A stretch of DNA of 64,000 nt. Source: Paracoccaceae bacterium. Lineage in GTDB: Bacteria; Pseudomonadota; Alphaproteobacteria; Rhodobacterales; Rhodobacteraceae. Positions within the stretch are counted from its first letter, which is position 1. The number at the start of each line of letters is the position of its first letter. The stretch spans positions 1-64,000 of the forward strand of contig PAPN01000053.1 of NCBI GenBank assembly GCA_002708925.1, in the 5' to 3' direction. The notes under the pieces were generated by a model, which had not been told where the DNA came from, made no database searches, and saw only the letters and a list, made by a program, of their open reading frames with translations. Of the stretch, positions 1-64,000 are shown one piece after another. A program made the position numbers and the translations under genes.

Positions 1-125
1 TCAACGGCGAGCGTTTCGATTGCGGCTCCAAGGCGGGCTTCTTGCAGGCCACCATCGCCTTCGGCCTCTCACGCGACGACCTGCGCGATGAGCTCATGGA
101 CTACCTGCAGGCCGTGACCGCCTGA
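1..125 (+). CDS. galU: UTP--glucose-1-phosphate uridylyltransferase, C-terminal end (partial)
   Basis: Only the last 40 codons are present; the reading frame begins with AAC at position 3 and ends with TGA at 123-125. The visible peptide starts NGERFDCGSKAGFLQATIAF, the typical GalU C-terminal block in which a conserved Asp-Cys-Gly-Ser-Lys stretch precedes the last helix. GalU makes UDP-glucose in the cytoplasm, the donor for surface polysaccharides. That fits the glycosyltransferases that follow on the same strand after an 80-base gap. The start and the catalytic core lie outside the window. Confidence 0.85.
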   Translation, partial: NGERFDCGSKAGFLQATIAFGLSRDDLRDELMDYLQAVTA

Positions 126-190
126 CGACCGCCCTCGCCTTTGGGGTTGCGTGAACGGGCAAAGGGGCTAGCCTGACGGGATCGGTTTCA

Positions 191-204
191 AGACACGGGT
201 GTCT
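191..204 (+). repeat. inverted repeat just upstream of the first glycosyltransferase start
   Basis: AGACAC-GG-GTGTCT is a perfect 6-bp inverted repeat ending one base before the ATG at 206, where a Shine-Dalgarno sequence would be expected; none is visible. It could form a small hairpin at the translation start or be a protein-binding site. Its role is unknown. Confidence 0.4.
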
Positions 205-205
205 G

Positions 206-1429
206 ATGGCAGCGCAGAGCGGCCCTACAGCGTATTTGCTGGATATAACGCGCCTGTTGCGCCGGGCAGGGCGTGTGCCGACTGGTGTGGACCGGGTTGA
301 GCTGGCCTATCTGACGCATTTTATGCAGTTGGATACGCCGGTCTTTGGCCTGGCGCGCACGCGTTTGGGATATGTGTTGCTGGATCGCGCGGGATTGCAG
401 GCGTTTGGGGCGCGTGTGCAGGGGCACCAGCCTTGGGGTGCGCCGGATCGGCTGTCTTGGGGGATGCGGCTAAGCGTGGATCAGAAGCGGGCCGAGTCTG
501 ACCTGCGCCGCTGGGCTATTGCGCGATGTCTGCCGCAGCGTTTGCCCCGGATGCTGCGGCGTAACCTGTCCCCGGGCGGGGTTTATCTGAATGTCGGTCA
601 CTCGAACCTGACTCAGAGGGTGCTGCATTCCGTCAGGCATCACGCCAGACTGCGGATTGCGGTGATGATCCATGACACGATTCCGCTGGATTTTCCGGAC
701 CTGCAAAGGCCCGAGACCGAGGCCAAGTTTCAGCGGATGCTGAAGCGGGTGCAGCAGATGGCGGATCTGGTGATCTGCAACTCGGGGCAGACGCAGGCGG
801 ATGTAACGCGTCACATGGCCAAATGGGGTATGGTGCCGGACACCGTGGTGGCGCATCTGGGGGTAGAGATCGCCCCTGTGACGCATTTGCCGGACATCCC
901 CGGATTCGACCCGAACAAGGCGTTTTTCGTCACGCTTGGCACGATTGAACCACGTAAGAACCATGCTCTGCTTTTGTCGCTATGGGAGGAAATGGGGCAG
1001 GACGCGCCGCAGTTGGTGATCTGTGGGCACCGTGGCTGGCGAAACGAGGCCGTGCTGCAATGGCTGGACCGGAATCCTCTGGTCGGGCACCGCGTTTTTG
1101 AATGCGCGGGGCTGCCTGACGGTCAGGTGAATGCGCTGCTTAGGGCGTCAAAGGGTCTGCTGTTTCCGTCAGTTACCGAAGGCTACGGTCTGCCTCCGAT
1201 CGAGGCCGCCGCGCAGAATGTTCCGGTTATTTGCAACGATCTGCCCGTCTATCGAGAGACAATGGGCGATATTCCCGTTTACGCAGGAATCCATGATCGG
1301 TATCTTTGGCAGAATAAGATCATGGGGTTGATGCGGCCTCAGGGGGCAGACAGGCAGGTTTCTGGCGGTCAGGGGGTTGGTGCTCTGACATGGCAGCAGC
1401 ATTTCAACGCTGTATTAAGGCGTCTTTGA
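206..1429 (+). CDS. Glycosyltransferase, GT-B fold, group 1 (GT4-like)
   Basis: A 407-residue protein with the C-terminal donor-binding half of group 1 glycosyltransferases. The block GTIEPRKNH begins at residue 245, and the E-x7-E motif is formed by E325 and E333 within TEGYGLPPIEAAA. The N-terminal half (LLRRAGRVPTGVDRVELAY) would be the acceptor domain. It has no signal peptide or membrane segment, so it is probably a cytoplasmic enzyme acting at the inner membrane face on a lipid-linked or nascent glycan. It follows galU and precedes three more glycan-related genes on the same strand. The sugar donor and acceptor cannot be told from sequence. The ATG at 206 lacks an obvious ribosome-binding site. 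Confidence 0.85.
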   Translation: MAAQSGPTAYLLDITRLLRRAGRVPTGVDRVELAYLTHFMQLDTPVFGLARTRLGYVLLDRAGLQAFGARVQGHQPWGAPDRLSWGMRLSVDQKRAESDLRRWAIARCLPQRLPRMLRRNLSPGGVYLNVGHSNLTQRVLHSVRHHARLRIAVMIHDTIPLDFPDLQRPETEAKFQRMLKRVQQMADLVICNSGQTQADVTRHMAKWGMVPDTVVAHLGVEIAPVTHLPDIPGFDPNKAFFVTLGTIEPRKNHALLLSLWEEMGQDAPQLVICGHRGWRNEAVLQWLDRNPLVGHRVFECAGLPDGQVNALLRASKGLLFPSVTEGYGLPPIEAAAQNVPVICNDLPVYRETMGDIPVYAGIHDRYLWQNKIMGLMRPQGADRQVSGGQGVGALTWQQHFNAVLRRL

Positions 1430-1474
1430 TACCGGCTGTTTGTCACAAGTCCGCATCGTGGGCAGGAGTAGCGA

Positions 1475-2485
1475 TTGAACTGGACGGATGCATATCGGCG
1501 GCGACTGCGGCGGAAACGCCTGCTGATCCGTGCCTTTCGCAAACGGCGCGAGCTAAGCGTCGTGGCCGACCGGACGCGCGCGATTAAACCGGGCGATATC
1601 CTGCTGTTTTCGACCCAGCGGAATGAGAAAATCCGCCTGCCGTTTTTCCTGAAATATTACCGCGATCTGGGGGTGAACCACTTCTTTATCGTGGATAATG
1701 ACAGCACCGATGGTGCCGCCAGCTATCTGGCGGATCAGCCGGACGTGTCTGTCTGGCGGACCTCGGCCAGTTATAAACGCGCGCGGTTCGGGGTGGACTG
1801 GCTGAACTGGTTGCAGTTCAAATATGCCCATGATCACTGGGCGCTTGTTGTCGATCCCGATGAATTTCTGGTCTATCCTTTCTGCGATACCCGGTCGCTG
1901 CGGGCGTTGACGGATTGGCTGGATGCGTCCTCGATCAAGTCGTTCAGCGCGATGTTGCTGGATATGTACCCCAAGGGCCGGCTGGATGCGCAGCCCTACC
2001 AAGAGGGGCAGGATCCGCTGGAGATCGCCAATTGGTTCGATTCCGGGAACTACACCTATAAGAAGAACGATTTCTACGGGAACCTGTGGATTCAGGGCGG
2101 GCCGCGGACACGTGTCTTTTTTCCGAAAACACCCGACAAGGCGCCTGCCTTGAACAAGATCCCGCTGGTCAAATGGGATCGTAAATACGCTTTTGTCAGC
2201 TCAACCCATATGCTGCTGCCGCGCGGGTTGAATCAGGTTTACGATGAATGGGGCGGGGAAAAGGCCAGCGGCGCGCTGCTGCATACCAAATTTCTGGATA
2301 CCTTCACTAAGAAAGCCGACGAAGAGCTGACCCGCAAACAGCATTACGCGGCCAGTGTGGAATACAAGGCCTATGCCGCTCAGCTAAAGGACGACCCGGA
2401 TTTGTGGTGCCGCTGGTCCGAGCAATATATCAACTGGCGCCAGCTTGAGATTCTGGGCCTCATGTCCAAGGGAAACTGGGCATGA
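1475..2485 (+). CDS. Glycosyltransferase family 2-like protein
   Basis: A 336-residue protein of the GT2-like group found in bacterial exopolysaccharide loci (Glyco_tranf_2_4 type). After a basic N-terminus comes FSTQRNEKIRLPFFLKYY, then the nucleotide-binding strand ending in DNDSTDG (D74 onward). The metal-binding acidic motif is VDPDEF (D127, D129, E130). The start is a TTG at 1475, chosen because GGCAGGAG sits 7 bases upstream and the conserved N-terminus begins shortly after. The stop overlaps the ATG of the next gene (ATGA at 2482-2485), so the two are translationally coupled. It is a distant relative of the glycosyltransferase at 47396-48412. The product is unknown. Confidence 0.8.
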   Translation: MNWTDAYRRRLRRKRLLIRAFRKRRELSVVADRTRAIKPGDILLFSTQRNEKIRLPFFLKYYRDLGVNHFFIVDNDSTDGAASYLADQPDVSVWRTSASYKRARFGVDWLNWLQFKYAHDHWALVVDPDEFLVYPFCDTRSLRALTDWLDASSIKSFSAMLLDMYPKGRLDAQPYQEGQDPLEIANWFDSGNYTYKKNDFYGNLWIQGGPRTRVFFPKTPDKAPALNKIPLVKWDRKYAFVSSTHMLLPRGLNQVYDEWGGEKASGALLHTKFLDTFTKKADEELTRKQHYAASVEYKAYAAQLKDDPDLWCRWSEQYINWRQLEILGLMSKGNWA

Positions 2486-4182
2486 GCACGGTCGGGATCA
2501 TCATGCTGGTGCATACCGCTCTGGGCCGGGCCGAGCGGGTTGCGCGTCACTGGGCAGCGGATGGGTGTCCGGTGGTGATCCATGTGGATCGCAAGGTGAA
2601 CCGGCGCACCTACAGCGCCTTTGTCAAATCGCTTGAGGATCTGCCCGATGTGCGGTTTTCGCAGCGACATACCTGTGAATGGGGGACATGGGGGATTGTC
2701 GCGGCCTCGCAGGCGGCGGCGGCGCAGATGCTGGCGCAATACCCCGATGTCCGTCATGTCTATCTGGCGTCCGGGTCGTGCCTGCCGCTGCGTCCGGTCA
2801 AGGATCTGGTCAGCTATCTGGATGCCCGTCCGCGCACGGATTTTATCGAAAGCGCCACCACCGCCGATGTGCCCTGGACTGTGGGCGGGCTGGATCATGA
2901 ACGGTTTACCCTGCGCTTTCCGTTTTCGTGGAAACGGCACCGGGCGCTGTTTGACGCCTATGTGACCTTGCAGCGTAAAATCGGGATCAAGCGCCGCATT
3001 CCCAACGGGATCACGCCCCATATGGGCAGCCAGTGGTGGTGCCTGACGCGGCAAACCTTGTCTGCGATTCTGGAAGATCCGGACCGGCCCGAGTACGACA
3101 CCTATTTTGAGAAAGTCTGGATTCCGGACGAGAGCTATTTTCAGACCCTGTCCCGGCTCTACTCCACCAATATCGAGAGCCGCTCGCTGACCCTGTCCAA
3201 ATTTGACTTTCAGGGTAAGCCGCATATTTTCTACGACGATCACCTGCAACTGCTGCGCCGGTCCGATTGTTTTGTGGCGCGGAAAATCTGGCCCCATGCG
3301 GATCGTCTCTATGAGGCGTTTTTATGTGACGGCGACGGGCATGGCAAAATGGCCGAACCTCAGCCGGGTAAAATTGACCGGATTTTCGCCAAGGCGGTAG
3401 ATCGGCGCACCCGCGGCCGCGCCGGCCTGGTGATGCAAAGCCGCAAACCGAATGAGGGCTGGGAAAACGGGGTGACTTCGGGGAAATACTCGGTGTTTCA
3501 GGGGTTCTCGGACCTGTTTGAGAATTTCGAGGACTGGCTGCATAAATCCACCGATACCCGTGTGCATGGCCACCTGTTTGCCCGCAAACGCGTGGAATAT
3601 GCAGGCGGGCAGACGGTGATGAACGGGGCGATGTCCGACAGTGCCGCGATCCGTGACAATGACAGCCACGCGTTCATGACAAACCTGATCTGGAACACCC
3701 GAGGTGAGCGCCAGTGTTTCCAGTTCGGCCCGGCGGACAATCAGGCGATCAGCTGGTTTCTGGCCAAGGATACGAATGCCCATATCTCGGTGATCAGCGG
3801 GGCCTGGGCGGTGCCGCTGTTCCGCTCCAATCTGAATTTCTCGGCCCTGCGCAAAGAGGCCGCGCGCTTGCAGAAAATCGAGGCTGAGTTTCTGAATACC
3901 CTGCGCTCGCCCTACACCAAGGCGCGGATTCGCATCTGGACGATGGCCGAGTTCATCGAGGCCCCGATGGAGCCGCTGCAAACCATTGTCGATGAGATCG
4001 GCGCCAAACGCATGTCCCGCCTGTCCGAAGCGCCGCGTATGGCTGACCTGAAAGGGTTTGGGCAGTTCCTTCAGAACCTGAAAAACCAGGGGATGCACCC
4101 CTATCTGATGGGCGATTTCCCGGTCGCGCAAGACCCAGAGCTGCCCTCTTCTGTTTCGCGTAAACCCTATCTCGTTCGCTGA
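2482..4182 (+). CDS. GT14 beta-1,6-N-acetylglucosaminyltransferase-like protein with C-terminal DUF5928-type domain
   Basis: A 566-residue protein. Residues about 1-270 match the core-2/I-branching (Branch, GT14) family: the N-terminal strand VVIHVDRK, the cysteine-containing YLASGSCLPLRP at 94-105, and a central HMGSQWWCLTR block. Residues from about 290 to the end form a second conserved region, recalled from Roseobacter relatives as DUF5928; its role is not known. No signal peptide is visible. It overlaps the GT2 gene before it by 4 bases and is followed 6 bases later by the sulfotransferase-like gene, so all are probably one transcript. The likely role is adding a branching sugar to a surface glycan; the substrate is inferred from family only. 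Confidence 0.8.
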   Translation: MSTVGIIMLVHTALGRAERVARHWAADGCPVVIHVDRKVNRRTYSAFVKSLEDLPDVRFSQRHTCEWGTWGIVAASQAAAAQMLAQYPDVRHVYLASGSCLPLRPVKDLVSYLDARPRTDFIESATTADVPWTVGGLDHERFTLRFPFSWKRHRALFDAYVTLQRKIGIKRRIPNGITPHMGSQWWCLTRQTLSAILEDPDRPEYDTYFEKVWIPDESYFQTLSRLYSTNIESRSLTLSKFDFQGKPHIFYDDHLQLLRRSDCFVARKIWPHADRLYEAFLCDGDGHGKMAEPQPGKIDRIFAKAVDRRTRGRAGLVMQSRKPNEGWENGVTSGKYSVFQGFSDLFENFEDWLHKSTDTRVHGHLFARKRVEYAGGQTVMNGAMSDSAAIRDNDSHAFMTNLIWNTRGERQCFQFGPADNQAISWFLAKDTNAHISVISGAWAVPLFRSNLNFSALRKEAARLQKIEAEFLNTLRSPYTKARIRIWTMAEFIEAPMEPLQTIVDEIGAKRMSRLSEAPRMADLKGFGQFLQNLKNQGMHPYLMGDFPVAQDPELPSSVSRKPYLVR

Positions 4183-4188
4183 GGTTAT

Positions 4189-5628
4189 ATGAGCAATAAT
4201 TTTGACTATTTCGTTGTGTTTGCGGAAATGCGGACGGGCTCGAATTTCCTAGAGGCGAACCTGAACGCCATGGACGGCATCACCTGCCTGGGCGAGGCGT
4301 TCAACCCGCATTTCATCGGCTATCCGAACAGTCAGGATATTCTGGGCGTGACGCAAAAACAGCGCGAGGCCGATCCAGAGCGGCTGCTGAACACGGTGCG
4401 GGATCACCCCGACGGGCTGGCCGGTTTCCGGTATTTCCATGATCACGATCCGCGTGTGTTGCAGACGATGCTGGACGATCCGCGCTGCGCTAAGATCATC
4501 CTGACGCGCAACCCGGCCGAAAGCTACGTCAGCTGGAAAATCGCGCAATCCACGGGCCAGTGGAAGCTGACGAATATGAAACGGCGCAAGGCGGGCTCGG
4601 CCGAGTTCTCGGCGCAGGAATTCGAGGCGCATCTTACGGCGTTGCAAGCGTTCCAGGTGCGGCTGCTGAATGCGTTGCAGACCTTGGGACAGACGGCGTT
4701 TTACATTGATTATGAGGATCTGCAAAATCTGGAGGTGCTCAACGGTCTGGGCCAGTGGCTGGGGGCCGAAGCCCCGCTTGAGGCATTGGATTCCAAGCTG
4801 AAAAAGCAAAATCCCCAGCCTCTGTCGGCGAAGGTTCAGAATTTCGATCAGATGGAAAGATCGTTGGCCGGGCTGGATCGGTTCAATCTGACCCGCACCC
4901 CGAATTTCGAGCCACGCCGGGGTGCTGCCGTCCCTGGATATATGGCCGGAGCGCGGGCCCCATTGCTGTACATGCCCGTGCCCGGTGGCGCCGAGCCGCA
5001 GGTGGCTGCCTGGTTGGCCGCGCTGGATGGGGCGGATCCGGAGGCGCTGCAATCCGAATTCACGCAGAAAACCCTGCGCCGCTGGCGTTCTGACAATCCT
5101 GGGCACCGCAGCTTTACCGTTTTACGCCATCCGGCCACGCGGGCGCATCATGCGTTCTGCAAACGCATTTTGAACAGTGGCCCCGGATCCTTTCCTAAAA
5201 TTCGCAAAACGCTGTGCCAGCTTTACCAGATGCCTCTGCCGAAATCGGGCATCCCCGAAGGGTACGACGCAGCGCAGCACCGCGCGGCTTTTCTGGTGTT
5301 TCTGGATTTCGTGCAGGACAATATTCAGGGGCAGACCAGCCAGCGGATTGATCCCAACTGGGTCAGCCAATCCGAAATTCTGAAGGGGTTTGCCTCGGTC
5401 GGGCAGCCGGATTTCGTTTTGCGTGAATGGGACTTGCCGCAGATGCTGCCGATTCTGGCCGGGCAGGTGGGCTATCTGGATCCGCCTGCGATGCTGCCGC
5501 CTGTGGCGGATGGGCCGATCACTCTGGAGCAGATCTATGACGCCGAGATCGAGGCAAAGCTGCGCGCGGTCTATAGCCGTGATTATCTGAAATTCGGATT
5601 TGCGCCCTGGGCAGATCAGGCGGCCTGA
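4189..5628 (+). CDS. Sulfotransferase-like (NodH-like) protein, two sulfotransferase-like halves
   Basis: A 479-residue protein. The N-terminal half has both PAPS-binding signatures of sulfotransferases: the 5'-phosphosulfate loop EMRTGSNFL at residues 13-21 and the 3'-phosphate segment IILTRNPAESYVSWK at 103-117. A second, weaker set lies in the C-terminal half: YMPVPGGAEPQV near 261-272 and SFTVLRHPATRAHHAFCKR near 308-326, which resembles the Sulfotransfer_2 layout with the loop residues altered. Related Roseobacter proteins are often annotated nodulation protein NodH. It is the last gene of the glycan cluster and probably sulfates the polysaccharide made by its neighbours; that is inference. 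It overlaps the 3' end of ptsN by 13 bases, tail to tail. Confidence 0.7.
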   Translation: MSNNFDYFVVFAEMRTGSNFLEANLNAMDGITCLGEAFNPHFIGYPNSQDILGVTQKQREADPERLLNTVRDHPDGLAGFRYFHDHDPRVLQTMLDDPRCAKIILTRNPAESYVSWKIAQSTGQWKLTNMKRRKAGSAEFSAQEFEAHLTALQAFQVRLLNALQTLGQTAFYIDYEDLQNLEVLNGLGQWLGAEAPLEALDSKLKKQNPQPLSAKVQNFDQMERSLAGLDRFNLTRTPNFEPRRGAAVPGYMAGARAPLLYMPVPGGAEPQVAAWLAALDGADPEALQSEFTQKTLRRWRSDNPGHRSFTVLRHPATRAHHAFCKRILNSGPGSFPKIRKTLCQLYQMPLPKSGIPEGYDAAQHRAAFLVFLDFVQDNIQGQTSQRIDPNWVSQSEILKGFASVGQPDFVLREWDLPQMLPILAGQVGYLDPPAMLPPVADGPITLEQIYDAEIEAKLRAVYSRDYLKFGFAPWADQAA

Positions 5629-6080
5629 ACCGCCTGGTTTTCAGTCAGGATGGCATAAAGCGTCGCGGCATCCGCGTTCGCCCGCAATTTCGCACATAGC
5701 GCATTTTCACGCAGGGTACGCGACACCAGGGCCAGCGCTTTCAGATGTTCGACACCGGCATCTTCGGGGGCGAACAGCGCGAAAACGATGTCCACGGGCT
5801 GACGATCAACCGAGTCGAAATCAACAGGTTTTTCCAGCAGCAGAAATGCGCCGGCAACGCTGTCCAGACCGGGAAACCGCGCATGGGGCAGGGCGACGCC
5901 ATGGCCCACACCAGTGGGGCCAAGGCTTTCGCGTTCCATCAGAGCTTCGACCGCGGCGGGGGCGCTGATACCATAGGCCGAGTACGCCAGATCCCCCAGA
6001 TCCTGCAAAAGACGCTTCTTGCTCGATGCCGAGGATACGACTTTCACGGCCTCGGGCTTGAGGATATTCGACAGTTGCAT
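5616..6080 (-). CDS. ptsN: PTS IIA-like nitrogen regulatory protein PtsN (EIIA-Ntr)
   Basis: A 154-residue protein of usual PtsN length. The phosphoacceptor histidine is H66 in GHGVALPHARFP, the family's active-site block. It receives phosphate from the NPr/EI-Ntr branch of the phosphotransferase system and regulates nitrogen, potassium and envelope functions in the cytoplasm rather than moving sugar. It lies 44 bases downstream of hpf in the conserved lptB...hpf-ptsN neighbourhood and is probably cotranscribed with hpf. Its stop overlaps the end of the convergent sulfotransferase-like gene. Confidence 0.93.
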   Translation of the reverse strand: MQLSNILKPEAVKVVSSASSKKRLLQDLGDLAYSAYGISAPAAVEALMERESLGPTGVGHGVALPHARFPGLDSVAGAFLLLEKPVDFDSVDRQPVDIVFALFAPEDAGVEHLKALALVSRTLRENALCAKLRANADAATLYAILTENQAVQAA

Positions 6081-6124
6081 CTTGGGTACGTTGCTCCGAA
6101 AACGGGGGAGTGCCCCGGTTCACC

Positions 6125-6694
6125 TCATTGCTGCGGGTCGATCCAGCCGATGTTGCCATCATCCCGGCGGTACACGACGTTCAGCCCGCTTTTTGCCTCG
6201 TTGCGGAAAACCAAAACCGGGGCGCCAGCCAATTCCATCTGCATCACGGCCTCTCCTACTGAGAGGGACGGAATTTTTGATTCCATCTCGGCCACGATGA
6301 TCGGTTGCAAGCTTTCCGGTTCCGAATCCCCTTCGGTCTCATCAGAGGCGAGGATATATGACGATGCGCCCAGAAGTTCAACAGGCTCCGCGCGCTCGCG
6401 GTGGTGGTCCTTCAGGCGGCGTTTGTAGCGACGCAGTTGTTTTTCCATCTTTTCGCAGCAGCCATCGAATGCCGCATAGATTTCATGCGCGTGTGCCTTG
6501 GCCTGAGCGGTCAGGCCGGTGGATAGATGCACAGTGGCTTCGCAGACGAACTCATTGGCCGACTTCGAAAAAATGATGTTCGCGTCGGTCGGTCGCTCGG
6601 CGTATTTCTGCACGGCGGCCCCCAGTTCTTCTTTTACATGGGTTTGCAGTGCCTCACCGATGTCGATCTGCTTTCCACTGATTTGATAGCGCAT
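6125..6694 (-). CDS. hpf: Ribosome hibernation promoting factor, long form
   Basis: A 189-residue protein beginning MRYQISGKQIDIGEAL, with the HPF/YfiA ribosome-binding fold over residues 1-100 and a C-terminal dimerisation domain (about 125-185) typical of long HPF, which pairs 70S ribosomes into inactive 100S particles. The start at 6694 is preferred over one 7 codons upstream because AAGGAG stands 6 bases before it. The region between the domains is rich in Glu/Ser and looks like a linker. It lies upstream of ptsN as in other proteobacteria, but the rpoN gene that normally precedes it is absent here. Confidence 0.93.
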   Translation of the reverse strand: MRYQISGKQIDIGEALQTHVKEELGAAVQKYAERPTDANIIFSKSANEFVCEATVHLSTGLTAQAKAHAHEIYAAFDGCCEKMEKQLRRYKRRLKDHHRERAEPVELLGASSYILASDETEGDSEPESLQPIIVAEMESKIPSLSVGEAVMQMELAGAPVLVFRNEAKSGLNVVYRRDDGNIGWIDPQQ

Positions 6695-6861
6695 CCTGTC
6701 TCCTTTTCGTGACAAATCGGGATTTGTCCGGGCGCAATTGGCCCCCGGTTTATTTATGCCCGAATGCTGGAATTCGACATTTCAGGGGCTTGCCCGCGAC
6801 CCGGCCTTGGCAAGAAGACCAGCATCAACAAAGGGGCGAAATCCAAGAATGTCATACTCCC

Positions 6862-6891
6862 ATTTGAGGCGAGTCGCAGGGGGTCTGTCAA
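6862..6891 (-). promoter_or_regulatory. candidate sigma-70 promoter for hpf-ptsN
   Basis: On the minus strand TTGACA (6886-6891) is followed after 18 bases by TCAAAT (6862-6867). It sits in the 258-base gap between lptB and hpf, about 170 bases before the hpf start. The -35 is perfect and the -10 weak. No remnant of another gene is visible in this gap. Confidence 0.35.
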
Positions 6892-6952
6892 TCGGACTTG
6901 GAAAATATTTGTGCTCAGAGAGGCGCTGCGCCGCAGGAATATTATGAAATTC

Positions 6953-7711
6953 CTAGGAAATCCGGAAATTGTCGCCCAGATAGACGCGGCGGACGTTTTC
7001 ATTTTCAACAACATCCGAGGGCGTGCCGGACATCAGCACCTTACCGTCATGCAGGATATAGGCACGGTCCACGATTTCGAGCGTTTCGCGGACGTTGTGA
7101 TCGGTGATCAGCACACCGATGCCGCGTTTTTTCAGATCGGCCACCAGATGGCGAATGTCGCCCACGCTGATCGGATCGACCCCGGCAAAGGGTTCGTCCA
7201 GCAGCAGATATTTGGGGTTCGCGGCCAGACAGCGGGCGATTTCCACGCGGCGGCGTTCGCCCCCGGACAGGGCCAGCGCGGGCGCGCGGCGCAGGTGTTC
7301 GATGGAAAATTCGCTTAGCAGCTCTTCCAGCCGCTCGCGGCGTTTGTGGCGATTCTTCTCGGTGATATCCAGAACGGCGGTGATGTTATCCTCGACATTC
7401 AGGCCGCGGAAGATCGACATTTCCTGAGGCAGATAGCCAATGCCCAGTTTCGCCCGGCGATACATCGGCAGATTGGTGATATTGCGCCCGTCCACCGTGA
7501 CCTGCCCGCCCTCGGGGTAAACCAGCCCCGCGATCATGTAGAATGTTGTGGATTTCCCGCAGCCGTTGGGGCCCAGCAGTGCGACGACCTCGCCGCGGTT
7601 CAGTTCCATGCTGAAATCACGGATGACGACGCGCTTTTTGTAGCTTTTGCGCAGGTGCGTCACTTGTAACCCCGAGGCCCCTTCGGTCACGTTCAGTTCG
7701 GGCTTGGCCAT
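6953..7711 (-). CDS. lptB: LPS export ABC transporter ATP-binding protein LptB
   Basis: A 252-residue ABC ATPase: Walker A GPNGCGKST at residues 47-55, Q-loop in GYLPQEMSIFRGL, signature LSGGERRRVEIAR, Walker B YLLLDEPFAGVD and the H-loop LITDHNV. The GIGYLPQE and FAGVDPISVGDI stretches are characteristic of LptB rather than general ABC ATPases. It powers extraction of lipopolysaccharide from the inner membrane with LptF/G and passes it to LptC and LptA. The ATG at 7711 lies 4 bases after the lptA stop; a longer reading (MGACAPR...) would run back into lptA and is not needed. LptF/G are not in the window. Confidence 0.95.
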   Translation of the reverse strand: MAKPELNVTEGASGLQVTHLRKSYKKRVVIRDFSMELNRGEVVALLGPNGCGKSTTFYMIAGLVYPEGGQVTVDGRNITNLPMYRRAKLGIGYLPQEMSIFRGLNVEDNITAVLDITEKNRHKRRERLEELLSEFSIEHLRRAPALALSGGERRRVEIARCLAANPKYLLLDEPFAGVDPISVGDIRHLVADLKKRGIGVLITDHNVRETLEIVDRAYILHDGKVLMSGTPSDVVENENVRRVYLGDNFRIS

Positions 7712-7715
7712 CGGG

Positions 7716-8204
7716 TTATTCCTTGGTTTCCAGCGTGGTGCGCACGCGCCCACCGACCTGAGCCGTGCCCTGATCCAGATTGATCGTCACCTTGTCGCCG
7801 GACATCACGTTCTGCCCCTGCGTGACCAGCACCTGCCCCGTCAGCAGCACCGTGCCGGCGTCGATGTTATAGTCGGCAGACTGCGCCTCGGCGGCATCGG
7901 GGCCATTCACCAGGGTGACGCCGCCGCTGGCTTGCAGCCGGGTGATTTTCTGGCTGTCCTCGGCATAGACGACCAGCACTCTGGGCGCGTTCAGCAGCAT
8001 CTCGCCCTGCGAAATCTGCACATTCCCGGTGAAGGTCGCGGTGCCGTCCTTTTGATTGACGGACAGGCTGTCGGCCTCAACCTGAACCGGCTGATCCGAG
8101 GTTGCGCGCGAATTGCCAAAGGCCAGGCCCTGGGCGGAAACCGGACCCAGCGGCAGAACAATCGCCAGGGTCGTGCAAATCAAAAAATGACGCAGCTTAA
8201 ACAC
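7716..8204 (-). CDS. lptA: LPS transport periplasmic protein LptA
   Basis: A 162-residue OstA-fold protein with a cleavable signal peptide (hydrophobic TTLAIVLPLGPVSAQG, cut expected near residue 24). The rest is the repetitive beta-jelly-roll pattern of LptA: short beta strands with VEADSLSVNQKDGTATFTGN. It bridges the periplasm between LptC and the outer-membrane LptD complex. It is only 10 bases from lptC and 4 bases from lptB, so the three form a tight operon. Confidence 0.9.
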   Translation of the reverse strand: MFKLRHFLICTTLAIVLPLGPVSAQGLAFGNSRATSDQPVQVEADSLSVNQKDGTATFTGNVQISQGEMLLNAPRVLVVYAEDSQKITRLQASGGVTLVNGPDAAEAQSADYNIDAGTVLLTGQVLVTQGQNVMSGDKVTINLDQGTAQVGGRVRTTLETKE

Positions 8205-8214
8205 GAGAAATTTC

Positions 8215-8820
8215 CTAGTTTTGCGGTTGATATACCAGCTTTACCCGGTTTGTGAAAAGCAAATGGGCATCACCTGTCGCAGGGTCAGAGGTAAGGGTCA
8301 TTTTGCCCGCGTCAATAGAGCCCGCCGGGCCGGTGCCCGTAACCCGGCCCTCTGTTTCGGCGGCAATCTCGCGCATGGAGGTGAACAGAGTTTCGGTATG
8401 CAGGTCATACCCGGTCGAGCTGTTGACGCTGACACCGCCAGACAGGCGCGCGGTATCGGCGCTCATGTCCAGCAGCGCGTGATCCGAGGCAAAGGTGATC
8501 TGTGTGCCGCTGGTCAGATCGATCCGCGCGGACAGATGGGTGGCCTGGGCCTTGGTGTCATCCTGGGCGTCTGGCTTGGCGGTTTCGGCAGTAAAGGTGA
8601 TCAGATCGCCGCCCCGCGTGGCGCCTGAAAAATGCGGCTTGTTGACGGTGCCCTCTTTCATCCGTTCTTGCAGATCGACACGCGAATAGGGCAGCGAGGT
8701 CGCCGATTCCTTCCCGCGCGACAGCAGGAACAGCGTGGACAGAATCGCCAGGGCGGTCAGCGGCAGCAGGATTTTCAGCCAGCTCACCAAACGGGTGTAG
8801 AAGGTTTCCTGCCAGATCAT
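8215..8820 (-). CDS. lptC: LPS export protein LptC
   Basis: A 201-residue protein with one N-terminal membrane anchor (WLKILLPLTALAILSTLFLL, about residues 14-33) and a periplasmic OstA-like domain rich in short beta strands. This is the usual LptC architecture. It sits in the inner membrane at the LptB2FG complex and hands lipopolysaccharide to LptA. Its sequence is weakly conserved, as usual for this family, so the call leans on the anchor and the lptC-lptA-lptB order. It lies 42 bases downstream of the RNase D gene. Confidence 0.85.
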   Translation of the reverse strand: MIWQETFYTRLVSWLKILLPLTALAILSTLFLLSRGKESATSLPYSRVDLQERMKEGTVNKPHFSGATRGGDLITFTAETAKPDAQDDTKAQATHLSARIDLTSGTQITFASDHALLDMSADTARLSGGVSVNSSTGYDLHTETLFTSMREIAAETEGRVTGTGPAGSIDAGKMTLTSDPATGDAHLLFTNRVKLVYQPQN

Positions 8821-8862
8821 CGCGCCGTGCCTGTCCTTCGTGTGGGGCCGCTGTTGGCCGGA

Positions 8863-9474
8863 TCAGTGGGCAAAGATATCAATCTCGGGCCAGCCTGCCA
8901 GATCCAGTTTGGCACGCGTCGGCAAGAAGTCAAAACACGCCTGCGCGAACTCGGTGCGGCCTTCGCGTTCCAGCATCCGGTCCAGCTCGGCCTTGAGCTG
9001 ATGCAGGTACAGCACGTCCGAGGCCGCGTAATCCAGCTGCGCTTTGGTCAGTTCGGGCGCGCCCCAGTCGCTGCTTTGCTGCTGTTTGGAAATGTCTGTG
9101 CTTAGCAATTCCTGAAGCAGGTTTTTCAGCCCGTGACGGTCCGTGTAGGTGCGCACCAGTTTACTGGCGATTTTCGTGCAATAAACCGGCGCAGTCAGCG
9201 CGCCAAAGGCATTGTACATGGCCGCAATGTCGAATCGCCCGAAATGGAACAGCTTCAGCACCTCGGGGTTTTCCAGCATGGCGCACAGGTTGGGCGCCTC
9301 GGTCTGGCCCTTTTCGATCTGTACGATGTGGGAATGCCCGTCACCGCCCGACATCTGAATCACGCACAGACGATCACGGTGGGGGTTCAGGCCCATGGTT
9401 TCACAATCAATCGCCACCACCGGACCCATGTCCAGATCGGCGGGAATATCGTTTATATAAAGGTGGTTTGTCAT
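8863..9474 (-). CDS. rnd: Ribonuclease D-like 3'-5' exonuclease (DEDDy)
   Basis: A 203-residue protein containing only the DEDDy nuclease domain. Exo I is VAIDCETMGLNP (D and E), Exo II is FHFGRFDIAAMYN (D), and Exo III is DYAASDVLYLHQL (Y and D). The C-terminal HRDC domain of long RNase D (about 370 residues in Escherichia coli) is absent, as in many short alphaproteobacterial forms. It trims RNA 3' ends, including tRNA precursors. The ATG at 9474 is chosen because a longer frame would run into the tRNA gene 22 bases upstream. It may share a transcript with that tRNA and with lptCAB. Confidence 0.88.
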   Translation of the reverse strand: MTNHLYINDIPADLDMGPVVAIDCETMGLNPHRDRLCVIQMSGGDGHSHIVQIEKGQTEAPNLCAMLENPEVLKLFHFGRFDIAAMYNAFGALTAPVYCTKIASKLVRTYTDRHGLKNLLQELLSTDISKQQQSSDWGAPELTKAQLDYAASDVLYLHQLKAELDRMLEREGRTEFAQACFDFLPTRAKLDLAGWPEIDIFAH

Positions 9475-9496
9475 CTCATTCCCTCTGTGGAGGGAA

Positions 9497-9583
9497 TGGT
9501 GCCCAGGAGAGGACTCGAACCTCCACGTCCATACGGACACTAGCACCTGAAGCTAGCGCGTCTACCAATTCCGCCACCTGGGC
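9497..9583 (-). tRNA. tRNA-Leu, anticodon CAG
   Basis: The 87-base minus-strand sequence folds as a class II tRNA. The acceptor stem GCCCAGG pairs with CCTGGGC, and discriminator A plus an encoded CCA end at 9497-9500. The anticodon stem CTAGC/GCTAG closes loop TTCAGGT (anticodon CAG), and there is a long variable arm (TGTCCGTATGGACG) and a T-arm loop TTCGAGT. The CCA tail is in the DNA. RNase D begins 22 bases downstream in the same direction. Confidence 0.97.
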
Positions 9584-9599
9584 AGGTGTCGTGAGGGGC

Positions 9600-9628
9600 G
9601 ATTTATAGGTGGGGTCCGGTAGTGTCAA
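9600..9628 (-). promoter_or_regulatory. promoter of tRNA-Leu
   Basis: On the minus strand TTGACA (9623-9628) is followed by TATAAATC; TATAAA is 15 bases and TAAATC 17 bases downstream. Transcription would start about 10 bases before the mature tRNA end at 9583. A near-consensus promoter is typical of stable RNA genes. It could also serve RNase D by readthrough. Confidence 0.6.
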
Positions 9629-9725
9629 CGAGGTTTTTCAACTTTTTTCTGCGACGGCATATCTTCTTGTGGAAAACCCCCTTGGGCGGTAGGAACAGAG
9701 AAGGATTTTCAAGCCGGAGCTACTC

Positions 9726-10703
9726 ATGTCGAAACTCGTGACCATCTATGGCGGCGCAGGGTTCGTCGGCCGCTACATTGCTCGGCGTCTGGCCAAGGAT
9801 GGCTGGCGCGTCCGTGTGGCCGTGCGTCACCCGAACGAAGCCATGCATGTCAAACCTTATGGCGTTCCCGGTCAGGTCGAGCCCGTTTTGTGTAACGTGC
9901 GTGACGATGCCAGCGTAGCTGCCGTTATGAACGGGGCCGATGCGGTGGTGAACTGCGTGGGCATCATGCATCAGCTGGGCAAGAACACCTTTGACGCCGT
10001 TCAGGCCGCAGGCGCAGGCCGCATTGCCAAGATCGCAGCCCAGCAGGGCGTTCAGAACATGGTGCATATCTCGGCCATTGGCGCCGATGCCGAGTCCGAG
10101 AGCGAATATCAGCAGACCAAAGCCGCAGGCGAGGCCGCCGTTCTGGCGCATATGCCGAACGCCGTGATCCTGCGCCCCTCGGTGATTTTTGGGCCCGAGG
10201 ATCAGTTCTTTAACCGCTTTGCCGCGATGATGGGCCCGGTGATCCCTCTGGTTGGGGCGGATGTGAAGTTCCAGCCGGTCTATGTGGATGACGTGGCTCA
10301 GGCCGCTGTTCTGGGTGTCGAGGGTAAGGCCCCCGCCGGCATCTATGAACTGGGCGGCCCCGAGGTGCAGACTTTCCGTGCGCTGATCCAAGAGATGCTG
10401 GGCGTGATCCGCCGCCGCAAGCTGATCGTGAACCTGCCTTACTTTGTTGGTTCGCTGATGGCGTTCGGCTTTGACCTGACGCAGAAACTGACGGGCGGTC
10501 TGTTCAAATCCGCGCTGACCCGTGATCAGGTGAAGGCGCTGAAATCCGACAATATCGTCAGCGCCGATGCCAAGGGCTTTGCCGATCTGGGCATCAAGCC
10601 CGTCGCACCCGAGGCCGTCCTGCCCGATTACCTGTGGCGTTTCCGCCCGTCGGGCCAATACGCTGCGATCAAGGAATCGGCCAAGAACCTGCGCGTCAAC
10701 TAA
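9726..10703 (+). CDS. NDUFA9-like NAD(P)-binding protein (atypical short-chain dehydrogenase, complex I accessory family)
   Basis: A 325-residue Rossmann protein. The dinucleotide-binding loop is GGAGFVG at residues 9-15 and a YxxxK pair is present (Y128, K132). The patterns [19 protein letters not shown] and [17 protein letters not shown] are those of the NDUFA9 / 39-kDa complex I subunit group, which alphaproteobacteria share with mitochondria. It may bind NADPH at complex I in the cytoplasmic membrane or act as a free dehydrogenase; sequence cannot decide. It stands alone, divergent from tRNA-Leu, and ends at a terminator it shares with uppP. Confidence 0.8.
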
Positions 10704-10723
10704 GACAACCGGATTGGATTTTC

Positions 10724-10753
10724 AAAAGGGCGTGCCGCGTGGCGCGCCCTTTT
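10724..10753. terminator. bidirectional terminator between the NDUFA9-like gene and uppP
   Basis: AAAAGGGCGTGCC pairs with GGCGCGCCCTTTT around a GCGT loop, with one G-T pair. The A and T runs on the two sides let it work in both directions. It lies between convergent genes, and the uppP stop codon (10752-10754) overlaps its edge. Confidence 0.8.
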
Positions 10754-11555
10754 ACTTATAAGCAATGGTCAGCAGGACGATCCCCAGGATCACGCGATAG
10801 ATGACATAGGGCGTGAAACTGACCGAGCGCAGCAATCGCATCATCAGGCTCAGTGCCAAAAGAGCCGCGACAAAAGCAAACCCAGCGGCAATCGCTCCGT
10901 CCAGGGCCAGGGCGGTGTTGGCCTCGGCGATCACCTCGGCGGACAGTAGCGCCCCACTGGCGAAAATCGTGGGGATGGACATCAACATCGCCAGCTTGGC
11001 CGCATCATGCCGCGCATAGCCCAGCTGCCGCGCCGCAGTAATCGTGATCCCGGACCGAGACGTTCCGGGGATCAGCGCCACCGCCTGCCACACGCCCATG
11101 ATCAGCGCGTCGCGCAGGGACCAGTCGCCCTCGGTTTTGGTGGTCGCGCCCTTCTGGTCCACCCAATACAGCACCAGCCCGAACAGCAGCATCGTCCAGC
11201 CGATTACCTCGATTCCGCGCATTCTGTCGTCCAGGCCGGTCAGTTTCAGGGCCAGTCCAAACAGGATCACCGGAATGGTTGCGATCATCAGCAAAAAGGC
11301 CAGCCTGGCGCCGGGCGTGTCAATGCGTCCGGTCAGCATTCGCGGGATGCCCGCCAGCCCCACACGCACATCCGCCCAGAAATACAGGACAACAGCAGCC
11401 AGAGTGCCGACATGCACAGCCACATCAATAACCTGGCCCTGGTCCTCCATCCCGGTCAGATTCGGCAGCAGAATCAGGTGCCCCGAGGAAGAAACGGGTA
11501 GGAACTCGGTAATGCCCTGAATTATCGCGATGATCAGCAAATGAAAGAGTGTCAT
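10752..11555 (-). CDS. uppP: Undecaprenyl-diphosphatase UppP (BacA)
   Basis: A 267-residue polytopic membrane protein (about seven to eight hydrophobic segments). It carries both conserved catalytic regions of the UppP family: QGITEFLPVSSSGHLIL at residues 13-29, including the glutamate-rich motif, and the PGTSRSGITI block. It removes one phosphate from undecaprenyl diphosphate, recycling the lipid carrier for peptidoglycan and surface glycans, and it gives bacitracin tolerance. It is a single gene, convergent with the NDUFA9-like gene and divergent from gltD. Confidence 0.96.
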   Translation of the reverse strand: MTLFHLLIIAIIQGITEFLPVSSSGHLILLPNLTGMEDQGQVIDVAVHVGTLAAVVLYFWADVRVGLAGIPRMLTGRIDTPGARLAFLLMIATIPVILFGLALKLTGLDDRMRGIEVIGWTMLLFGLVLYWVDQKGATTKTEGDWSLRDALIMGVWQAVALIPGTSRSGITITAARQLGYARHDAAKLAMLMSIPTIFASGALLSAEVIAEANTALALDGAIAAGFAFVAALLALSLMMRLLRSVSFTPYVIYRVILGIVLLTIAYK

Positions 11556-11779
11556 GATTTGTTACGCTACGCCTTTGGATGGCTTTTTATAACCGTTTGA
11601 AAATATTCATAAAGAATTCATTTAGTACCGATTCGGTCATAAATTGGCGCTGATCTCCGGTAAAAAGTTCGCAGGGTCAGAAAGAAATCTCAATATAGGT
11701 CAGTACATGTGACTTTTATTTCCCGGCCAGCTGAATTAAAGAAGTCCGACCGAGTTACATCTAGCAGAAAGGCAGCGCC
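11556..11779. promoter_or_regulatory. divergent intergenic region uppP / gltD
   Basis: This 224-base region is clearly more AT-rich than its flanks, particularly 11585-11645. It must hold the promoters of uppP (minus) and of gltD-gltB (plus). I see no perfect consensus promoter, no tRNA and no open frame worth calling. Confidence 0.4.
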
Positions 11780-13213
11780 GTGGCTAAGCAACCGATGCTG
11801 AAATTCGTAAACATTTCGCGTGACATGCCGTCCAAGCGGGACGCAGATCAGCGGAACAAGGATTTCAATGAAATCTACGCCGAATATGCTGATGAAAAGG
11901 CCAAAGAGCAGGCCAGCCGTTGCAGCCAATGTGGCGTGCCTTATTGCCAGGCGCATTGTCCGCTGCACAACAATATCCCCGACTGGCTGCGCATGACCGC
12001 GATGGGCCGTCTGGAGGAAGCTTATAACATCAGCCAGGCCACCAACACTTTTCCGGAAATCTGTGGCCGCATCTGCCCGCAGGACCGTCTGTGCGAGGGC
12101 AACTGCGTGATCGAACAGTCGGGCCACGGCACCGTGACCATTGGCTCGGTCGAGAAATACATCACCGATACCGCCTGGGAAAACGGCTGGGTGCAGCCGA
12201 TTGCTCCGACGGTCGAGCGTGATCAGTCGGTTGGTATCATCGGTGCGGGCCCCGGCGGTCTGGCCGCGGCGGATATGCTGCGCCGCGCCGGTGTGCAGGT
12301 CACTGTTTATGACCGTTATGACCGTGCGGGGGGGCTGCTGACCTATGGTATCCCCGGTTTCAAGCTGGAAAAAGACGTGGTGATGCGCCGTATCGAGCAG
12401 CTGGAGAAATCCGGCGTCGAGTTTGTGATGAACTGCAATGTCGGCGAAGACCTGTCCTTTGATGCGATCCGCGGCAAGCACGACTCGGTCATCATCGCGA
12501 CCGGCGTTTACAAGACCCGCGACCTGGAGGGCCCCGGCTCGGGTGCCGATGGGATCGTGCGGGCGATTGATTACCTGACCGTGTCCAACAAGCTGTCCTT
12601 TGGCGACACTGTGGAAGAATACGAAGACGGTACCCTGAACGCTGCCGGCAAGAAGGTCGTCGTGATCGGCGGCGGTGATACCGCGATGGACTGTGTGCGC
12701 ACCGCGATCCGTCAGGGCGCCGAAAGCGTGAAATGTCTGTACCGCCGTGACCGCGCCAACATGCCCGGCAGCCAGCGCGAAGTGCAGAACGCCGAAGAAG
12801 AAGGCGTGGAATTCGTCTGGCTGGCCGCGCCCAAGGGCTTTGCCGGTGATCCTGTCAGCGGCGTGATGGTGCAGAAAATGCGTCTGGGTGCCCCCGATGC
12901 GTCCGGCCGTCAGTCGCCCGAAGTGATCGAAGGTGCCGATTATGTCGAAGACGCCGATCTGGTGATCAAGGCACTGGGCTTCGAGCCCGAGGATCTGCCG
13001 AAACTCTGGGGTGTGGACGGTCTGGAAGTGACCCGTTGGGGCACCGTGAAAGCCGATTTCAAGACCGGCAAAACCAGCCTGGATGGCGTTTACGCGGTGG
13101 GCGACATCGTGCGCGGTGCATCGCTGGTGGTCTGGGCAATCAAGGATGGCCGCGACTGCGCCGATGCGGTTCTGGACTATCTGAACGACGCCAAGGCCGT
13201 CGCCGCTGAATGA
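11780..13213 (+). CDS. gltD: Glutamate synthase (NADPH) small subunit
   Basis: A 477-residue protein. The N-terminal cysteine cluster (C48, C51, C56, C60 in CSQCGVPYCQAHCPL, then C95, C99, C105, C109) binds the [4Fe-4S] centres. An FAD fold begins with VGIIGAGPGGLAA near residue 152, and the NADPH fold carries VVVIGGGDTAMDC. It takes electrons from NADPH and passes them to GltB. The start is a GTG at 11780 (protein MAKQPMLKFV), placed by family alignment; AGAAAGG lies about 7 bases upstream. Usual length is about 470-480 residues. It lies upstream of gltB, the reverse of the gltB-gltD order common in enterobacteria. Confidence 0.95.
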   Translation: MAKQPMLKFVNISRDMPSKRDADQRNKDFNEIYAEYADEKAKEQASRCSQCGVPYCQAHCPLHNNIPDWLRMTAMGRLEEAYNISQATNTFPEICGRICPQDRLCEGNCVIEQSGHGTVTIGSVEKYITDTAWENGWVQPIAPTVERDQSVGIIGAGPGGLAAADMLRRAGVQVTVYDRYDRAGGLLTYGIPGFKLEKDVVMRRIEQLEKSGVEFVMNCNVGEDLSFDAIRGKHDSVIIATGVYKTRDLEGPGSGADGIVRAIDYLTVSNKLSFGDTVEEYEDGTLNAAGKKVVVIGGGDTAMDCVRTAIRQGAESVKCLYRRDRANMPGSQREVQNAEEEGVEFVWLAAPKGFAGDPVSGVMVQKMRLGAPDASGRQSPEVIEGADYVEDADLVIKALGFEPEDLPKLWGVDGLEVTRWGTVKADFKTGKTSLDGVYAVGDIVRGASLVVWAIKDGRDCADAVLDYLNDAKAVAAE

Positions 13214-13334
13214 GTTCCGGCCCGCTCGGGCCCTTAGAAAATTACCCCAGCCCAAGCAGCAAACGGGCAAGGATACGATCTGATGAACGGACCCGCGATG
13301 CGAGGCGTATCAGATCCGCGAGAAGGAGACGACA

Positions 13335-16300
13335 ATGACTGTCTACGATGAAAACTGGGTGGCAAACGAAGAAGCCAAGCGTCAGTACATGGCCGAAAAC
13401 GGCCTCTATTCGCACGAAGAAGAGCATTCCTCGTGTGGGGTTGGCCTGGTGGTCAGCCTGAATGGCAAACCCAGCCGTCAGGTTGTCGAAAGCGGGATCA
13501 CCGCGCTCAAGGCAATCTGGCACCGCGGTGCTGTGGACGCTGACGGCAAGACCGGCGATGGCGCGGGTATCCACGTGCAAATCCCTGTGCCCTTCTTCTA
13601 TGACCAGATCAAACGCACCGGCCATGTGCCCGACCCCAACAGCCTGATGGCTGTGGGTCAGGTGTTCCTGCCGCGCACGGATTTTGGCGCTCAGGAAAAA
13701 TGCCGGACGATCGTCGAAACCGAAGTGCTGCGCATGGGGCACAAGATTTATGGCTGGCGTCACGTCCCCGTTGATGTGTCCTGCCTGGGTGAAAAAGCCA
13801 ACGCAACCCGTCCCGAGATCGAACAGATCCTGATTTCGAACGGCAAAGACATCGACGAAGAAGCGTTCGAGCGCGAGCTGTACGTCATCCGTCGCCGCAT
13901 CGAAAAAGCCGCCGCCGCTGCCGGTGTCGGTCAGCTGTATATCTGTTCGCTGTCCTGCCGCTCGATTATCTACAAGGGCATGATGCTGGCCGAGCAAGTC
14001 GCTGAATTCTACCCTGACCTGCTGGACGACCGTTTCGAATCCGCCTTTGCGATCTACCACCAGCGTTATTCCACCAACACCTTCCCGCAGTGGTGGCTGG
14101 CGCAGCCGTTCCGCATGTTGGCCCATAACGGTGAGATCAACACGCTGAAGGGCAACGTCAACTGGATGAAGTCGCACGAGATCCGCATGGCCTCGGGTGC
14201 GTTCGGCGATCTGGCCGAAGACATCAAGCCGATCATCCCGTCGGGCTCGTCCGACTCGGCTGCGCTGGATGCGGTGTTCGAGGTTCTGGTCCGTGCCGGC
14301 CGCAACGCGCCCATGGCGAAAACCATGCTGGTGCCGGAAAGCTGGTCCAAGCAAGCGGTCGAGCTGCCCCAGGCATGGCGCGACATGTATTCCTACTGCA
14401 ACTCGGTGATGGAGCCCTGGGACGGCCCCGCCGCCCTGGCCATGACCGATGGCCGCTGGGTATGCGGCGGTCTGGACCGTAACGGCCTTCGCCCGATGCG
14501 GTACGTCGTGACGGGCGATGGCCTGCTGATCGCCGGGTCCGAGGTGGGCATGGTCCCGACCAACGAATCCACCGTTGTGGAAAAAGGCGCCCTGGGGCCG
14601 GGTCAGCTGCTGGCCGTCGATATGGCCGAGGGCAAGTTGTACCACGACGAAGAGATCAAGAACAAACTGGCCGCCAGCCAGCCGTTCGGCGAATGGGTCG
14701 GTAAGATCAACGATCTGGATACGGCCCTGTCTGGCCTGACCGAGAAGCCTCTCTTTAGCGGTGCCGACTTGCGCCGCCGCCAGATCGCGGCGGGCTATAC
14801 CATTGAAGAACTGGAACAAATCCTGGCTCCGATGGCCGAGGACGGCAAAGAAGCGCTGGCCTCGATGGGGGATGACACCCCGTCGGCGGTTCTGTCGAAT
14901 AAATACCGCCCGCTCAGCCACTTCTTCCGTCAGAACTTCAGCCAGGTGACCAACCCGCCGATCGACTCGTTGCGTGAATACCGCGTGATGAGCCTGAAAA
15001 CGCGGTTCGGTAATCTGAAAAACGTGCTGGACGAAAGCAGCGCCCAGACCGAAATTCTGGTGCTGGAAAGCCCCTTTGTGGGCAACGCTCAGTTTGACGA
15101 GCTGACCCGTCAGTTCAACGCCGATCTGGTGACCATCGACTGTACCTTCCCGGCTGGCGCCGACGAAGAAGCGCTGCATGTCGGCCTGGAGCGCATCCGC
15201 GCCGAGGCCGAGGACGCCGTGCGCTCGGGGGCTGGTCATATCGTTCTGACCGACGAACATCAGGGGCAGGATAAGGTCGGGATGCCGATGATTCTGGCCA
15301 CCAGCGCGGTGCATTCGCATCTGACGCGCAAGGGGCTGCGGACCTTCTGCTCGCTGAATGTGCGCTCGGCGGAATGTATCGACCCGCATTATTTTGCCGT
15401 GCTGATCGGCTGCGGGGCGACCGTGGTGAACGCCTATCTGGCCGAGGACAGCCTGGCTGAACGCATCGAGCGCGGCCTGCTGGATGGCACGCTGACGGAA
15501 AACGTGCGCCGGTATCGGAACTCGATTGATCAGGGTCTGCTGAAGATCATGGCGAAGATGGGGATTTCGGTGATCTCGTCCTATCGCGGTGGCCTGAACT
15601 TCGAAGCCGTGGGCCTGTCGCGCGCCATGTGCGCCGAATATTTCCCCGGTATGACCAGCCGGATTTCGGGGATCGGTGTCCACGGGATTCAGAAAAAAGT
15701 GGAAGAGGTCCACGCCCAGGGGTTCCTTGGCGGGCGCGATGTGCTGCCCATCGGGGGCTTCTACAAGGCGCGGAAATCGGGTGAAACTCACGCGTGGGAA
15801 GCTCAATCCATGCACCTGATGCAGCAGGCCTGCAACCGTGCCTCGTTCGAGCTGTGGAAACAGTACTCGGCCAAGATGCAGTCCATGCCGCCGATCCACC
15901 TGCGTGACCTGCTGGCGATCAAACCGCTGGGCAACCCGGTGCCGATCGAAGAGGTCGAAAGCATCACCGCAATCCGCAAGCGTTTCGTGACCCCCGGCAT
16001 GTCGCTGGGCGCGCTCAGCCCGGAATCGCACCGGACCTTGTCCATCGCGATGAACCGCATCGGCGCCAAATCGGATTCGGGTGAAGGCGGCGAAAGCCCC
16101 GATGATTTCACCCCCGAACCCAATGGCGATAACGCCAGCGCGAAGATCAAGCAGGTGGCCTCGGGCCGTTTCGGTGTGACCGCCGAATACCTGCTGCATT
16201 GCGAAGAGCTGGAGATCAAAGTCGCCCAGGGTGCGAAACCCGGCGAGGGCGGCCAGCTGCCCGGCATGAAGGTCACTGACCTGATCGCGAAACTGCGTCA

Positions 16301-17873
16301 CTCGACAAAGGGTGTGACGCTGATCTCGCCGCCGCCGCACCACGATATCTACTCGATCGAGGATCTGGCGCAGCTGATCTATGACCTGAAACAGATCAAC
16401 CCGCGCTGTAAGGTGACGGTGAAACTGGTGGCGTCCTCGGGCGTTGGCACGATTGCTGCCGGTGTGGCCAAGGCCGAGGCAGACATCATCCTGATCTCGG
16501 GCCATAACGGCGGGACGGGGGCGTCGCCCGCGACCTCGATCAAATTCGCGGGTCTGCCCTGGGAAATGGGCCTGACCGAGGCGCATCAGGTTCTGGCGAT
16601 GAACAACCTGCGCAGCCGTGTGACTCTGCGGACCGATGGTGGCCTGCGCACCGGGCGTGACATCGTGATGGCCGCCATGATGGGTGCCGAGGAATACGGC
16701 ATCGGCACCGCCGCGCTGATCGCGATGGGCTGTATCATGGTGCGCCAGTGCCAGTCCAACACCTGCCCCGTCGGCGTGTGTACCCAGGACGAGGAACTGC
16801 GGGCCAAGTTCACCGGCAATGCGGATAAGGTGGTGAATCTGATCACCTTCTACGCGCAGGAAGTGCGCGAGATTCTGGCCTCGATCGGGGCGCGCAGCCT
16901 GGACGAGGTGATCGGCCGTGCCGATCTGCTCAGCCAGGTCAGCCGCGGTAACGCCCACCTGGACGATCTGGATCTGAACCCGCTGCTGCTGACCGTGGAT
17001 GGCGCCAAGGACATCGTTTACGACCGCTACAAAGATCGCAACGCTGTGCCCGATACGCTGGACGCGGAAATCGTGCGCGATGCGCATCGCTTCCTAGAAG
17101 ATGGCGAGAAAATGCAGCTGTCCTATGCCGTGCAGAACACGCACCGCACCGTGGGCACGCGTACCTCCAGCCATATCGTGCAGAACTTCGGGATGCGCAA
17201 CGCGCTGCAACCGGATCATCTGACGGTGAAACTGACGGGCTCGGCCGGGCAGTCGCTGGGGGCTTTTGCCGCCCCCGGTCTGAAGATCGAAGTGTCTGGT
17301 GACGCCAACGACTATGTCGGCAAGGGCCTGTCGGGCGGTACTGTCGTGGTGCGTCCGCCGATGCACTCGCCGCTGGTGGCCAGCGATAACACGATCATCG
17401 GCAACACGGTTCTGTATGGCGCGACCGATGGTTACCTGTTTGCCGCCGGCCGCGCGGGCGAGCGTTTCGCCGTCCGCAACTCGGGTGCGAAGGTGGTGAT
17501 CGAGGGCTGTGGCTCCAACGGTTGTGAATACATGACCGGCGGGATTGCGGTGATCCTGGGCTCTATCGGGGCGAACTTCGGGGCGGGTATGACGGGCGGT
17601 ATGGCCTATCTGTATGATCCGAACGGTGATGCCGCCGACATGATGAACATGGAAACGCTGGTAACCTGCCCCGTGACCGTGGACCATTGGGAGGCCGAGC
17701 TGAAAGGCCTGATCGAACGCCATGTTGCCGAAACCGGCAGCCGCAAGGCCGCAGATATTTTGCAGCATTGGGACATGGAAAAGGGCAACTTCATGCAGGT
17801 GTGCCCCAAAGAGATGCTGGTGCATATCCCGCACCCGCTGAGCCTGGAGGATACGGCGGTTCCGGCCGAGTAA
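13335..17873 (+). CDS. gltB: Glutamate synthase large subunit
   Basis: A 1512-residue protein of standard length. The N-terminal Ntn-type glutaminase domain starts at Cys34 (HSSCGVGLV) after a 33-residue propeptide that must be cleaved. The central and FMN-binding synthase domains follow, with the [3Fe-4S] cysteines C1133, C1139 and C1144, then the C-terminal beta-helix domain with repeated glycine-rich strands (GGTVVV, GANFGAG). With GltD it makes two glutamates from glutamine and 2-oxoglutarate, the main low-ammonium assimilation route. AGAAGGAGA just upstream supports the ATG at 13335. The 121-base gap after gltD holds no gene. It ends at a strong terminator. Confidence 0.97.
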   Translation: MTVYDENWVANEEAKRQYMAENGLYSHEEEHSSCGVGLVVSLNGKPSRQVVESGITALKAIWHRGAVDADGKTGDGAGIHVQIPVPFFYDQIKRTGHVPDPNSLMAVGQVFLPRTDFGAQEKCRTIVETEVLRMGHKIYGWRHVPVDVSCLGEKANATRPEIEQILISNGKDIDEEAFERELYVIRRRIEKAAAAAGVGQLYICSLSCRSIIYKGMMLAEQVAEFYPDLLDDRFESAFAIYHQRYSTNTFPQWWLAQPFRMLAHNGEINTLKGNVNWMKSHEIRMASGAFGDLAEDIKPIIPSGSSDSAALDAVFEVLVRAGRNAPMAKTMLVPESWSKQAVELPQAWRDMYSYCNSVMEPWDGPAALAMTDGRWVCGGLDRNGLRPMRYVVTGDGLLIAGSEVGMVPTNESTVVEKGALGPGQLLAVDMAEGKLYHDEEIKNKLAASQPFGEWVGKINDLDTALSGLTEKPLFSGADLRRRQIAAGYTIEELEQILAPMAEDGKEALASMGDDTPSAVLSNKYRPLSHFFRQNFSQVTNPPIDSLREYRVMSLKTRFGNLKNVLDESSAQTEILVLESPFVGNAQFDELTRQFNADLVTIDCTFPAGADEEALHVGLERIRAEAEDAVRSGAGHIVLTDEHQGQDKVGMPMILATSAVHSHLTRKGLRTFCSLNVRSAECIDPHYFAVLIGCGATVVNAYLAEDSLAERIERGLLDGTLTENVRRYRNSIDQGLLKIMAKMGISVISSYRGGLNFEAVGLSRAMCAEYFPGMTSRISGIGVHGIQKKVEEVHAQGFLGGRDVLPIGGFYKARKSGETHAWEAQSMHLMQQACNRASFELWKQYSAKMQSMPPIHLRDLLAIKPLGNPVPIEEVESITAIRKRFVTPGMSLGALSPESHRTLSIAMNRIGAKSDSGEGGESPDDFTPEPNGDNASAKIKQVASGRFGVTAEYLLHCEELEIKVAQGAKPGEGGQLPGMKVTDLIAKLRHSTKGVTLISPPPHHDIYSIEDLAQLIYDLKQINPRCKVTVKLVASSGVGTIAAGVAKAEADIILISGHNGGTGASPATSIKFAGLPWEMGLTEAHQVLAMNNLRSRVTLRTDGGLRTGRDIVMAAMMGAEEYGIGTAALIAMGCIMVRQCQSNTCPVGVCTQDEELRAKFTGNADKVVNLITFYAQEVREILASIGARSLDEVIGRADLLSQVSRGNAHLDDLDLNPLLLTVDGAKDIVYDRYKDRNAVPDTLDAEIVRDAHRFLEDGEKMQLSYAVQNTHRTVGTRTSSHIVQNFGMRNALQPDHLTVKLTGSAGQSLGAFAAPGLKIEVSGDANDYVGKGLSGGTVVVRPPMHSPLVASDNTIIGNTVLYGATDGYLFAAGRAGERFAVRNSGAKVVIEGCGSNGCEYMTGGIAVILGSIGANFGAGMTGGMAYLYDPNGDAADMMNMETLVTCPVTVDHWEAELKGLIERHVAETGSRKAADILQHWDMEKGNFMQVCPKEMLVHIPHPLSLEDTAVPAE

Positions 17874-17894
17874 CCCCCCGGTTGATCTTCGTGG

Positions 17895-17920
17895 AAAGGC
17901 GTCCTTCGGGGCGCCTTTTT
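17895..17920 (+). terminator. Rho-independent terminator of gltDB
   Basis: AAGGCGTCC pairs with GGGCGCCTT around a TTCG tetraloop, followed by a run of five T (17916-17920). It stands 22 bases after the gltB stop. Confidence 0.9.
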
Positions 17921-17984
17921 GCTTTTCGGGGTGATGTGGCGCGAATCCCTTTTCAGCACGGCGCCCGCCGCCTATAGCTGGGCC

Positions 17985-18746
17985 GTGGCCAAGACGAAAA
18001 AAACACCCGCCAAGAAGGCACCTGCGCGCAAGTCTCAGCGCAAACCCGCGCCCAAGCGCGAGATACTGCCGGTGCGTCCGGCGCTTGGGTTTTTGCGCTG
18101 GTGCGCGCGCGGGTTTGCGATGTTTCTGGTGCTGCTGTTTTTGTGGGTCGTTGTCTATTCCATCGTGAACCCGCCCACGACGCTGTATATCTGGCAGGAA
18201 AAGGCGCGCCTGGGCGAGGTGGATCGCCAATGGGTCCGGATGGAGGAAATCGCCCCGGTCATGAAGCGCTCGGTTGTGGCGGCCGAGGACGTCAATTTTT
18301 GCCTGCATGGCGGGTTCGATATTGCGGCCATCCGCGCCGCGATTGCCGAGGGCGGAAACCGCGGGGCCTCGACCCTGACGCAGCAAGTGGTCAAGAACGT
18401 GTTCCTCTGGCATGGGCGCAGTTACCTTCGCAAAGCGCTGGAGGCGCTGATCACGCCGATGGTGGAGCTGGTCTGGTCCAAAGAGCGGATCCTTGAGGTA
18501 TATCTGAACGTGGCCGAGTTCGATCAGGGCATTTTCGGGGTGGAACCTGCGGCGCGGCATTACTTTGGTGTGGGGCCCGATGCGCTGACCCCGTTACAGG
18601 CCGCGCGACTGGCAGCGGTGCTGCCCTCGCCCAAGGTGCGGTCTGCCTCGCGCCCGAATGAGCTGATGCGCCGCCGGACCGCCGCCATTCAGGACGGAGC
18701 AGCCACGATCCGCGCGGATGACCGATCTGCCTGTTTCGAGGATTGA
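17985..18746 (+). CDS. mtgA: Monofunctional peptidoglycan glycosyltransferase
   Basis: A 253-residue protein. It has a very basic cytoplasmic N-terminus (Lys/Ala/Pro-rich, VAKTKKTPAKKAPARK), one membrane anchor (MFLVLLFLWVVVYSIV) and a GT51 domain with the catalytic-Glu block VVAAEDVNF, RGASTLTQQVVKN and KERILEVYLN. There is no transpeptidase domain. It polymerises glycan strands from lipid II in the periplasm. Start: GTG at 17985 gives the family-like VAKTKK N-terminus but has a poor ribosome-binding site. In-frame starts at 17919 and 17934 would add residues that overlap or abut the gltB terminator, so the N-terminus is uncertain. Confidence 0.88.
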   Translation: MAKTKKTPAKKAPARKSQRKPAPKREILPVRPALGFLRWCARGFAMFLVLLFLWVVVYSIVNPPTTLYIWQEKARLGEVDRQWVRMEEIAPVMKRSVVAAEDVNFCLHGGFDIAAIRAAIAEGGNRGASTLTQQVVKNVFLWHGRSYLRKALEALITPMVELVWSKERILEVYLNVAEFDQGIFGVEPAARHYFGVGPDALTPLQAARLAAVLPSPKVRSASRPNELMRRRTAAIQDGAATIRADDRSACFED

Positions 18747-18804
18747 AAATCCTCCGGCAAGCGGGCATTGAAGGAATATCCTCAACCCAAGAGCACACCC
18801 AACC

Positions 18805-19470
18805 ATGGCGCAACTATACCATTTTCCTCTGTCCCCGTTCTGCCGCAAGGTCCGTCTGAGCCTGGCCGAAAAGCGGATCGACGTGAAACTGGAGGAAGAA
18901 CGCTACTGGGAGCAGGACACCGAATTCCTGCGCCGCAACCCCGCCGGCAAGGTGCCTGTATTGCGTCTGGACGGGAAAATCCTGACCGAAAGCGCGGCAA
19001 TCTGCGAATATCTTGAGGAACTCTATCCAGATCCGCCGTTGATGCCCAGCGATCCCGAAGGCCGCTATGAGGTGCGTCGCCTGGTCAGTTGGTTTGACGA
19101 CAAGTTTCATAACGAGGTGACCTCGAAACTGCTGTATGAGCGGGTCAACAAGAAGGTCATGGCGCGCGGCTTTCCCGACAGCGGAAACGTCAAGGCAGGG
19201 GCCAAGGCGATCAAATACCATCTGGATTACATGGCCTGGTTGCTGGATCACCGGCGCTGGCTGGCCGGAGACAGCATGACGTTGGCGGATTTCGCAGCTG
19301 CGGCGCATCTGTCGTCATTGGACTATATCCGAGACGTGGATTGGAACCGCTCTGAGGTGGTCAAGGATTGGTACGCCAAGATTAAATCCCGCCCGGCGTT
19401 TCGCTCGATTCTGGCCGATCAGATTCCCGGCTTTCCGCAGCCGCCGCATTATGCAGATCTGGATTTCTAA
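18805..19470 (+). CDS. Glutathione S-transferase family protein (possible FzlA-like division protein)
   Basis: A 221-residue protein with an N-terminal thioredoxin-like GST domain (LYHFPLSPFCRKVRL at 4-18, then NPAGKVPVL and the glutathione gamma-glutamyl site ESAAICEYLEE) and an all-helical C-terminal domain from about residue 90. Usual GST length. Family members conjugate glutathione, but one essential alphaproteobacterial branch, FzlA, binds FtsZ instead. The C-terminal half is well suited to comparison with FzlA, and I cannot settle it by eye. It lies 30 bases upstream of queG on the same strand, so the two are probably cotranscribed. Confidence 0.8.
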   Translation: MAQLYHFPLSPFCRKVRLSLAEKRIDVKLEEERYWEQDTEFLRRNPAGKVPVLRLDGKILTESAAICEYLEELYPDPPLMPSDPEGRYEVRRLVSWFDDKFHNEVTSKLLYERVNKKVMARGFPDSGNVKAGAKAIKYHLDYMAWLLDHRRWLAGDSMTLADFAAAAHLSSLDYIRDVDWNRSEVVKDWYAKIKSRPAFRSILADQIPGFPQPPHYADLDF

Positions 19471-19500
19471 TCCCGGCCTGCCCCGCATGGGGGCGGTTTC

Positions 19501-20529
19501 ATGCTGAAACAGAGCCTGATTGAACAAGCGCGGGCCGAAGGGTTCGATGCCTGTAAAATCTGCCTGCCAACGGCGATTCCACAAGTGCCCGCGCGTTTGG
19601 GGGCTTTTCTGGAAAACGGGTATCACGGGCAGATGGCCTGGATGGAGAAACGCGTGGAATGGCGCGGGAACCCGGCCGCGTTGTGGCCCCAGGCGCGCTC
19701 GGTCATTATGCTGGCCGAAAGCTATACGCCGGAGCATGATCCGCTGGATATTCTGCAACAGCCGGACCGGGCCGCGATCTCGGTTTATGCGCAGAACAAG
19801 GACTATCACGATCTGGTCAAAAAGCGCCTGAAACGGCTGGCGCGCTGGCTGATCGCCCAGGCGGGCGGCGAGGTGAAAGTATTCGTCGATACCGCCCCCG
19901 TTGCAGAAAAACCCTTGGGGCAGGCGGCGGGTCTTGGCTGGCAGGGGAAACACACCAATCTGGTCAGCCGCGATCTGGGCAGTTGGTTCTTTCTTGGGTC
20001 GATTTTCACCACGCTAGAGCTGCCCGAGGACAGGGCCGAGGTGGATCACTGCGGCTCTTGCACTGCCTGTCAGGACGTCTGCCCGACTGGGGCCTTTCCC
20101 GCGCCTTATCAGTTGGATGCCCGGCGCTGCATTTCCTATCTGACTATCGAACATCACGGCCCGGTGCCCGAAGACCTGCGCGGCCTGATGGGCAATCGGA
20201 TTTATGGCTGCGACGATTGTCTGGCCGCCTGTCCATGGAACAAATTCGCAATCGAGGCACGTGAAATCCGGTATGGCGCGCGGCCCGAGCTGCTGTCTCC
20301 GGATTTGGCGGCGTTGGCTGTGTTGGATGACACAGGGTTTCGTGCGTTTTTCAGCGGCTCTCCGATCAAGCGGATCGGGCGGGATAGATTCGTGCGTAAC
20401 GTCTTGTATGCCATAGGGAATTCGGGGCAGCCACGGCTACAGCCCATTGCGCGGGATTTGTGCCAGGATCCGGATGCCACGGTGGCGGATGCGGCAAGAT
20501 GGGCGGTGAAGCGTCTGGATAAAATGTAA
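19501..20529 (+). CDS. queG: Epoxyqueuosine reductase
   Basis: A 342-residue protein with an N-terminal cobalamin-binding domain (the presumed proton-donor aspartate is D130 in [15 protein letters not shown]) and a ferredoxin-like domain with two [4Fe-4S] motifs: C184-x2-C187-x2-C190-x3-C194P, and C237-x2-C240-x3-C244P, with C210 between. A short HEAT-like C-terminus follows. It performs the last step of queuosine synthesis on tRNA in the cytoplasm and needs B12, which fits cobO in the same window. Its stop codon lies inside the first AATGTAAA half-site of the downstream control region. Confidence 0.96.
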
Positions 20530-20581
20530 AGCACACTTGACTTCTTGGCGAGCATCCGCAATGTAAAGTCAGTTTTACATT
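20523..20581 (+). promoter_or_regulatory. promoter and inverted-repeat operator of the membrane-protein/HTH module
   Basis: TTGACT at 20537-20542 is a good -35. AATGTAAA (20560-20567), six bases, then TTTACATT (20574-20581) is a perfect 8-bp inverted repeat covering the expected -10 and start region. A third AATGTAAA copy lies 37 bases upstream at 20523-20530, over the queG stop. This layout suits repression by the small HTH protein encoded in the same operon. Confidence 0.6.
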
Positions 20582-20600
20582 TTATCCGAGAGGTCTGCCA

Positions 20601-20963
20601 ATGCGCGCCTATATGCTTGAGTTTACCGGGGCTATTTTCATCTATGCGGCGATGGTTGGCCTGTCTGTCTTTCTGTTTACCCACTACGGGTACGAGGGGC
20701 TGTGGGTCTCTGTTCTGCCCGTGCCGGCGACTTTCCTGGTGGCCTGGGCGGTTTTGCGGAACATCCGGCGGATGGATGAGATGCAAAAGCAAATCATGGC
20801 AGAATCCATCGGGATGGCCTTTGTACTGACGGCGCTGATCACATTCAATTATGGTTTTCTTGAAAGCGCAGGATTTCCACGTCAAAGCGCCTTCTGGGTG
20901 TGGGGAATCATGGGGCTGAGCTGGGCGGTATCTCAGGTCATTGTTATGCGCCGTTACCGATGA
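20601..20963 (+). CDS. Small four-helix membrane protein, partner of the downstream HTH regulator
   Basis: A 120-residue protein of unknown function. Four hydrophobic segments can be drawn at about 8-27, 34-54, 69-86 and 97-115, separated by short loops. The second loop, RNIRRMDEMQKQIMAESI, is charged, amphipathic and probably cytoplasmic. There is no cleavable signal peptide. Its stop overlaps the ATG of the HTH gene (ATGA at 20960-20963), so they are translationally coupled. Small integral membrane proteins coupled to a Cro/CI-type regulator recur in many genomes, but their role is not established. The leader carries a perfect inverted repeat. Confidence 0.75.
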   Translation: MRAYMLEFTGAIFIYAAMVGLSVFLFTHYGYEGLWVSVLPVPATFLVAWAVLRNIRRMDEMQKQIMAESIGMAFVLTALITFNYGFLESAGFPRQSAFWVWGIMGLSWAVSQVIVMRRYR

Positions 20964-21178
20964 AAATCACAAATCAGGTACGTGCCTTGCGCCGAGACAA
21001 AGGGTGGACGCAGGCAGATCTGGCGGCCGCATGTGGCGTGTCGCGCCAGACCATCGTCGCCATCGAGAAACGCCGCTACGATCCCAGCCTGTCCCTGGCC
21101 TTTCAGATCGCGCGTGCATTCGCAGTACGGGTTGAGGACGTGTTTCACCCGGAGCCGCCTGATGGCACGAATCCGTGA
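20960..21178 (+). CDS. Cro/CI-family (XRE) transcriptional regulator, 72 residues
   Basis: A single HTH_3 domain fills the protein: KITNQVRALRRDKGW, then the helix-turn-helix QADLAAACGVSRQTIVAIEK and the closing helix SLSLAFQIARAF. The tail EDVFHPEP is typical of tiny stand-alone regulators that lack a toxin-antitoxin or sensor domain. It overlaps the upstream membrane-protein gene by four bases. The most likely target is the AATGTAAA inverted repeat in front of its own operon. Confidence 0.88.
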   Translation: MKITNQVRALRRDKGWTQADLAAACGVSRQTIVAIEKRRYDPSLSLAFQIARAFAVRVEDVFHPEPPDGTNP

Positions 21179-21203
21179 GCACCCTTTGCATTTCTTACGT
21201 CTG

Positions 21204-21218
21204 GCCCATCTAATGGGC
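21204..21218 (+). repeat. inverted repeat in the msrBA leader
   Basis: GCCCAT-CTA-ATGGGC, a perfect 6-bp repeat, lies 20 bases before the msrB start and just upstream of its ribosome-binding site GGAGG. It may be an operator or a leader hairpin; the regulator is unknown. Confidence 0.35.
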
Positions 21219-21238
21219 AAAACCAAACGGAGGACACC

Positions 21239-21685
21239 ATGCCAAAATACGAGCGGAACCCGGATGTCATCGCGGCCCTGACGCCCGAACAGCATTGGGT
21301 GACTCAGGAAAACGGAACAGAACGGCCGGGGACGGGCGTGCTGCTAAACAATAAGGCTCCGGGGATTTATGTGGATATTGTCAGTGGCGAGCCGCTGTTT
21401 GCCTCGGGGGATAAATATGAATCCGGGTGCGGCTGGCCCAGTTTTACAAAGCCGATCGAGCCCGCTCATATCGCCGAGCTGCACGACACCACCCATGGCA
21501 TGATCCGAACCGAGGTGCGCTCGGCCCATGGAGACAGTCACCTGGGGCACGTGTTTCCGGATGGGCCGCCTGATCGCGGGGGGCTGCGTTATTGCATCAA
21601 CTCGGCCAGTCTGCGGTTTATTCATCGCGATGACATGCAGGCCGAGGGCTACGGCGATTATCTGAACCAGGTGGAGGACGTGTAA
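21239..21685 (+). CDS. msrB: Peptide-methionine (R)-S-oxide reductase MsrB
   Basis: A 148-residue SelR-domain protein. The catalytic cysteine is C119 ([13 protein letters not shown]) and a probable resolving cysteine is C64 (SGCGWPSF). The two CxxC zinc pairs of many MsrB proteins are missing, so this is the zinc-free type. It reduces methionine-R-sulfoxide in the cytoplasm; no signal peptide is seen. GGAGG lies 5 bases before the ATG. It overlaps msrA by one base (TAATG), so both stereoisomers of methionine sulfoxide are dealt with from one transcript. Confidence 0.95.
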
Positions 21686-22182
21686 TGGCAGAAGAACGCG
21701 CTGTTCTGGCAGGCGGGTGTTTCTGGGGAATGCAGGAATTGATCCGGCACCAGCCGGGCGTGTTGCGCACCCGTGTCGGATACACCGGCGGGGACGTGCC
21801 CAACGCGACCTATCGCAATCACGGCACCCACGCCGAGGGGATCGAGATCATTTTCGACCCGGCGAAAACCTCGTATCGGGCGCTGCTGGAGTTCTTTTTT
21901 CAGATCCACGACCCGACCACACTGAACCGTCAGGGCAATGATCTGGGGATGTCGTATCGGTCTGCGATTTACTATGTGGATGCGGCGCAGAAAGCCTGTG
22001 CCATCGACACGATTCAGGATGTCGAGGCCAGCGGTCTGTGGCCCGGCAAAGTCGTGACCGAGGTAGAACCCGTAGGCGATTTCTGGGATGCCGAGCCCGA
22101 GCATCAGGATTACCTGCAACGTCTGCCCAATGGCTATACCTGCCATTTCCCACGGCCCGATTGGGTGCTGCCGAAACGCTGA
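21685..22182 (+). CDS. msrA: Peptide-methionine (S)-S-oxide reductase MsrA
   Basis: A 165-residue protein with the catalytic GCFWGMQ motif (Cys12 nucleophile) followed by the typical TRVGYTGG block and the Y-R-N-H-G-T-H-AE segment. It has few further cysteines (C136-region PNGYTCHFP could be the resolving one). It reduces methionine-S-sulfoxide with thioredoxin. Its ATG overlaps the msrB stop. It ends 30 bases before a terminator shared with the outer-membrane protein gene. Confidence 0.95.
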
Positions 22183-22214
22183 GTTCAGCTGAATTAGAGC
22201 CTGAACAAGAGACT

Positions 22215-22240
22215 GGGCGCCCCATGTGGGACGCCCCTTT
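22215..22240. terminator. bidirectional terminator between msrBA and the outer-membrane protein gene
   Basis: GGGCGCCCCA pairs with TGGGACGCCC around a TG loop with one mismatch, then CTTT. It lies between convergent genes. Confidence 0.65.
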
Positions 22241-22245
22241 CGTTA

Positions 22246-22821
22246 TCAGAAACGGAAGCTGGCGCGCACCTGCGCTGTGGTGGCCTCGACATCCGTGCCC
22301 GAACCGTTGAAATCCCCGAAATCGTGGTACAGAATCTCTCCGCCGACGGTCATGTTATCGGTCAGTTTGTGCTCATAGCCGATACCGGCGAAATAGCCTT
22401 CGTCGCTGCCCAGCGTGTCAATCTCGGCGCGGGCTGCACCGGCGGTGGCATAGACCAGGCCCGGCCCGGTGTCATAGCCCGCGCGCAGTTTCAGACGCGC
22501 CAGGTTTTCCAGCGTGTTGCCGCCTGCGTCGATCTCTGCCCAGTCGTAATCCACACCGGCCCCCAGCACCCAAGAGCCAAAGTCATAGTCATACCCCAGG
22601 GTCAGACCACCGATCAGATCGTCGCCGGAAATATCGCCCGACACGTCGCCCCAGCCGATCTGACCACCGACATAGCCGCCGGTCCAATCCCCGGTCAGCG
22701 GCACCGCGACAGGCGTTTCAATAGCAGGCTGCGCGGGGGCTGGCTCGGGCGAGCCGGCGAGCGCGGGGGCGGCGATCAGGGTGGCGCCGACGGTGCCCAT
22801 CAGGACGGATTTGAGTGTCAT
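22246..22821 (-). CDS. Outer-membrane beta-barrel protein (opacity/OmpA-like porin family)
   Basis: A 191-residue protein. It has a signal peptide MTLKSVLMGTVGATLIAAP ending at ALA-G, then a proline/alanine-rich stretch (SPEPAPAQPAIETPVAVP). An eight-strand barrel follows with the usual GGYVGGQIGWG start, aromatic girdle residues and a C-terminal phenylalanine (QVRASFRF). The start at 22821 is set by AAGGA upstream and the signal peptide; a longer frame back to 22989 has no signal character at its start. Exact function is unknown; small barrels of this type are surface or immunity-related coat proteins. It is a single gene facing msrBA. Confidence 0.82.
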   Translation of the reverse strand: MTLKSVLMGTVGATLIAAPALAGSPEPAPAQPAIETPVAVPLTGDWTGGYVGGQIGWGDVSGDISGDDLIGGLTLGYDYDFGSWVLGAGVDYDWAEIDAGGNTLENLARLKLRAGYDTGPGLVYATAGAARAEIDTLGSDEGYFAGIGYEHKLTDNMTVGGEILYHDFGDFNGSGTDVEATTAQVRASFRF

Positions 22822-23002
22822 TTTCGTTCCTTTCAACTGCCTCCGGCGCCGCGACATTGCGGCACCGTTATTGCTGTAACGGGCCAGATAAGAGTTCCGT
22901 CGCAGAAGTGGAGAGACAGCCGAAAGGTCGGCAAAGGCTGGCTGAAACCAGCCCGAACGGGTGGCAAAGTCTGGCCGACAGGGCGGCACGGGTCATCACA
23001 AC

Positions 23003-24517
23003 TCAGAGAGATGATCCAAACAGGCCGCCATGTGCCTCGCGCAGCGCTTTTTTCTGGACTTTGCCCATGGTGTTGCGCGGGAGCTCGGGCAGGAAAAGGA
23101 TCTTTTTGGGCTGTTTGAACTTGGCCAGCCGGGCCGAGGTGACGGTCTCGATCTGGTCCGCGCTCAGCCCAGGGTCAGAGGCGACGACAATGGCCACCAC
23201 GGCCTCGCCGAAGTCACGATGCGGCACGCCGATGACAGCGCTTTCCAGCACGCCGGGGATGTCGTCGATCAGGCTCTCCAGCTCTTTGGGGTAGACGTTG
23301 AACCCGCCGGTGATGATCAGATCCTTGGCGCGGCCCACGATGGTGACATAGCCATCCGCATCGCGCGTGGCCAGATCTCCGGTGATGAACCAGCCGTCGG
23401 GGCGCAGTTCTTCGGCGGTTTTTTCCGGCATCTGCCAGTAGCCCTGAAAGACGTTATCGCCGCGCACCTCGATCACGCCGATCTTACCCTGGGCGACTTC
23501 GGCCCCGTCGTCCATGATGCGCAGTTCCACACCGGGCAAAGGGAAGCCCACGGTGCCCGCGCGGCGTTCCGCGTCATAGGGGTTGGAGGTGGACATGTTG
23601 GTTTCCGTCATCCCATAGCGTTCCAGAATGCGGTGGCCAGTGCGCTGTTCCCATTGCTCATGCGTGTCCACCAGCAGCGGCGCCGAGCCCGAGATGAAAA
23701 GGCGCATATTTCGAGCCTGTTCCAGCGTCAAACGCGGATTATCCAGCAGACGGGTATAGAAGGTGGGCACGCCCATCAGCGCGGTTGCCGAGGGCATGGC
23801 GTCCAGAATGGCCTGTGCGTCGAACTTGGGCAGGAACACAACCGAGGCCCCGGATAGCAGTGCCACATTGGTGGCCACGAACAGGCCGTGCGTGTGAAAA
23901 ATCGGCAGCGCGTGGATCAGCACGTCATCGGGGGTAAAGCGCCACAGCTGACGCAGGGATTCCGAATTCGAGGCCAGGTTCTTATGGCTGAGCATCGCGC
24001 CTTTGGATCGGCCCGTGGTCCCCGAGGTATAAAGAATTGCGGCCAGATCATCAGCTTCGCGAGCGGCGGGGCGGAAGACCGCATCCAGCGCTGGCAGATC
24101 GGCGGTCAGCGTTCCGGCTCCGTCCTGATCCAGCGTGAGAACAGTGGCGTCCCCAGCCAGCGATGACAGCTCGTCCAGCCGCGCGGGATCGCAGACCAGC
24201 ACGCGGGGGGTGGCATCAGTGATGAAATAGGCAACCTCGGGGCCGGTGTAGGCGGTGTTCAGCGGCAGAAACACTCCGCCCGCCAGCACGGTGCCCAGAT
24301 AAAGCTGCACGGCCTCCAGCGTTTTTTCCACCTGCACGGCCACACGATCCCCCGGCAGCAGCCCAAGCGCCTGCAGCTTCTGCGCCATTTGCTGCGCACC
24401 GGCGAACAGCTGCGCATAGGTGACATCCGGCAGGCCAGGCCGCGTGGCGAACACCTTGTCCGGGGTGCTGTCGGCTGCATGAGACAAACGGCTGACGAGG
24501 TAATTCGAGGGATACAT
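23003..24517 (-). CDS. matB: Malonyl-CoA synthetase (MatB-type AMP-forming ligase)
   Basis: A 504-residue ANL-superfamily ligase. It has the P-loop YTSGTTGRSKGA, the A5 block RYGMTETNMSTSN, the hinge GRAKDLIITGG and the catalytic lysine in PRNTMGKVQKKAL. The GMTETNMSTSNP sequence and overall length match MatB, which activates malonate with ATP and CoA in the cytoplasm. No malonyl-CoA decarboxylase (matA) lies beside it, so the malonyl-CoA may feed fatty-acid synthesis or another route. Other small dicarboxylate ligases cannot be fully excluded. It is divergent from the DMT transporter. Confidence 0.85.
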   Translation of the reverse strand: MYPSNYLVSRLSHAADSTPDKVFATRPGLPDVTYAQLFAGAQQMAQKLQALGLLPGDRVAVQVEKTLEAVQLYLGTVLAGGVFLPLNTAYTGPEVAYFITDATPRVLVCDPARLDELSSLAGDATVLTLDQDGAGTLTADLPALDAVFRPAAREADDLAAILYTSGTTGRSKGAMLSHKNLASNSESLRQLWRFTPDDVLIHALPIFHTHGLFVATNVALLSGASVVFLPKFDAQAILDAMPSATALMGVPTFYTRLLDNPRLTLEQARNMRLFISGSAPLLVDTHEQWEQRTGHRILERYGMTETNMSTSNPYDAERRAGTVGFPLPGVELRIMDDGAEVAQGKIGVIEVRGDNVFQGYWQMPEKTAEELRPDGWFITGDLATRDADGYVTIVGRAKDLIITGGFNVYPKELESLIDDIPGVLESAVIGVPHRDFGEAVVAIVVASDPGLSADQIETVTSARLAKFKQPKKILFLPELPRNTMGKVQKKALREAHGGLFGSSL

Positions 24518-24652
24518 GCGCGGGCCTTCCAGTGATCAACGTCCAAAGCGCTACGGTTTTGGCACAGATTTCCCCAAGATCAAGGGCTTTGCCCGGATTG
24601 ACCTTTGCTGCGGATCGGCGCAGCATTCGATTAACATGCGAAGGGAAATCCA

Positions 24653-25576
24653 ATGCAGCCGCTGACCGGGATCGCGCTGAAGCTTTGTTCAGTGCTGATG
24701 TTCATCTCCATGGCCTCTTTGATCAAGGCAACGTCGGATCATGTGCCGGCCGGGCAGGCGGTGTTCTTTCGCTCGCTTTTCGCGGTGCCGGTGATCCTGG
24801 CGTGGCTGACGATCCGCGGGGATTTGCGGACAGGCCTAAGGGTGAAATCCCCCATGGCGCATTTCTGGCGCGGGTTCGTGGGGACGGCGGCGATGGGTAT
24901 GATGTTTGCCGGGCTTGGCCTGTTGCCCCTGCCCGAGGTAACCGCGCTGGGCTATGCCGCGCCGCTGCTGACGGTGGTTTTCGCGGCGATGTTTCTGGGG
25001 GAAACGGTGGGCGTATTCCGCCTGGCCTCGGTTGCGCTGGGGCTGAGCGGAGTGTTGATCATCCTGGCCCCGCGCCTGACCCTGCTGTCCGAGGAAACCG
25101 TGCAGATGGCCCAGGCCGTTGGCGCTGTTCTGACGCTGATGGGGGCGGTCTGTGCGGCATTGGCGCAGATCTACATTCGCAAGCTTGTCCAGTCCGAGCA
25201 GACCTCGGCCATTGTGTTCTATTTTTCGCTGACTTCGACCCTGTTGTCGCTGCTGACGCTGCCTTTTGGCTGGGTGTTGCCCGCCCCGCGCGAGGCGCTG
25301 TTGCTGATCGTTGCCGGGCTGCTGGGCGGGATGGGGCAGATTTTCCTGACTTCGGCCTATCGGTTTGCGGGGGCCTCGGTGGTGGCACCGTTCGATTATG
25401 CCTCGATGGTGTTCGCGCTATTGATCGGCTATTTCATCTTTGCCGAAACACCCACCACGCAGATGCTGCTGGGCGCTGCGATTGTGATTGCTGCCGGGGT
25501 TCTGATCATCCTGCGCGAGGGGCATCTGGGGCTGAAACGGTCCAAGGCGCGCTCGGGGATCACGCCGCAGGGTTAG
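24653..25576 (+). CDS. EamA/DMT-family transporter
   Basis: A 307-residue membrane protein with about ten predicted helices in two EamA repeats (one over residues 10-140, one over 155-290). It contains FFRSLFAVPVILAWL and the late GAAIVIAAGVLIIL. DMT exporters of this kind move metabolites out of the cytoplasm; the substrate is unknown. It starts 135 bases from matB, on the other strand, and its 3' end overlaps the oxidase gene by four bases, tail to tail. Confidence 0.85.
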   Translation: MQPLTGIALKLCSVLMFISMASLIKATSDHVPAGQAVFFRSLFAVPVILAWLTIRGDLRTGLRVKSPMAHFWRGFVGTAAMGMMFAGLGLLPLPEVTALGYAAPLLTVVFAAMFLGETVGVFRLASVALGLSGVLIILAPRLTLLSEETVQMAQAVGAVLTLMGAVCAALAQIYIRKLVQSEQTSAIVFYFSLTSTLLSLLTLPFGWVLPAPREALLLIVAGLLGGMGQIFLTSAYRFAGASVVAPFDYASMVFALLIGYFIFAETPTTQMLLGAAIVIAAGVLIILREGHLGLKRSKARSGITPQG

Positions 25577-26895
25577 TGGCCCAGCAGGCGGGCCGCCGCA
25601 TAACCCGGTGCCATCAATGCCCGCCGATACCGCCCCAAAGGCATGGCTTTGGGGACATCGCGCATCAAGGCCGGATAGTGCGGCCCGGCCTCCTGCTCCA
25701 AGGTCAGCCGCGCCAGGATTGCGCCGGCCTGCGTGCCCATCGCCACCCCGTTCCCGTGATAGCCAAACCCGGTGAAAGCACCGGGCATTTCGGGGATCGC
25801 GCCCACGTAAGGGGACAGGTTCGGAGTAAAAGCCAGAACGCCATTCCAGCCATAGGGCGTTTCCACGTGGCGCCAGAAGGGAAAGGCCTGCTCGAACTGG
25901 CGGCGGGTGCGTGCGCGCATCGACTGAAACGCGCGCTGGCCAGTGAAATAGCCGCCGCGCATCCCAAAGAGGAACCGTTTGTTCGGCATCAGGCGGAAAT
26001 AATGCAGGAAAGTCGACTCGGTATAGGCCATCTGGGTGCTGTTCCAGCCGTCGGCGATTTCTGTATCGGTCAGCGGACGAGTGACCAGGACATTGGATTG
26101 CAGCGGCATGAAACGGCTGCGCATCCAGGGCGGCACATCCTCTGAGGAATAGCCGTTCGTGGCAAAGATCACCTTATCCGCGCGCAGACGTCCGGCGGCT
26201 GTACCGAGCGTATAGCTGCCATTCTGCCGGGTGACGGACAGCACGGGGCTGTGCCCATGAATGCGCGCGCCCGCGTTTCGCGCGGCGTGGGCCAATCCGT
26301 CGGCGTATTTGCGTGGGTTCAGACCGAATCCATGCGGTAGGGTCAGCGCACCATGATACGGCCCGCGCATCCCTAATCCGGGCAGGTCTGCGCGTTCATG
26401 CAGGGTGGTGGCAAAGCCATAATCAGTCTCTATTTCAGCCTGATTCTTGCGTAAATGCGCCATGGCCCGCCGGGAATGCGCCAAAATGGTTTCGCCCTCG
26501 GAATGGGTTTCGGCGTCAATGTCATGGGTGGTCAGCAGGTTGCGGACCAGCTGGATTGCGGCCAGCTCGGTTGCGCGCCAATGGTGCAGGCCTTCCGGCC
26601 CGTGCCGCCTGCGAATGGTCTGAGAGCCAAGCGCAGTGCCACCCAGACAGCAAAACCCTCCGTTCCGGGCCGAGGCCCCCCATCCGGGTGTCTGCGCGTC
26701 CAGAACGGTCACCGCGCAGCCCTGAGCAGCCAGATGCAGCGCGGCGGACAGGCCGGTAAACCCCGCGCCGACAATGGCAATCTTTGCGTGCTGATCGCCC
26801 TGAAGCTTGTCCAGCCCTTGCAGGCTGGTTGGCCCCCAATAGCAATCGGCAAGGGGGCCGGGCCCATAGGCGAACTGGTCCAGAACGCGTTCCAT
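25573..26895 (-). CDS. FAD-dependent amine oxidoreductase (PuuB-like)
   Basis: A 440-residue DAO-fold protein. FAD-binding GAGFTG occupies residues 43-48 in KIAIVGAGFTGLSAALHLA. The stretch WGASARNGGFCC and the C-terminal FGYHGNGVAMGTQAG block match the gamma-glutamylputrescine oxidase (PuuB) / glycine oxidase-like group. It is the last gene of the potFGHI-like operon, 2 bases after the second permease gene. This suggests oxidation of an imported polyamine or its gamma-glutamyl derivative. No gamma-glutamylputrescine synthetase (puuA) is in the window, so the exact substrate remains open. Confidence 0.78.
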   Translation of the reverse strand: MERVLDQFAYGPGPLADCYWGPTSLQGLDKLQGDQHAKIAIVGAGFTGLSAALHLAAQGCAVTVLDAQTPGWGASARNGGFCCLGGTALGSQTIRRRHGPEGLHHWRATELAAIQLVRNLLTTHDIDAETHSEGETILAHSRRAMAHLRKNQAEIETDYGFATTLHERADLPGLGMRGPYHGALTLPHGFGLNPRKYADGLAHAARNAGARIHGHSPVLSVTRQNGSYTLGTAAGRLRADKVIFATNGYSSEDVPPWMRSRFMPLQSNVLVTRPLTDTEIADGWNSTQMAYTESTFLHYFRLMPNKRFLFGMRGGYFTGQRAFQSMRARTRRQFEQAFPFWRHVETPYGWNGVLAFTPNLSPYVGAIPEMPGAFTGFGYHGNGVAMGTQAGAILARLTLEQEAGPHYPALMRDVPKAMPLGRYRRALMAPGYAAARLLGH

Positions 26896-26897
26896 GG

Positions 26898-27707
26898 TCA
26901 GCCTGCTGCGCGCTCTTCTTGCTGGCGTTGCACCGCCGCGCGTTTCGTTACCAGCGAGGCCGTGATGACCCCCACCGCAACGATCCCGATCATGATGGTC
27001 GAGAGAGCGTTAATCTCGGGCGAGACGCCCAGGCGCACGGCGGACCAGATCTTGATCGGCAGGGTGGTGGCCGACGGCCCCGAGGTAAAGGACGCGATCA
27101 CCAGATCGTCCAGCGACAGGGTAAAGGCCAGCAGCCACCCCGAAATCACCGCCGGCGCAATGATCGGCAGCGTCACCAGGCGGAAGGATTCGAACTGTGT
27201 GCAGCCCAGATCCAGCGCGGCCTCTTCCAGGGATTTATCGAAACTGACCAGCCGCGAGGACACCACCACCGACACATAGCACATCGAGAAAGTCGTATGC
27301 GCCAGAATAATGGTGACGATGCCGCGGTCCAGGCCAATCCCGATGAACAGCAGCAGCAAGGACAGGCCGGTGATTACCTCGGGCATCACCAGCGGGGCAT
27401 AGATCATGCCGGAAAACAGCGTGCGCCCATGGAACCGCCCCGCGCGGACCAGCACATAGGCGGCCATCGTTCCCAGGGCCGTCGCGATGGTCGAGCTGAC
27501 AACGGCTACTTGCAGCGTGACCCAGGCGGCTTCGAGGAAGGCATCGTTGTTCAGCAGCTCGCCATACCATTTGGTGCTGAATCCGGCCCAGACAGTGACC
27601 AGTTTCGACGCGTTGAAGCTGTAGATCACCAGAATGACCATCGGCAGATACAGAAATGCAAAGCCAAGCGTCAGCGAGGTGGCATTAAACCAAGTGAAAC
27701 GTCTCAT
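26898..27707 (-). CDS. Polyamine-type ABC transporter permease (PotC/PotI-like)
   Basis: A 269-residue BPD_transp_1 permease with about six helices. The cytoplasmic EAA loop is DKSLEEAALDLGCTQFESFRLVTLP. It pairs with the next permease upstream to form the channel of a spermidine/putrescine-family importer. Its first base overlaps the last base of the preceding permease gene, indicating coupled translation. The family call is firm; the substrate (putrescine is most likely) is inferred from the binding protein and from the amine-oxidising gene downstream. Confidence 0.88.
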   Translation of the reverse strand: MRRFTWFNATSLTLGFAFLYLPMVILVIYSFNASKLVTVWAGFSTKWYGELLNNDAFLEAAWVTLQVAVVSSTIATALGTMAAYVLVRAGRFHGRTLFSGMIYAPLVMPEVITGLSLLLLFIGIGLDRGIVTIILAHTTFSMCYVSVVVSSRLVSFDKSLEEAALDLGCTQFESFRLVTLPIIAPAVISGWLLAFTLSLDDLVIASFTSGPSATTLPIKIWSAVRLGVSPEINALSTIMIGIVAVGVITASLVTKRAAVQRQQEERAAG

Positions 27708-28594
27708 TAGCCCTTCTCCCGCTCTTTTTGTTCGTTCCGCTGGAACAGGATGATCGGAATGATCAGGATCAGCAGCAAGACGACCGCCACGGCGCTGGCG
27801 ACAGGCCAGTCACGGTTGGCCGAGAACTCTTCCCACAGAACCTTGCCCACCATCAGCGTGCCGGACCCACCCAAAAGCGAGGGGATGACAAACTCGCCAA
27901 TCGTGGGGATGAACACCAGGAAACAGCCCGCGATGATGCCGCTTTTGGACAGTTGGATCGTCACCAGCCAGAACGCCGACAGACGCGAACAGCCCAGATC
28001 CTCGGCGGCCTCCAGCAGCGACCCGTCCAGCTTTTCCAGCGCCGAATAGATCGGCAGGATCATGAAAGGCAGATAGGTGTAAACGATGCCGATGTAGACG
28101 GCGGTATTGGTGTTCAGGATGGTCAGCGGCTCGGATATCAGGCCGGTCCACATCAGGAACTGGTTCAGGAAACCCTCTTTTGACAGGATGCCCATCCACG
28201 AATAAACGCGGATCAGAAAGCTGGTCCAGAATGGCAGGATCACCAGCATCATCAGCGTGGGGCGCCATTCATCGGGGGCCATCGCCATGCCATAGGCAAT
28301 CGGATAGCCCACCAGCAGCGTCAGCAGCGTCGAGACCACGGCAATTTGCAGACTGGAGACATAGGCCTTCCAATACAGGTCATCCTCGGTCAGCCAGACG
28401 AAGTTTTCGAAATCCAGCTGGCTGAAGAAGTCCTTTATCGCGGCCCAGCCGCCGCCCAGATCCAGTGTGGGCGTATAGGGCGGAATGGCCAGCGCGACGT
28501 CACTCAGCGAGATTTTCAACACGATCACAAAGGGGATCAGGAACAGCGCCAACAGCCATATATACGGAACAGAGATCAGAAACAGGCGCCGCAT
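27707..28594 (-). CDS. Polyamine-type ABC transporter permease (PotB/PotH-like)
   Basis: A 295-residue permease: an N-terminal membrane segment (residues 4-25), a periplasmic stretch of about 50 residues, then five more helices. The EAA motif is DGSLLEAAEDLGCSRLSAFWLVTIQLS. PotB/H-type subunits carry this longer first periplasmic loop. It starts one base after the ATPase gene ends and is coupled to the second permease. It is the first channel subunit in the operon order ATPase, PotH, PotI. Confidence 0.88.
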   Translation of the reverse strand: MRRLFLISVPYIWLLALFLIPFVIVLKISLSDVALAIPPYTPTLDLGGGWAAIKDFFSQLDFENFVWLTEDDLYWKAYVSSLQIAVVSTLLTLLVGYPIAYGMAMAPDEWRPTLMMLVILPFWTSFLIRVYSWMGILSKEGFLNQFLMWTGLISEPLTILNTNTAVYIGIVYTYLPFMILPIYSALEKLDGSLLEAAEDLGCSRLSAFWLVTIQLSKSGIIAGCFLVFIPTIGEFVIPSLLGGSGTLMVGKVLWEEFSANRDWPVASAVAVVLLLILIIPIILFQRNEQKEREKG

Positions 28595-28595
28595 G

Positions 28596-29723
28596 TTATT
28601 GCTCCAGTACCGAGCCGGCGGTCAGCGTCCAGCTGAGCCAGACCTCGTCTTCCCAGGTAAAGCCCCGGCGCGACAGGCGGCGGGTGTTGGTGGCCTGCGC
28701 CTTGACCATCAGGCCGCCGGGAATTTCAACGTGATAGGTCGAGATATTGCCCAGATAGCCGATGTCGATGATCTTACCTTTGACGGCGTTCACGGCGCCT
28801 TCGGGCTTTTCGGCGGAAATGCTGATTTTCTCGGGCCGGATCGCGACAAAGGCGGTTTGCCCGTCCACAAGCGTGCGGCTGGTTTGCGCATGGATGGGGG
28901 GCTGATCGGCGTGCCATTTGATGTCATACCCATCCGTGCCGGTTGGTGTGGCCGTGCCCTGGATGATGTTCACATCTCCAATGAAATCAGCCACATAGAC
29001 CGAGTTCGGCTCTTCATAGATATTCGCGGGGGTGGCGACCTGCATGATGCGGCCTTCGTCCATCACGGCGACGCGGCTGGCCACGGTCATGGCCTCTTCT
29101 TGGTCGTGGGTGACGATCACAAAGGTGGTGCCGGTCTTTTCCTGAATGTCCATCAGCTCGAACTGGGTTTCTTCGCGCAGCTTGCGATCCAGCGCGCCCA
29201 GGGGTTCGTCCAGCAGCAGCAGCTTTGGCGCACGCGCCAGTGACCTGGCCAAAGCCACCCGCTGACGTTGCCCGCCCGAGATCTGGTGCGGTTTGCGCTT
29301 GGCAAATTTGGACAGGCGGGTCAGGCGCAGCATCTCTTCGACCCGTGCTTCAATCTGATCCTTGGGCATTTTCTGCCGCTTCAGACCAAAGGCGATATTT
29401 TCCCAGATCGAGAGGTGCGGGAACAGCGCGTAGGACTGGAACATCATGTTCACCGCGCGTTCGTTCGGCGGTACCTGGGCCATGTCCTGCCCCGCGATGA
29501 TGATCTGCCCGGTCGTGGGGGTTTCAAAGCCAGCCAGCATCCGCATCATGGTGGTTTTCCCGCAGCCCGACGGCCCCAGTAGCGCAAAAAATTCGCGCTC
29601 GTAGATGTCTTGGGTCAGGTTGTCGATGGCGGTGAAATCGCCAAACCGTTTGGTCACGCTTTTGAACTGAATCAGAGGCGTTTCGGTTTGGTCTTCCCAG
29701 GGGGCGAATACGGTTTCGGTCAT
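28596..29723 (-). CDS. Polyamine-type ABC transporter ATP-binding protein (PotA/PotG-like)
   Basis: A 375-residue ATPase. Walker A is GPSGCGKTT, signature SGGQRQRVALARSL, Walker B LLLLDEPLGALD, with the His switch in VTHDQEEAMT. A C-terminal TOBE_2 regulatory domain (from about residue 250) is typical of the PotA/PotG group. It energises the two permeases encoded next. It is separated from the binding-protein gene by a strong hairpin (29741-29770), which should lower expression of the ATPase and permeases relative to the binding protein. Confidence 0.9.
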   Translation of the reverse strand: MTETVFAPWEDQTETPLIQFKSVTKRFGDFTAIDNLTQDIYEREFFALLGPSGCGKTTMMRMLAGFETPTTGQIIIAGQDMAQVPPNERAVNMMFQSYALFPHLSIWENIAFGLKRQKMPKDQIEARVEEMLRLTRLSKFAKRKPHQISGGQRQRVALARSLARAPKLLLLDEPLGALDRKLREETQFELMDIQEKTGTTFVIVTHDQEEAMTVASRVAVMDEGRIMQVATPANIYEEPNSVYVADFIGDVNIIQGTATPTGTDGYDIKWHADQPPIHAQTSRTLVDGQTAFVAIRPEKISISAEKPEGAVNAVKGKIIDIGYLGNISTYHVEIPGGLMVKAQATNTRRLSRRGFTWEDEVWLSWTLTAGSVLEQ

Positions 29724-29740
29724 GTCAGTCTCTACACATA

Positions 29741-29770
29741 AAAAGGGCCCGCGCCATGACAGCGCGGGCC
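29741..29770 (-). terminator. attenuator-like terminator between binding-protein and ATPase genes
   Basis: On the minus strand GGCCCGCGC pairs perfectly with GCGCGGGCC (29746-29770), followed by CTTTTT (T run at 29741-29744). It stands inside the operon after the first gene. Partial termination here is a common way to make excess binding protein. Confidence 0.75.
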
Positions 29771-29784
29771 GGTACAGGCGTTTC

Positions 29785-30870
29785 TTAGGTGCCCGATTTG
29801 ATCTTGGTCCACAGGCGGGTCACGGTGCGCTGAACCTTCTGCGGGTAGGGGCCTTTGATATAGGTGTTCGCCATGGCCTCGGCGCTGGGATAGATCGCCG
29901 GATCGCCAATCACGTCTTCCTCAAGGAATTCCTGCGAGGCCTTGTTGCCGTTGGCGTAATAGACATAGTTCGACGCTGCGGCCATGTTGTTTGCGTCCAG
30001 AATGAAGTTCAGGAACTTATGCGCCGCTTCGGGGTTGGGGGCGTCGGCGGGAACGGCCATCTGGTCAAACCACATCAGGGCGCCTTCGGACGGGGCGTTA
30101 TAGGCGATCTCGACACCATTGTCGGCCTCGTCCGCGCGGTCACGCGCTTGCAGGATGTCACCCGACCAGCCGACGGCCACGCAGATATCGCCATTGGCCA
30201 GCGCGTTGATATATTCCGAGCTGTGGAACTTCTGCACATAGGGGCGCACGCCGACGAACAGCGCTTCGACCTTGCTGAACGCGTCCTTATCGTGGCTGTT
30301 GGGATCTTCACCCAGATAGGTCAGCGCGGCGGGGATCATCTCGTCCGGGGCGTCCAGGAAATGCACGCCGCAGGCGCTGAGCTTTTCCATGTTGACCGGG
30401 TCGAACACCAAAGACAACGAGTCGATCGGCGCATCGTCTCCCAGTATCTCTTTGACCTTGCCGACATTCACGCCGATCCCGGTGGTGCCCCACATGTAGT
30501 TGATCGAGTAAGCATTGTCGGGGTCGAACCGCGCGGTGCGATCCTGGATCGTGTCCCACAGATTGCCGATGTTGGACAGCTTGGCGGTGTCCAGTTTCTG
30601 GAACACGCCCGCCTGGATCTGGCGTTGCAGGAACGAGCCGGTCGGAACCACGACATCATAGCCCGAGCCCCCTGCCAGCAGCTTGGTTTCCAGCACTTCG
30701 TTACTGTCGAACACGTCGTAGATCAGCTTGATGCCGGTCTCTTCTTCGAATTTGGTCAGCAGGCCTTCGTCGATGTAGTCGGACCAGTTGTAGACGCGGA
30801 CTTCTTCGGCATTGGCCATGCCGGCGCACAGGGCGGCGATGGCTGTCACGGATAGCAGGCAGTTCTTCAT
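29785..30870 (-). CDS. Putrescine/spermidine-binding periplasmic protein (PotF/PotD-like)
   Basis: A 361-residue solute-binding protein. The signal peptide MKNCLLSVTAIAALCAGMANA is cut before EEVRV. The mature N-terminus EVRVYNWSDYIDEGLL is the hallmark of PotF/PotD, whose tryptophan and aspartates grip polyamine amines. The DNAYSINYMWGTTGIG block is also characteristic. The start at 30870 is preferred because GGGGAG lies 6-9 bases upstream and the signal peptide begins there. It is first in the operon with ATPase, two permeases and PuuB-like oxidase. TTTGATCAAA lies in its promoter. Confidence 0.92.
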   Translation of the reverse strand: MKNCLLSVTAIAALCAGMANAEEVRVYNWSDYIDEGLLTKFEEETGIKLIYDVFDSNEVLETKLLAGGSGYDVVVPTGSFLQRQIQAGVFQKLDTAKLSNIGNLWDTIQDRTARFDPDNAYSINYMWGTTGIGVNVGKVKEILGDDAPIDSLSLVFDPVNMEKLSACGVHFLDAPDEMIPAALTYLGEDPNSHDKDAFSKVEALFVGVRPYVQKFHSSEYINALANGDICVAVGWSGDILQARDRADEADNGVEIAYNAPSEGALMWFDQMAVPADAPNPEAAHKFLNFILDANNMAAASNYVYYANGNKASQEFLEEDVIGDPAIYPSAEAMANTYIKGPYPQKVQRTVTRLWTKIKSGT

Positions 30871-30916
30871 TTTCTTTCTCCCCTTGGATTCCCGGTGGTT
30901 TTTCTCCGGTCTATCC

Positions 30917-30949
30917 AAATTTGATCAAAAAATGCCCGTCAAGGCAATA
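30917..30949 (-). promoter_or_regulatory. promoter with putative GntR operator, binding-protein operon
   Basis: On the minus strand TTGACG is followed 7 bases later by the perfect palindrome TTTGATCAAA (30920-30929), placing the palindrome in the -35/-10 spacer. The same core occurs in the aminotransferase promoter at nearly the same distance from its -35. The divergent GntR-type regulator is the obvious candidate binder. Confidence 0.55.
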
Positions 30950-31020
30950 TGGTAATGTTTCCACGGGTCATTTAAACTCGCAACAAATGGATGAAAGCCA
31001 ATGCGGAGAAAAAAGGCAGC

Positions 31021-31716
31021 ATGGATGGGGACGCCCAAAAAACCGCCACTAAAGAAACCGGCAAAGCGCGGCTTCCTGCGCATGAGGTGATCTATCGTAA
31101 ATTGCGTGAACAGATTCTCTTCGGAGAGATTGCGCCGGGGCAACCCGTTACCATTCAGGGGCTGACCGGAAGCCTGGAGGCCGGGATGACGCCGGTGCGC
31201 GAGGCGATCCGGCGGCTGACGGCCGAGGGTGCGCTGAAATTCCAGGGCAATCGCCGGGTCATCGTGCCGCCTCTGACGGCCGAGAATATATCGGAAATTA
31301 TATATGCAAGGCAATGGCTTGAGTCCCATATGGGCCTGCGCGCAACCGAGCGTGCAACGCCCGAGGATCTGTCGGTTCTGACCGAGCTGGACGCGGCCCT
31401 GGATGCCGCAATCGCACGCGGTGATCTGCGCGGTTATCTGGAGTATAACTATCGGTTCCACGCCAAGATTTACGAACTGGCCGATGCCCCGATTCTGGCC
31501 ACCATGGCCGAGGGACTCTGGCTGCGCTTCGGCCCCTCTCTGAGGGTGGTGTGCGGGCGGCTGGGGACCCAGAATTTGCCGGATCGTCACAAGGATCTGC
31601 TGGGGGCCATGCGGACCGGAGACGCAGAGGCCGCAGCGCGTGCCTGTCGCGAAGACATGCTGCAAGGAATGGAGCAAGTGCGGGACATGTTGCAGCCGCA
31701 GACCGAATTAAACTGA
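31021..31716 (+). CDS. GntR-family (FadR/FCD subfamily) transcriptional regulator
   Basis: A 231-residue regulator. The N-terminal winged helix begins AHEVIYRKLREQILFGEI and has the recognition-helix block MTPVREAIRRLTAEGAL. An all-helical FCD ligand domain follows, with the metal/ligand residues of that fold (D/N-x3-H at YNYRFHAKIY, and later H in RHKDLLGAM). The ATG at 31021 has AAAGG in front of it; an ATG 10 codons upstream has no ribosome-binding site. It lies between two polyamine operons' promoters that share TTTGATCA, so it probably represses both until an amine-derived ligand binds. Confidence 0.88.
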   Translation: MDGDAQKTATKETGKARLPAHEVIYRKLREQILFGEIAPGQPVTIQGLTGSLEAGMTPVREAIRRLTAEGALKFQGNRRVIVPPLTAENISEIIYARQWLESHMGLRATERATPEDLSVLTELDAALDAAIARGDLRGYLEYNYRFHAKIYELADAPILATMAEGLWLRFGPSLRVVCGRLGTQNLPDRHKDLLGAMRTGDAEAAARACREDMLQGMEQVRDMLQPQTELN

Positions 31717-31721
31717 TTCGA

Positions 31722-31749
31722 TTGACACGCAAAAATTTGATCATATTGT
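31722..31749 (+). promoter_or_regulatory. promoter with putative GntR operator, aminotransferase operon
   Basis: TTGACA at 31722-31727 and TATTGT at 31744-31749 are 16 bases apart. The spacer contains AAATTTGATCA, with TTTGATCA at 31736-31743, the same core as at 30920-30929. Binding there would block RNA polymerase. Confidence 0.6.
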
Positions 31750-31811
31750 GAATGAACGCGGCCAGTTCACAGTCTGGCCGTGATTCGCCATTTCGAACGA
31801 CGAGGCCTGGG

Positions 31812-33209
31812 ATGACCATCATCAGCAATCATATGCCCACCGAAGAATTGCAAAAACTGGATGCGGCGCATCATATGCACCCGTTCACGACCCAGGATGA
31901 GCTGGCCGCAAAAGGCGCGCGTATCATCACGCGGGCCGATGGGGTCTGGGTGCACGACAGTGAGGGCAACCAGATCATCGACGGGATGGCCGGGCTGTGG
32001 TGTGTAAACATCGGCTATGGCCGCCAGCGCCTGGCCGATGTCGCCGCGCGCCAGATGGCTGAACTGCCCTATTACAACACGTTCTTCATGACGACACACG
32101 TGCCCGCGATCGCGCTGAGCCAGAAACTGGCCGAAATCGCGCCGGGCGATCTGAACCATGTGTTCTATGCGGGCTCGGGGTCCGAGGCAAATGACACGAA
32201 TTTGCGTATGGTGCGGACCTATTGGGCGCAGAAGGGCAAGCCCTCGAAGCGGATCGTCATCAGCCGGAAAAATGCCTATCACGGCTCGACGGTTGCGGCC
32301 GGTTCCCTGGGCGGGATGAGCGGAATGCACGCGCAGGGCGGGCTGCCGATCCCCGACATCCACCACATTGATCAGCCTAACTGGTGGGCCGAAGGCGCAG
32401 ACATGTCCCCTGCGGAATTTGGCCTGGAACGTGCTCGCCAGCTGGAGCAAGCCATCCATGAGCTGGGCGAAGACAATGTTGCCGCCTTTATCGCCGAACC
32501 CGTGCAGGGGGCTGGCGGTGTGATCGTGCCGCCCGAAACCTACTGGCCCGAAATCAAGCGCATTTGCGACCAGTACGATATTCTGCTGATCGCGGACGAG
32601 GTGATCTGTGGCTTCGGTCGGACCGGCAATTGGTTTGGCAGCGAAACCGTGGGCTGGACTCCGGACATCATGACCATCGCCAAGGGCCTGTCCTCGGGCT
32701 ATCAGCCGATTGGTGGCTCGATCGTCAGCGATGAAATTGCCGCTGTCATTGGCGCGTGCGAATTCAATCACGGCTATACCTACAACGCCCATCCGGTGGC
32801 GGCCGCCGTGGCGCTGGAAAACCTGAATATCATGCAGGAAGAGAAAATCGTGGATTACGTCCGCGATGACATCGCCCCCTATCTGAAAGAAAAATGGGAA
32901 GCCCTGGCCGATCACCCTATGGTGGGCGAGGCCAAGATTGTCGGGATGATGGGCTCGATCGCGCTGACCCCGCATAAGGAAAGCCGCGCGGCCTTTGCCG
33001 CCGAGGCCGGGACTGTGGGATATATCTGCCGCGAACGGTGCTTTGCCAACAACCTGATCATGCGTCACGTCGGGGATCGGATGATCATCAGCCCGCCCCT
33101 GGTGATTTCGCGCGAGGAAGTGGACACGCTGATCGACCGCGCGGTGAAGTCGCTTGACGAAGGGTTGGCTCGCGTTAAAGATGAGGGATTGTGGGAGGCA
33201 GCACCCTAA
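31812..33209 (+). CDS. Class III PLP aminotransferase (polyamine/omega-amino-acid:pyruvate type)
   Basis: A 465-residue fold type I aminotransferase. It has VFYAGSGSEANDTNLRMVR for the phosphate cup, ISRKNAYHGSTVAAGSL, the aspartate of LLIADEVICGFGRTG for the pyridine nitrogen and the Schiff-base lysine in TIAKGLSSGYQPIGG. This pattern matches the aspartate aminotransferase-family / SpuC group, which transfers amino groups from putrescine, GABA or related amines to pyruvate. GAGG lies 7 bases before the ATG at 31812; an ATG at 31752 is less supported. Context with a polyamine importer and GntR regulator favours an amine substrate, not proven. Confidence 0.85.
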   Translation: MTIISNHMPTEELQKLDAAHHMHPFTTQDELAAKGARIITRADGVWVHDSEGNQIIDGMAGLWCVNIGYGRQRLADVAARQMAELPYYNTFFMTTHVPAIALSQKLAEIAPGDLNHVFYAGSGSEANDTNLRMVRTYWAQKGKPSKRIVISRKNAYHGSTVAAGSLGGMSGMHAQGGLPIPDIHHIDQPNWWAEGADMSPAEFGLERARQLEQAIHELGEDNVAAFIAEPVQGAGGVIVPPETYWPEIKRICDQYDILLIADEVICGFGRTGNWFGSETVGWTPDIMTIAKGLSSGYQPIGGSIVSDEIAAVIGACEFNHGYTYNAHPVAAAVALENLNIMQEEKIVDYVRDDIAPYLKEKWEALADHPMVGEAKIVGMMGSIALTPHKESRAAFAAEAGTVGYICRERCFANNLIMRHVGDRMIISPPLVISREEVDTLIDRAVKSLDEGLARVKDEGLWEAAP

Positions 33210-33247
33210 GCACGCAATTCCTGCTTCCCAAGACAAAGGAGCAGGCA

Positions 33248-34318
33248 ATGAAATCGTTTCTGGGGCTGTGGGCAATTGTAGCTGTTGTATGTGTTGCCTA
33301 TCTGGTTTTCTGGCCTGTCCCGGTCGATCCCAAACCTTGGAACGCTCCGAAAAACCCTGGATATTCCGGGGCGTTCGAACCCAATGAACGGCTGAAACAG
33401 CTGACATTTCTGGACATTGCAGGGCGTTCCGGCCCCGAAGATATCGCGATTGGCCCTGACGGAATGCTTTATATCGCGGTTCATGACGGGGAAATCCTGC
33501 GCTGCGCTCAGAACGGTGGTCAGACCGAGGTTTTTGCAACCACAAAGGGCCGCCCGCTGGGGATCGAGTTCGGACCGGATGGGGTGCTGTATGTTGCCGA
33601 TGCCTATCTGGGTTTGCTGGCGATCGACCCGCAGGGCCAAGTCAGCTTGCTGGCGGACAGCGCGGATGGGGTGCCGATCCGTTATGCCAATGATGTGGAT
33701 ATTGCGGCGGATGGTACGATCTTCTTCACCGATGCCTCGACCCGTTTTGGTGCTAAGGCGCATGGGGGTACGCTGCCTGCCTCGATTCTGGACCTGATCG
33801 AACATTCCAGTAATGGGCGGGTTCTGAAATACGACCCGCAGACGGGTAAAGCCACCTTGTTCACCAATGGGCTGACCTTTCCGAACGGGATTTCCATTGG
33901 CGCAAACGGGGATGTCTACGTGGCTGAAACCGGGACTTACTCGGTTTGGCGATACGCGCCGGATGGGACGGGGCGTCAGGTGCTGCGGAATCTGCCCGGA
34001 TTTCCGGATAATCTAAATGCCGCCCCGGACGGAAGCTTCTGGCTGGGGCTGGTCAGTCCCCGAAATCCGATTGTCGATCGGCTGTCTGCGCGGCCACGGT
34101 TAAGGCAGGCGATCCTCAGGCTGCCGGAAACGATGAGGCCCGCGCCGAAACGCTATGGGTTCGTGTTGCGCATGGATGCCGAAGGGCGGGTTCTTGAAAC
34201 ATTGCAAGACCCCGCCGGAAGCTACGCACTGACAACCGGCGCCATCACCGCCGCTGACGGTAGCATCTTTGTGTCCTCGCTGACCGAGCGCCGTCTGGGG
34301 GTGTTGCCGGCGAACTGA
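33248..34318 (+). CDS. Membrane-anchored SMP-30/strictosidine-synthase-like beta-propeller protein
   Basis: A 356-residue protein. There is one N-terminal hydrophobic anchor (LGLWAIVAVVCVAYLVFWPV, residues 4-23), then a six-bladed beta-propeller with repeated G-P/A-D-G-x-L/I-Y/F motifs (GPDGMLYIAVHDG, GPDGVLYVADAYLG, AADGTIFFTDAST). The TDAST-type blade matches strictosidine synthase-like / adipocyte plasma-membrane-associated proteins; related folds are lactonases. The catalytic domain would face the periplasm. The ATG at 33248 has AAGGAG 6 bases upstream. It is probably cotranscribed with the aminotransferase 38 bases before it. Function and substrate are unknown. Confidence 0.78.
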   Translation: MKSFLGLWAIVAVVCVAYLVFWPVPVDPKPWNAPKNPGYSGAFEPNERLKQLTFLDIAGRSGPEDIAIGPDGMLYIAVHDGEILRCAQNGGQTEVFATTKGRPLGIEFGPDGVLYVADAYLGLLAIDPQGQVSLLADSADGVPIRYANDVDIAADGTIFFTDASTRFGAKAHGGTLPASILDLIEHSSNGRVLKYDPQTGKATLFTNGLTFPNGISIGANGDVYVAETGTYSVWRYAPDGTGRQVLRNLPGFPDNLNAAPDGSFWLGLVSPRNPIVDRLSARPRLRQAILRLPETMRPAPKRYGFVLRMDAEGRVLETLQDPAGSYALTTGAITAADGSIFVSSLTERRLGVLPAN

Positions 34319-34484
34319 TTCCTTTCAACAGAATCTCTAAATGGGGGATTTTTGCATAGGCGATACATCTTTGGCGCGCGCGCCTCCCCTTAGGTCGCCC
34401 TTTGAATGCGCCTCAAATTTAGGCGGTAAGAATTTTTTCAGAATTCAAAAATATTAAAATATCCGAAGTTTGCATGTGAACTAA

Positions 34485-34498
34485 GCAAAAAATTTTGC
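34485..34498 (+). promoter_or_regulatory. inverted repeat, candidate operator
   Basis: GCAAAA-AA-TTTTGC is a perfect 6-bp palindrome; its right half is part of the second TTTTGCATAG copy. It lies about 30 bases upstream of the TATAAT at 34530-34535, where a repressor or activator could act. The regulator is unknown. Confidence 0.35.
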
Positions 34499-34650
34499 AT
34501 AGAAATCAAAGGATCAGGGTAGTGTTTAATATAATGGCAATAAGGTCTGGGGGAACATTCAAAAATCGTGAGAATGTCGAATTTGGCCCAAAAGTGCCGC
34601 TATCCGGTTGCAACCCGATCCAACCCGCGTTTTAGTTTACCTTAAATAAA

Positions 34651-34663
34651 GCAGTTTAACTGC
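34651..34663 (+). repeat. inverted repeat close to the importer ATPase start
   Basis: GCAGTT-T-AACTGC is a perfect 6-bp inverted repeat, 16 bases upstream of the ribosome-binding site GGGGAG. It could be a protein-binding site overlapping the leader. Confidence 0.35.
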
Positions 34664-34691
34664 GAGTTACAAAAAAACGGGGAGCCATATC

Positions 34692-35795
34692 TTGGCTGAA
34701 CAACAAACCAAGGATGCATTCGTCCAGTTCGACCGAGTGCAAAAGAGCTATGACGGTGAGACGCTTGTCGTCAAAGATCTGAACCTCAGTATGCCGAAGG
34801 GCGAATTCCTTACGATGCTGGGGCCGTCTGGGTCGGGGAAAACCACGTGCCTGATGATGCTTGCCGGGTTTGAGACCGCCACACACGGCGAAATCTTGTT
34901 GGACGGTCGTCCGATCAACAACATTCCGCCGCATAAGCGTGGCATCGGCATGGTGTTCCAGAATTACGCGCTGTTCCCCCACATGACCGTGGCTGAAAAC
35001 CTGTCCTTCCCGCTGGAAGTGCGCGGCATGGATAAATCCGTGCGCGAGACCAAGATCAAACGGGCCTTGGACATGGTGCAGATGGGCGATTTCGGCAATC
35101 GTCGTCCGGCGCAGCTGTCCGGGGGGCAGCAGCAGCGGATCGCCCTGGCCCGCGCGCTGGTGTTTGAGCCCGAGCTGGTTCTGATGGACGAACCGCTGGG
35201 CGCGCTGGATAAACAGCTGCGCGAGCACATGCAGTTTGAAATCACCCGTCTGGCGCATGAGCTGGGGATCACCACCGTTTACGTGACCCACGACCAGACC
35301 GAGGCTCTTACCATGTCTGACCGCGTGGCCGTTTTCGATGATGGCCGCATTCAGCAGCTGGCCCCGCCGGATCAGCTGTATGAAGCCCCGCAAAACAGCT
35401 TTGTTGCCCAATTTATCGGTGAAAACAACACGTTGCTGGGTGAGGTGGTCGAAATAAAAGGCCCCGATCTATGCGTTGTCCGCCTGGAAGATGGCGAGCT
35501 GATTGACGCCAAGCCGGTCAATGTTTCGAAACCGGGCGAGAAGACCCGCGTCTCGATCCGCCCCGAACGTGTCGAATTCAACAAGGACCGCCTGCAAGAG
35601 GGCGCTCATACGCTAAAGGCCGAGGTGCTGGAGTTCATCTATATGGGTGACATTTTCCGCACCCGTCTGCGCGTGGCCGGAAACGAAGAATTCGTTGTGA
35701 AAACCCGGAACGCACCTGACCAGGATCGTCTGGTTCCGGGGCAACAGCTGGAAATCGGCTGGCTGCCTCAGGACTGCCACGCCCTGGACGCCTGA
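34692..35795 (+). CDS. Polyamine-type ABC transporter ATP-binding protein (PotA-like), second system
   Basis: A 367-residue ATPase: Walker A GPSGSGKTT, signature SGGQQQRIALARAL, Walker B LVLMDEPLGALD, His switch VTHDQTEALTMSD and a C-terminal TOBE_2 domain. The start is TTG at 34692 (protein MAEQQTKDAF), supported by GGGGAG 7 bases upstream. It is first of four genes in the order ATPase, binding protein, two permeases, unlike the first system where the binding protein leads. Family members import spermidine or putrescine; the substrate here is unproven. Confidence 0.88.
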   Translation: MAEQQTKDAFVQFDRVQKSYDGETLVVKDLNLSMPKGEFLTMLGPSGSGKTTCLMMLAGFETATHGEILLDGRPINNIPPHKRGIGMVFQNYALFPHMTVAENLSFPLEVRGMDKSVRETKIKRALDMVQMGDFGNRRPAQLSGGQQQRIALARALVFEPELVLMDEPLGALDKQLREHMQFEITRLAHELGITTVYVTHDQTEALTMSDRVAVFDDGRIQQLAPPDQLYEAPQNSFVAQFIGENNTLLGEVVEIKGPDLCVVRLEDGELIDAKPVNVSKPGEKTRVSIRPERVEFNKDRLQEGAHTLKAEVLEFIYMGDIFRTRLRVAGNEEFVVKTRNAPDQDRLVPGQQLEIGWLPQDCHALDA

Positions 35796-35804
35796 TAGAA
35801 TCCG

Positions 35805-35829
35805 CAGGCCCGGTCAGAGGCTGGGCCTG
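35805..35829 (+). repeat. intercistronic hairpin, ATPase / binding-protein genes
   Basis: CAGGCCC pairs with GGGCCTG across an 11-base loop just after the ATPase stop. There is no T run, so it is more likely an mRNA-processing or stability element than a terminator. Confidence 0.45.
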
Positions 35830-35910
35830 TGTCGTTCAAGGAGAGGTGACTTTGCCCGTTTCACTCTCTCTGTCATCATCAAATTACGGGCACCAATGGG
35901 AGTTATGACA

Positions 35911-36984
35911 ATGAAACTCAAGACTGCTCTTCTGGCTTCGGCGCTGACCACCGCAGCGTTTGCCGCTCAGGCTGGCGAAGTGACGGTAATGTCCTGGGGT
36001 GGCGCCTACACCAAGTCGCAGGTCGAGGCCTATCACAAGCCCTTCACCGCCAAGACCGGCGTGAAGATCAACTCGATCGACGCGGACAACCCCGCGACCC
36101 CGATCAAGGCGCAGGTTGAGGCCGGGAATGTCTCGATCGACGTGGCTGACGTGGAATTCTCGGATGCTGTGCGTCTGTGTGACGAAGGCCTGCTGGAAGA
36201 AATCGACGCCTCGATGCTGCCCGCAGCCCCCGATGGCACCCCGGCTGCTGACGATTTCATCGACGGCGCGATTCAGGATTGCGCGGTTGCGAACATCGTT
36301 TGGTCAACCGTTTTTGCCTATAACAAAGACAACGTCTCGATGGCGCCCGCCACCATCGCCGACTTCTTTGACACCGCAAAAATCCCCGGCAAACGCGGCC
36401 TGCGGAAATCGGCCAAAGCGACCCTGGAAATGGCTCTGATGGCGGATGGCGTTCCTGCGGGCGAAGTCTATGACCTGCTGGACACCGATGCCGGTGTGGA
36501 TCGCGCCTTTGCCAAGCTGGACAGCATCAAGGCAGACATCGTCTGGTGGGAAGCCGGCGCTCAGCCGCCGCAGCTGCTGGCAGATGGCGAGGTCGTGATG
36601 TCGACCGCCTATAACGGCCGTATCTTCAACGCTGCGGTTGCCGAAAACCAGCCGCTGGAAGTCGTCTGGGACGGTCAGATCATGGACTTTGACCTGTTCG
36701 TCGTGCCCAAAGGCGCCCCCAACAAGGACGCCGCGATGGAGTTCATCGCCTTCGCAACCGATACCCAGCGCCTGGCCGATCAGGCTTCGTGGATTTCCTA
36801 CGGTCCTGCGCGTAAATCGTCGGGTGCTCTGGTGGGTAAATACTCGGATGGCGTGACCGAAATGGGCCCGCATATGCCGACCGCTGCGGCCAACCTGACC
36901 AACGCTCTGGTTAACAACTTTGAGTTCTGGGTCGATAAAGACGCCGAGCTGAACGAGCGTTTCAACGCCTGGCTGGCCAACTGA
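35911..36984 (+). CDS. Periplasmic solute-binding protein (PotD-like), second system
   Basis: A 357-residue binding protein with the signal peptide MKLKTALLASALTTAAFAAQA cut before GEVTV. The mature N-terminus is GEVTVMSWGGAYTKSQVEAY rather than the YNWSDY of PotF, so the binding pocket differs from the first system. The start at 35911 is favoured because GGGAG lies 8 bases upstream; ATGs at 35896 and 35905 are also in frame. It is followed by a hairpin and two permease genes. The ligand could be a polyamine or another cationic compound. Confidence 0.87.
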   Translation: MKLKTALLASALTTAAFAAQAGEVTVMSWGGAYTKSQVEAYHKPFTAKTGVKINSIDADNPATPIKAQVEAGNVSIDVADVEFSDAVRLCDEGLLEEIDASMLPAAPDGTPAADDFIDGAIQDCAVANIVWSTVFAYNKDNVSMAPATIADFFDTAKIPGKRGLRKSAKATLEMALMADGVPAGEVYDLLDTDAGVDRAFAKLDSIKADIVWWEAGAQPPQLLADGEVVMSTAYNGRIFNAAVAENQPLEVVWDGQIMDFDLFVVPKGAPNKDAAMEFIAFATDTQRLADQASWISYGPARKSSGALVGKYSDGVTEMGPHMPTAAANLTNALVNNFEFWVDKDAELNERFNAWLAN

Positions 36985-36995
36985 TCCGGCCTTTG

Positions 36996-37020
36996 GGTCG
37001 CCCCTGACCTGGGGGCGATC
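36996..37020 (+). repeat. intercistronic hairpin after the binding-protein gene
   Basis: GGTCGCCCC pairs with GGGGCGATC (one G-T pair) across a 7-base loop right after the stop. There is no T run. Such hairpins usually protect the upstream binding-protein mRNA. Confidence 0.5.
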
Positions 37021-37081
37021 CTGACACTTTCGGGTACGGGCCACCAAGGCCCGGCCTACCACGGGGAAAGGTGACATCCAC

Positions 37082-38374
37082 ATGACCGACGCAAGTGCGA
37101 ACGGAGAGATGCTGACAACGGCTGATGGCAAGCCGCTGAAGCAGGCTTTGGCCAGGGCACAGTCCCATGCCAGACGGCGCGCATTCTTTCTGGTGCTGCC
37201 GCTTTTAGCCTTTATTCTGATCACGTTCGTGATGCCAATTGGCCAGATGCTGAAGAGATCCGTGCATAACGAAGGTTTCACGATCCACGAGGAAATCGGC
37301 ACTGGCGTTCGCACCCCGATTATGGCGAATTTGAAAGCGTGGTTTAATGACAACCCGCTGGGCACTGAACCGGACGAGGCCGCCTATGCTGCGCTGGCCG
37401 CTGATCTGCTGGTGCTGAAGGATCTGCGCGCTGCCGGTCAGGCCGGCACCCGGATCAACTATGAACTGTCGGGCTCGCGCTCGATGTTCACCAAGGCCGC
37501 AAGAAAAGCCAAAAAACTGGAGCCTCCGTATAAGGCCGCGATCCTGGATCTGGATGAGGATTGGGGCGATCCCGCCCTGTGGCGTGTGATGCGCGATGCG
37601 TCCTCGTCCTATACGTTCAACTTCTACCTGGCTGCCGCCGACCGTACCAAGGATGCGGATGGCAATATCGTCATGGTGAATGAAAACCGGCAGGTCTATG
37701 TAAAGCTGTTCCAGCGGACGCTGTTCCTGTCGCTGTTGATTACCTTTCTGACTTTTGTGCTGGCCTATCCGATTGCGCATTTGCTGGCGACACTGCCGCT
37801 GCGCCACTCGAACCTGCTGATGATCCTGGTGCTGCTGCCTTTCTGGACGTCATTGCTGGTGCGTACGACCAGTTGGATGGTGCTGCTGCAATCCCAAGGC
37901 GTGGTCAACGATGCGCTGGTGGGGATTGGCCTGCTGGGGGATGAGAACCGATTGCAGATGATGTATAACCAGCTGGGGACGGTGATTGCGATGACGCATA
38001 TCCTGCTGCCCTTTATGGTGCTGCCTCTGTATTCGGTGATGCGTCCGATCAACCCGTCCTATGTGCGTGCGGCCCGCAGTTTGGGTGCAACCAGCTGGAC
38101 CGCGTTCCGCCGGATCTATTTCCCGCAAACGGTGCCGGGCATTGGGGCTGGCGCGCTGCTGGTGTTCATTCTGGCGGTTGGCTATTACATCACGCCCGCG
38201 CTGGTGGGGGGGGCCGATGGTCAGCTGATTTCCAACCTGATCGCGTTCCACATGCAGAAATCGCTGAACTGGTCCCTGGCTGCGGCGCTGGCTGCGATGC
38301 TGCTGGGCGGGGTGATGATCCTGTACTGGCTGTATGACCGCCTGATCGGCATCGACAATCTGAAACTGGGCTAA
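37082..38374 (+). CDS. Polyamine-type ABC transporter permease with large periplasmic loop (PotB-like)
   Basis: A 430-residue permease, about 130 longer than ordinary PotB (compare 295 residues in the first system). After a cytoplasmic tail and helix 1 (AFFLVLPLLAFILITFV, about 33-50) comes a hydrophilic stretch of about 160 residues (to about 212). It is rich in Asp, Lys and Ala and has no similarity I recognise. Five more helices follow, with the EAA loop SYVRAARSLGATSWTAFRRI. The inserted region should lie in the periplasm where the binding protein docks. It is followed 14 bases later by the second permease. Confidence 0.85.
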   Translation: MTDASANGEMLTTADGKPLKQALARAQSHARRRAFFLVLPLLAFILITFVMPIGQMLKRSVHNEGFTIHEEIGTGVRTPIMANLKAWFNDNPLGTEPDEAAYAALAADLLVLKDLRAAGQAGTRINYELSGSRSMFTKAARKAKKLEPPYKAAILDLDEDWGDPALWRVMRDASSSYTFNFYLAAADRTKDADGNIVMVNENRQVYVKLFQRTLFLSLLITFLTFVLAYPIAHLLATLPLRHSNLLMILVLLPFWTSLLVRTTSWMVLLQSQGVVNDALVGIGLLGDENRLQMMYNQLGTVIAMTHILLPFMVLPLYSVMRPINPSYVRAARSLGATSWTAFRRIYFPQTVPGIGAGALLVFILAVGYYITPALVGGADGQLISNLIAFHMQKSLNWSLAAALAAMLLGGVMILYWLYDRLIGIDNLKLG

Positions 38375-38388
38375 GAGGAGAGACAGAC

Positions 38389-39309
38389 ATGGCACTTCCG
38401 TCCTACGCCGATCCGCTGGAAAAAGCCTGGCACTACACCTATCTGGTGATCTGCGCGTTGATCTTTCTGTTCCTGATCGCGCCGATTCTGGTGGTTATAC
38501 CGCTCAGTTTCAACTCTGAGCCCTATTTCACCTTCACCGAGAAAATGCTGAGACTGGACCCAACCGGCTATTCCACCCGTTGGTATGACCTGCTGCTGAC
38601 CTTTGGGATGCTGGCCCCCGAGGCCCCGCGCGATTTCAGCTGGTGGGCCGATGCCTGGTCGAATGCGGCCTGGATCAATGCGGCGAAGAACTCGATCATC
38701 ATCGGTTTCTTTTCCACCATTCTGGCCACCGGGCTGGGCACTGTGGCGGCGCTGGGTCTGTCCCGCCCCGAGATGCCCTTTCGCCGGGTAATCATGGCGA
38801 TCCTGATTTCGCCCATGATCGTGCCGATCATCATCGTGGCTACGGGGCTGTTCTTTTTCTACTCTGAGATTGCGATCCAGAATTGGGGCATTCCCTATCT
38901 GGGCGTGATCCTGGCTCATGCGACTTTGGGCATTCCGTTTGTGATTATCACCGTGACGGCGACTCTGGTGGGGTTTGACCATTCGCTGACCCGCGCGGCG
39001 GCCAATATGGGCGCGGACCCGATCAGCACCTTCCGCCGGGTACAGATGCCGCTGATCCTGCCCGGCGTGATTTCCGGCGCGCTGTTTGCCTTTGTCACCT
39101 CGTTTGACGAGGTGGTGGTGGTGCTGTTCGTCGGTGGCCTGGATGAACAGACGATCCCGCGTCAGATGTGGAACGGGATTCGTGAGCAGATCAGCCCGGC
39201 GATCCTGTCGGTGGCGACGATTTTGGTGCTGATCTCAATTGCGCTGCTGACCACGGTGGAACTGCTGCGGCGCCGCTCGGAGCGTCTGCGCGGGATGAGC
39301 CCTGGCTGA
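38389..39309 (+). CDS. Polyamine-type ABC transporter permease (PotC-like), second system
   Basis: A 306-residue permease with helix 1 at about 18-40, an enlarged first periplasmic loop (about 60 residues, Trp-rich: SWWADAWSNAAWINAA), then five helices. The EAA block is DHSLTRAAANMGADPISTFRRV. It forms the channel with the 430-residue permease. AGAGGAG lies just before the ATG. It ends 28 bases before a terminator, closing the four-gene operon. Confidence 0.88.
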   Translation: MALPSYADPLEKAWHYTYLVICALIFLFLIAPILVVIPLSFNSEPYFTFTEKMLRLDPTGYSTRWYDLLLTFGMLAPEAPRDFSWWADAWSNAAWINAAKNSIIIGFFSTILATGLGTVAALGLSRPEMPFRRVIMAILISPMIVPIIIVATGLFFFYSEIAIQNWGIPYLGVILAHATLGIPFVIITVTATLVGFDHSLTRAAANMGADPISTFRRVQMPLILPGVISGALFAFVTSFDEVVVVLFVGGLDEQTIPRQMWNGIREQISPAILSVATILVLISIALLTTVELLRRRSERLRGMSPG

Positions 39310-39311
39310 TT

Positions 39312-39335
39312 TTTGAGTATTTACAGCAAGATGAA
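39312..39335 (+). repeat. possible dispersed repeat (ATATTT/AAATACTC type)
   Basis: The stretch TTGAGTATTT, six bases, then AAGATGAAA resembles, on the opposite strand, the GATGAAAATACTCC stretch at 53660-53673. From memory, short sequences like these recur between genes in Roseobacter genomes. Two loose matches in 64 kb are weak evidence, so this is only a suspicion. Confidence 0.3.
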
Positions 39336-39337
39336 AG

Positions 39338-39365
39338 AGCCGGGGGTGGAATTTCCCGGCTTTTT
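39338..39365 (+). terminator. Rho-independent terminator of the second importer operon
   Basis: AGCCGGG pairs with CCCGGCT across a 10-base loop, followed by a T run (39361-39365). It separates the permease gene from cobO. Confidence 0.8.
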
Positions 39366-39396
39366 CTATATGGGAAGGGGCGAACAGGAGGCGGAT

Positions 39397-39990
39397 ATGA
39401 GCGACGATCACAAGGCAAAAATGCAAAAGATGCAAAAGGCGCATCAGGACAAGGTGGCCGAGGCAACCGACCCTGATCGCGGGCTGATTCTGATCCATAC
39501 GGGCAACGGCAAGGGCAAATCCTCGTCTGCTTTCGGTGTGATCGTCCGTGCGCTGGGCTGGCGGAAAACTGTGGGCGTTGTGCAGTTCATCAAGGGCAAA
39601 TGGATCACCGGAGAGCGCCAGTTCTTTGATCGTCTGGGCGGTGTTGACTGGCACACGATGGGTGAGGGATTTACCTGGGATACGCAGGACAAGGACCGCG
39701 ATATTGCAGCGGCCACGGCGGCGTTCAATCGTGCCTGCGAGATGATGGAAAGCGGCGATTACGATCTGATCGTGTTGGACGAGATCAACATTGCTCTGCG
39801 GTATGATTATCTGTCTGCTGAACAGGTGCTGGAGGGGCTTAAGCGCCGGTCTGACCGGACCAGCGTGATTCTGACGGGCCGCGATGCGCCGGAACTGCTG
39901 TGTGATTATGCCGATTTGGTGACGGAAATGACTGAGATCAAGCACCCTTACGCCGCCGGTATCAAGGCGCAGCGTGGGGTGGATTTCTAA
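39397..39990 (+). CDS. cobO: Cob(I)yrinic acid a,c-diamide adenosyltransferase
   Basis: A 197-residue protein of CobA/CobO/BtuR type. The P-loop-like motif HTGNGKGKSSSAFG begins at residue 34, followed by the conserved VVQFIKGKW, TMGEGFTWDTQD and LDEINIAL blocks. It attaches the adenosyl group to cob(I)alamin precursors in the cytoplasm. The ATG at 39397 has AGGAG 6 bases upstream; an upstream in-frame start at 39313 would read through the terminator. It stands alone, away from other cobalamin genes, and supports B12 users such as QueG. Confidence 0.94.
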   Translation: MSDDHKAKMQKMQKAHQDKVAEATDPDRGLILIHTGNGKGKSSSAFGVIVRALGWRKTVGVVQFIKGKWITGERQFFDRLGGVDWHTMGEGFTWDTQDKDRDIAAATAAFNRACEMMESGDYDLIVLDEINIALRYDYLSAEQVLEGLKRRSDRTSVILTGRDAPELLCDYADLVTEMTEIKHPYAAGIKAQRGVDF

Positions 39991-39996
39991 AGTAAA

Positions 39997-40021
39997 AACG
40001 CCGGCGCTAAGGGCCGGCGTT
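39997..40021. terminator. bidirectional terminator cobO / ilvE
   Basis: AACGCCGGC pairs with GCCGGCGTT around a GCTAAGG loop. The five A on the left give a T run on the minus strand for ilvE; on the plus strand TTCCATTTTA follows. It lies between convergent genes. Confidence 0.8.
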
Positions 40022-40041
40022 TCCATTTTATCGGTCAGAGA

Positions 40042-40908
40042 TCAGGCGCGGACCAGCGCCTCATATGCTTCGGAAATTTCGCGGCACAGATCGCCCACTT
40101 CGAATGTCCAATCGCCGATCTGACCCACGGGGGTGACCTCGGCGGCCGAGCCGGTCAGCCAGCATTGTTCCATATCGTCCAGTTCCTCGGGGAGGATGTG
40201 GCGTTCGTGCACGGTGATGCCGCGGTCCTTCAACATGCCGATCACGGTTTGGCGGGTCAGGCCGTTCAGGATGGCGTCGGGCAGGGGGGTGTGGACCTCG
40301 CCGTCCTTGACGAAGAAGATATTGGCGCCGGTCGCCTCGGCCACGTAGCCACGGTAATCCATGAACAGCGCGTCCGAGCAGCCTTTGGCCTCGGCCGCGT
40401 GTTTGGACATGGTGCAGATCATATAGAGACCCGCTGCCTTGGCCGAGGTCGGGATGGTTTCGGGCGAGGGGCGTTTCCATTTGGCCACGTCCAGTTTCGC
40501 ACCCTGGTATTTCGCATCGCCATAATAGCTGCCCCATTCCCAGGCGGTGACGGCCATGCGCACCGGGTTCCGGGCGGCGGATACGCCCATGTCTTCGCCT
40601 GCGCCGCGCCAGGCGACGACGCGCACATAGGCGTCGGTCAGGTTGTTGGCGTCCAGAACGGCTTGTTTGGCGGCCTCGATTTCATCCACGGTGTAGGGGA
40701 TGGGCATGTCCATCATTTCACCCGAGCGCAGCAGGCGTTCGGAATGTTTGCGCGACAGGAAGATTTTCCCGTCATAGCAGCGCTCGCCTTCGAAAACAGA
40801 GGAGGCATAGTGCAGGGCATGGGTCAGAATGTGGACATTGGCGTCGCGCCAGTCCACCATTTTACCATCCATCCAGATTTTACCATCGCGGTCATCATAC
40901 CCGGCCAT
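40042..40908 (-). CDS. ilvE: Branched-chain amino acid aminotransferase
   Basis: A 288-residue class IV PLP aminotransferase. It has the conserved ALHYASSVFEGERCYDG N-terminal block, the PLP lysine in TSAKAAGLY, and the EATGANIFFVKDGEVHTP and LTGSAAEVTPV blocks. It transfers amino groups between glutamate and the keto acids of Leu, Ile and Val in the cytoplasm. AGGGGA stands 5 bases before the ATG at 40908; a longer frame to 41025 is unsupported. It is divergent from petP. Confidence 0.93.
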   Translation of the reverse strand: MAGYDDRDGKIWMDGKMVDWRDANVHILTHALHYASSVFEGERCYDGKIFLSRKHSERLLRSGEMMDMPIPYTVDEIEAAKQAVLDANNLTDAYVRVVAWRGAGEDMGVSAARNPVRMAVTAWEWGSYYGDAKYQGAKLDVAKWKRPSPETIPTSAKAAGLYMICTMSKHAAEAKGCSDALFMDYRGYVAEATGANIFFVKDGEVHTPLPDAILNGLTRQTVIGMLKDRGITVHERHILPEELDDMEQCWLTGSAAEVTPVGQIGDWTFEVGDLCREISEAYEALVRA

Positions 40909-41085
40909 TGCTGTTCCCCTTACCCTCGTTCGATTTTCGAAAGTTGCGCAATTTCGGTCCGTATCGGACAGTTTCTTGCGCGAAAGCTGCGATTCGGTAT
41001 CAGTTCGCTCTTGGAATGTCAACAAGACTGACTTAAGCTGCCTCTTGCGCGGGCATTTTGTTAACAGTTTTCACAGGGGATGGCG

Positions 41086-41583
41086 ATGTCAGAAGTAACC
41101 ACCGGCGAGAACCTTCTGTTCCTGACAGACGAACAACTGCGCCAGGGAATCGAGGCAATGTTCTTTGCTTATCGGGGGTTTACCGAAGATCCGGATCGTA
41201 TTCTGGCGGGCATGGCCTATGGGCGCGCGCATCACCGGGCAATCCATTTCATCAATCGCGCACCGGGAACGACCGTTAACAATCTGCTGATCCTGCTGGG
41301 GGTGACCAAGCAATCGCTGAATCGTGTGTTGCGCACCCTGATCGAAGATGGTCTTGTCGAAAGCCGGGTCGGCGTTGCCGATAAACGCGAACGGCACCTG
41401 TTCCTGACCGAAGAGGGCGCGGCGCTGGAGCGCAAACTGTCCGATGCGCAGCGGGCCCGGATGCGGACGGCCTATCGTGCGGCGGGGCCGCAGGCGGTGG
41501 CCGGATTCCGCCAGGTGTTGGAGGCAATGATGGACCCTGAAATGCGGCGCAAATACCACGCCCTGCGCGAGAATGGCGCATGA
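41086..41583 (+). CDS. petP: MarR-family regulator PetP
   Basis: A 165-residue winged-helix protein: TVNNLLILLGVTKQSLNRVLRTLIEDGLVE as the HTH, wing VGVADKRERHLFLTEEG, and a C-terminal dimer helix. Its gene overlaps petR by four bases. The pairing and sequence match PetP/PetR known from Rhodobacter capsulatus, where petPR is linked to the cytochrome bc1 genes. The ATG at 41086 has AGGGG 6 bases upstream; the ATG two codons earlier sits right on that site. The ligand is unknown. Confidence 0.82.
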   Translation: MSEVTTGENLLFLTDEQLRQGIEAMFFAYRGFTEDPDRILAGMAYGRAHHRAIHFINRAPGTTVNNLLILLGVTKQSLNRVLRTLIEDGLVESRVGVADKRERHLFLTEEGAALERKLSDAQRARMRTAYRAAGPQAVAGFRQVLEAMMDPEMRRKYHALRENGA

Positions 41584-42281
41584 ATGACGTCGATCCTCAT
41601 CTGCTGATCGTTGACGATGACGAACGCATTCGCGGGCTGTTGCAGAAATACCTGATGCGTAACGGGTTTCTGGTGTCTGCGGCGCGGGATGCGGTTCATG
41701 CGCGGCGGCTTTTGTCGGGGTTGGAGTTCGACCTGATCGTGATGGATGTGATGATGCCGGGCGAGGACGGGATCAGCCTTACACGGGCCCTGCGCGCGGA
41801 CATTTCTACCCCGATCCTGCTGCTGACCGCCAAGGGCGAAACCGAGGATCGGATTGCCGGGCTGGAGGCCGGGGCAGACGATTATCTGGCCAAGCCCTTT
41901 GAGCCCAAGGAGCTGCTTCTGCGGATCAACGCCATTCTGCGCCGGATGCCCGAGGCCGCCCCCGCCGACACGGCCCCCAAGGTGCTGACGCTGGGCCTGA
42001 TCCGCTATGACGTGGACCGGGGCGAGCTGTGGCAGGACGAAGACATGATCCGCCTGACCGCCACCGAAAGCCAGCTGATGAAGATTTTCTCGGCCCGCCC
42101 GAACGAGCCGATTTCCCGCGCCAAACTGGTCGAGGATCTGGGCCGCGATCGGGGGCAGGCGCAGGAACGCGCGGTGGATGTACAGATCACACGTCTGCGC
42201 CGGAAAATCGAGGCAGACCCCAAGCAGCCTCGGTATTTGCAGACGGTCCGCGGGGCCGGGTACATGCTGGCCCCGGACTGA
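41580..42281 (+). CDS. petR: OmpR-family response regulator PetR
   Basis: A 233-residue two-domain protein. The receiver domain has acidic pocket DDDE (12-15), phosphoacceptor D56 in IVMDVMMPGEDG, and a lysine in ADDYLAKPFEPKEL. The C-terminal winged helix ends AVDVQITRLRRKIEADPKQPRYLQTVRGAGY. PetR is an orphan response regulator with no kinase beside it, here or in related species. Overlap with petP indicates coupled translation. It is probably important for growth as in Rhodobacter. Confidence 0.88.
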   Translation: MNDVDPHLLIVDDDERIRGLLQKYLMRNGFLVSAARDAVHARRLLSGLEFDLIVMDVMMPGEDGISLTRALRADISTPILLLTAKGETEDRIAGLEAGADDYLAKPFEPKELLLRINAILRRMPEAAPADTAPKVLTLGLIRYDVDRGELWQDEDMIRLTATESQLMKIFSARPNEPISRAKLVEDLGRDRGQAQERAVDVQITRLRRKIEADPKQPRYLQTVRGAGYMLAPD

Positions 42282-42362
42282 CCGTTCAGCCGGCGGGGGG
42301 GCGATTGATCCGGCGGGCGCGATGGGGGATGATCCTTTGGGCCTTACGAAGGAGGGTCAGAG

Positions 42363-43268
42363 ATGACGACCGCGTTTTATTCTCATACGGCGTGTTGGGG
42401 GCATGTCACCCCTGCGGGGCATCCCGAACAGGTGGCACGCCTGGATGCCGTGACCACGGCGCTGAAGGGAATGGCCCTGGACCGTCACGAAGCGCCTTTG
42501 GGAACGGATGCGCAGATCCTGCTATGTCACCCTGAAACCTATCTGCAAAAGATCCTGAAGGCCGAGCCGCAGGCCGGCTCGGTTGCGCTGGACGAAGACA
42601 CGTTCATGTCGGCCGGGTCGGTTCAGGCGGCGCGCCGGGCGGTCGGAGCCGCTGTTGCCGCTGTCGATACGGTGTTGGATGGGCGGGCGGATAACGCCTT
42701 TGTCGCCTGTCGCCCGCCGGGCCACCATGCAGAAACCGCCCGTCAGATGGGATTTTGCCTGTTCGGGAATGTGGCGATTGCGGCCAAACATGCGCTGGCG
42801 CGGGGGGTGGCACGCGTTGCTGTGGTGGATTTCGACGTGCATCATGGCAATGGCACGCAGGATTTGCTGTGGGACGAGCCGCAGGCGCTGTTCTTTTCCT
42901 CGCATCAATCGCCGCTGTGGCCCGGCACCGGCACCGAAGGCGAACGCGGCGCGCACGATCAGATCGTTAATCTGCCCCTGCTGCCCGAATCCGGCGGGGC
43001 CCAGATGCGTGAAACCTATGAGCGCCGCGTTTTCCCGATGCTGGACGCGTTTGCGCCCGAACTGCTGCTGATCTCGGCCGGGTTCGATGCGCATCGTGCC
43101 GATCCTCTGGCGCAATTGAACTGGGAGGTCGAGGATTTCGTCTGGCTGACCCGTCAACTGAAACAATACGCAAAGGGGCGCGTGGTTTCCGTGCTGGAAG
43201 GCGGCTATGATCTGCACGCATTGGGCATGTGCGTGGCCGCCCATGTGGCTGCGCTGATGGACGGTTAG
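42363..43268 (+). CDS. Histone deacetylase-family amidohydrolase
   Basis: A 301-residue arginase-deacetylase fold protein. It has RPPGHHAETARQMGFC with the tandem catalytic histidines, VAVVDFDVHHGNGTQDLL with the zinc ligands Asp/His, LLISAGFDAHRADPLA with the zinc Asp, and the C-terminal SVLEGGYDL. Bacterial members hydrolyse acetylated polyamines or other acetyl amides; acetylated lysine is also possible. Active-site residues look complete. It lies 81 bases after petR. Its 3' end overlaps the kinase gene tail to tail by 4 bases. The substrate is unknown; polyamine transport genes lie a few kb away. Confidence 0.88.
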   Translation: MTTAFYSHTACWGHVTPAGHPEQVARLDAVTTALKGMALDRHEAPLGTDAQILLCHPETYLQKILKAEPQAGSVALDEDTFMSAGSVQAARRAVGAAVAAVDTVLDGRADNAFVACRPPGHHAETARQMGFCLFGNVAIAAKHALARGVARVAVVDFDVHHGNGTQDLLWDEPQALFFSSHQSPLWPGTGTEGERGAHDQIVNLPLLPESGGAQMRETYERRVFPMLDAFAPELLLISAGFDAHRADPLAQLNWEVEDFVWLTRQLKQYAKGRVVSVLEGGYDLHALGMCVAAHVAALMDG

Positions 43269-44227
43269 GTGATCTGCCGCAGGTCTCGGAGCAGCGATTT
43301 CGCCATTTCCCTGCCGTGTTCGACACGGTGCTGCGGCATCTGCGGGTGCTCGACCCGGAACAGGGTTTCAAAGCAGATCAGATAGGGCAGATATAGCTCT
43401 TGTTCCGGCGCGGTCAGCTGCATTGCCTTGGCCAGCGCGTCAAAAGCCAGCGCGTCCACTCCGAATTTCCGCGCCTGGCCAAAGAACAGCCCGCGCCGTG
43501 CCATATGTGTCAGGGATCGGGCCATATCCTTGTAGATCGGCGCGACCGAAGAGCCGCCGGTGTCGATGCCTGTCAGAATCTGGCCGTTCAGGATCAGGTT
43601 ATTGGGGTGAAAATCCCCGTGCGGGATGGACACGCGCCAATCGTGCCCGCCGATCTGCCTGGACAGGTGCCGCATTTTGCGGAACACGCGGGTTTCGACC
43701 TCGGCCAGGGCAGGATGAGGCTGTTTGGCTGCCGCATCGCGCGCCCGGATCAGCCAGTGGCGCACATTGGCCTGGCGGGTGCTCTGGCTGGGTTGGGTGT
43801 AGGCGGCCAGCCAATCGCCTGCATGGGCATACACCGGGGCGCGGTCCTCTGGGTTAAGCGTCCACAGATGTTTCATCAGCGGAGTGCCGGGGATATGACT
43901 GATCACCATCAGGCCCGAGACCTCATCGAAATGCAGCGGACAGGCCACCTGACAGGGCCCGCGGGACATATAGGGATGCGTCCGGTTCAGCTCGGCCCAT
44001 TCACGGGTGATCTGTTTGCGGCTGGCGGCAGACAAAGGCATCCGGAACACGGCGTCCTGCTGCGCCAACGTGCCGCGCAAAATGATCCGGTTGTCGGGGA
44101 CAAAGCGAAACAGCTGCGTGATCTGGGCCTGCAATCCGGCGGCGCTTGCGGCTTGTTCAACCAGCAGGCTGGCGGCGGCGGCCTCTTGAGGAAAGGCCTT
44201 GGCGTTGTTGGTTGTCACGATGCTCAT
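43265..44227 (-). CDS. Aminoglycoside phosphotransferase (APH)/choline kinase-like protein
   Basis: A 320-residue kinase-like protein. The catalytic loop is VSIPHGDFHPNNLIL (D and N), followed by the metal-binding aspartate in LTGIDTGGSSVAPIYKD in place of the usual D-F/W-E. The N-terminal lobe is degenerate in glycine-rich motifs. Members phosphorylate small hydroxyl compounds; the substrate is unknown. The start at 44227 follows the conserved N-terminus; a start 12 codons upstream is possible. It is divergent from xseB, convergent with the deacetylase-family gene. Confidence 0.7.
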   Translation of the reverse strand: MSIVTTNNAKAFPQEAAAASLLVEQAASAAGLQAQITQLFRFVPDNRIILRGTLAQQDAVFRMPLSAASRKQITREWAELNRTHPYMSRGPCQVACPLHFDEVSGLMVISHIPGTPLMKHLWTLNPEDRAPVYAHAGDWLAAYTQPSQSTRQANVRHWLIRARDAAAKQPHPALAEVETRVFRKMRHLSRQIGGHDWRVSIPHGDFHPNNLILNGQILTGIDTGGSSVAPIYKDMARSLTHMARRGLFFGQARKFGVDALAFDALAKAMQLTAPEQELYLPYLICFETLFRVEHPQMPQHRVEHGREMAKSLLRDLRQIT

Positions 44228-44324
44228 CCCTGGCAGCATCCGGCAGGGGGCGCGGCGCGTCAACCGAATTGAACCTGCCCGCCTGCGCCGCTATGGTGCC
44301 TGCGAAACCGCTAAGGAGTGTCCG

Positions 44325-44567
44325 ATGACCGCCCGCCCCGTATCTGAAATGTCCTTCGAAGAGGCCATGGCCGAGCTAACGGCTGTCGTTGACAAGCTAG
44401 AGGGCGGAGAAGCCACGCTGGAAGAGTCGATCGAGCTCTACACCCGTGGGGCCGATCTGAAAAAACGCTGCGAGACCAAGCTGCGCGAGGCCGAGGAAAA
44501 GGTCGCTGTGATTACTCAGGATGCGGATGGGAACGCGACAGGTCTGAAACCGGCCGAGGGGCTGTGA
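44325..44567 (+). CDS. xseB: Exodeoxyribonuclease VII small subunit
   Basis: An 80-residue protein of normal XseB length: SFEEAMAELTAVVDKLEGGE, then LEESIELYTRGADLKKRCETKL. It is an all-helical subunit that binds several copies to XseA in the cytoplasmic single-strand nuclease. AAGGAG lies 7 bases before the ATG. It is followed 7 bases later by ispA and then dxs, the usual xseB-ispA-dxs order. XseA itself is not in the window. Confidence 0.95.
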   Translation: MTARPVSEMSFEEAMAELTAVVDKLEGGEATLEESIELYTRGADLKKRCETKLREAEEKVAVITQDADGNATGLKPAEGL

Positions 44568-44574
44568 TTTCACA

Positions 44575-45444
44575 ATGACGGTGGTATTGGCGACGGCTCT
44601 GGCCGATGCGCGCGCGCAGGCCGAAGGCTATATTGCGCAGACGCTGAACGGTCAGGACAGCCCGGTGGCGCAGGCGATGCTGTATGCGTGCCGGGGCGGC
44701 AAGGGGCTGCGTGGGTTCCTGGTGCTGGAAAGCGCGCGTTTGCATGGCGTCGATGCGCAGGCTGCCCTGCCCGCCGCCGCCGCGATCGAGGCCATGCACG
44801 CCTATTCGCTGGTCCACGATGATATGCCCTGCATGGATGATGACGATCTGCGCCGCGGCCAGCCGACGGTCCATCGCAAATGGAACGAGGTCACGGCCGT
44901 TCTGGCGGGGGATGCGCTGCAATCTCTGGCGTTTGAAATGCTGTGCCGGGCCGAGTGTGATGCAGGCCGTAAACTGGAATTGATCCAGGGCTTTGCCGCG
45001 CGCGCCGGGATTGCCGGGATGGTTGGCGGTCAGGAAATGGATATTGCGGCTGAAACGGCTGCGCAGGCTTTGACTTTGCAGGAAATCACGCGGTTGCAGG
45101 CGGGCAAAACCGGCGCCTTGATCGAATGGGCCGCGACGGCGGGCCCGGTGATGGCGGGCGCGGAGTGTGGCCCGCTGGCCACCTATGCCGAATGCCTGGG
45201 GCTGGCCTTTCAGATCTGGGATGACGTTCTGGATATTGAGGGCGACGCCGAAACCGTCGGCAAGGCCGTGGGCAAGGACGCGGATGCGGGCAAGGCGACT
45301 TTTGTCTCGCTGCTGGGCCTTCAGGCGGCAAAAGACCGCGCGCATGATCTGGTGACACGGGCCTGCGATGCGCTAGATCCTTATGCGAACGAGGCAGAAA
45401 CCTTGCGGGATGCGGCCCGGTTCGTTATCTCGCGTGCAAGCTAA
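44575..45444 (+). CDS. ispA: Farnesyl diphosphate synthase (polyprenyl synthetase)
   Basis: A 289-residue polyprenyl synthetase. The first aspartate-rich motif is [14 protein letters not shown], with the preceding [11 protein letters not shown], and the second is [13 protein letters not shown]. It condenses isopentenyl diphosphate with dimethylallyl/geranyl diphosphate in the cytoplasm to make farnesyl diphosphate. It sits between xseB and dxs, so precursor synthesis and chain assembly are made together. Length is typical. Confidence 0.94.
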
Positions 45445-45463
45445 CAGCCAGCCCGGAGGGGCC

Positions 45464-47392
45464 ATGTCGGACCGACCGAAGACGCCATTGCTGGATCAGG
45501 TAAGCCTGCCTGCGGATCTGAAGCAATTCACCGATGCGCAACTGCATAAGCTTGCGCAGGAATTGCGCGACGAAACCGTCAGTGCGGTATCCGTGACGGG
45601 CGGGCATCTGGGCGCGGGTCTGGGTGTGGTGGAGCTGACGGTCGCCCTGCACGCCGTATTCGACACGCCCAAGGATAAACTGATCTGGGATGTCAGCCAC
45701 CAATGCTATCCGCATAAAATCCTGACCGGGCGGCGTGATCGTATCCGCACCTTGCGCCAAAAGGACGGGCTGTCCGGTTTTACCAAACGATCCGAAAGCC
45801 CCTTTGATCCTTTCGGTGCGGCGCATAGCTCGACCTCGATTTCCGCCGCTTTGGGCTTTGCCGTGGCCCGTGATCTGGGCGGCAGTGCCGAAGGCGGGCT
45901 GGGCGATGCGATTGCCGTGATCGGCGATGGCTCGATGAGCGCGGGCATGGCGTTTGAGGCAATGAACAACGCCGGCCATCTGAAAAAGCGGATGATCGTC
46001 ATTCTGAACGATAATGAAATGTCGATTGCCCCGCCGGTGGGGGCGCTGTCCAGTTATCTTAGCCGTCTTTATGCGGGCGAGCCGTTCCAGGAATTCAAGG
46101 CCGCCGCCAAGGGGGCCGTCAGCCTGTTGCCCGAACCCTTCCGTGAGGGGGCAAAACGCGCCAAGGAAATGCTGAAGGGCATGACTGTCGGCGGCACTTT
46201 GTTCGAAGAGCTGGGGTTCAGCTATATCGGGCCGATTGACGGCCACGATCTGGATCAGCTGCTGCCGGTGCTGCGCACGGTCAAGGCGCGGGCGACGGGG
46301 CCCATTCTGATCCATGCGATCACCAAGAAGGGTAAGGGTTATGCCCCCGCCGAACGGGCCCGAGACAGGGGCCATGCGACCGCCAAGTTCGACGTCTTGA
46401 CCGGCCAGCAGAAAAAAGCGCCCAGCAATGCGCCCTCTTATACCAATGTGTTTGCCGACACGTTGCTGAGCCTGGCCGCCAAGGACGATAAAATCTGCGC
46501 TGTCACTGCCGCGATGCCCGACGGGACCGGGCTGAATCTCTTTGCCGAGAGATACCCCAGCCGCTGTTTCGACGTCGGCATTGCCGAGCAGCACGGCGTG
46601 ACCTTCAGCGCGGGCCTGGCCGCTGGCGGGCTGAAACCGTTCTGCGCGATGTATTCGACTTTCCTGCAACGCGGGTATGACCAGGTGGTGCATGACGTGG
46701 CGATTCAGCGCCTGCCCGTGCGTTTTGCCATTGATCGCGCCGGTCTGGTGGGGGCGGATGGGGCCACCCACGCGGGCAGCTTTGACATTGCCTATCTGGC
46801 GAACCTGCCGGGGATGGTGGTGATGGCCGCCGCGGATGAGGCCGAGCTGGCGCATATGGTTGCCACTGCCGCCGCGCATGATGACGGCCCGATTGCCTTC
46901 CGCTATCCGCGCGGCGAGGGCGTGGGCGTGGACATGCCCGAGGTGCCCCAAGTGTTGGAAATCGGTAAGGGCCGGGTGATCCAAACCGGCAGCCGTGTGG
47001 CGATTGTGTCTTTTGGGACGCGCCTGTCCGAGGTGATGAAAGCCGCCGAGGCCCTGACCGCGCGCGGCATCACCCCCACGATTGCCGACGCACGTTTCGC
47101 CAAGCCGCTGGATGAGGCGCTGATCGCGCAGCTGGCCGCCGATCACGAGGCTCTGATCACCATCGAAGAGGGTGCCGTGGGCGGCTTTGGCAGCCATGTC
47201 GCGCAATTCCTGGCCGACAGCGGGGCGTTCGACGGCGGGCTGAAGTTCCGCTCGATGGTGCTGCCGGATATTTTCATCGACCAGGCCAGTCAGGAAGACA
47301 TGTATGCCGTCGCCGGGCTGAATGCCGAGGACATCGAGGCCAAGGTGCTGGACGTGCTGGGCATTGCCTCGATCGGGCGGCAGGCGGGCTAA
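45464..47392 (+). CDS. dxs: 1-deoxy-D-xylulose-5-phosphate synthase
   Basis: A 642-residue thiamine-diphosphate enzyme: [17 protein letters not shown], the TPP motif [16 protein letters not shown], the general-acid/base glutamate region [14 protein letters not shown], and the transketolase C-terminal domain. It joins pyruvate and glyceraldehyde 3-phosphate, the first step of the MEP isoprenoid route. GGAGGG lies 5 bases before the ATG at 45464; an earlier in-frame start lies within ispA. It depends on thiamine, supplied in part by the thiBPQ importer at the far end of the window. Confidence 0.97.
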
Positions 47393-47395
47393 GCG

Positions 47396-48412
47396 ATGGG
47401 TCTGCGCGGTCTTCTGGGGGCAACCCGGCACAAGATGCGGCGCAGACAAGAGGCGCGGATGGTGCAGAGCCTGACTCAGGTGCTGCATGGCCCCGCACGG
47501 GTGCAGCTACAGATCAATGAATGCGCTGTCGTTTCCATGATGAAGAACGCAGCCTATTGGGTGGCCGATTTCATCCGGCATCATCAGGCCCTTGGCGTGG
47601 CGCATATCGTGATTCTGGACAATGGTTCGACCGATCAGACGGTTCAGATCGCGCAGGGCTTTGAGGGCGTTACGGTGCTGCGCAACACGCTGCCGGCTAA
47701 GCAATACGAATGCCACCTGCGCGAGGCCGCCGCCCATAAGGTGCTGCAAGGCGGCTGGATTCTGTTCGCCGATTCCGATGAGATGGCCGAGATGCCCGGC
47801 GGGTTGCGCAGGCTGCTGGATTACTGCAATGCGCAGGGGTTTACGGCGGTTGTCTCGCAGATGCTGGATCTTTATGCGCCGCTGCCCCTGTCGCGCACGC
47901 GGGGGCTGGACTATGCGCAGGCCCGTGCGGTGACGGATCGCTATAGCCTGGGCGCACTTGGCCGCGTGCCGTATTTCGCGCCGGAAAATGCGCTGCACTG
48001 GTTCCTGAAGGACAATCGCGGCGCCGAGGGCGTGACCATGCTGACTGGCGGCCTGCGCCGCGAGATTTTCGGTGAGGATTGCCTGCTGTCCAAACATTCT
48101 CTGGTGCGGAACCTGCCGGGGGCGCAGCTGATGACGCATCCGCATACGGCCTCGGGGGTGGTTGTGGCGGATGTCAGTTTTGTTCTGAAACACTATAAGC
48201 TGGCCGGAGACTTCGTGGCGCGCGATCAGGTCAGCGTGGCCCAGGCAACCTGGGATCATGCCGAGGATGCCCGGCGAATGGGCACCGTTGGCGCGACAGA
48301 TTTCCAGATCGCGCCGGCTCAATCGCAGGTCTATGCCGGGCCGGGGCAGCTGGTGGAGCAAGGGTTCCTGGTGGCCTCGCAAACCTATTCGGCCTTCGCC
48401 AGCCAAGCTTGA
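47396..48412 (+). CDS. Glycosyltransferase family 2-like protein
   Basis: A 338-residue protein of the same GT2-like (Glyco_tranf_2_4) group as the gene at 1475. It has MMKNAAYWVADFIRHHQALG, the nucleotide motif VILDNGSTDQTV and the acidic ILFADSDEMAEM metal motif. No signal peptide or membrane segment is seen. It begins 3 bases after the dxs stop, likely by readthrough, but has no obvious role in isoprenoid synthesis. Its acceptor is unknown; surface glycan is a guess based on family. Confidence 0.75.
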   Translation: MGLRGLLGATRHKMRRRQEARMVQSLTQVLHGPARVQLQINECAVVSMMKNAAYWVADFIRHHQALGVAHIVILDNGSTDQTVQIAQGFEGVTVLRNTLPAKQYECHLREAAAHKVLQGGWILFADSDEMAEMPGGLRRLLDYCNAQGFTAVVSQMLDLYAPLPLSRTRGLDYAQARAVTDRYSLGALGRVPYFAPENALHWFLKDNRGAEGVTMLTGGLRREIFGEDCLLSKHSLVRNLPGAQLMTHPHTASGVVVADVSFVLKHYKLAGDFVARDQVSVAQATWDHAEDARRMGTVGATDFQIAPAQSQVYAGPGQLVEQGFLVASQTYSAFASQA

Positions 48413-48545
48413 TTGGCGCGACTGCATGATTTTTGCAACGGTTTTGTGACATCGCTGCACCATGCGCTTCGGTATGGTTGAACGCGCCCATTTTCCGCGT
48501 AAATGTCTGCGACGAGCAAAAGACTGCCAGCCACGGAGACTACCA

Positions 48546-48725
48546 ATGAAAAAACTGATCGCAGCTGCACTGTGCATGACCCTGGCCGCCCCGGCCTTTG
48601 CCGGCAACCCCGAGTCCGCGCCGGTCGAGCCCGTTGTCATCGCCGCCGAAGCTTCCAGCTCCAGCGATGGTGCCTCGGTGATGGGTCTGGCCCTGCTGCT
48701 GGCCGTTCTGATCGCTGCCGACTAA
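48546..48725 (+). CDS. Tiny secreted/membrane protein of unknown function
   Basis: A 59-residue protein. The signal peptide MKKLIAAALCMTLAAPAFA is followed by GNPESAPVEPVVIAAEASS, a Ser-rich linker, and a hydrophobic C-terminal segment VMGLALLLAVLIAA. It resembles the 61-residue protein encoded downstream in layout and in its pre-segment Ser/Ala stretch. The start follows GGAG 8 bases upstream. I do not recognise a family. The hydrophobic tail could insert into the inner membrane. Confidence 0.65.
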   Translation: MKKLIAAALCMTLAAPAFAGNPESAPVEPVVIAAEASSSSDGASVMGLALLLAVLIAAD

Positions 48726-48734
48726 GGCCGATCC

Positions 48735-48772
48735 GGGGAATGAATTGTGGCGGGGAAACCCGCCCTTTCCCC
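48735..48772 (+). terminator. possible weak terminator after the first tiny gene
   Basis: GGCGGG-GAAA-CCCGCC forms a stable tetraloop stem inside a longer GGGGAA/TTCCCC stem, followed by TTTCCCC rather than a clean T run. It is a hairpin for certain, a terminator only possibly. Confidence 0.4.
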
Positions 48773-48810
48773 TGAAAATTTGATTTTTTACCCGTTTTGG
48801 GCAATCCTGG

Positions 48811-48825
48811 GTTACTTTACGTAAC
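48811..48825 (+). repeat. inverted repeat upstream of the second tiny gene
   Basis: GTTAC-TTTAC-GTAAC, perfect 5-bp arms, lies 18 bases before the ATG at 48844. It may be an operator or part of a promoter; too short to be sure. Confidence 0.3.
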
Positions 48826-48843
48826 TTTATAGGGGGATTTTCC

Positions 48844-49029
48844 ATGAAACGGGTAATTGCTTTTTCCATACTGACAGGTTTGGTTCTGAGTGTTTCGCCC
48901 GCGCTTGCGGGTGGTGAAACCGTCATTACACCTGCCGTGATCGAGCATGACGTCGCCGCCAGCAGCAGCGGGAACATCGCGGTTTTGCTGATTGCCCTGG
49001 TCCTGGTCGCGGCGGTCGCGGCGCGCTAG
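48844..49029 (+). CDS. Tiny secreted/membrane protein of unknown function, relative of the upstream one
   Basis: A 61-residue protein. The signal peptide MKRVIAFSILTGLVLSVSPALA precedes GGETVITPAVIEHDVAASSSG, and the C-terminus is a membrane-like segment NIAVLLIALVLVAAVAAR. The layout (signal peptide, acidic short linker, Ala-Ser run, hydrophobic tail) matches the previous small protein. GGGGGA upstream serves as ribosome-binding site. It overlaps the next gene's end by 4 bases. Function unknown. Confidence 0.6.
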   Translation: MKRVIAFSILTGLVLSVSPALAGGETVITPAVIEHDVAASSSGNIAVLLIALVLVAAVAAR

Positions 49030-49883
49030 GTCTTTTCCTGATCTAACAGGGCCCGCAATCCCGTGCGATAGTCGGGAAATTGCAGAACAACGTCCAACTC
49101 ATTCTTGATCCGATCATTTCTGACACGTTTGGATTCTGCATAGAAACTGCGGGCCATCGGGGTCATGTCGGCCTTCTCGATTGGAATTTCCGGAGGCACC
49201 GGAAAATCCAGCAATTCGGCAGCGTATGCAATGACGTCCTCGGGCGGGGCGGCTTCGTTGTCGCACAGGTTATAGATTGCGCCGGGATTTGGCCGCCGGA
49301 GCGACGCGTGCAGAGTCTGCGCGATATCCGCGACATGGATGCGGCTGAACAGCTGATTTTCCTTGATGATCCGTCGCGCGGTGCCATTGCAGACCTTGGC
49401 AAAGGGGCCGCGGCCGGGGCCGTAAATGCCAGCCAGACGAAAGATGTGCAGCGGCAGGTCCAAAGATTGCCATTCCCGCTCGGCAGCGACACGCCATTTC
49501 CCGCGCTGGGTTGAGGGCGTGAGGGCTGTGTTTTCATCTACCCATCCGCCCTGATGATCGCCGTAAACGCCCGTGGTGGACAGGTATCCGGCCCATTCCA
49601 GATGGCTGACGGCACCGATTTGGGGGCCGAACTGCCGCAAAGTCGGATCGCCCTGCGCATCCGGACCGGCCGAGACCAGCATGTGCGTGGCATTGGCAAG
49701 CGTCCTGGCGATCTGGCCGTCATCCGCTCCTAACACCAGGGGCACAACGCCCGTTGCGCGAATCGCTTTGGCTTTGTCGGGGCTACGCGTGGTGCCGAAA
49801 ATGGCCCAACCCTGGGGAAGCAGCCGTTGCGCCAGGGCGGCAGCGCAATAGCCATGGCCGAATGAGATCAATGTCTTAGTCAT
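49026..49883 (-). CDS. NAD(P)-dependent epimerase/dehydratase-like protein (YeeZ-like)
   Basis: A 285-residue Rossmann protein of the extended SDR group. The N-terminus SFGHGYCAAALAQRL replaces the usual G-x-x-G-x-x-G loop, as in YeeZ-type proteins. Blocks LVSAGPDAQGDPTLRQF, GYLSTTGVYGDHQGGWVDE and FRLAGIYGPGRGP follow the family, including the TGVYG motif. The true substrate is unknown; relatives are poorly characterised. The ATG at 49883 gives the family start; a longer frame to 50156 would run into the paa promoter. It is convergent with the second tiny gene. Confidence 0.75.
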   Translation of the reverse strand: MTKTLISFGHGYCAAALAQRLLPQGWAIFGTTRSPDKAKAIRATGVVPLVLGADDGQIARTLANATHMLVSAGPDAQGDPTLRQFGPQIGAVSHLEWAGYLSTTGVYGDHQGGWVDENTALTPSTQRGKWRVAAEREWQSLDLPLHIFRLAGIYGPGRGPFAKVCNGTARRIIKENQLFSRIHVADIAQTLHASLRRPNPGAIYNLCDNEAAPPEDVIAYAAELLDFPVPPEIPIEKADMTPMARSFYAESKRVRNDRIKNELDVVLQFPDYRTGLRALLDQEKT

Positions 49884-49919
49884 GTCACTAACCTGCGCTG
49901 AAACTTTTCCGACCACAAG

Positions 49920-49956
49920 TGTTACGAAAATTATTTCATTTATAAATTTCGTAACA
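49920..49956 (+). promoter_or_regulatory. long palindrome in the paa promoter, candidate TetR-type operator
   Basis: TGTTACGAAA (49920-49929) and TTTCGTAACA (49947-49956) are perfect 10-bp arms with 17 bases between. Both TATAAA at 49941-49946 and TATAAA at 49957-49962 are possible -10 elements, so binding would cover the promoter of paaA. No regulator gene lies next to it in the window. Confidence 0.65.
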
Positions 49957-49990
49957 TATAAAGCATTGAGCGACAGGAGGAGACCCAGCC

Positions 49991-50974
49991 ATGTATTCGC
50001 AAGGTTTGATCGGGGCTGATGGCAGCACCCAGGAGACTCAGGAGTTTCTGGATCGGTTCCAGGCTCGGATCGACGCCGAGCAAAAGATCGAGCCGAATGA
50101 CGAAATGCCCGAGGGCTATCGGCGGACCTTGGTGCGTCAGATCGGCCAGCACGCACATTCGGAAATCGTGGGGATGCTGCCCGAGGGCAACTGGATCACC
50201 CGCGCCCCGACGCTGCGCCGCAAGGCCGCGCTGCTGGCCAAGGTGCAGGACGAGGGCGGGCATGGGCTGTACCTGTATTCCGCCGCCGAGACGCTGGGCG
50301 TCAGCCGCGAGGAGATGACCGAAGAGCTGCACTCGGGTAAGGCCAAGTATTCGTCGATTTTCAACTATCCCACGCTGAGCTGGGCCGATATTGGCACCAT
50401 CGGTTGGCTGGTGGATGGCGCCGCGATTATGAACCAGATCCCACTGTGCCGCTGTTCATTCGGGCCGTATGCGCGGGCGATGATCCGTGTGTGCAAGGAA
50501 GAGAGTTTCCACCAGCGTCAGGGGTATGAGATCGTGATGACGCTGGCGCAGGGCACGCCTGCGCAGAAAGAAATGGCGCAGGACAGTCTGAACCGGTGGT
50601 GGTGGCCCTCGATCATGATGTTCGGGCCGCATGACGCGGATAGCCAGCACTCGGATCAGTCGATGGCGTGGAAGATCAAGCGTTTCAGCAATGACGAGCT
50701 GCGGCAGAAGTTTATTGATGCGACCGTGCCGCAGGCCGAGTACCTGGGCCTGAAAATTCCTGACCCCGATCTGAAGTGGAACGCGGAAAAGGGCGGCTAT
50801 GATCACGGCGAGATCGACTGGAGCGAGTTCTGGCGTGTGGTGAAGGGGCATGGGCCGATGGCGCGGGATCGGATTCGGGACCGCAAGAAGGCCTGGGACG
50901 ATGGGGCCTGGGTGCGGGAGGCCGCGCTGGCCCATGCCGAGAAACGCCAGGCCCGGAAGATGGCTGCGGAATAA
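49991..50974 (+). CDS. paaA: 1,2-phenylacetyl-CoA epoxidase subunit PaaA
   Basis: A 327-residue ferritin-like protein of standard PaaA length. The diiron helices are seen in [29 protein letters not shown] (E/H ligands), and [14 protein letters not shown] (second E/H pair). This subunit holds the catalytic diiron centre and epoxidises phenylacetyl-CoA. AGGAGGA precedes the ATG. It is first of paaABCDE. The later pathway genes (paaFGHJKZ) are not in the window. Confidence 0.96.
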
Positions 50975-50977
50975 TTT

Positions 50978-51031
50978 GGACGGGTGGGACGACGCTCGTT
51001 GCCGTTGGCAACATCGCCCCGCCCACCGTCC
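50978..51031 (+). repeat. intercistronic hairpin paaA-paaB
   Basis: An outer stem GGACGG...CCGTCC with bulges encloses GTTGCC-GTT-GGCAAC (50998-51012). It has no T run. In the gap of the operon this is probably an mRNA processing or stability structure that raises paaA relative to later genes. Confidence 0.5.
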
Positions 51032-51066
51032 CTTTGGGGATTCACGAAAATTGAGAGGAGAGCGAG

Positions 51067-51351
51067 ATGGTGCGTACCACGCCGCTTTGGGAAGTGTTCA
51101 TTCGGCCTCGGAACGGGCTGTCGCATAAGCATGTGGGCTCGATCCACGCTGCGGATGAGGTGATGGCGGTGCAGGCCGCGCGCGATGTGTATACGCGCCG
51201 GGGGGAGGGGACCTCGATCTGGGTGGTGCGGTCTGCCGATGTGGTGGCGTCCGATCCGGATCAGGCCGAAGAGAATTTCGAGCCGACGGCGGATAAGATT
51301 TACCGGCACCCCACGTTCTATGACATTCCCGAAGAAGTGGGGCATATGTGA
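51067..51351 (+). CDS. paaB: 1,2-phenylacetyl-CoA epoxidase subunit PaaB
   Basis: A 94-residue PaaB protein: TTPLWEVFIRPRNGLSHKHVGS followed by the A/D-rich VMAVQAARDVYTRRGEG and WVVRSADVVAS. PaaB bridges two PaaAC units in the epoxidase complex. GAGAGGAGAG lies just upstream. It overlaps paaC by one base (TGATG). Confidence 0.94.
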   Translation: MVRTTPLWEVFIRPRNGLSHKHVGSIHAADEVMAVQAARDVYTRRGEGTSIWVVRSADVVASDPDQAEENFEPTADKIYRHPTFYDIPEEVGHM

Positions 51352-52097
51352 TGGCCATCTATCAGGCAATTCTGGAGCTGGCGGACGACAATCTGGTGCT
51401 GGGGCATCGGGTGTCGGAATGGTGCGGACATGCGCCCTTGCTGGAGGAAGATCTGGCGATGCCGAACATGGCGTTGGACATGATCGGGACGGCGCGGAGT
51501 CTGTATGCGCGGGCGGCTGAGCTGGAAGGCAAGGGCCAATCCGAGGACGACATGGCCTATTTGCGTGGGGAGCGCGAGTATCGTAACTGCCTGCTGGTCG
51601 AACGCCGGAACGAGGATTTCGCCCACACCATGCTGCGCCAGCTGTATTTCGCGGCCTTCATGAAGCCCTATTGGGAAGCTGCGGCCGCAAGCAGCGACGA
51701 GGTGATCCGCGGTGTGGCGGGCAAGGCCGTGAAAGAGATGGCCTATCACATTCGTCATGCTGGCGAGTGGGTGATCCGTCTGGGCGATGGCACTGAAGAA
51801 AGCGCGACGCGGATGAAGGCGGCTGTTGAGGCGCTCTCGATCTACGTGGATGAGATGTTTGACAGCTCTGAAGCCGCGCAAGAGGCCGAAGCGGCGGATG
51901 TTCTGCCCAAGCGCGCCGAGATGCGCTCCGCGTTCGATGCGGTGATCGCGCAGATTTTCGATCAGGCTCTGCTGGATGTGCCCAGCGTGGAATACCCGCA
52001 TATGGGTGGCCGCGATGGGTGCCATGGCGAGGATCTGGGGCATATGCTGGCCGAGATGCAATCGCTGTATCGCGCGCATCCCGGAGCCAGCTGGTAA
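51351..52097 (+). CDS. paaC: 1,2-phenylacetyl-CoA epoxidase subunit PaaC
   Basis: A 248-residue ferritin-like structural subunit: NLVLGHRVSEWCGHAPLLEED, then ERRNEDFAHTMLRQLYF. It keeps the helical fold but not the catalytic diiron ligands of PaaA, as usual for PaaC. The ATG at 51351 overlaps the paaB stop; a GTG one codon earlier also exists. It overlaps paaD by one base. Confidence 0.94.
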   Translation: MAIYQAILELADDNLVLGHRVSEWCGHAPLLEEDLAMPNMALDMIGTARSLYARAAELEGKGQSEDDMAYLRGEREYRNCLLVERRNEDFAHTMLRQLYFAAFMKPYWEAAAASSDEVIRGVAGKAVKEMAYHIRHAGEWVIRLGDGTEESATRMKAAVEALSIYVDEMFDSSEAAQEAEAADVLPKRAEMRSAFDAVIAQIFDQALLDVPSVEYPHMGGRDGCHGEDLGHMLAEMQSLYRAHPGASW

Positions 52098-52591
52098 TGT
52101 CCGCTGCCGCGCAGGAGGAGGCGCGCGCATGGGACGCGGCGGCGCAGGTGCCGGACCCCGAGGTCCCCTGCGTCACCGTCGCCGATTTGGGCATTTTGCG
52201 CTGGGTTAGGCTCGAAAACAGTGTCGTAACGGCCGGGGTAACCCCGACCTATTCGGGCTGTCCTGCGACTCTGGCCATCGAGCTGGCGATCGAAACCGCG
52301 ATCCGCGAGGCCGGGTTCGAAAACGTCCAGATCCAGCGCATTCTGTCCCCCGCCTGGACCACCGACTGGATCAGCGCCGAGGGGCGCGCGAAGCTGCGCG
52401 ATTACGGGATTGCACCACCGGAAGAGGCCACCGGCAAGGGTCTTATGCTGTTCGGCGAAACCACCGTGACCTGCCCACGCTGCGGCAGCGATCAGACAGA
52501 ACGGCTGAGCGAGTTCGGCTCGACCGCGTGCAAGGCACAGTACCGCTGCACGTCTTGCGCCGAACCTTTCGACTATTTCAAATGTATCTAA
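52097..52591 (+). CDS. paaD: 1,2-phenylacetyl-CoA epoxidase maturation protein PaaD
   Basis: A 164-residue PaaD. The N-terminal MIP18/DUF59 fold is VPDPEVPCVTVADLGILRWV with PTYSGCPATLAIE, and the C-terminal zinc ribbon is CPRCGSDQTERLSEFGSTAC plus YRCTSCAEPFDYFKC. It is needed for assembling the Fe-S or diiron centres of the epoxidase. The ATG at 52097 is placed by the TAATG overlap with paaC; a longer frame would begin in paaC. Confidence 0.93.
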   Translation: MSAAAQEEARAWDAAAQVPDPEVPCVTVADLGILRWVRLENSVVTAGVTPTYSGCPATLAIELAIETAIREAGFENVQIQRILSPAWTTDWISAEGRAKLRDYGIAPPEEATGKGLMLFGETTVTCPRCGSDQTERLSEFGSTACKAQYRCTSCAEPFDYFKCI

Positions 52592-52604
52592 GAGGACTGG
52601 CAAG

Positions 52605-53648
52605 ATGTTCCACACCCTGACCATCCAGACCGTGACCCAGGAAACCCCCGATGCGGTGGCGATCACCTTTGATGTGCCCACCGATCTGAACGGCGCTTTT
52701 GACTGGAAGCCGGGCCAATACCTGACCCTGCGCACCGACATCGAAGGCGAGGATCTGCGCCGCTCTTACTCGATCGCCAGCCTGCCGGGCACACCGCTGA
52801 CCGTGGGCGTGAAACGGGTCGAGGGCGGTAAATTCTCGACCTTCGCACAGGGGCTGAAGGCCGGGGATACCATGCAGGTCATGCCTCCCGAGGGACGCTT
52901 TACCCCCCACGCCGAAAAGGAACTGATCCTGATCGCGGCCGGGTCCGGCATCACGCCGATGGTGTCCATCGCCGCCGATCAACTGGCGCAGGGGCATCAG
53001 GTCACACTCGTCTACGGCAATCGCAAGACCGAAAGCATCATGTTCCGTCAGGCTCTGGACGCGCTGAAGGATCGCTATACGGATCGCTTCACGCTGATCC
53101 ACATCCTCAGCCGTGAACCCCAGGATGTGGACCTGCTGAACGGCCGCATTACCGGGGACAAAATCGCCGCTCTGGCCCGCGCGGGCGCAATAAACCCGAA
53201 GGCCGACGGTGTCTACCTATGCGGCCCCGGTGACATGATCGACGACGTCGCCGCGACGCTGGAAACCGAAGGCGTGGCCAAAACCGCCATCCATTACGAG
53301 CGCTTCTACGAAGGCGAGGCCCCCAAAGCCCCGGTCTCTGCCGCCGCCCAGGCCGCCGCGGCCCAAGGCGTCACGGTCGAGGTCATCCTGGACGGCTCCC
53401 GCCGCATCTTCGAGTTCGACACCCAGGATGACACCGTTCTGGATGCCGCCGCCCGCCAGGGTCTGGAACTGCCCTATTCGTGCAAAGGCGGCATGTGCTG
53501 CCCCTGCCGCTGCAAGGTCGAAGAAGGCAGCGCCGAAATGGCCGTGAACTACTCTCTCGAAGAATGGGAGCTCAAGGCAGGCTTCACCCTCGGCTGTCAG
53601 GCCCGCCCGACCAGCGAAAAACTTGTGCTGGATTTCGACGCCGCCTAG
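52605..53648 (+). CDS. paaE: 1,2-phenylacetyl-CoA epoxidase reductase PaaE
   Basis: A 347-residue reductase. An FAD-binding domain (LRRSYSIASLPG), an NAD(P)H-binding domain (ELILIAAGSGITPMVSI), and a C-terminal plant-type [2Fe-2S] domain with CKGGMCCPCRCKVEEG (C-x4-C-x2-C) and a fourth cysteine in LGCQARP. It feeds electrons from NADPH to PaaAC. GAGGACT lies before the ATG. It ends the paaABCDE block; convergent with the DUF1810 gene. Confidence 0.95.
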   Translation: MFHTLTIQTVTQETPDAVAITFDVPTDLNGAFDWKPGQYLTLRTDIEGEDLRRSYSIASLPGTPLTVGVKRVEGGKFSTFAQGLKAGDTMQVMPPEGRFTPHAEKELILIAAGSGITPMVSIAADQLAQGHQVTLVYGNRKTESIMFRQALDALKDRYTDRFTLIHILSREPQDVDLLNGRITGDKIAALARAGAINPKADGVYLCGPGDMIDDVAATLETEGVAKTAIHYERFYEGEAPKAPVSAAAQAAAAQGVTVEVILDGSRRIFEFDTQDDTVLDAAARQGLELPYSCKGGMCCPCRCKVEEGSAEMAVNYSLEEWELKAGFTLGCQARPTSEKLVLDFDAA

Positions 53649-53658
53649 CCCTTCTTTT

Positions 53659-53712
53659 TGATGAAAATACTCCGGGGGGAGGCCGCAGGCCGTGGGGGGC
53701 AGTCAGCCCCCC
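53659..53712. repeat. intergenic repeat-like element with hairpin after paaE
   Basis: The GATGAAAATACTCC stretch is followed by GGCCGCAGGCC (small stem) and the perfect stem GGGGGGC-AGTCA-GCCCCCC (53694-53712). It lies between convergent genes and may end transcription from both sides, though only short T runs are seen. I recall similar stretches in other Roseobacter genomes. Confidence 0.45.
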
Positions 53713-54132
53713 TTACGCCCGCTCCAGCAGCTTTACGGTCTTGGCACAGGGCCAGCCCTCGAAAAACCCGTCCAGGATTTCATCGAAAACCGAGTCAGCC
53801 CCCGCGATTGCAGCAAACAGCGTCGCGCTGGAACGCAGCTTCATCGCGTCCACTTTGCCCAGAATAGCCTCGGGCCGGGTGCCCTGATGGGTCAGCATTA
53901 ATCTGCACATCCGCTCCAGCCGTGGCCCCAGAACGGGATGCGCCAGATAGGCCTGCGCCTCGGACAGCCCCTCCAGGCCATACCGCTGGGCAAAGTTTGA
54001 CCGGCCCAGCCCGCGCAATTGCGGAAACACGTACCACATCCAATGCGTTTCTTTGTGGCCGGCGGCGATTTCGCGTTCTGCATCGGCATGGTTGCGCGCC
54101 TGCGCCAGAATGAAGCGGTCCAGCCCTTCCAT
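53713..54132 (-). CDS. DUF1810 domain protein
   Basis: A 139-residue protein matching the DUF1810 layout: MEGLDRFILAQARNHADAE, then HWMWYVFPQLRGLGRS and a helical C-terminus. In other genomes it is sometimes labelled calpastatin, which has no functional basis. It is all-helical with no membrane segment or signal peptide, so cytoplasmic. The start at 54132 matches the family N-terminus; a longer frame to 54342 adds an unsupported tail. It is divergent from amn. Function unknown. Confidence 0.8.
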   Translation of the reverse strand: MEGLDRFILAQARNHADAEREIAAGHKETHWMWYVFPQLRGLGRSNFAQRYGLEGLSEAQAYLAHPVLGPRLERMCRLMLTHQGTRPEAILGKVDAMKLRSSATLFAAIAGADSVFDEILDGFFEGWPCAKTVKLLERA

Positions 54133-54317
54133 CACGGCTGCTCCTGCGGGGGCAAAACGCGCAAGGGAAATCCCTCCGCATTCAGCCCCGTCAGGCTGGC
54201 CCCGAAACCACGGGCCGAGACCGTCTCGTAATCCATTTGCCATCCTTGCCGCCGATGATGCGCAAAGGTTGAACGCGGCCGTCCCTCGTGTCAACTTTAC
54301 CGAAAAGAGAGGCACGC

Positions 54318-55799
54318 ATGACCCCGACCCCACAGGACTCAATTGTTGAAATTCCCGACTTGTCGCAACCGCAGGCTTTTGACGATCCCAAACTGGCCGT
54401 TGCCCGGCTGCAAGAGCTGTACCACGGCGCGGTGACCTTCCTGCAAGACAGGTTCGCGCAGGCCATGCGGGACGGGCAGGCCAGGGCCCGGTTTCGCGCG
54501 TTCTATCCCGAGGTGCGGATCACCACGACCAGCTTTGCGCAGATCGACTCGCGTCTCAGCTTTGGCCATGTGGCCGAGCCGGGCACCTATGCCACCACCA
54601 TCACGCGGCCCGATCTGTTCGAACATTATCTTGAACAGCAGATCGGCCTGCTGATCCATAACCATGGGGTGCCCGTGGTGATCGGTGTGTCCACCACGCC
54701 CATGCCGGTGCATTTCGCGATGGCGGTGGGCGGGGCCACGGTCCCGCAAGAGGGGGCGGCGGCCTTTACCCTGCGCGACGTGTTTGACGTGCCGGACCTG
54801 GGAACCACCAATGATGACATCGTGAATGGCACCTATGGCCTGCCCGCCGATGGCACTCGTCCGCTGGCACCGTTCACCGCGCAACGGGTGGATTATTCCC
54901 TGGCCCGGTTGTCGCATTACACGGCCACCGACCCCGCGCATTTCCAGAATCATGTGCTGTTCACCAACTACCAGTTCTATGTCAGCGAATTCGAAGCCTA
55001 CGCCCGCCGGATGCTGGCCGATCCGGGCAGCGGCTATACGTCTTTTGTCAGCACCGGCAATACAGAGATCACCGGCCCCGACGATCCGCTGCCGCCCAAC
55101 GACAAGATGCCTCAGATGCCGGCCTATCACCTGAAGCGCAAACACGGCGCCGGGATTACGCTGGTGAATATCGGGGTGGGGCCGTCGAATGCGAAAACCG
55201 CGACGGATCACATCGCGGTGCTGCGGCCTCATGCGTGGATCATGGTGGGGCATTGTGCGGGGCTGCGGTCCTCGCAGAGCCTGGGGGATTTCGTGCTGGC
55301 CCATGCCTATCTGCGCGAGGATAAGGTGCTGGACGATGATCTGCCCGTCTGGGTGCCCGTGCCCGCGCTGGCCGAGATCCAGATCGCGCTGGAAAGCGCC
55401 GTGGCCGATGAAACCGCGCTGGAAGGATATGATCTGAAACGGGTGATGCGCACGGGGACCGTCGCCAGCCTGGACAATCGAAACTGGGAGCTGCGCGATC
55501 ATACTGGCCCGGTGCAGCGGCTTTCCCAGTCCCGCGCGGTGGCCCTGGATATGGAAAGCGCCACCATCGCCGCGAACGGGTTCCGGTTCCGTGTTCCCTA
55601 TGGCACGCTCTTGTGCATCAGCGATAAACCGCTGCATGGGGAACTGAAACTTCCGGGCATGGCCAGCGATTTTTACAAAACCCAGGTTTCGCGGCATTTG
55701 CTGATTGGCATTCGGGCGATGGAGCGGTTAAGAGACATGCCTCTGGAGCGGATCCACAGTCGGAAACTGCGTAGTTTTGATGAAACTGCGTTTCTCTGA
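54318..55799 (+). CDS. amn: AMP nucleosidase
   Basis: A 493-residue protein with an N-terminal regulatory AMP-nucleosidase domain (about 1-180) and a C-terminal PNP/UDP phosphorylase-type domain with VGPSNAKTATDHIAVLRP, WIMVGHCAGLRSSQ and ALDMESATIAANGF (catalytic Glu). It splits AMP into adenine and ribose 5-phosphate to adjust the purine pool. The ATG at 54318 has AGAGAGG upstream; a GTG ten codons earlier is less likely. Length is typical (about 480-490). Confidence 0.93.
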   Translation: MTPTPQDSIVEIPDLSQPQAFDDPKLAVARLQELYHGAVTFLQDRFAQAMRDGQARARFRAFYPEVRITTTSFAQIDSRLSFGHVAEPGTYATTITRPDLFEHYLEQQIGLLIHNHGVPVVIGVSTTPMPVHFAMAVGGATVPQEGAAAFTLRDVFDVPDLGTTNDDIVNGTYGLPADGTRPLAPFTAQRVDYSLARLSHYTATDPAHFQNHVLFTNYQFYVSEFEAYARRMLADPGSGYTSFVSTGNTEITGPDDPLPPNDKMPQMPAYHLKRKHGAGITLVNIGVGPSNAKTATDHIAVLRPHAWIMVGHCAGLRSSQSLGDFVLAHAYLREDKVLDDDLPVWVPVPALAEIQIALESAVADETALEGYDLKRVMRTGTVASLDNRNWELRDHTGPVQRLSQSRAVALDMESATIAANGFRFRVPYGTLLCISDKPLHGELKLPGMASDFYKTQVSRHLLIGIRAMERLRDMPLERIHSRKLRSFDETAFL

Positions 55800-55803
55800 C
55801 CTT

Positions 55804-55859
55804 GGGTCAGGCCCCGCAAACTGCATGTTTTTAAGGGGTCAGGCCCACAATTTATTGTG
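55804..55859 (+). repeat. direct repeats and palindrome upstream of the HU gene
   Basis: GGGTCAGGCCC occurs at 55804-55814 and again at 55836-55846, 32 bases apart. The second copy abuts the perfect inverted repeat CACAAT-TT-ATTGTG (55846-55859). They lie between the amn stop and the HU gene. Possible operators or remnants of a dispersed repeat. Confidence 0.45.
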
Positions 55860-55932
55860 TTCCCCAACGACATACAGTTAAATACCGCGCAATGAGGCCC
55901 AAGCAATCGGGCAAATGAAGGAGAACAAAAAA

Positions 55933-56220
55933 ATGACCAAGCCGTTGACCAAGACTCAACTGGTTGCCGCACTGGCCGAGGAAATGGGCGCCGAGAAAAA
56001 AGCTGCTGCCGCTGCTCTGGAAGCTGTGACCACCATCATCACCCGCGAAGTGTCCGGCGGCGGTGCCGTGACCCTGCCCGGCGTCGGCAAGATCTACTGC
56101 CGCGAACGCCCCGAGCGTATGGTGCGTAACCCCGCCACCAACGAGCAGATCAAGAAAGAGGCCGACAAGGTGGTCAAAATGACCATCGCCAAAGCGCTGA
56201 AGGACAGCGTGAACGCCTGA
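55933..56220 (+). CDS. HU-family DNA-binding protein
   Basis: A 95-residue histone-like protein: PLTKTQLVAALAEEMGAEKK, then VTLPGVGKIYCRERPERMVRNPAT containing the arm with R-N-P-A-T and a Lys-rich C-terminus. HU dimers bend DNA and compact the nucleoid. The ATG at 55933 with AAGGAG upstream is preferred over one 6 codons earlier. The arm contains RERPERMVRNPATN, slightly unlike HU-alpha/beta; it may be a specialised member. Confidence 0.88.
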   Translation: MTKPLTKTQLVAALAEEMGAEKKAAAAALEAVTTIITREVSGGGAVTLPGVGKIYCRERPERMVRNPATNEQIKKEADKVVKMTIAKALKDSVNA

Positions 56221-56244
56221 TCTTGCATTTGATCAAAGTTTCGG

Positions 56245-56274
56245 AAAGGGTCGTCCCATTGGGGCGGCCCTTTT
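56245..56274 (+). terminator. terminator of the HU gene
   Basis: AAAGGGTCGTCCC pairs with GGGGCGGCCCTTT (two G-T pairs) around ATTG, then TTTT. It lies 24 bases after the stop. Confidence 0.75.
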
Positions 56275-56293
56275 CATTTGCAGGAGTCATCGG

Positions 56294-57163
56294 GTGGATA
56301 TCAAGGCAATCGGCATGGGCATGGCCTTTGCGCTTATGTGGTCCTCGGCCTTCACCTCGGCGCGGGTGATCGTGCAATATGCGCCGCCCATGGCGTCCTT
56401 GTCTTTGCGGTTCCTTCTGTCGGGTCTGATTGGCGTGGCGATTGCGCTGGCGCTGGGGCAGAGCTTTCGCCTGACGCGCGCCCAATGGCGGGCGACGATC
56501 CTGTTCGGCCTGTGTCAGAATGCGCTGTATCTGGGGCTGAACTTTGTCGCGATGCAAACGATTGAGGCCAGCCTGGCCTCGATTGTTGCCTCGACCATGC
56601 CGCTGATGGTGGCGCTGGCCGGCTGGGTGATTTTCAAGGATCGCTTGCCGAAAATCGGTGTTCTGGGGCTGCTGCTGGGGGTCATCGGCGTGGTGATCAT
56701 CATGGGGGCCCGGCTTGAGGCCGAAGTGGACCGTTTCGGTCTGTCGCTGTGCTTTATCGGTGCGGTTGCCCTGACCATCGCCACGCTTTCGGTGCGCGGG
56801 GCGTCCTCGGGGGGGAATGTGATGATGATTGTCGGGCTACAGATGCTGGTGGGCTCGGCGATCCTGGCGGTGCCGGCCGCGCTGCTGGAGGATATGACAG
56901 TGACGCTGAACTGGCAGCTGGTTGTCGCATTTTTCTATACCACGCTGGTGCCGGGCCTGACGGCAACCTGGGTGTGGTTCTGGCTGGTGAATCATGTGGG
57001 GGCGGTGAAGGCCTCGACCTTCCATTTCCTGAACCCGTTCTTTGGGGTGGCCATTGCGGCGCTGCTGCTGGGCGAAAGCCTGGGGCTGCTGGACGTGGTT
57101 GGCGTTGCGGCCATTGCGTTGGGGATTCTGGCGGTTCAGCTATCCAAACAGCGCCCCGCCTAA
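56294..57163 (+). CDS. EamA/DMT-family transporter
   Basis: A 289-residue membrane protein with about ten helices in two EamA repeats: FALMWSSAFTSARVIVQY near the start and WFWLVNHVGAVKASTFHFLNP in the second repeat. The start is GTG at 56294 with AGGAG 7 bases upstream. The exported metabolite is unknown. It differs in sequence from the DMT protein at 24653. Its 3' end overlaps the AEC gene by 4 bases, tail to tail. Confidence 0.86.
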   Translation: MDIKAIGMGMAFALMWSSAFTSARVIVQYAPPMASLSLRFLLSGLIGVAIALALGQSFRLTRAQWRATILFGLCQNALYLGLNFVAMQTIEASLASIVASTMPLMVALAGWVIFKDRLPKIGVLGLLLGVIGVVIIMGARLEAEVDRFGLSLCFIGAVALTIATLSVRGASSGGNVMMIVGLQMLVGSAILAVPAALLEDMTVTLNWQLVVAFFYTTLVPGLTATWVWFWLVNHVGAVKASTFHFLNPFFGVAIAALLLGESLGLLDVVGVAAIALGILAVQLSKQRPA

Positions 57164-58101
57164 AGAATGGCCAACAGGGCTGACAGGGTAAAGAACGCGC
57201 CGAACGTGGCCCCCAGCAGCGCGATCGAGGCCACGCCCTCGTGCCCGTATTCCTGCGCCAGCACCGTGTAGATGCCAAACATCGGCATGGCCGCTGACAG
57301 GATAACGGCGGTTTGCATATCAGCCCCCAGCGTGGGCAGGCCCAGCAACGGAACCAGCATTGCGGCGGCAAACACCATCGCGGGGTGGAGGATCAGCTTG
57401 CCCACCATGATCTGAGCGGCCAGCCCGGTATTGCCGCGCATGGGCAGGCCCACCAGCGAGCCTCCGATCACGAACAGCGCCAGCGCCGAGGCCGAGGCCG
57501 CCAGCATATCCAGCAACCGATCCGCCCCCGAGGGCAGCTCGATCCCAGACAGCATCAGCGCAAAGCCGCCCAGCAGCCCCAGCACCATCGGCCGTTTGAT
57601 CACCGACAGGAACAGGTTCCCCAGCATACGGCCCACCGAGGCGTGCTCTTCTTTGCGGGACAGTTCCAGCAGGACCAGACAGATGGGGATGATAAAGAAG
57701 TTCTCGATCACGAAGTTCAGCGCCAGGATGACACCCGCCTGATCCGGGAACAGCAACAGCATCACCGGATAGCCCACATAGCCCGAATTGGGACTCGAGG
57801 CGCCCATGGCCCCGATGCCGCGCCGCGCAGGCCCCACGCCTTGGACCCACAGGATCGTATAGGTCAGGGCAATTGTGGCCAGCCCGCCAAACAGAAAGAC
57901 AGTCATGTAGCTGAAGTTCAGAACCTCGGACAGATCGCGGCGCCCCACTGCGCTGAACAGCAGCGCGGGCAAGGCTACGTTCAAGACGTATTTGCCCAGG
58001 GTGCGCATCTCGGATTGGGCGAAAACACGGTATTTCACCGCCGCATAGCCCAGCCCGATGGCCGCGAAAATGGGAAAGGTGATGGTCAGGATATCCAGCA
58101 T
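57160..58101 (-). CDS. AEC-family (auxin efflux carrier-like) transporter
   Basis: A 313-residue membrane protein with about ten helices: LTITFPIFAAIGLGYAAVK, then the conserved central NSGYVGYPVMLLLFPDQAG. Members export organic acids or metabolites such as malonate. The start at 58101 gives the membrane-protein N-terminus; a longer frame to 58191 reads into the HD gene. It begins one base after the HD gene stops, so it is in the aroC-HD-AEC transcript. Confidence 0.87.
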   Translation of the reverse strand: MLDILTITFPIFAAIGLGYAAVKYRVFAQSEMRTLGKYVLNVALPALLFSAVGRRDLSEVLNFSYMTVFLFGGLATIALTYTILWVQGVGPARRGIGAMGASSPNSGYVGYPVMLLLFPDQAGVILALNFVIENFFIIPICLVLLELSRKEEHASVGRMLGNLFLSVIKRPMVLGLLGGFALMLSGIELPSGADRLLDMLAASASALALFVIGGSLVGLPMRGNTGLAAQIMVGKLILHPAMVFAAAMLVPLLGLPTLGADMQTAVILSAAMPMFGIYTVLAQEYGHEGVASIALLGATFGAFFTLSALLAIL

Positions 58102-58102
58102 G

Positions 58103-58756
58103 TCAGCTCCAGTGGGTGGGCGGGGGCGCGCCGATTTCTGATGCGAAATGGGCCAGAAAATCGCGCATACGCAAGACGCGTTCCTGCGCAATTGCGCGTC
58201 CGCGATCTGTCAGCATTCCGTCGGGCAGGCGCAGCAGTTTTATCGGCCAGTGATCCAGCGCGAATAGCGTGTCGTCCGGATCGCGCGTCGTGGCAAACGG
58301 ATCCTGGGGGTCATAGAAGCTCCGCCCCAACTGCCCCGAGACAGCAAAACTGCGGGCTATGCCGATTGCCCCCAAAGCGTCCAGCCGGTCAGCATCACGC
58401 AGGATGCGCGCAGTGTCTGATTCAGGCTCTATTCCAGCGGAAAAGCTATGTGCCGTGATGGCGTGACAGGCCTGTGCGATCTGCGCACTGGACAGGCCAA
58501 GCGCGCGCAGATGCGGCTGCGCGGCCCTGGCGGACAGGGCCGAGGCCTGCGCGCGGTTCGGGGCGTCCTTGGGCAGGTTCACCAGATCATGCAGGTAAGC
58601 GGCTGCCATCAGGGGCACAGTGTCGACCGGCAGCGTCTGGGCGATATCCACGCAGGTCAGCCACACCCGATCCAGATGCGCCAGATCATGGGCTGCGTCC
58701 TGCGCCATTTCCTCGGCCGCGATCTGGCGGAGCTTGTGGCGCAGGGGGGTGCTCAC
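58103..58756 (-). CDS. HD-domain phosphohydrolase-like protein
   Basis: A 217-residue protein. Metal ligands are seen in [10 protein letters not shown] (H), AAYLHDLVN (HD) and [17 protein letters not shown] (D). The layout H...HD...D is that of small HD hydrolases which may cleave nucleotides or phosphodiesters. No GGDEF or sensor domain. It overlaps the aroC stop by four bases (ATGA), so it is translationally coupled to aroC. Confidence 0.85.
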
Positions 58757-59856
58757 CCGATTTTGCCCCGGTTTTCCCCGATCTGCCCGCGATGCAGCAG
58801 CAGATGGTCCAGGATCACGCAGGCCATCATTGCCTCGCCCACGGGAACGGCGCGGATGCCGACGCAGGGGTCGTGGCGGCCTTTGGTGATGATCTCGGCG
58901 GCCTCACCGGATTTGGTGATGGTCTGGCGGGTTTTCAGGATCGAAGAGGTCGGTTTCACCGCGAAGCGTACGACCAGATCCTGCCCGGTGGAGATGCCGC
59001 CCAGAATGCCACCCGCGTGGTTCGACGAGTAAACCGGCTGGCCGTCATTGCCCATGAAAATCTCATCGGCGTTTTCCTCGCCGGTCAGGCAGGCGGCGTT
59101 CATGCCTTCGCCGATTTCCACGCCCTTGACCGCGTTGATCGACATCATCGCGGCGGCCAGGTCGGTGTCGATTTTGCCATAGACGGGGGCCCCCAGGCCG
59201 GCGGGGACGCCCTTGGCGACGATTTCCACCACGGCCCCGACAGAATTGCCCGATTTGCGCAGCGCGTCCATGTAATCGGCCCAGTCGGCTGCGGCGGTGG
59301 CATCGGGACACCAGAACGGGTTCTGGTCGATCTGATCCCAATCGAAGCGGGAACGGTCAATTTTATGCGGGCCGATCTGGGTCATGTAGCCGGTGATTTC
59401 CACACCCGGCACCAGGGTCTTGATTGCCTCGCGGGCGACGCCACCGGCGGCCACGCGCGCCGCGGTTTCACGGGCCGAGGACCGACCCCCGCCGCGATAA
59501 TCGCGGATGCCGTATTTCTGCCAATAGGTGATGTCGGCATGGCCGGGGCGGAACTTTTCCGCGATGTCGCCGTAATCCTTGGATCGCTGATCGGTGTTTT
59601 CGATCATCAGCTGGATCGGAGTGCCGGTGGTCTGGCCTTCGAACATGCCGGACAGGATTTTCACCTGATCGGGCTCGCGTCGTTGGGTGGTGTATTTACT
59701 GGTGCCCGGTTTGCGCAGATCCAGCCAGTGTTGCAGCATGTCAGCCGTCAGCGCCACCCCCGGAGGACACCCGTCCACAGTGGCCCCCAGGGCCGGCCCG
59801 TGGCTTTCGCCCCAGGTGGTGACGCGGAAAAGATGACCGAAAGAATTCATGCTCAT
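58753..59856 (-). CDS. aroC: Chorismate synthase
   Basis: A 367-residue protein of standard length. The N-terminal signature is [18 protein letters not shown], and the internal [14 protein letters not shown] and [18 protein letters not shown] blocks belong to the FMN-binding core. It makes chorismate from EPSP, the last common step to aromatic amino acids, folate and ubiquinone precursors. The ATG at 59856 has AAGGAG 6 bases upstream. Longer in-frame start at 59925 is unsupported. Confidence 0.96.
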
Positions 59857-59950
59857 GGGGCGCTCCTTTGGGGGTGGAATACCGGGGCCGGGCGCGCAGA
59901 ACAAGCGGTTTTGCCTTGAAGGCAAGGGGGCAAGGCGCTAGCTGTGACAT

Positions 59951-60046
59951 CACCTCGGGGTGCCCGGCGCAAGCAACGGTGGGCTGAGATGCGTGATGCG
60001 AACCCGTTGAACCTGACCCGGTTAAGACCGGCGGAGGGAAGGTTTG
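59951..60046 (+). promoter_or_regulatory. TPP riboswitch (THI element)
   Basis: The conserved pieces are in order: CCTCGGGGTGCCC, CTGAGAT (59984-59990), the TGAACCTGA block (60008-60016), GGTTAAGACCGGC and GGAGGGAA (60033-60040). It senses thiamine diphosphate in the 5' leader of thiBPQ. Downstream GAGGAGG (60079-60085) is the thiB ribosome-binding site; CTCC at 60063-60066 could mask it, suggesting translational control. No T-run terminator is seen. Confidence 0.93.
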
Positions 60047-60090
60047 GATCATTTCCCGACTGCTCCGCCCGTCGCAATGAGGAGGATACG

Positions 60091-61068
60091 ATGAAGTATC
60101 TTGCGCTTGCCTCGGGATTGTTTGCCGCCACCGCTGCTGTGGCCGAAACACCCGTTCTGACGATTTATACCTATGACAGCTTTGTGTCGGACTGGGGCCC
60201 CGGCCCGGCCGTGGAAAAGGCGTTCGAGTCCGAATGCGGCTGCGATCTGCAATTCGTGGGCGCGGGCGATGGCGCGGCGCTGCTGGGACGGCTGAAACTG
60301 GAAGGCGCGCGGACAAAGGCCGACATCGTGCTGGGGCTGGATACCTCGCTGACGGCGGATGCGGCGGCGACGGGGCTGTTTGCCGCACATGGCGTCAGCG
60401 TGGACTATGATCTGCCCATCACCTGGGAGGACGCGCATTTCGTGCCCTACGATTGGGGTTATTTCGCTTTCGTCAAGAACGCGGATCAGGACGGGCCCGC
60501 GAATTTTCTGGCCTTGGCTGACAGCGATCTGAAGATTGTCATTCAGGATCCGCGCAGCTCGACCCCCGGTCTGGGCCTGCTGATGTGGGTAAAAACCGCC
60601 TATGGCGACGAGGCCCCCGCGATCTGGGAAGGCCTGTCGGACAATATCGTCACCGTCACCAAGGGCTGGTCCGAGGCCTATGGCCTGTTTCTGGAAGGCG
60701 AGGCCGATATGGTCCTGTCCTACACCACCTCGCCGGCCTATCACCTGATCGCCGAAGAGGATGGCTCGAAGGCTGCGGCCCGCTTTGACGAGGGGCACTA
60801 CATGCAGATCGAGGTGGCCGCGAAACTGGCTGCCTCGGATCAGCAAGAGCTGGCGGATCAGTTCCTGGCCTTCATGGTTTCGGACGCTTTCCAATCTATC
60901 ATTCCGACGACGAACTGGATGTACCCGGCGGTGACGCCCGCAGCGGGCCTGCCCAAGGGATTCGAGACCCTGATCCAGCCGGAAAAGGCCCTGATCGTTC
61001 CGGCGGATATGGCCGATACCGTGCGCGATCAGGCGCTTGAGGAATGGCTGCGCGCCCTGTCGAAATAA
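60091..61068 (+). CDS. thiB: Thiamine-binding periplasmic protein ThiB
   Basis: A 325-residue binding protein. The signal peptide MKYLALASGLFAATAAVA is followed by ETPVLTIYTYDSFVSDWGPG, the usual ThiB mature start, then LGLDTSLTADAAATG, FVPYDWGYFAF and SYTTSPAYHL. It binds thiamine in the periplasm. The ATG at 60091 has GAGGAGG upstream. It overlaps thiP by 25 bases, and the operon follows the TPP riboswitch. Confidence 0.94.
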   Translation: MKYLALASGLFAATAAVAETPVLTIYTYDSFVSDWGPGPAVEKAFESECGCDLQFVGAGDGAALLGRLKLEGARTKADIVLGLDTSLTADAAATGLFAAHGVSVDYDLPITWEDAHFVPYDWGYFAFVKNADQDGPANFLALADSDLKIVIQDPRSSTPGLGLLMWVKTAYGDEAPAIWEGLSDNIVTVTKGWSEAYGLFLEGEADMVLSYTTSPAYHLIAEEDGSKAAARFDEGHYMQIEVAAKLAASDQQELADQFLAFMVSDAFQSIIPTTNWMYPAVTPAAGLPKGFETLIQPEKALIVPADMADTVRDQALEEWLRALSK

Positions 61069-62597
61069 GCCGGGTTCTGCCCGGAGTGTTGGCCGCGATT
61101 TCTGTCGCGGCCTTCGTGCTGTGCGCAGTCGGAGCGGTGCTGTGGTTCGCAGGGGGCGGTGGAATGCCCGGCCCTGGCGATTGGGCCGCGCTGCGGTTCA
61201 CCGTGATGCAGGCGGCTTTGTCCGCGTTGTGCAGCGTCGGGCTGGCCATTCCGGTGGCGCGCGCTCTGGCGCGGCGGGCATTTCCGGGGCGCTCTGTGTT
61301 GATAACGCTGCTGGGGGCGCCGTTCATTCTGCCGGTGATTGTGGCCGTTCTGGGGCTGCTGGCGGTGTTCGGCCGCAATGGAGTGCTGTCCAATCTGCTT
61401 GGGGTGGTGGGGCTGCCGCCGCTGTCCATCTATGGGCTGCATGGGGTGTTGCTGGCCCATGTCTTTTTCAACCTGCCTTTGGCGACGCGTCTGATCCTGC
61501 AAGGCTGGCAGGACATCCCGGCCGAGCGTTTCCGCCTGGCGGCGACCCTGGGCATGGGGCCGGGGCAGGTGCTGCGCTTTCTGGAATGGCCGATGTTGCG
61601 CCGGGTTCTGCCCAGTGCCCTGCTGACGGTTTTCGGCCTGTGTCTTAGCAGTTTTGCCGTGGTGCTGATGCTGGGCGGAGGCCCCAAAGCCACCACGCTG
61701 GAGCTGGCGATCTATCAGGCCTTTCGTTTTGATTTCGACCTGGGCCGGGCCGCGACGCTGGCCGCTATTCAGGCGGCTTTGGTGGGCTCGGTCGTGTGGG
61801 TCGGCCTGCGCATCAGCCGGCACGAGGCGGATACTGTCGGGCTGGATCGGGTCATCGGGCTAAGCTCTGGCGATGGGGTGTGGCTGCGGGTGCAGGATGG
61901 GCTGGTGTTGCTGCTGGCCTCGGGGTTTTTGCTGGTGCCGTTGGGGGTGATCGTGGTGAAGGGCGTGCCCGGACTGGCGGTCATGCCGGTTTCGGTCTGG
62001 GGGGCATTGGGCAATTCGCTGATGGTCACGGTGGCCTCGACCAGTCTGGGTGTGGGGCTGGCGCTGACCATCGCAACGGCGGCGGTGCGGGTTGGCTGGG
62101 CGGATGTGCTGGGAATGATGGGCTTTGCGGCATCGCCTTTGGTTCTGGGCACCGGGCTGTTTTTGATCATCACCCCGTGGGCCAGCCCCTCGGCGCTGGC
62201 TTTTGTGGTGACGGCACTGGTGAATGCGGTGATGGTGCTGCCTTTTGCGCTGCGCGTCCTGAGCCCGGCCTTGCAGAGCATCGAGCACGATTTCGGCAAT
62301 CTGGCTGACAGTCTGGATATGCGTGGCTGGGCGCGGTTCCGGTTTCTGATCCTGCCGCGCGTGCGCCGGTCCATCGGGTTTGCGGCGGGGCTGGCGGCGG
62401 CGATGTCGATGGGGGATCTGGGGGTGATTGCCCTGTTTGCGGATCCGACGCAGGCGACTTTGCCCTTGCAGATGTACCGGCTGATGGGCGCCTATCAGAT
62501 GGAGGCAGCGGCTGGCGCGGCGCTTTTGTTGCTGGCGGCCAGCCTGTCGCTGTTCTGGATCATGGATCAGGGAGGACGCGGAAATGCTGAAGCTTGA
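61044..62597 (+). CDS. thiP: Thiamine ABC transporter permease ThiP
   Basis: A 517-residue permease made of two BPD_transp_1 halves, each with EAA-like cytoplasmic loops (ERFRLAATLGMGPGQVLRFL in the first; NLADSLDMRGWARFRFLILP in the second), about twelve helices. The start at 61044 lies 25 bases inside thiB and uses TTGAGGA upstream. It forms the complete thiamine channel. It overlaps thiQ by 14 bases. Confidence 0.92.
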   Translation: MAARPVEISRVLPGVLAAISVAAFVLCAVGAVLWFAGGGGMPGPGDWAALRFTVMQAALSALCSVGLAIPVARALARRAFPGRSVLITLLGAPFILPVIVAVLGLLAVFGRNGVLSNLLGVVGLPPLSIYGLHGVLLAHVFFNLPLATRLILQGWQDIPAERFRLAATLGMGPGQVLRFLEWPMLRRVLPSALLTVFGLCLSSFAVVLMLGGGPKATTLELAIYQAFRFDFDLGRAATLAAIQAALVGSVVWVGLRISRHEADTVGLDRVIGLSSGDGVWLRVQDGLVLLLASGFLLVPLGVIVVKGVPGLAVMPVSVWGALGNSLMVTVASTSLGVGLALTIATAAVRVGWADVLGMMGFAASPLVLGTGLFLIITPWASPSALAFVVTALVNAVMVLPFALRVLSPALQSIEHDFGNLADSLDMRGWARFRFLILPRVRRSIGFAAGLAAAMSMGDLGVIALFADPTQATLPLQMYRLMGAYQMEAAAGAALLLLAASLSLFWIMDQGGRGNAEA

Positions 62598-63276
62598 AGG
62601 GATCGTCGTTGAGCATGACGGGTTCCAGCTGTGGGCAGACATGGAGGTGCCCGACGGGGCCCGCGTGGCTGTGATCGGGCCGTCAGGCGCTGGGAAATCC
62701 ACGCTGCTGAACGTGATCGCCGGGTTTCAGGCGGCCTCTGCGGGGCGTATTTTTCTGGCTGGGCAGGAGGTGACGAAAGTGCCTCCGGGGCGGCGGCCTC
62801 TGTCGGTGTTGTTTCAGGATAACAACCTGTTCCCGCATCTGACGGCGGCGCAGAATGTGGGGCTGGGGCTGCGGCCTGACCTGCGCCTGACCGCGGCGCA
62901 GAAGACGCAAGTGCATCAGGCGCTGCAGCGCGTTGGCCTGCAAGGGCTTGAGGCGCGCAAACCGGCGCAATTGTCCGGAGGACAGCAAAGCCGCGTCGCG
63001 TTGGCGCGGGTGCTGGTGCAGGATCGGCCTCTGGTGCTGCTGGACGAGCCGTTTTCCGCCCTGGGCCCCGCGATGAAGGCCGAAATGCTGGATCTGCTAC
63101 AACAGCTTTTGGGGGAAACCGGCGCGACTTTGTTGTTGGTGACCCATGACCCCGAGGATGCCAAGCGTATCGCGCCTCAGACAATTCTGGTGGCCGATGG
63201 TGCGGCGCAGGGGCCGCTGGACACACAGCAGACCTTTGCTGATCCACCAAAAGCGCTGCGGGATTACCTGGGTTAG
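62584..63276 (+). CDS. thiQ: Thiamine ABC transporter ATP-binding protein ThiQ
   Basis: A 230-residue ATPase: Walker [14 protein letters not shown]-loop in [12 protein letters not shown], signature [15 protein letters not shown], Walker [13 protein letters not shown] with a G in place of the usual D after the Ala-Leu, and the switch [11 protein letters not shown]. It supplies energy for thiamine uptake. It lacks a TOBE domain, as usual for ThiQ. It overlaps the end of the Trm112-like gene by four bases. Confidence 0.93.
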
Positions 63277-63455
63277 TCCAACGTCCGGGCTTCATCCACC
63301 AGCATCACCGGGATGCCATTGCGGATGGGAAAGGCCAGTTTGGCGGATTTGCTGATCAGTTCCTGGGCGTCGGCGTCATAGTCCAGCGGGCCCTGTGTCA
63401 GCGGGCAGATCAGCGCCTCAAGCATACGGCGGTCAAAGGCAGGTGTGTCGGTCAT
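63273..63455 (-). CDS. Trm112-family small protein
   Basis: A 60-residue protein with the family pattern [24 protein letters not shown] followed by [17 protein letters not shown]. Eukaryotic Trm112 activates methyltransferases; bacterial short members (YcaR-like) are poorly known. Only one of the zinc-type cysteines remains, as in other alphaproteobacterial members. The ATG at 63455 overlaps the stop of the LON-domain gene (ATGA), so they are translationally coupled. Confidence 0.88.
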
Positions 63456-64000
63456 TGTATCGGTTCCTCGGCGTCGCCGCCGCGTAGCGCATATTCGATC
63501 AGGGTGACAAGCGTTTCGCGGCGGGTGCACAGGCAGGGGGCCTCAAGCAGGGCCTGTTTGTCCTCGGGATCCAGATCCAGCAGCATAGACAAAGAGTTGA
63601 TCAGGAATTCGTCATCCGCGCCTTCCAGCGTTTCCCAATCGGTTTCCAGCCCGCGCTGGGTGAAATAGTTGCACAAGGCATTCAGGAACTCGGGCCGGTC
63701 AAAGCGTTCGTCCTGTTCCTCGGGGCCCAGATCGCGGCTGAACCCCTGCCAGGATACCTGACACCGGCGATAGGGGGTGAATCCCTCGATCTCGTTCAGA
63801 ATCCGGAACCGGGAAATGCCGCTGAGCGTGATCATATAGCGCCCATCCTCGGTTTCGGAAAACTGCGAGACCCGCCCCGCGCAGCCGATCTGGTGCAGCC
63901 GCTCTTTGGCGCCGCAGGGCTGAACCATCCCGATCAGCCGCCCCGGCGTTTTCAGCGCGTCATCCAGCATTGCCAGATAGCGGGGCTCGAAGATATGCAG
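63452..64000 (-). CDS. LON peptidase substrate-binding domain protein, C-terminal part (partial)
   Basis: The 5' end lies beyond the window. The visible 182 residues begin [17 protein letters not shown], a Lon N-terminal (PUA-like) domain strand, then [20 protein letters not shown] and a helical C-terminal part. There is no ATPase or protease domain, so it is the short stand-alone LON-domain protein. Function unknown; it is coupled to the Trm112-like gene. Confidence 0.85.

What the first reader, a model, noticed from the sequence alone, without database searches (positions are those of the whole stretch)
25573..34318. One GntR-controlled polyamine regulon with a shared operator
TTTGATCA(AA) occurs at 30920-30929 and 31736-31743, in both cases 7-8 bases after a TTGAC -35, i.e. 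in the promoter spacer of two operons that flank the gntR gene. One operon is a polyamine-type importer plus PuuB-like oxidase; the other is a class III aminotransferase plus a propeller protein. Together they suggest uptake and two amine-removal routes regulated by one repressor.
Basis: partly seen in the sequence, partly recalled or inferred. Interest (0 to 1): 0.6.

Follow-up and report, generated by a model that had tools for sequence, protein, structure and literature searches.

The report
GntR-controlled polyamine regulon of roseobacters
A single regulator gene sits between two polyamine operons in this marine bacterium, and its probable DNA binding site is preserved at both promoters in many related bacteria and in front of other polyamine genes elsewhere, which points to one switch for polyamine use.

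Summary
TTTGATCAAA (30920-30929) lies between potF and gntR, and TTTGATCA (31736-31743) lies between gntR and a class III aminotransferase. Comparative evidence turns the guess into a well-supported regulon. Around 80 gntR relatives from named genomes, TGATCA occurs upstream in 80 and downstream in 78; no other palindromic hexamer is on both sides in more than 6. At the aminotransferase promoter the geometry is rigid: TTGAC starts 16 nt before TGATCA in 75 of 78, and a -10-like hexamer follows directly. The palindrome, AATTTGATCAAATT, also marks unlinked genes in the own genome: a glutamine synthetase/amidotransferase/oxidase operon, agmatinase, an aldehyde dehydrogenase and, more weakly, an ornithine/lysine-type decarboxylase. 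TTTGATCA precedes these genes in 34 of 47 rows from genomes with the gntR ortholog (own genome included) and 0 of 12 without. Best reading: an FCD-type GntR repressor controls polyamine uptake, transamination and gamma-glutamylation in Roseobacteraceae. Binding, inducer and polarity are untested. New member of a known kind.

The parts
25573..26895 (-). FAD-dependent amine/amino-acid oxidase (DAO family), last gene of the importer operon
   Evidence: PF01266 E 3e-55; homolog in 62 of 80 related loci, one of them at only 32% identity
26898..27707 (-). potI-type permease
   Evidence: PRK10592 PotI E 8e-99, below cut-off; 65 of 80 loci
27707..28594 (-). potH-type permease
   Evidence: PRK10683 PotH E 1e-116, below cut-off; 69 of 80 loci (this count may include permease hits of the second importer)
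28596..29723 (-). potG-type ATPase of polyamine importer
   Evidence: TIGR01187 above cut-off; PotG model E 2e-137, below cut-off
29785..30873 (-). potF-type periplasmic putrescine/polyamine-binding protein
   Evidence: PRK10682 PotF E 2e-133, below cut-off; best PDB matches polyamine transport protein 3ttm and putrescine-binding protein 1a99, E about 1e-115; 73 of 80 loci
30918..30931 (.). operator 1, AATTTGATCAAAAA, between divergent potF and gntR
   Evidence: TGATCA within 250 bp upstream of gntR in 80 of 80 loci
30991..31716 (+). gntR, FCD-type GntR regulator (start possibly the in-frame ATG at 31021, judged from the ortholog alignment)
   Evidence: PF00392 and PF07729; alignment A1; AlphaFold2 mean pLDDT 86.6
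31722..31727 (+). -35 TTGACA of the aminotransferase promoter
   Evidence: TTGAC conserved at fixed spacing
31734..31747 (.). operator 2, AATTTGATCATATT, fills the promoter spacer and overlaps the -10
   Evidence: TGATCA within 250 bp downstream of gntR in 78 of 80 loci
31744..31749 (+). -10 TATTGT of the aminotransferase promoter
   Evidence: TATTCT, TATTGT or TATTTT follows TGATCA directly in 70 of 78 loci
31812..33209 (+). class III polyamine-type aminotransferase (spuC-like); start judged from orthologs, the searches used 31797-33209
   Evidence: PRK07480 above cut-off; PDB neighbours 8wqj, 3hmu, 6gwi putrescine aminotransferase, 9j4z polyamine:pyruvate transaminase; 80 of 80 loci
33248..34318 (+). 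strictosidine-synthase-like propeller protein, co-directional; weak member
   Evidence: PF20067, PF03088; homolog in only 1 of 80 related loci

Best explanation
The gntR gene at 30991-31716 encodes an FCD-type GntR dimer that binds the palindrome AATTTGATCAAATT. Without polyamine it represses the divergent potFGHI-oxidase operon and the downstream aminotransferase, and probably itself. On the aminotransferase promoter it sits in the -35/-10 spacer and over the -10, so it would block RNA polymerase. A polyamine or an early catabolite (putrescine, cadaverine, spermidine or a gamma-glutamyl derivative) would release it. The same repressor also controls unlinked genes: a glutamine synthetase/amidotransferase/glutamine synthetase/oxidase operon (probable gamma-glutamylation route), agmatinase, an aldehyde dehydrogenase and perhaps a decarboxylase. 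Shown: gene content, operator positions, their conservation and their co-occurrence with the regulator gene. Inferred: binding, dimer contacts, repression, inducer and substrates in this species.
For: Local footprint: TGATCA within 250 bp upstream and downstream of gntR in 80 and 78 of 80 named loci, both in 78; the next palindromic hexamer is on both sides in 6. In the first set, both sites in 21 of 22 ortholog loci; GntR paralogs L035-L042 have both in 0 of 8. Promoter geometry: TTGAC 16 nt before TGATCA in 75 of 78, with a -10-like hexamer directly after. Remote targets: TTTGATCA within 300 bp upstream in 34 of 47 rows with the gntR ortholog (30 of 43 without the own genome) and 0 of 12 without it, Fisher 5e-6. 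The seven aminotransferase and potF relatives found in genomes without the ortholog (four of them at 70-71% identity) have no TTTGATCA in that stretch. Genome-wide: exact ATTTGATCAAAT in 19 of 22 family genomes with the ortholog (57 sites) and 2 of 14 without (4 sites). In the nine same-genus genomes 22 of 31 exact sites precede the puuA-like, speB or aldehyde dehydrogenase targets; of 8 others examined, 6 precede further amine genes, including a potA-type importer and an acetylpolyamine amidohydrolase. Substrate: mutant growth screens in Ruegeria pomeroyi verified cadaverine, putrescine and spermidine for potFGHI, SPO3469 mutant (PMC10130141, passages).
Against: No binding or expression data. 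G016 (82% complete) has 3 exact sites and G022 has 1 without a found ortholog; outside the family 7 of 24 genomes have exact sites (10 sites). Some genomes with gntR lack remote sites: G015 in all four target families. Six of 11 TTTGATCAAA places in the own genome are not at polyamine genes. The potF promoter elements are not resolved.
Confidence: 0.85

Rival explanations
1. The GntR protein is an activator, or has both roles, rather than a plain repressor.
For: Nothing in the sequence fixes polarity. At potF the operator does not sit in a clearly conserved -35/-10 pair, and upstream of the aldehyde dehydrogenase it is about 137-155 bp from the match start in same-genus genomes.
Against: At the aminotransferase promoter the site fills the spacer and abuts the -10 at fixed spacing in 75 of 78 loci, a position expected of a repressor (established knowledge of GntR regulators, recalled).
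Confidence: 0.12
2. The site belongs to another regulator, for example a global nitrogen or carbon regulator, and its place beside gntR is coincidence.
For: No binding was tested. Exact sites occur in two family genomes with no ortholog found, G016 and G022, and in 7 of 24 genomes outside the family.
Against: Sites flank this gntR in 78 of 80 loci, are absent at the aminotransferase and potF relatives (0 of 7) and at the remote target relatives (0 of 12) of genomes without it, and do not flank GntR paralogs on both sides (0 of 8).
Confidence: 0.05
3. A local two-operon switch only; the remote matches are chance.
For: The 10-mer occurs at six non-polyamine places in the own genome.
Against: Remote sites are conserved as full palindromes in front of orthologs, for example the aldehyde dehydrogenase in 9 of 9 same-genus genomes. 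TTTGATCA precedes the puuA-like gene in 13 of 15 gntR-bearing genomes, and the best control 8-mer, itself part of the operator flank, reaches 9 of 47 against 34.
Confidence: 0.06
4. The regulon serves other amines (for example L-pipecolate, agmatine or beta-alanine) rather than putrescine-type polyamines.
For: The oxidase's best NCBIfam model is L-pipecolate oxidase, below cut-off; class III aminotransferases are promiscuous (recalled).
Against: PotF-type binding protein, agmatinase above cut-off, acetylpolyamine amidohydrolase under the same site in G006, and the Ruegeria potF mutant result.
Confidence: 0.1

Closest known systems
potFGHI (SPO3466-3469) and aminotransferase SPO3471 of Ruegeria pomeroyi DSS-3
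   Same: Same kind of gene set. Mutant growth screens verified cadaverine, putrescine and spermidine as substrates of potFGHI (PMC10130141, passages). SPO3471 was one of seven aminotransferases tested on cadaverine in PMC11075332; its own result was not seen (passages). Several Ruegeria loci have the potFGHI-gntR-aminotransferase order and both operators.
   Different: No regulator or operator was reported in the passages read. That SPO3470 is the gntR gene is inferred from the numbering; the R. pomeroyi genome itself was not among the loci looked at.
E. coli Puu regulon (PuuR, puuADRCBE; recalled)
   Same: Gamma-glutamylation of putrescine under one dedicated regulator.
   Different: PuuR is not a GntR protein (recalled); here the probable gamma-glutamylation genes are unlinked to the regulator, and transamination and uptake share its operator.
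E. coli McbR/YncC (PDB 4p9f) and other FCD GntR proteins
   Same: Closest solved fold: TM-score 0.81 over the query, 29% identity.
   Different: McbR is not known to me as a polyamine regulator (recalled); its operator was not compared.

Membership tests
GntR family, FadR/FCD subfamily | N-terminal GntR winged helix | tested here: met
   PF00392 E 5e-12, 45.7 bits over 27 cut-off; helix/strand pattern in the model
GntR family, FadR/FCD subfamily | C-terminal all-helical FCD domain | tested here: met
   PF07729 E 5e-22, 79 bits over 24.3; Foldseek best hits are GntR regulators such as McbR, VanR and TM0439
GntR family, FadR/FCD subfamily | FCD metal ligand set (Asp/Asn, His, His, His; recalled) | tested here: inconclusive
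   N153, H157, H200 and D222 are invariant in 19 sequences; D222 lines up with His in three of the five PDB alignments printed, so the fourth ligand seems to differ
GntR family, FadR/FCD subfamily | Binding to a short palindromic operator | not testable with these tools
   Conserved palindrome found by footprinting; binding not measured
PotFGHI putrescine importer | PotF-type binding protein plus PotG ATPase and two permeases | tested here: met
   the PotF, PotG, PotH and PotI models are each the best-scoring NCBIfam hit of their gene but all stay below their equivalog cut-offs; the broader potA subfamily model is passed
Puu gamma-glutamylation pathway | Gamma-glutamylputrescine synthetase, oxidase, aldehyde dehydrogenase, hydrolase | tested here: inconclusive
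   Two glutamine-synthetase paralogs, a class I amidotransferase, a DAO oxidase and an aldehyde dehydrogenase carry the operator or lie in an operon with it, but none passes a Puu-specific cut-off

The most novel reading that the evidence does not exclude
One FCD-type GntR is the general polyamine regulator of Roseobacteraceae. It coordinates uptake of several polyamines, deacetylation of acetylpolyamines, both the transamination and the gamma-glutamylation routes, aldehyde oxidation, agmatine conversion and even a polyamine-forming decarboxylase. It senses a polyamine-derived cation or gamma-glutamyl compound through an FCD pocket whose fourth metal ligand is an invariant Asp instead of His.
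Probability: 0.35. Interest if true: 0.65.

Novelty: new member of a known kind. Interest (0 to 1): 0.5.

Why it matters
Polyamines are thought to be an important component of marine dissolved organic matter (abstract of PMC8437039), and roseobacters are prominent consumers of such compounds (recalled). The importer and aminotransferase are known, but no regulator or operator of this kind turned up in my paper searches (lists capped at 20 where more papers matched). A defined operator would help to list polyamine genes in roseobacter genomes, suggest functions for glutamine-synthetase-like and oxidase genes, and offer an expression reporter.

Tried and rejected
Considered and rejected: that the motif is a random palindrome (controls); that it also marks GntR paralogs (0 of 8 have both sites; TGATCA alone is upstream in 4 of 8); that the second polyamine-type importer at 34692-36984 belongs to the regulon (no TGATCA between 33082 and 37218); that the propeller gene is a core member (1 of 80); that the potF-side TTGAC is a real -35 (1 of 80). 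The group IV decarboxylase on C14 was first called ornithine decarboxylase; its best NCBIfam model is diaminopimelate decarboxylase, below cut-off, and its best PDB match is a lysine/ornithine decarboxylase, so it is kept as tentative. G029 has only GntR fragments and was left out of the with/without counts. Remote rows below 60% identity were dropped before the count: 12 of 29 listed rows, 18 of 33, 4 of 12 and 9 of 28. Among the dropped are two glutamine synthetase rows that do carry the site (L084 in G021, L088 in G006) and two agmatinase rows of gntR-bearing same-genus genomes that do not (G003, G007). A first remote count that shifted the start by the missing N-terminus gave 31 of 47; one search counts from the match start. 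The second-cluster site of G004 was not fetched. Most of the 29 loci brought in were not examined. Gene names were judged by eye from translations unless a family search is cited. RegPrecise could not be searched, so a prediction there cannot be excluded.
Full report
What is there. The window (contig C53 of G000, 3.42 Mb, 83% complete) comes from an alphaproteobacterium. The stretch holds a divergent pair: potF-potG-potH-potI-oxidase on the minus strand (30873-25573) and gntR on the plus strand (30991-31716), followed by a class III aminotransferase (to 33209) and a strictosidine-synthase-like propeller gene (to 34318). PotF is close to polyamine-binding structures (3ttm, 1a99, E about 1e-115). 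The aminotransferase is closest to 8wqj (transaminase from Shimia marina), 9uvs and 3hmu, with 6gwi (putrescine aminotransferase) and 9j4z (polyamine:pyruvate transaminase) further down.

The motif. TTTGATCAAA lies at 30920-30929 and TTTGATCA at 31736-31743. The second lies in the 16-bp spacer between TTGACA (31722-31727) and TATTGT (31744-31749). Within the window the 8-mer is above chance (8 against 2.0).

Conservation beside gntR. A search of 61 genomes (37 of the family) gave 22 genomes with an ortholog of 51% identity or more, the window's own included. Of these 22 loci, 21 carry TGATCA on both sides of gntR within 300 bp; L032, out of synteny, does not. Eight loci with more distant GntR paralogs have it on both sides in 0 of 8. 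A scan of named genomes kept the best 80 of 579 relatives; the choice was by similarity of the protein, not by sites. In the 80, TGATCA is upstream in 80, downstream in 78 and on both sides in 78; the next best palindromic hexamer, AAATTT, is on both sides in 6. Synteny is high: aminotransferase in 80, potF in 73 and oxidase in 62 of 80, but the propeller in 1; some loci end at contig edges, so these are minima. In the 78 downstream cases TTGAC starts 16 nt before TGATCA in 75 (17-18 nt in the other 3), and the following hexamer is TATTCT (48), TATTGT (13), TATTTT (9), TATCCT (5), TATTAT (2) or TATGAT (1).

Remote targets in the own genome. A scan for AATTTGATCAAATT with up to 2 mismatches gave 13 places. 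The five with 0-1 mismatch are: an aldehyde dehydrogenase promoter (C21, exact), a glutamine-synthetase-like operon (C39), the aminotransferase (C53), agmatinase (C54), and one place on C44 with no polyamine gene seen. The C39 operon reads glutamine synthetase paralog 1, class I amidotransferase, glutamine synthetase paralog 2, DAO oxidase, and has two TTTGATCAAA sites 75 bp apart in front. Agmatinase passes its model cut-offs. A decarboxylase of the ornithine/lysine/diaminopimelate group on C14 has a two-mismatch site about 205 bp upstream of the match start. Apart from potF/gntR and this decarboxylase, the two-mismatch places showed no polyamine gene by eye (C53:56226). A TTTGATCATA also precedes a class I/II aminotransferase on C32, whose counterpart in G006 carries the exact 12-mer; the two were matched by eye.

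Conservation of remote targets. With rows of at least 60% identity, TTTGATCA within 300 bp upstream is present in genomes with the gntR ortholog in 13 of 15 rows (glutamine synthetase paralog 1), 8 of 13 (agmatinase), 10 of 15 (aldehyde dehydrogenase; in 9 of these, all same-genus, as the exact 14-mer) and 3 of 4 (decarboxylase), and in genomes without it in 0 of 2, 0 of 2, 0 of 4 and 0 of 4. The total is 34 of 47 against 0 of 12; without the own genome's four rows it is 30 of 43 (Fisher 5e-6 for the full table; the best control 8-mer, TCAAATTT, which overlaps the operator flank, reaches 9 of 47). Relatedness makes this a guide, not a probability. In 14 family genomes without the ortholog, seven aminotransferase and potF relatives were found, four of them at 70-71% identity; none has TTTGATCA in 300 bp upstream. 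The exact 12-mer ATTTGATCAAAT occurs in 19 of 22 family genomes with the ortholog (57 sites), in 2 of 14 without (4 sites), in G029 with GntR fragments only (2 sites), and in 7 of 24 genomes outside the family (10 sites). One exception, G016, is 82% complete and holds a 71% identical potF, so a missed gntR is possible.

New members in relatives. In the nine same-genus genomes 31 exact 12-mers were found. Twenty-two precede the glutamine synthetase, agmatinase or aldehyde dehydrogenase targets (positions compared across; one of them is a 38% identical glutamine synthetase paralog in G006). Eight of the other nine were examined. Six precede amine genes: a DAO oxidase in a second potF-gntR-glutamine synthetase-like cluster (G002), and in G006 a potA-type importer, an acetylpolyamine amidohydrolase (PDB 3q9b, E 3e-134), two class III aminotransferases and a class I/II aminotransferase. 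Two do not clearly do so (an FMN oxidoreductase in G001; a LysR-like coding region in G008, by eye). The ninth, in G004, was not fetched. In G018 two further exact sites precede a succinate-semialdehyde dehydrogenase (above a subfamily cut-off) and another glutamine synthetase paralog; the one G017 site examined does not precede an amine gene.

The regulator. It has GntR and FCD domains. The AlphaFold2 model from 19 orthologs has mean pLDDT 86.6, and the best fold match is McbR/YncC, 4p9f, with TM-score 0.81. N153, H157, H200 and D222 are invariant. The last lines up with His in three of five printed PDB alignments, so the usual metal set (recalled) seems altered; what this means for the ligand is open.

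Mechanism. Shown by sequence: operator, placement, conservation, co-occurrence. Inferred: GntR binds the palindrome, blocks RNA polymerase at the aminotransferase promoter, controls the divergent pair including itself, and is released by a polyamine or catabolite. Literature: mutant growth screens in Ruegeria pomeroyi verified cadaverine, putrescine and spermidine for potFGHI (PMC10130141, passages), and SPO3466-3469 are listed as the putrescine importer in PMC9038784 (passages). Papers checked by term search for a matching GntR regulator: PMC4494728 has no hit for polyamine or putrescine, the PMC5343134 passages list no polyamine GntR regulon, and the passages of PMC4344238, PMC4809877 and PMC8437039 describe none. 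The listings of the paper searches showed no description of this operator or regulator; searches matched more papers than the 20 listed. Subscription papers and RegPrecise were not available.

Verdict. Interest is moderate: useful and testable, not a new type of system.

Noticed in passing
34692-36984: A second polyamine-type ABC importer (potA-like ATPase and a binding protein) follows the cluster; no TGATCA lies between 33082 and 37218, so it seems outside the regulon although a close homolog of its ATPase (76% identity or more) is near the cluster in 34 of 80 relatives.
   Followed up: partly
56228-56237: A TTTGATCAAA between an HU-type DNA-binding protein gene and a DMT-type transporter gene (by eye); no polyamine gene nearby, probably chance or a weak site.
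   Followed up: partly
L058:10032-10745: The binding protein of a histidine-type amino-acid ABC transporter next to the glutamine synthetase operon is split into two ORFs, so it may be broken or a sequencing error.
   Followed up: no
L205, L208, L219, L221, L233, L249: Several Ruegeria species carry a second TGATCA site about 100 bp from the first and close to the gntR match start, suggesting direct autoregulation; other Ruegeria loci (L215, L232) do not.
   Followed up: partly
L191, L192, L218, L220, L230, L231, L025, L033: Two TGATCA sites 29 or 38 bp apart precede the gene after gntR, possibly cooperative operators.
   Followed up: no
L288: G002 carries a second cluster with oxidase, potF-type protein, a 45% identical GntR and a glutamine-synthetase-like gene, with TTTGATCA sites at several promoters: a duplicated version of the switch.
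   Followed up: partly
L259 (G050:C1:235776-235787): Outside the family, one exact ATTTGATCAAAT lies about 170 bp upstream of a 34% identical GntR gene, so the operator may be older than this family.
   Followed up: no
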